Positions 1 to 11,257 of a DNA stretch of 11,257 bases are shown one piece after another (the first letter of the stretch is position 1; every line of letters begins with the position of its first letter). The stretch lies in the NCBI GenBank assembly GCA_031283825.1, contig JAITAZ010000224.1:1-11257 (forward strand). Reading direction: 5' to 3'. Source of the DNA: Planctomycetaceae bacterium (GTDB taxonomy: Bacteria > Planctomycetota > Planctomycetia > Pirellulales > Thermoguttaceae). Made by a program: the position numbers and the translations under genes. Under the pieces are notes generated by a model. The model ran no database searches, was not told the DNA's origin, and worked only from the letters and a program-made list of their open reading frames with translations.

Positions 1-267
<267 letters not shown>

Positions 268-271
268 TACC

Positions 272-337
272 ATGAAATTTAACCTAAATGAAAATATACC
301 GCTCGCCGCCCCAATAAAGAATTGTTACCGATTTTGA
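272..337 (+). pseudogene. Truncated DUF5615 (PIN-like) toxin remnant
   Basis: An ATG 4 bp after the DUF433 stop opens a 21-codon frame beginning MKFNLNENIPLAA and ending at TGA 335-337. This start resembles the N-terminus of DUF5615 PIN-like toxins (family pattern MKFLLDENLP), and the position directly after DUF433 is where that toxin is normally encoded. The family's conserved acidic residue of the DEN motif is N here. The similarity stops after about 13 residues; the stop codon lies inside the first TTTTGACCTAATA repeat. I find no later DUF5615 motif in the 180 bp that follow. It is best read as a deleted toxin gene, but the evidence is one short motif plus gene order. Confidence 0.55.
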
Positions 338-478
338 CCTAATAGAACGCTAATTTTGACCTAATACAAAAACAGATTTAATTCTATAAAATTTTTTACA
401 ATAAAATGTTACTCTAAAATATCTATTAGGTTTTTTTAGATTTTTGACCTAATAAAAGTTCTAATATTTGACCTAATA
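332..478. repeat. Four dispersed TTTGACCTAATA repeats plus one inverted copy
   Basis: Direct copies of (T)TTTGACCTAATA lie at 332-344, 354-366, 442-454 and 467-478. The GACCTAATA cores start at 336, 358, 446 and 470, so the spacings are 22, 88 (4 x 22) and 24 bp. An inverted partial copy, TATTAGGT, is at 424-431 and can pair with ACCTAATA at 447-454. The stretch occupies most of the AT-rich gap between the toxin stump and the 3' end of the minus-strand AlbA gene. Roles that fit are a regulator-binding array, the end of a decayed mobile element, or the seam of a deletion. No recognisable protein is encoded in it. Confidence 0.75.
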
Positions 479-520
479 GCTTTGCAAAAGAAACCGAGCG
501 TTTACACAATATTGATAAAA

Positions 521-2170
521 CTATTTTTTAATCTTTTTTGTGATTTTTGAATTTATATCATTTGCGAACCATCGCCCTGCGCGCGTTGTACCTTGTGATA
601 TGATATGTCCAGATTCTTTCATTTTTTTTAGTCTTGCCTTTACCTGATTTTCAGATAACGACGGCACGACTTGACACAAATCGCGGAAAGGCGAACCATC
701 TTTACCGCTTTGTTGAATATGTTTCAATAGCAACGTTTCCAATTCATTCTTGCCAAGTCCTTTTTTTCGCGTGTAAATTCCCCTTTGACCTTTAGAGACA
801 TAGTATCTTTCCGACAGAATAAATTGTCCTCGTCCAGTTCTTTCAACAACGCCTAATTCGATCAATCGTGGTATTCGTTTTCTTAAAGCCGCTGGAATTT
901 TTTTTTCTCTGCTTATGTAATCAATAATAAGAAAATCATCCGTGTTAAATGATTCCAGCGTTTCATCGGCGATCTTTTCAAGCATCAATAAAATTTTCGG
1001 GTCGCGAACTAATCCATCAAGCAAAACGACAACGCGATGATCGTTAGTTTGCGATAAGTCTGGAAGTTTTTTTGCATGTTTGACGCTCACCTCAAACATA
1101 AGATTCATTCCTTGTCCGGCTCTTTCAACTAAACCGCATTTTGCAAAAATTTCAGTAATACGACGGTTTCGCGGAGATTGAATTTTCAAAATATTCTCCC
1201 GCGTAACATCATGCGGAAGTCCGCCGGGGCTTTCTATCTCAAGCCGTTTCGGATATTGTCGAATAAAAATACTACTGCTGTATTGATAATTACGATGACT
1301 TATAGCGTTCAATATTCCTTCGCGAATAATACGTTCATCGAAAGTTGGTATATCGAAAATAAACAATCCCGATTGAAAATGTTGCCAATCGTTTCGATTA
1401 TTGATTAGTTCCCACAACTGATCGTAATACGCAAAAAATCCTTCGCGAAATTCTCTGCGGAACGTTGCCGGACCAGCCGCTTCCGAAGAACGATATTCGT
1501 AAATTACTTCGCACTGACTCAATAATCGTCCTAGCGCTTCGCGCGTTCCGAATAATACCAAAGCCGCATTGGTAATAGAGCCGTTGCCGGTTATCGCTTC
1601 GCAGTCAATCAATAGTTGTTTAGGTTCAATAGAACGAATCGCAGAATTGCCGGACTTCCTAATCCATCGAGATCGAAACTCTTCAATTGCATTAATATTT
1701 AAGTCTTTCCACGCGGCATTGCTACATTTGTCTGCTGAAAAATCGCGTCCGATTTCATCAAAAATCGCGCGTAACTCTGATTCAGACATCTCAACAAGAC
1801 TTTCTCCGCGTCGCGTCCAATATCTTCCGTCAAGTTTGATCGGAATACCAATCGGACGCGGCGCAATAGAAAAAACAATTACTCGTTTTTCAAATTCCGA
1901 AAGAAGTTGAAAATCAACTTTAATTTGCAACTTGTCCATCAAACGAGTACAAGTTGATTCAGGATGCTCAAACGCTTGAGTTCCGATAACCTGACGCGGA
2001 CGCTTATCTGTAATTCCCAAGATAATTTTACCGCCGCCCATATTAGCAAAAGCACACGCATATTGAACTAATTTATCAAAACTAAATCCAGTTTCCGCCG
2101 CCTTAAATTCACAATGTTCGCCTTCAACTTCATTCAATAACTTTTGTAGAGTTTTGTTTGTTATCTCCAT
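521..2170 (-). CDS. Schlafen AlbA_2 / HATPase_c_4 regulator-like ATP-binding protein
   Basis: A 549-residue cytosolic protein. An N-terminal AlbA_2 (Schlafen-type nucleic-acid-binding) domain spans about residues 12-135, with CEFKAAE at 20-26, GGGKIILGITD at 45-55 and YWTRRGES at 117-124. A GHKL-type ATPase region (HATPase_c_4) spans about 278-370, with N-box EGILNAISHRNY at 284-295, G1-like ESPGGLP at 313-319 and G2-like ERAGQGM at 349-355. The C-terminus (about 390-535) looks like two winged-helix/HTH modules. Such proteins are annotated as transcriptional regulators or RecG-like ATP-binding proteins, and some occur near defence genes; the true activity is uncertain. AGGA (TCCT at 2179-2182 on plus) sits 8 nt before the ATG and supports the start. 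Repeat element A begins 27 bp upstream, where the promoter would be expected. No clear terminator follows the stop. Confidence 0.85.
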   Translation of the reverse strand: MEITNKTLQKLLNEVEGEHCEFKAAETGFSFDKLVQYACAFANMGGGKIILGITDKRPRQVIGTQAFEHPESTCTRLMDKLQIKVDFQLLSEFEKRVIVFSIAPRPIGIPIKLDGRYWTRRGESLVEMSESELRAIFDEIGRDFSADKCSNAAWKDLNINAIEEFRSRWIRKSGNSAIRSIEPKQLLIDCEAITGNGSITNAALVLFGTREALGRLLSQCEVIYEYRSSEAAGPATFRREFREGFFAYYDQLWELINNRNDWQHFQSGLFIFDIPTFDERIIREGILNAISHRNYQYSSSIFIRQYPKRLEIESPGGLPHDVTRENILKIQSPRNRRITEIFAKCGLVERAGQGMNLMFEVSVKHAKKLPDLSQTNDHRVVVLLDGLVRDPKILLMLEKIADETLESFNTDDFLIIDYISREKKIPAALRKRIPRLIELGVVERTGRGQFILSERYYVSKGQRGIYTRKKGLGKNELETLLLKHIQQSGKDGSPFRDLCQVVPSLSENQVKARLKKMKESGHIISQGTTRAGRWFANDINSKITKKIKK

Positions 2171-2197
2171 GATTCAATTCCTAAATATAATCTAATT

Positions 2198-2387
2198 GTT
2201 ACCGTTCACGGGTTTTTAAATTCGGATTTGAATTGATAAACCCAATGTAGAGACGCAATGCTTTGCGTCTCTATCGGTGATCTTTTGATCGAACAATGAG
2301 ACGCAAGGCATTGCGTCTCTACGTTTGTTAATTTGTAATCGTTCATGTTTTAATTTTTTCGATAAAATTTTTTCCGTGAACGGTTAC
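2198..2387. repeat. Palindromic repeat element A (GTWACCGTTCACGG ends)
   Basis: A 190-bp non-coding element. It is bounded by GTTACCGTTCACGG at 2198-2211 and its inverse CCGTGAACGGTTAC at 2374-2387 (one mismatch). The interior holds two hairpins built on GAGACGCAA/TTGCGTCTC, at 2248-2273 and 2298-2319. These also pair with each other (2247-2271 with 2298-2322, one mismatch) around a loop containing GATCTTTTGATC. Positions 2237-2322 match element B at 11041-11126 with a single difference. A degenerate extra end motif, GTAATCGTTCATG, lies at 2335-2347, so the right arm looks degraded or replaced. The element fills the gap between the start of the AlbA gene and the 3' end of the hydrolase gene. 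No target-site duplication is obvious. Confidence 0.85.
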
Positions 2388-2416
2388 GAAAACTGCGACT
2401 AAATTTTTACAATCTT

Positions 2417-4759
2417 TTATTTTATTCCCCAGAAGTTTATTTTTTCTTGTTGGATTTTTACTGGGGTGATTTTTTGTTTAAGATCGTTTTCATCTTGATA
2501 CAGTATTATCTCTTGATCCTTTTTTAAGCCGAGTTCAAAAACGCCGGAAGAAATTTCCTTTATGCTTATTGATTTGTCCGATAACTTAAATTCTCCAACG
2601 AAATTTGGTTTCACTTTGCACGGCTCACCGGCTAGACTCTTGATCCTTATCCAACTTGTCTTGCCATCTTTGCGGATAGCAGTTACAAGGAACGCACCTT
2701 CCGCCCTGAAATCTCGGAATACGACGTCTTTCCACTCTGCCGAAACTGCTGGGAAAATTCTTATCACCTCACCCCAACTCTGTAACAACATTTCCTGCAA
2801 AGATTGAACCGCAACAAGCCCACACTCGACAACCGGAGAACCTTCAATATACTGCGCATTCGGCATCACAAATCGCTTCGAATTATGATGACCCCGTAAA
2901 CATCGCAACGCATTCTCTCCATCGCCCAATGTCGAATAAATCGCCGCCGCCGCCGCAAATGACCAACCAAAAATCTCACGCGATTTTTCTACCGTCAACC
3001 AATGTCCCATAGACTTCTCAACAATCTCTTTGTTCTCCGGTTGCTCTGTCGATAAAATACGCAAAGGCCAAACCATCAAAATATGAGACCAATGACGATG
3101 AGAACGTGTAAACGATAAATTACGACCAACTCGAAATCCATTTTCATCTCGCGGATAATCCACAAGATCGCGCAAAATTTCTTCCCACTGCGTGCGACGC
3201 GAATCCTTAAATTTGTACCGATCATCCAGATAAATTAACGTCGTACATGCCCATCGCAACAACGATAAATTGTAATTATTATCCGCGTCATTTCCGTACT
3301 CCGGCGAATGCAATTTCGGAAGATGTAACTTTCCGTCGTCGCCTTTGGTCAATATTTTCGAATACAAATTTACGCTCTGACGAAGCAACGGATAAAACGC
3401 ATGAGTATTCTGATCCGTAATCAACGATTCGTCCATCGAATAACGATAATGCAACCAATACAAATGCAACGCCCAAGTAAAATCACCCGGATTAATATAA
3501 CTGTCCGGCGCAAGCGTTCCATCGCCGCGCAAGCCTTCGTTGTCCGTCGTGTGAGATACCGTCGCGCAATCGTCGAACTTCCATATATCTTTTGCATTCT
3601 TGACATAATTCTCCCGATTCAAATCAATAAGACGAATAAACGATCCGCCAATCTCTAAACGATTAGCCGTATAAACCGGAAGATACGCAATCTGAATATT
3701 CAAATTCCACCAAACTCGCGGCCAACTCGTGCTACGATACCAAGGACCAAGCTCGTCAAACGGCATTCGGTCGCTACGAGTTCCAGACGCGAATTTGTAA
3801 ATTTGAATCCAGTAAAAACTCTCCACTTGAGAATCCGGCACAGACACAAAACTCTGCGGATAATAATTATGCCACCAATCACGATGCGATTTAATCAATG
3901 CCGACGTAGAAATCTTTGCGACTCTTTTTACCGTGTCCAATGCCTCGCGTTTAGAATCCGCCGAGTCGGCAGGTTGATTCGGTCGCAGGAATTTATCAGA
4001 GATTGTAAACGTTAAACGCTTTTTTATCGACTTGACAATGTCGCCCGATGAATTGTCCGCCGATTTATTTTCCGACTTGTCCGACTTATCCGCCGTTTCG
4101 TCGCTAACAATCCACGCCGAAGTAAACGAACCGCTGGCGACTCGTTTTTGTTCGCAATAGTTGATTTCATTTTCGACTCCGATTTCAGGTTTAGGATTAG
4201 GCGGAATTTTTACTTTAGCGGTTTCGTCGCGAAAAACTGCGGCGTCTTTGGGCGACCATTGGAAAGTTGCGTTTTTCTCATCGCCGATTAGTTCGAGATT
4301 GACAAGCAGAATAATTTCCGACGTATGATTTATCGCGCGAAATTTTATTGTTCCTTTATCGGTGATAATTTCGCCTTGAACTTCTGCGTTCCAAAGGTCG
4401 GTACGTAATTTGCCGGATTGAATTTTTCCCGCCGTAATCAACAAGATTCCGCCGATTGGAAGACGCGCATTATCTCGGCGATGATCCGTAACGTCTGAGC
4501 GACCGATTTCAAATCGTAGTTGATTCGGAGCGTCTTGAAAAATTGTCGTGCCGAGTAATCCATTTCCGAGAAACGCGCCGTGATCGAAATGACTCGGCAT
4601 TCTCTCCCAGACAATATCTTGTTTCGACAAAAACGACTGCCAATCGATTTCGTCGGCAACAATTATCGTTGCGCTAAATATGAATGTCGAAAATGTCGTC
4701 AACATTCCCAAAAGTAAAACCGTTAAAAAACGGCGCAAATTTTTAATTTCAATTTTCAT
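2417..4759 (-). CDS. Secreted GH95-like glycoside hydrolase (alpha-L-fucosidase-like)
   Basis: A 780-residue protein with an N-terminal signal peptide (basic residues to 10, hydrophobic core about 11-34). GH95 features follow in order: the N-terminal GAFLGNGLLGTTIF (61-74), WWNLNIQIAYLP (350-361), HLPKLHSPEYGN (479-490), SHRHWSHILMVWP (553-565) and EMLLQSWGEVIRIFPA (656-671), then a C-terminal beta domain. GH95 enzymes are (alpha/alpha)6-barrel inverting alpha-1,2-L-fucosidases or alpha-L-galactosidases acting on host or plant glycans. By motif, N352 and N354 correspond to the catalytic Asn pair, E486 to the general acid, and E645 takes the place of the usual Asp. A hydrophilic DKSDKSENKS-type linker lies near 224-240. 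No Shine-Dalgarno is seen. The gene stands alone between repeat elements A and C. Family membership is likely; substrate is unknown. Confidence 0.78.
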   Translation of the reverse strand: MKIEIKNLRRFLTVLLLGMLTTFSTFIFSATIIVADEIDWQSFLSKQDIVWERMPSHFDHGAFLGNGLLGTTIFQDAPNQLRFEIGRSDVTDHRRDNARLPIGGILLITAGKIQSGKLRTDLWNAEVQGEIITDKGTIKFRAINHTSEIILLVNLELIGDEKNATFQWSPKDAAVFRDETAKVKIPPNPKPEIGVENEINYCEQKRVASGSFTSAWIVSDETADKSDKSENKSADNSSGDIVKSIKKRLTFTISDKFLRPNQPADSADSKREALDTVKRVAKISTSALIKSHRDWWHNYYPQSFVSVPDSQVESFYWIQIYKFASGTRSDRMPFDELGPWYRSTSWPRVWWNLNIQIAYLPVYTANRLEIGGSFIRLIDLNRENYVKNAKDIWKFDDCATVSHTTDNEGLRGDGTLAPDSYINPGDFTWALHLYWLHYRYSMDESLITDQNTHAFYPLLRQSVNLYSKILTKGDDGKLHLPKLHSPEYGNDADNNYNLSLLRWACTTLIYLDDRYKFKDSRRTQWEEILRDLVDYPRDENGFRVGRNLSFTRSHRHWSHILMVWPLRILSTEQPENKEIVEKSMGHWLTVEKSREIFGWSFAAAAAIYSTLGDGENALRCLRGHHNSKRFVMPNAQYIEGSPVVECGLVAVQSLQEMLLQSWGEVIRIFPAVSAEWKDVVFRDFRAEGAFLVTAIRKDGKTSWIRIKSLAGEPCKVKPNFVGEFKLSDKSISIKEISSGVFELGLKKDQEIILYQDENDLKQKITPVKIQQEKINFWGIK

Positions 4760-4784
4760 GTTTGTTTTTGTTTGTTGTTGTTAG

Positions 4785-4805
4785 CCGGATTGATTATCGA
4801 TCCGG
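4785..4805. promoter_or_regulatory. CCGGAT...ATCCGG inverted repeat in hydrolase leader
   Basis: Six-base arms CCGGAT (4785-4790) and ATCCGG (4800-4805) flank a 9-bp spacer. They lie 26 bp upstream of the hydrolase ATG and downstream of its candidate promoter. The site could be an operator or a leader hairpin; no regulator is identified. Confidence 0.35.
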
Positions 4806-4855
4806 AAAATTGGTTAATTGTTGAAAAGCAGCCCAATGAAGCTAGATTAAATTTC

Positions 4856-4884
4856 AGTATAATCGAAGATACAAAACAAGTAAA
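4856..4884 (-). promoter_or_regulatory. Candidate sigma70-type promoter for the hydrolase
   Basis: Read on the minus strand, TTTACT (4879-4884) and TATACT (4856-4861) are separated by exactly 17 bp. They match TTGACA at 4 of 6 and TATAAT at 5 of 6 positions. This would give a leader of roughly 90 nt containing the CCGGAT inverted repeat. In AT-rich DNA such matches are common, so this is only a candidate. Confidence 0.35.
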
Positions 4885-5022
4885 CTACAGAATTAAGTTT
4901 ACAAAATAAAAATACAAAATGAAAAGTTGTAGTAGATAATTTATCAGCGGAATTTTTGTAACGTTAAATATCGTGTTGGGTAATTTACAAAAAACTTAAA
5001 CAAATTTTCAGGAGAATAAAAG

Positions 5023-5037
5023 ATGAAAAAATTGTAA
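5023..5037 (+). pseudogene. Orphan start site (MKKL-stop) cut by element C
   Basis: AGGAG at 5010-5014 stands 8 nt before an ATG at 5023, one of the best Shine-Dalgarno arrangements in the window. The frame reads only M-K-K-L and then TAA at 5035-5037. The TAA is supplied by the first bases of element C (GTAACCG starting at 5034). MKKL is a usual opening for a secreted protein. The simplest reading is a gene start whose body was displaced or deleted by the repeat element. A chance start, or a start within the element's normal flank, cannot be excluded. Confidence 0.4.
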
Positions 5038-5155
5038 CCGTTCACGGTTTTTAAAAACCATATTATTTTTTTTGGTAACCGTTCACGTTCACAAGAAAAA
5101 AATCCTACGCCCTTTCAGGGCTTAGGAAATTTTTCTCTTGTGCGTGAACGGTTAC
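5034..5155. repeat. Palindromic repeat element C (same ends, different core)
   Basis: Two direct copies of the end motif, GTAACCGTTCACGG (5034-5047) and GTAACCGTTCACG (5075-5087), are followed by the inverse CGTGAACGGTTAC (5143-5155). Between the second and third copies lies a core unrelated to that of A and B. It is a long imperfect hairpin whose arms begin CACAAGA and end TCTTGTG, with an inner TCCTA/TAGGA and a tip GCCCTTTCAGGGC. The first end motif is itself a dyad, AACCGT-TC-ACGGTT. The element encodes nothing. Confidence 0.8.
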
Positions 5156-5164
5156 TATTTTTTT
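5075..5164 (+). terminator. Possible rho-independent terminator formed by element C
   Basis: The long stem formed by 5075-5155 is followed directly by TATTTTTTT at 5156-5164, giving the hairpin plus T-run pattern on the plus strand. On the minus strand the hairpin is followed by an A-run, so it would act in one direction only. It could shield flgF from upstream transcription. The stem is much longer than a normal terminator, so the role is uncertain. Confidence 0.35.
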
Positions 5165-5193
5165 AGTTAGCGCAATTCGGCTTTTAAAGGTCG

Positions 5194-5292
5194 CGTTGCC
5201 GAAGGCAACGATAAAATGGATTCGACAATAATTAAAATCATTTCAGGTTTACCGTCGGCTAACGCCGACGCAACCTTTCGGCGAAAGGTTGC
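5194..5292. repeat. Cluster of three GC-rich hairpins
   Basis: Three perfect inverted repeats stand out in AT-rich surroundings: CGTTGCC-GAA-GGCAACG (5194-5210), CGTCGGC-TAAC-GCCGACG (5253-5270), and GCAACCTTTC-GGC-GAAAGGTTGC (5270-5292), the last two sharing one base. Their base composition differs from the flanks and suggests REP-like repeated units. The run continues into GCCTACCT, which recurs at 10210-10217. Confidence 0.7.
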
Positions 5293-5405
5293 CTACCTGG
5301 CTGGAGCAGCAAGTGCGTAACATGAGCTAATTATCTATTTTCTTTTCTGCGAAATTATTTCTTTTTGCGATGGCGTTAAATCTTTGCTATTTTTCTTATT
5401 TTTTC

Positions 5406-5433
5406 TAATGCGAATAATCATTATAACCGATAA
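5406..5433 (+). promoter_or_regulatory. Weak sigma28 (FliA)-like promoter candidate before flgF
   Basis: ACCGATAA at 5426-5433 matches the FliA -10 consensus GCCGATAA at 7 of 8 positions. TAAT at 5406-5409 could be a poor -35 (consensus TAAA), but the spacing is 16 rather than 15 bp. The site lies about 140 bp before the flgF ATG. It is a candidate for driving the flagellar cluster, not a firm call. Confidence 0.25.
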
Positions 5434-5572
5434 AGATGTACCTCGATTCGTAAACGGAATCAAAACATACCAGAAATGAAAATTACTTCCTATCGATTTC
5501 TACATCCTCAATCCTACATTATTTATCCTAACTCGTTTCCATTAACTCGGAATCCTAACCGTTAAATTTATT

Positions 5573-6370
5573 ATGTCATACGGTTTATACATTTCATCCG
5601 AAGGCGCGTTGGCGCAAGATTATAGACTCGCTGCGATCTCAAATAATATCGCTAACGTTGAAACTCCGGGATTCAAACGCGAGTTGGCAATCCAAATGGC
5701 TCGACACTCCGAATCTATCGCAATCGGAGAAATCGAACCCGATACCGGCTTAATCACAGATATCGGAGGTGGAGTTCACACTATCGGAACTTTCACCGAA
5801 TTTTCTCAAGGTCCTATCAAACCCACCGAAACTAAATCCGATCTCGCAATTCAAGGAGACGGATGGCTTCGAGTCCGAGATATGTCAAACAACGAAATTT
5901 TTCTCACTCGCGCAGGCTCTTTCCAAGTTGACCGAAACGGAACTTTTGTCGCAGAATGGGGAAGAAGCAGATTCCAACTACTAGATATCGACGGCGAACC
6001 TGTCGCTCTCGCAGACCCAAACTCAAAAACTTGGAATATCACCGACGATAACGTCCTACAAGATGTCGGCGCCGGAAGATTACAACAAATCTCAATGGTT
6101 ATGCCGACAAATTTAAGACAATTAGTTAAAACCGGAGAAAACGTTTACAGAATCGACGCACCAGAAGAACAAATTCTATACTCCGAAATCGAACCAAACG
6201 AAAGACAAAGAATAAGAGAAGGACACCTCGAAATGTCAAACACAAACCCGTCAACCGAAATGATCGAAATGATTATCGCCTCACGCGCTATCGAAACAAA
6301 CGTAAAAATGATTCAAGCACAAGACGAAGCAACCGGAAACCTTATCTCCCGCGTTTTACGAGTCGCTTGA
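5573..6370 (+). CDS. flgF: Flagellar basal-body rod protein FlgF
   Basis: A 265-residue axial rod protein exported by the flagellar type III apparatus, so it has no signal peptide. The N-terminal flagellar rod signature is at about residues 20-36 (AAISNNIANVETPGFKR). A middle FlgE/F/G-type D1 domain includes LAIQGDGWL and FLTRAGSF. The conserved C-terminal helix region starts at GHLEMSNTNPSTEMIEMI and ends with NLISRVLRV. The rod signature and the closing helix form the coiled shell of the rod. The length is usual for FlgF (about 250 residues in enterics). FlgF rather than FlgG is inferred from the lack of the FlgG-specific insertion after the N-terminal helix and from its place before flgG. 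No Shine-Dalgarno precedes the ATG. It is the first gene of the flgF-flgG-flgA-flgH run. Confidence 0.9.
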   Translation: MSYGLYISSEGALAQDYRLAAISNNIANVETPGFKRELAIQMARHSESIAIGEIEPDTGLITDIGGGVHTIGTFTEFSQGPIKPTETKSDLAIQGDGWLRVRDMSNNEIFLTRAGSFQVDRNGTFVAEWGRSRFQLLDIDGEPVALADPNSKTWNITDDNVLQDVGAGRLQQISMVMPTNLRQLVKTGENVYRIDAPEEQILYSEIEPNERQRIREGHLEMSNTNPSTEMIEMIIASRAIETNVKMIQAQDEATGNLISRVLRVA

Positions 6371-6395
6371 ACAAAATAATTTTCGTTACAATAAT
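6367..6395 (+). promoter_or_regulatory. Possible promoter overlapping the end of flgF
   Basis: TTGAAC (6367-6372) and AATAAT (6390-6395) are 17 bp apart, and each is close to a sigma70 box. The first overlaps the flgF stop codon. The same 12-mer CGTTACAATAAT found here (6384-6395) recurs before flgA (7368-7379), but without a well-spaced -35 there. Confidence 0.25.
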
Positions 6396-6436
6396 TATCC
6401 GAATTATCGCAAACACACTTAACCCTCCCGATCAAT

Positions 6437-7243
6437 ATGCCATTTCAGACTATTTATTCCTCCGGCACAGGTATGCTCGGCATGGAAAAAAAACTCAATA
6501 CAATCGCTCACAATCTTTCCAATGTCGAAACAACCGCCTACAAAAAACAACGCGTCAACTTTGAAGATTTATACTACGATAACCTCCGCTACCCGGGTTC
6601 GCAAGACGTAAACGGCGAATTCGCGGCAACAGGTATTGCAATCGGAGTCGGTACTCGCGTTACAAGCATACAAACAAATTTCTCCGAAGGCTCGCTGTCC
6701 GAAACCGGTCGCGATCTCGACGTCGCTATCACCGGTGAAGGATTTCTACAAACAAGAGACCCACTCACCGGAGAAATCTTTTATACTCGCGCAGGAAATT
6801 TAAGCGTCAACGCAAACGGATTTCTCGTCGTCGGAAGCTCGCAAACAGGACGATTACTCGAACCAGAAATCGCTGTTCCCGCAGGTGTACAAAAAGTACA
6901 AATCTCCGACGACGGCGCAGTTTACGTCGTACAAGACGGAAACGTTGACGTCCTACAATTTATCAACCGATTACAACTAGCCACTTTCATCAACCCCGAA
7001 GGCTTACTACGCGCTGGCGAAAATATGTACCGCGTAACCGAAGCATCCGGCGCGCCTGTCATAAACGATCCGGGAAGAAACGGAGTCGGAACTATAAAAG
7101 CCGGATACCTCGAAATGTCAAATGTCGCTCCTGTAATAGAACTAATCGATATGATTACTTCACAAAGAGCATACGAATTAAACAGCAAATCAACTCAAAC
7201 CGGAGACCAAATGCTACAAACCGTCATCAGCATAAAAAGGTAG
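6437..7243 (+). CDS. flgG: Flagellar distal rod protein FlgG
   Basis: A 268-residue paralogue of FlgF that forms the distal rod, the straight shaft passing through the P and L rings. The N-terminal rod signature IAHNLSNVETTAYKKQRVNF is at 23-42. It is followed by LYYDNLRYPGSQ and a glycine-rich stretch to IGVGTR (about 45-74), which corresponds to the FlgG-specific sequence that straightens the rod. LDVAITGEGFLQ and FYTRAGNLSVNANGFLV mark the D1 domain. The C-terminus has GYLEMSNVAPVIELIDMI and QRAYELNSKSTQTGDQMLQ, the usual closing helix. E. coli FlgG has 260 residues. The gene starts 66 bp after flgF with no clear Shine-Dalgarno. A 9-bp repeat array follows its stop. Confidence 0.95.
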   Translation: MPFQTIYSSGTGMLGMEKKLNTIAHNLSNVETTAYKKQRVNFEDLYYDNLRYPGSQDVNGEFAATGIAIGVGTRVTSIQTNFSEGSLSETGRDLDVAITGEGFLQTRDPLTGEIFYTRAGNLSVNANGFLVVGSSQTGRLLEPEIAVPAGVQKVQISDDGAVYVVQDGNVDVLQFINRLQLATFINPEGLLRAGENMYRVTEASGAPVINDPGRNGVGTIKAGYLEMSNVAPVIELIDMITSQRAYELNSKSTQTGDQMLQTVISIKR

Positions 7244-7251
7244 GTTTTAGA

Positions 7252-7329
7252 GTTGTATTAGTTGTAGTAGTTGTAGTAGTTGTATTAGAGTTGTAGTAGA
7301 GTTGTAGTAGTTGTATTAGAGTTGTAGTA
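7252..7329. repeat. GTTGTAGTA / GTTGTATTA 9-bp array after flgG
   Basis: Eight 9-bp units, GTTGTAGTA or GTTGTATTA, begin at 7252, 7261, 7270, 7279, 7290, 7301, 7310 and 7321. GA dinucleotides separate some of them, giving steps of 9 or 11. The array lies 8 bp after the flgG stop and 62 bp before flgA. The same units recur just after flgA. Such arrays are prone to slipped-strand length change. Confidence 0.9.
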
Positions 7330-7391
7330 GAGTTTAGATTTGGTTGTTGAATTTTTATTTTTTTTATCGTTACAATAATCCATAAAAAAGT

Positions 7392-8615
7392 ATGAAAAAC
7401 ATTTTTGTCCTATTTAGTTTTTTTTGCGTAACTCTGCCGATGACGAATTTTTTACTCGCGGCAGAAATTAAATTACGCGAACAATCATACGTCTCCGATA
7501 CGCTTGTTCGACTCGGAGACGTTGCAGACATTATCTCTAACTCTCCTCAAGAATCGACGCAACTGAAACAGACAATACTCTTTCCAACTCCTCAAAGCAA
7601 TAACTCGCGAACAATCAGCTTAACCGAAATTCGCGACTTGCTCGCTCGACTCGGAATAAACGTACTCAATCATAATTTCACCGGAGAAAAAAAAATCACA
7701 ATAATAAATCCAAATGTCAACCAAAAAAATTCAGACAATAAAATAATACAAACAAATCTAATAACAACTACAACGACAACAACTCCTAATTCAACTCCCG
7801 CGACATCGACGGCGTTAAATCAATCGTCGTCTCAATCGAATTTTCCGTTACGAAATATATCGCCCGACTTCATTAAACAAATGGAGAAAATCATCGGCGA
7901 ATCAATTCATATTTATCTTCGTCAACGCTTATCCGATAACGTGCCGTCAAATTATTATCAACAACAACCTGCTTGGAACGTTTCAGTAAAACTCACGCGC
8001 GAACAAACGCTCGTCCTTGCAACAAATGGTCAAATAAACGAAATCGAAGGCGGTAGCGAACCTCTGGTCGGAAAACAAAAATTTCAAATTAAATTGCAAA
8101 ATATCGACCCAAAAACAAATCAAAATATCGCCGTTACTGTTGAAGCCTACTTGATTCCGGTTATCAAAGGTGTCGTTGCAATTCGTAAATTGCCAAAAGG
8201 TTATATTATCGGTGAAGACGACGTTAAAATCAGCGAATGCGAAATTCCAAATACAAATAACTCGAATAAACTCGACAACTACTTTAACTCAACCGACAAC
8301 GTAATCGGAAAAGAAGTTACCGACAACATAAAAGAAGGAAATATTATTACGCAAAGCCAAATCAAAAGACCAACATGGGTTCGTAAAGGAGACGCCGTTA
8401 CGATTGTCGCAAAAAATAGCGGCGTAGTCGTCCGAACAATTGGAATCGCTAAATCAGACGGCGGAGAAGGAGACACAATTTTCGTTACAAGAATCGAACA
8501 AAATAATCAAACGTCAAAAAGACATAACCCAAAACAACCGCCAATCGAACTCGTCGCAACTGTTACTCATCCAAAAGTCGTAGAAGTAAACGCTACGCCA
8601 ATTGAAATAAAATGA
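7392..8615 (+). CDS. flgA: Flagellar P-ring assembly chaperone FlgA (SAF domain)
   Basis: A 407-residue periplasmic protein. A signal peptide (hydrophobic core 4-22, likely cleavage after LLAA at 24) precedes an N-terminal domain (25-105). A low-complexity Asn/Thr/Ser-rich linker follows, including a run of seven T residues (about 104-155). A beta domain runs to about 258. The SAF domain at 262-325 has VAIRKLPKGYIIGEDDV and VIGKEVTDNIKEGNIIT. The C-terminal FlgA barrel (328-407) has WVRKGDAVTIVAKNSGVVV. FlgA binds the P-ring subunit FlgI in the periplasm and promotes its assembly around the rod. E. coli FlgA is about 219 residues, so this one is nearly twice as long, mainly through the N-terminal part and linker. 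No strong Shine-Dalgarno is seen. The gene is flanked on both sides by GTTGTAGTA arrays. Confidence 0.88.
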   Translation: MKNIFVLFSFFCVTLPMTNFLLAAEIKLREQSYVSDTLVRLGDVADIISNSPQESTQLKQTILFPTPQSNNSRTISLTEIRDLLARLGINVLNHNFTGEKKITIINPNVNQKNSDNKIIQTNLITTTTTTTPNSTPATSTALNQSSSQSNFPLRNISPDFIKQMEKIIGESIHIYLRQRLSDNVPSNYYQQQPAWNVSVKLTREQTLVLATNGQINEIEGGSEPLVGKQKFQIKLQNIDPKTNQNIAVTVEAYLIPVIKGVVAIRKLPKGYIIGEDDVKISECEIPNTNNSNKLDNYFNSTDNVIGKEVTDNIKEGNIITQSQIKRPTWVRKGDAVTIVAKNSGVVVRTIGIAKSDGGEGDTIFVTRIEQNNQTSKRHNPKQPPIELVATVTHPKVVEVNATPIEIK

Positions 8616-8624
8616 GTGTATAAA

Positions 8625-8669
8625 GTTGTAGTAGTTGTAGTAGTTGTATTAGTTGTATTAGTTGTAGTA
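8625..8669. repeat. Perfect five-unit 9-bp array after flgA
   Basis: Five uninterrupted 9-bp units start at 8625, 8634, 8643, 8652 and 8661; three are GTTGTAGTA and two GTTGTATTA. The array begins 9 bp after the flgA stop. It matches the array after flgG in both sequence and position relative to the upstream stop codon. A TATAAT hexamer lies beyond it at 8697-8702 without a good -35. Confidence 0.92.
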
Positions 8670-8760
8670 GAGGAGATTTTTTAATACGAAAGAAATTATA
8701 ATGTTGGTTACTAATTAATTACAAACTATAACTCAACGCGATTTGCGGTTATTAACTTTT

Positions 8761-8800
8761 TTGAAAAGACTCAAGAACAACGTCTTTTGAGTCTTTTCAA
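8761..8800. repeat. 14-bp-stem hairpin between flgA and flgH
   Basis: TTGAAAAGACTCAA (8761-8774) pairs perfectly with TTGAGTCTTTTCAA (8787-8800) around a 12-nt loop. It is preceded by a T-run but not followed by one on either strand, so it is not a typical rho-independent terminator. It could act as an attenuator, an mRNA-stability hairpin or a transposon-derived palindrome. Confidence 0.7.
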
Positions 8801-8819
8801 TCAGACTTAAAACAATGAC

Positions 8820-8864
8820 GTCCTTAATGTCCCTATCGTCCTTTCTGTCCTTTATGTCCCTTAA
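8820..8864. repeat. Degenerate GTCCYTWAT 9-bp array before flgH
   Basis: Five 9-bp units run end to end: GTCCTTAAT, GTCCCTATC, GTCCTTTCT, GTCCTTTAT and GTCCCTTAA. The array ends 43 bp before the flgH ATG. It has the same period as the GTTGTAGTA arrays but a different sequence. An inverted single copy, TTAAGGGAC, is at 11183-11191, just outside element B. Confidence 0.75.
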
Positions 8865-8907
8865 AAAAACTACGCCAGAATAATTACTTTTACTTTATTT
8901 TAATAAA

Positions 8908-9609
8908 ATGAAAAAACTATTTCCATCAATTAAGATTTTATTCGTAACGATAATTTTATCGTATTTGATTTTTTGTAACGATAATGTTTCGTTGGCTCAA
9001 TATGGCTCTCTTTCTGGCTCTACGACATTGCGAGTCGGCGAAGGGCGACCTCTCACGATGGCTGAAGGTTCGGAGTTATACAGACCTGCGCCGCGTCAAA
9101 AGGCGTTTCAATTGCATGACATCGTTTATGTCAACGTGAAAAAGAAATGGAATTACACCAACAATGCGACTCTCACGAAAACGAAAAAAGTCGAGGCGGA
9201 AGCGCGATTAACATATTGGTCGAAGTTCAAAGGTTTATTCAAAATGCCGACAAGTGCAGCCGGTCAAGCGTTGCCCGAAATCGGCGGAGAGATCGATCAC
9301 AAAACTCAAAATAAAGGGAATATGACTCAAGCGGAGACAATTGAATTTATCATCGCTTGTGAAATAGTTGACGTTTTAGAAAACGGCAATTTACACATCG
9401 AAGGAACTATTTCAACGCAAATCGGCGAAGAGGGCAAAGTCATGTATGTCGGCGGATTCATTCGACCAGAAGACATTGCGCCGGATCACAGCATTTCCGG
9501 CGACAAAGTCCTACACTTCAAGTCAACCGACATCCCAAGCGGACAAATCTACGACACCCAAAGAAGACCATGGGGAACAAGAATAATTGAACAATTAAAA
9601 CCAATGTAA
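8908..9609 (+). CDS. flgH: Flagellar L-ring protein FlgH
   Basis: A 233-residue outer-membrane ring protein that forms the bushing around the rod. An N-terminal export signal with hydrophobic core IKILFVTIILSYLIF occupies residues 8-22. Family features include FQLHDIVYVNVKKKW (near 67-81), KGNMTQAETIEF, the VLENGNLHIEGT segment (enteric pattern VLPNGNL.I.G) and VGGFIRPEDIAPDHSISGDKV near the C-terminus. The length matches E. coli FlgH (232 residues). FlgH is usually a lipoprotein, but here the only candidate Cys (C23) is preceded by L-I-F, not a good lipobox; SLA before QYG offers a signal peptidase I site near residue 31. No Shine-Dalgarno precedes the ATG. flgI, often the next gene, is not found downstream in this window. 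Confidence 0.9.
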   Translation: MKKLFPSIKILFVTIILSYLIFCNDNVSLAQYGSLSGSTTLRVGEGRPLTMAEGSELYRPAPRQKAFQLHDIVYVNVKKKWNYTNNATLTKTKKVEAEARLTYWSKFKGLFKMPTSAAGQALPEIGGEIDHKTQNKGNMTQAETIEFIIACEIVDVLENGNLHIEGTISTQIGEEGKVMYVGGFIRPEDIAPDHSISGDKVLHFKSTDIPSGQIYDTQRRPWGTRIIEQLKPM

Positions 9610-9639
9610 AACAAAAACGCAGAAAATTACTATTCTTTT

Positions 9640-10164
9640 ATGAAAATTATTGTTGGCATAACCGGCGCAAGCGGCAGCATTTATGCAGTTTCACTTTTAC
9701 GGGAATTATCACGGCGAGAAGTCGATGTTTACGGTGTTTGCAGTCAAACCGGTCAAGAAGTAATGCAATCAGAATGCGGCGTTAGCTCAATTGATTTTCC
9801 ATCGGTGATTTGGAATAAACCTGATGATATGTTTGCGTCAATTGCAAGCGGGACATGTTGCGCCGACGCAATGATAATATCGCCATGTTCGATGAATACT
9901 TTATCATGCGTCGCTCATGGAATTTCAAATAATCTATTACAACGCGCGGCGGCAGTTATGTTAAAAGAATCGCGTAAATTAGTCGTAGTTCCTCGCGAAA
10001 CGCCGTTGAGTATTATTCATCTGGAAGCAATGCTAAAACTTGCCAATGCCGGCGCTATAATCCTGCCGGCAACTCCGGGTTTCTACAAACAACCAAAATC
10101 AATTCAAGACCTAGTAGATTTCATAACAGAACGAATATTACAGATAATAAATCCGACAACATGA
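9640..10164 (+). CDS. ubiX: UbiX-family flavin prenyltransferase
   Basis: A 174-residue cytosolic flavoprotein that joins a dimethylallyl group to FMN to make prenyl-FMN, the cofactor of UbiD-type decarboxylases. The FMN-binding start is GITGASGS (6-13). SPCSMNTLSCVAHGISNNLL and the family signatures RETPL (119-123) and GFYKQP (147-152) follow. R102, K109, E120, Y149 and R165 all sit at a constant offset of 20 from the Pseudomonas UbiX active-site residues R122, K129, E140, Y169 and R185, so the enzyme should be active. It starts 30 bp after flgH on the same strand, so co-transcription is likely though the functions are unrelated. No Shine-Dalgarno is seen. A UbiD partner is not in the window. 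Confidence 0.95.
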   Translation: MKIIVGITGASGSIYAVSLLRELSRREVDVYGVCSQTGQEVMQSECGVSSIDFPSVIWNKPDDMFASIASGTCCADAMIISPCSMNTLSCVAHGISNNLLQRAAAVMLKESRKLVVVPRETPLSIIHLEAMLKLANAGAIILPATPGFYKQPKSIQDLVDFITERILQIINPTT

Positions 10165-10184
10165 TAAATAATTGTAATTATTCA

Positions 10185-10215
10185 GTAGGGAATAATCCCT
10201 GATCAGGTCGCCTAC
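10185..10215. repeat. Nested palindromes between convergent ubiX and coaE
   Basis: Outer arms GTAGG (10185-10189) and CCTAC (10211-10215) enclose the hairpin AGGGA-ATAA-TCCCT (10187-10200), which overlaps the perfect palindrome CCTGATCAGG (10198-10207). These alternative pairings lie in the 80-bp convergent gap, where a two-way terminator would be useful, but no T-run follows. GCCTACCT at 10210-10217 is shared with the hairpin cluster at 5291-5298. Confidence 0.5.
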
Positions 10216-10244
10216 CTAATCGATTATTATTTACCGCTGAATCG

Positions 10245-10895
10245 TTACAGTTTTTTTATCAACGATATAATCTGATTTTTTGTATCGTCGATAGTTTTGT
10301 CGTTGACAATTATGAAATCTGCGCGTTTTCGTTTTTGGTCGATTGGCAATTGAACGGATTCGCGTAAAGTTAGATCGTTTTCTGTCCAGTTTCGTTTGAG
10401 TATTCTTACGATTCGGTTTTCTCTGGATGATTCTATGAAAATAATTTTGTCCGTAATTTTATCAAAACCTGTTTCTAATAAGAGCGGGGCATCGAGAATT
10501 ATTAAATTATTCGCGTTTTGAGATTGTTGATAAATTTTACAATTGGTTTGATCAGAACAGAAATTATTTTGCGAGAATAATCGTATTTTTTCGTCTATGA
10601 TTTTAGAGATTCGAGGATGAATAATCGAATTAAGATATTTGAGTCCGGCTAATCCTTCTTCGGTTTGCTCGAAAACAATATGAGCAAGTTCTGAACGATC
10701 AATACAATCAACGCCGTCTATATTGCGAAAAACTTTTTCACCAAAAAATGACCGAATCTGTTTTGATATTGTTTCCTCTGAAAGCAAATCATGACCGATT
10801 TTATCAGCGTCAATCAGTTTTGCCCCAAGTTCTGCAAACAGTTTTGCAACCAAACTCTTACCGCAACCAATTCCTCCAACTAATCCTAATATCAT
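10245..10895 (-). CDS. coaE: Dephospho-CoA kinase
   Basis: A 216-residue P-loop kinase that phosphorylates the ribose 3'-hydroxyl of dephospho-CoA, the last step of coenzyme A synthesis. The Walker A motif GGIGCGKS is at 7-14. LIDADKIGHDLL (27-38) holds the substrate-binding Asp residues, and IHPRI is at 92-96. DAPLLLETG (135-143) is the family's core strand and loop. RESVQLPIDQKRKRADFIIVN (178-198) carries the conserved lid and C-terminal R, Q, AD and N residues. Compared with enteric CoaE (206 residues), a polar Asn/Gln/Cys-rich insertion lies near 109-130. No Shine-Dalgarno is seen. The gene converges on ubiX, and repeat element B begins only 34 bp upstream of its start, so its promoter is probably within or across the element. 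Confidence 0.95.
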   Translation of the reverse strand: MILGLVGGIGCGKSLVAKLFAELGAKLIDADKIGHDLLSEETISKQIRSFFGEKVFRNIDGVDCIDRSELAHIVFEQTEEGLAGLKYLNSIIHPRISKIIDEKIRLFSQNNFCSDQTNCKIYQQSQNANNLIILDAPLLLETGFDKITDKIIFIESSRENRIVRILKRNWTENDLTLRESVQLPIDQKRKRADFIIVNDKTIDDTKNQIISLIKKL

Positions 10896-10929
10896 CGCGT
10901 TTTTTGGATATTCAAGGTTTAAAAAATAA

Positions 10930-11175
10930 GTAACCGTTCACGGTTTTTTAAATTCTGAATTATGTAATATTAGTCGGAAAATTTATTTTGGATTTTGCGT
11001 TGTAACAATTTATTAGGGACTTTTAGCGTTTTTACATTGCTAAACCCAATGTAGAGACGCAATGCTTTGCGTCTCTATCGGTGATCTTTTGATCGAACAA
11101 TGAGACGCAAAGCATTGCGTCTCTACATTGGGTTTAGCAATTCAAATCCGAATTGAAAAACCCGTGAACGGTTAC
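10930..11175. repeat. Palindromic repeat element B (GTAACCGTTCACGG ends)
   Basis: A 246-bp non-coding element bounded by GTAACCGTTCACGG (10930-10943) and its exact inverse CCGTGAACGGTTAC (11162-11175). Its core contains a perfect 40-bp inverted repeat, 11036-11075 with 11102-11141, around a 26-nt loop that includes GATCTTTTGATC. The core matches element A over 86 bp with one difference. The left end keeps the first 29 bp of the arm (three mismatches), but 77 bp of unrelated AT-rich DNA (10959-11035) then stands where 5 bp would be expected, so the left arm looks interrupted by about 72 bp. The remaining 82 bp of the window hold only a lone TTAAGGGAC (11183-11191) and no gene. Confidence 0.88.
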
Positions 11176-11257
11176 ATCTTATTTAAGGGACAAAGAGAAA
11201 CATGTTGTGTAGATTCTTTTCTCCCCGCCTTGTCAAAAATTGAAAAAATCGGACAAT

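What the first reader, a model, noticed from the sequence alone, without database searches (positions are those of the whole stretch)
2198..11175. One terminal motif, interchangeable cores: a MITE- or REP-like repeat family
Elements A (2198-2387), B (10930-11175) and C (5034-5155) all begin with GTWACCGTTCACG and end with its inverse. A and B share a core built on GAGACGCAA palindromes, while C carries an unrelated hairpin core tipped GCCCTTTCAGGGC. The end motif is itself a short dyad (AACCGT-TC-ACGGTT in two copies) and occurs in extra or degenerate form inside A (2335-2347) and C (5075-5087). Shared ends around different interiors suggest an enzyme, encoded elsewhere, that recognises only the ends, or modular recombination among palindromes. 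GAGACG-type palindromes are known from several other bacterial groups; the combination with these ends is what looks unusual.
Basis: partly seen in the sequence, partly recalled or inferred. Interest (0 to 1): 0.7.

Follow-up and report, generated by a model that had tools for sequence, protein, structure and literature searches.

The report
Jumping mini-elements with swapped cores
Three repeats in this planctomycete DNA belong to a family of hundreds of tiny passenger transposons that share the ends of one known transposase group (IS66) but carry different middles, at least one of which also exists as a separate repeat in related species; a useful case of how such passengers diversify, though of a known kind.

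Summary
A (2198-2387), B (10930-11175) and C (5034-5155) have GTWACCGTTCACG ends in inverted orientation; the motif occurs 709 times in the window's 3.46-Mb draft genome, the reversed control 0 times. They are MITEs with IS66-type ends: three full-length single-gene IS66 transposons in the same order end in exactly this 13-mer. Flanking 8-bp duplications are exact in 8 of 48 pairs against 0.09 expected, 0 at lengths 3-7 and 9-12. One filled site has two paralogous empty copies with the duplicated 8 bp present once. The 49 sampled elements show several core classes, and one arm is joined to different cores. The A/B core is built of two copies of a 28-bp palindrome that stands outside such ends in 17 of 17 loci read in six other genomes of the genus, so this core was probably captured. 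Two elements contain another MITE with its own 4-bp duplication. No cognate transposase was found in this genome (73% complete) or in the other high-copy genome, G017. A, B and C themselves lack an 8-bp duplication. The REP/Y1 option is not supported.

The parts
2198..2387 (.). Element A, 190-bp MITE: arm, GAGACG core, second arm; no 8-bp target duplication recognisable
2198..2210 (+). left terminal repeat of A (GTTACCGTTCACG)
2375..2387 (-). right terminal repeat of A
2335..2347 (+). degenerate inner end in the right arm of A; similar degenerate ends lie in the equivalent arm of other copies
2248..2322 (.). GAGACG core of A: two copies of a palindrome that stands alone in other genomes of the genus
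5034..5155 (.). Element C, 122-bp composite: end and arm plus a nested small element sharing the right end
5048..5073 (.). arm of C, in other copies joined to a GGGGAC core
5075..5155 (.). 81-bp hairpin element with both ends and CCCTTTCAGGG core
10930..11175 (.). Element B, 246-bp MITE; no 8-bp target duplication recognisable
10930..10942 (+). left terminal repeat of B
11163..11175 (-). right terminal repeat of B
11052..11127 (.). GAGACG core of B

Best explanation
A, B and C are non-autonomous miniature transposons (MITEs). An IS66-type transposase of the single-gene group to which ISAs21 belongs would cut and move DNA lying between two inward-facing GTAACCGTTCACG ends, making an 8-bp AT-rich target duplication, and copies survive between genes. 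Shown: the ends, the 8-bp duplication and the identity with ends of IS66 elements in relatives. Inferred: that little beyond the 13-mer is needed, because complete elements of 52 and 53 bp have perfect duplications. Since only the ends matter, the interior is free to change by deletion of the IS, nesting of other elements, recombination between arms and capture of independent palindromes. Nesting is shown in two elements and capture of the GAGACG palindrome is the best reading of its distribution; the molecular step is inferred. The transposase that built the copies is not in the assembled part of this genome and was probably lost, left unassembled or supplied from elsewhere (inferred).
For: 709 exact ends in the genome, 0 reversed. 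Exact 8-bp duplications in 8 of 48 pairs, 0.09 expected; 10 of 87 pairs with looser ends, 0 at lengths 6, 7, 9 and 10. Paralogous empty sites for L012:2263-2654 in L126 and L128. Three single-gene IS66 elements with exactly these ends in relatives, two of other families and one of the same family. The right end (up to 2 mismatches) lies within 200 nt of the transposase match in 14 of 17 family- and order-level and 7 of 20 same-genus loci, against 3.8% of random positions. Four plasmid IS66 relatives examined, of 254 records with a match, ISAs21 among them: ends beginning GTAA with 1-4 mismatches to the 13-mer, and exact 8-bp repeats in 4 of 4, borders chosen by best joint score. IS66 remnants with both ends in the genus: L212 (395 bp) and L063/L264 (727 bp), both without duplication. 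0 of 49 elements inside an ORF of 100 aa or more against 64% of random placements; 8-bp flanks 88% AT against 54% in the sample. GAGACG palindrome not enclosed by such ends in 17 of 17 loci of six other genomes. One arm followed by GGGGAC in 22, an inner end in 8, the right terminus in 4 and other DNA in 2 of 36 places (counted from its listing, one duplicate row dropped).
Against: A, B and C differ at 6, 7 and 5 of 8 flank positions, and 40 of 48 pairs lack an exact duplication. No cognate transposase was found in this genome or in G017, the two genomes of the genus with most ends; this genome has one 51-position IS66 relic. 21 of 96 ends are solitary. Four of six full-length IS copies of relatives show no duplication. 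One 514-bp pair in G017 has an exact 10-bp instead of 8-bp flanking repeat. Upstream of coaE, where B lies, G017 has a lone degenerate end (2 mismatches), so B's site may not be a recent insertion. The draft consists of short contigs, so chimeric joins inside repeats are possible.
Confidence: 0.88

Rival explanations
1. REP/BIME-like palindromes spread by a Y1 (RAYT-type) single-strand transposase.
For: The elements are strong hairpins; the genome has one Y1_Tnp gene; GTAG-tagged REPs are reported from Planctomycetes (PMC3733652, passages); the free-standing palindrome begins GTAG.
Against: Exact 8-bp target duplications and exact identity with IS66 ends; the Y1 gene lies between other hairpins and its 2.2-kb locus has no end motif with up to 2 mismatches.
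Confidence: 0.04
2. The apparent core exchange is mostly an artefact of assembly that joined different repeat copies; the real elements are a few fixed families.
For: 709 like ends in 689 contigs; 25 of 96 ends lie within 300 bp of a contig end against 12% expected; 40 of 48 pairs lack a duplication.
Against: The 8 elements with perfect duplications already span mini, GAGACG, GGGGAC and ACGGAT types; G017, G011, G013 and GTDB records show other interiors with duplications.
Confidence: 0.12
3. Non-mobile structured sites (protein-binding sites or RNA hairpins) kept by selection and spread by recombination.
For: No element of 49 inside an ORF; the six folded stretches are far more stable than shuffles.
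Against: 8-bp duplications, a filled and empty site pair, and counts from 0 to 709 within one genus.
Confidence: 0.03

Closest known systems
IS66 family, single-transposase group (ISAs21 and relatives)
   Same: GTAA-starting ends close or identical to the 13-mer and 8-bp target duplications
   Different: These elements carry no transposase; the 49 sampled are 39-354 bp
MITE of Cardinium derived from an IS982-family element (PMC9769881, passages); MITEPsy1 (PMC3189936, passages)
   Same: Transposase-less elements with the inverted ends of an IS
   Different: The Cardinium MITE has 169 copies with its parent IS present, and MITEPsy1 is a 100-nt element in a few copies; here hundreds of copies, many interiors, and no parent found in the genome
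GTAG-tagged REPs (PMC3733652, passages)
   Same: Short palindrome starting GTAG, as in the captured core
   Different: The whole elements have IS66 ends and 8-bp duplications; the one Y1 gene found is not linked to these ends

Membership tests
MITE of an IS66-type transposon | No transposase gene inside | tested here: met
   No ORF of 80 aa or more overlaps A, B or C
MITE of an IS66-type transposon | Terminal repeats identical to those of an IS with an intact transposase | tested here: met
   L021, L022 and L023 have the exact 13-mer at both ends of an open IS66 transposase gene
MITE of an IS66-type transposon | 8-bp target duplication, family as a whole | tested here: met
   8 of 48 exact, 0.09 expected; one filled/empty comparison
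MITE of an IS66-type transposon | 8-bp target duplication at A, B and C themselves | tested here: not met
   6, 7 and 5 of 8 positions differ; their membership rests on ends, arms and cores shared with copies that have it, such as L015:229-436 and L089:3104-3298
MITE of an IS66-type transposon | Cognate transposase in the same genome | tested here: inconclusive
   None for PF03050 or P0001, one 51-position relic for NF033517; assembly 73% complete
MITE of an IS66-type transposon | Interior derived from the parent IS by deletion | tested here: inconclusive
   Transposase fragments between both ends in L212 and L264 of the genus; the cores of A and B match another repeat
MITE of an IS66-type transposon | Moved by the transposase in an experiment | not testable with these tools
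   -
REP / RAYT system | Y1 transposase gene flanked by the same repeat | tested here: not met
   Locus L298 of the one Y1 gene found has no end motif with up to 2 mismatches

The most novel reading that the evidence does not exclude
IS66 ends act as an open vehicle: by landing around, or recombining with, other short palindromes they turn repeats that are immobile or moved by something else into IS66 passengers, so that species carry their own sets of cores between the same 13-bp ends, amplified by a transposase that need not be resident in the genome.
Probability: 0.4. Interest if true: 0.65.

Novelty: new variant of a known kind. Interest (0 to 1): 0.52.

Why it matters
It gives a natural series for how MITE interiors diversify: elements of about 52 bp, IS66 remnants with both ends, nested elements, and a palindrome seen both alone and enclosed. 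It suggests that a very short end is enough to define a mobile unit and that copy number can reach hundreds without a detectable parent IS. The ends are also enriched at contig ends, so such families help fragment assemblies.

Tried and rejected
Orthologous empty sites for A, B and C. flgF/flgG regions of the genus and flgH/ubiX/coaE regions of five genomes were fetched. Upstream of flgF, where C lies, G008, G017 and G020 have no end motif (up to 2 mismatches) in the fetched locus, but the intergenic DNA is too diverged beyond about 100 bp to align a breakpoint. Upstream of coaE, where B lies, G020 has no such end in its locus on that side and G017 has a lone degenerate end near the same place with no partner before its contig ends about 200 bp on; inconclusive. 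For A no orthologous site was sought.

Paralogous empty sites: 16 joined flank pairs were searched against all fetched loci. Five gave hits across the junction; only L012 is clear. L004, L011 and L016 are weak and have imperfect duplications, and L020 found itself.

Rfam: five hits, all below their gathering scores, to microRNA and plastid families; read as chance matches to hairpins. No mini-element pattern in viral contigs; no plasmid match to B. A first scan for transposase ends read minus-strand loci the wrong way round and is replaced. In one search I gave 20 of the 30 loci, leaving out those whose match stops short of the C-terminal part, and 17 of the 22 family- and order-level loci. 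Of the five left out, one (L055) shows an end with 2 mismatches anywhere in its locus.

Whether elements without duplications are recombinants was not tested by matching flanks between copies: chance matches in AT-rich flanks would swamp it.

Literature (listings): IS66 with MITE and terminal inverted repeats, IS66 with miniature inverted (58), miniature inverted-repeat with Planctomycetes (31), IS66 family with 8-bp and GTAA (46), MITE/hairpin/core (61), the string GTAACCGTTCAC (64, no paper), ISAs21 (78), termite gut Planctomycetes (47, 77). None of the listings showed a description of this family. Passages only were read of PMC3733652, PMC3281130, PMC9769881, PMC3189936, PMC4853749 and PMC9137090. 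Subscription papers are mostly not held.
Full report
Observation. A and B share a 99-nt block at 95% identity. C is a composite: a complete 81-bp hairpin element (5075-5155) preceded by an end and an arm (5034-5074). No ORF of 80 aa or more overlaps the three.

Genome scale. The window is contig 81 of a 3.46-Mb draft in 689 contigs, 73% complete. The motif occurs 341+368 times, the reversed control 0 times. Of 60 genomes searched, this one included, 41 have it; in the genus counts run from 0 to 709, with 611 in G017. A GTDB scan for two ends 18-48 bp apart gave 21 stretches from Planctomycetota, Desulfobacteraceae and other deltaproteobacterial, Nitrospirae, WOR-3 and Paraflavitalea records; the 19 genomes behind them, chosen because they match, hold 2 to 611 ends. 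By equal counts and size, MAG Im510_bin130 is taken to be G017 and Ncb351_bin97 to be G004 (inference); both are titled Planctomycetaceae bacterium. The habitat was not established.

Borders. In 60 evenly spaced contigs (296 kb) 96 ends have at most 1 mismatch. 63 have an inward partner within 400 bp when the partner may have 3 mismatches, 12 more are cut by a contig end, 21 are solitary; the outward control is 13. Among 48 testable pairs of 81 contigs, exact flank repeats number 8 at length 8 (0.09 expected from shuffled flank pairs), 0 at lengths 3-7 and 9-12, and 4 at length 2 (2.6 expected). With looser ends and non-adjacent pairs it is 10 of 87 at length 8 and 0 at 6, 7, 9 and 10. Twenty stretches of G017 give 12 pairs, 3 exact at 8 bp and one 514-bp pair with an exact 10-bp repeat instead. 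Thirty motif loci from seven genomes of the genus (G017 among them) give 7 pairs, two of them one element seen twice and one untestable, with 2 exact. The GTDB loci give 28 pairs, 5 exact. The 392-bp element L012:2263-2654, with AATTTATT on both sides, has two paralogous empty sites, L126 and L128, carrying AATTTATT once. A, B and C have no such duplication.

The enzyme. In relatives six elements of 1.35-1.56 kb lie between such ends, three with the exact 13-mer and three with 1-2 mismatches. The transposases of the three exact ones score above the NF033517 cut-off and match PF03050. Of the six, two have exact 8-bp duplications and four do not. The right end, up to 2 mismatches, lies within 200 nt of the transposase match in 14 of 17 family- and order-level and 7 of 20 same-genus loci, against 3.8% of random positions (rows left out are listed under Tried and rejected). 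Several same-genus copies carry a different end, GTAACTATTCAGT. ISAs21 and three cyanobacterial plasmid elements have related ends and exact 8-bp repeats; these borders were found by best joint score. This genome has no PF03050 or P0001 match and one short NF033517 relic. In the genus 13 of 21 genomes have some NF033517 match, 2 of 21 above the cut-off.

Cores. Forty-nine elements of 39-354 bp, some nested in others, fall by eye into mini, CCCTTTCAGGG, GAGACG, GGGGAC and ACGGAT types with mixed forms. In the even sample cores lie between two inward ends in 11 of 15 places (GAGACG), 9 of 21 (CCCTTTCAGGG), 8 of 26 (GGGGAC) and 6 of 21 (ACGGAT), against 2% of random positions; two further repeats are mostly outside (GGTCGC 1 of 18, GGGAAC 1 of 14). 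The GGGAAC repeat is another MITE: in the two elements that contain it whole it has an exact 4-bp ATTT duplication. The GAGACG core has hits in 12 of 21 genomes of the genus, with 66 and 82 hits (both strands; only 40 candidates scored) in G007 and G006, which have 2 exact ends each. Twenty of those loci, taken from the top of the list, were read. The 17 in G006, G007 and G017-G020 have no end pair enclosing the palindrome (in L294 a pair lies nearby but beside it); in G004 two of three are inside ends as in A. So the palindrome probably became cargo in the lineage of this genome and G004. The arm of C leads into GGGGAC in 22, an inner end in 8, the right terminus in 4 and other DNA in 2 of 36 places.

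How it works. Shown: IS66 ends, 8-bp duplications, AT-rich targets (flanks 88% AT against 54%), no element of 49 in an ORF against 64% of random placements, nested elements. Inferred: recognition needs little beyond the 13-mer, since a 52-bp and a 53-bp element have perfect duplications (L020, L015); cores change by deletion, nesting, recombination and capture; the transposase acted in trans and is lost, unassembled or elsewhere.

Novelty. MITEs and IS66 are known. This is a new variant because of the copy number without a detectable parent, the very small size and the captured cores that differ between species. No description was found in the searches listed under Tried and rejected.

Noticed in passing
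L109:1673-2000, L012:4752-5084: A second MITE family, GGGAACTTCTAAAAACC to GTTTTTAGAAGTTCCC, about 130 bp, with exact 4-bp ATTT duplications where it is nested in the IS66-type elements.
   Followed up: partly
L250, L255, L258, L265, L273 (and L254 with a variant): A related end type, GTAACTATTCAGT, lies next to IS66 transposase relics in the genus.
   Followed up: no
L278-L294: 28-bp palindrome GTAGAGACGCAATGCATTGCGTCTCTAC and close variants standing without the ends in six genomes of the genus, several times inside other repeats; what moves it is unknown.
   Followed up: partly
L298:327-668 (G000 contig 277): Y1 transposase gene between other inverted hairpins, a RAYT-like arrangement.
   Followed up: partly
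window 7248-7330 and 8620-8670: GTTGTAGTA / GTTGTATTA short tandem repeats after flgG and after flgA.
   Followed up: no
window 5186-5297: GGTCGC-type palindrome block directly after C, an independent repeat of the genome.
   Followed up: no
L133, L134, L136, L144, L147, L148: In deltaproteobacterial and WOR-3 records the interiors look like degenerate repeats of the end itself (read by eye).
   Followed up: no
L197:2093-2105 (G017 contig 5): A lone degenerate end 24 bp upstream of coaE in G017, close to where B lies in the window.
   Followed up: partly
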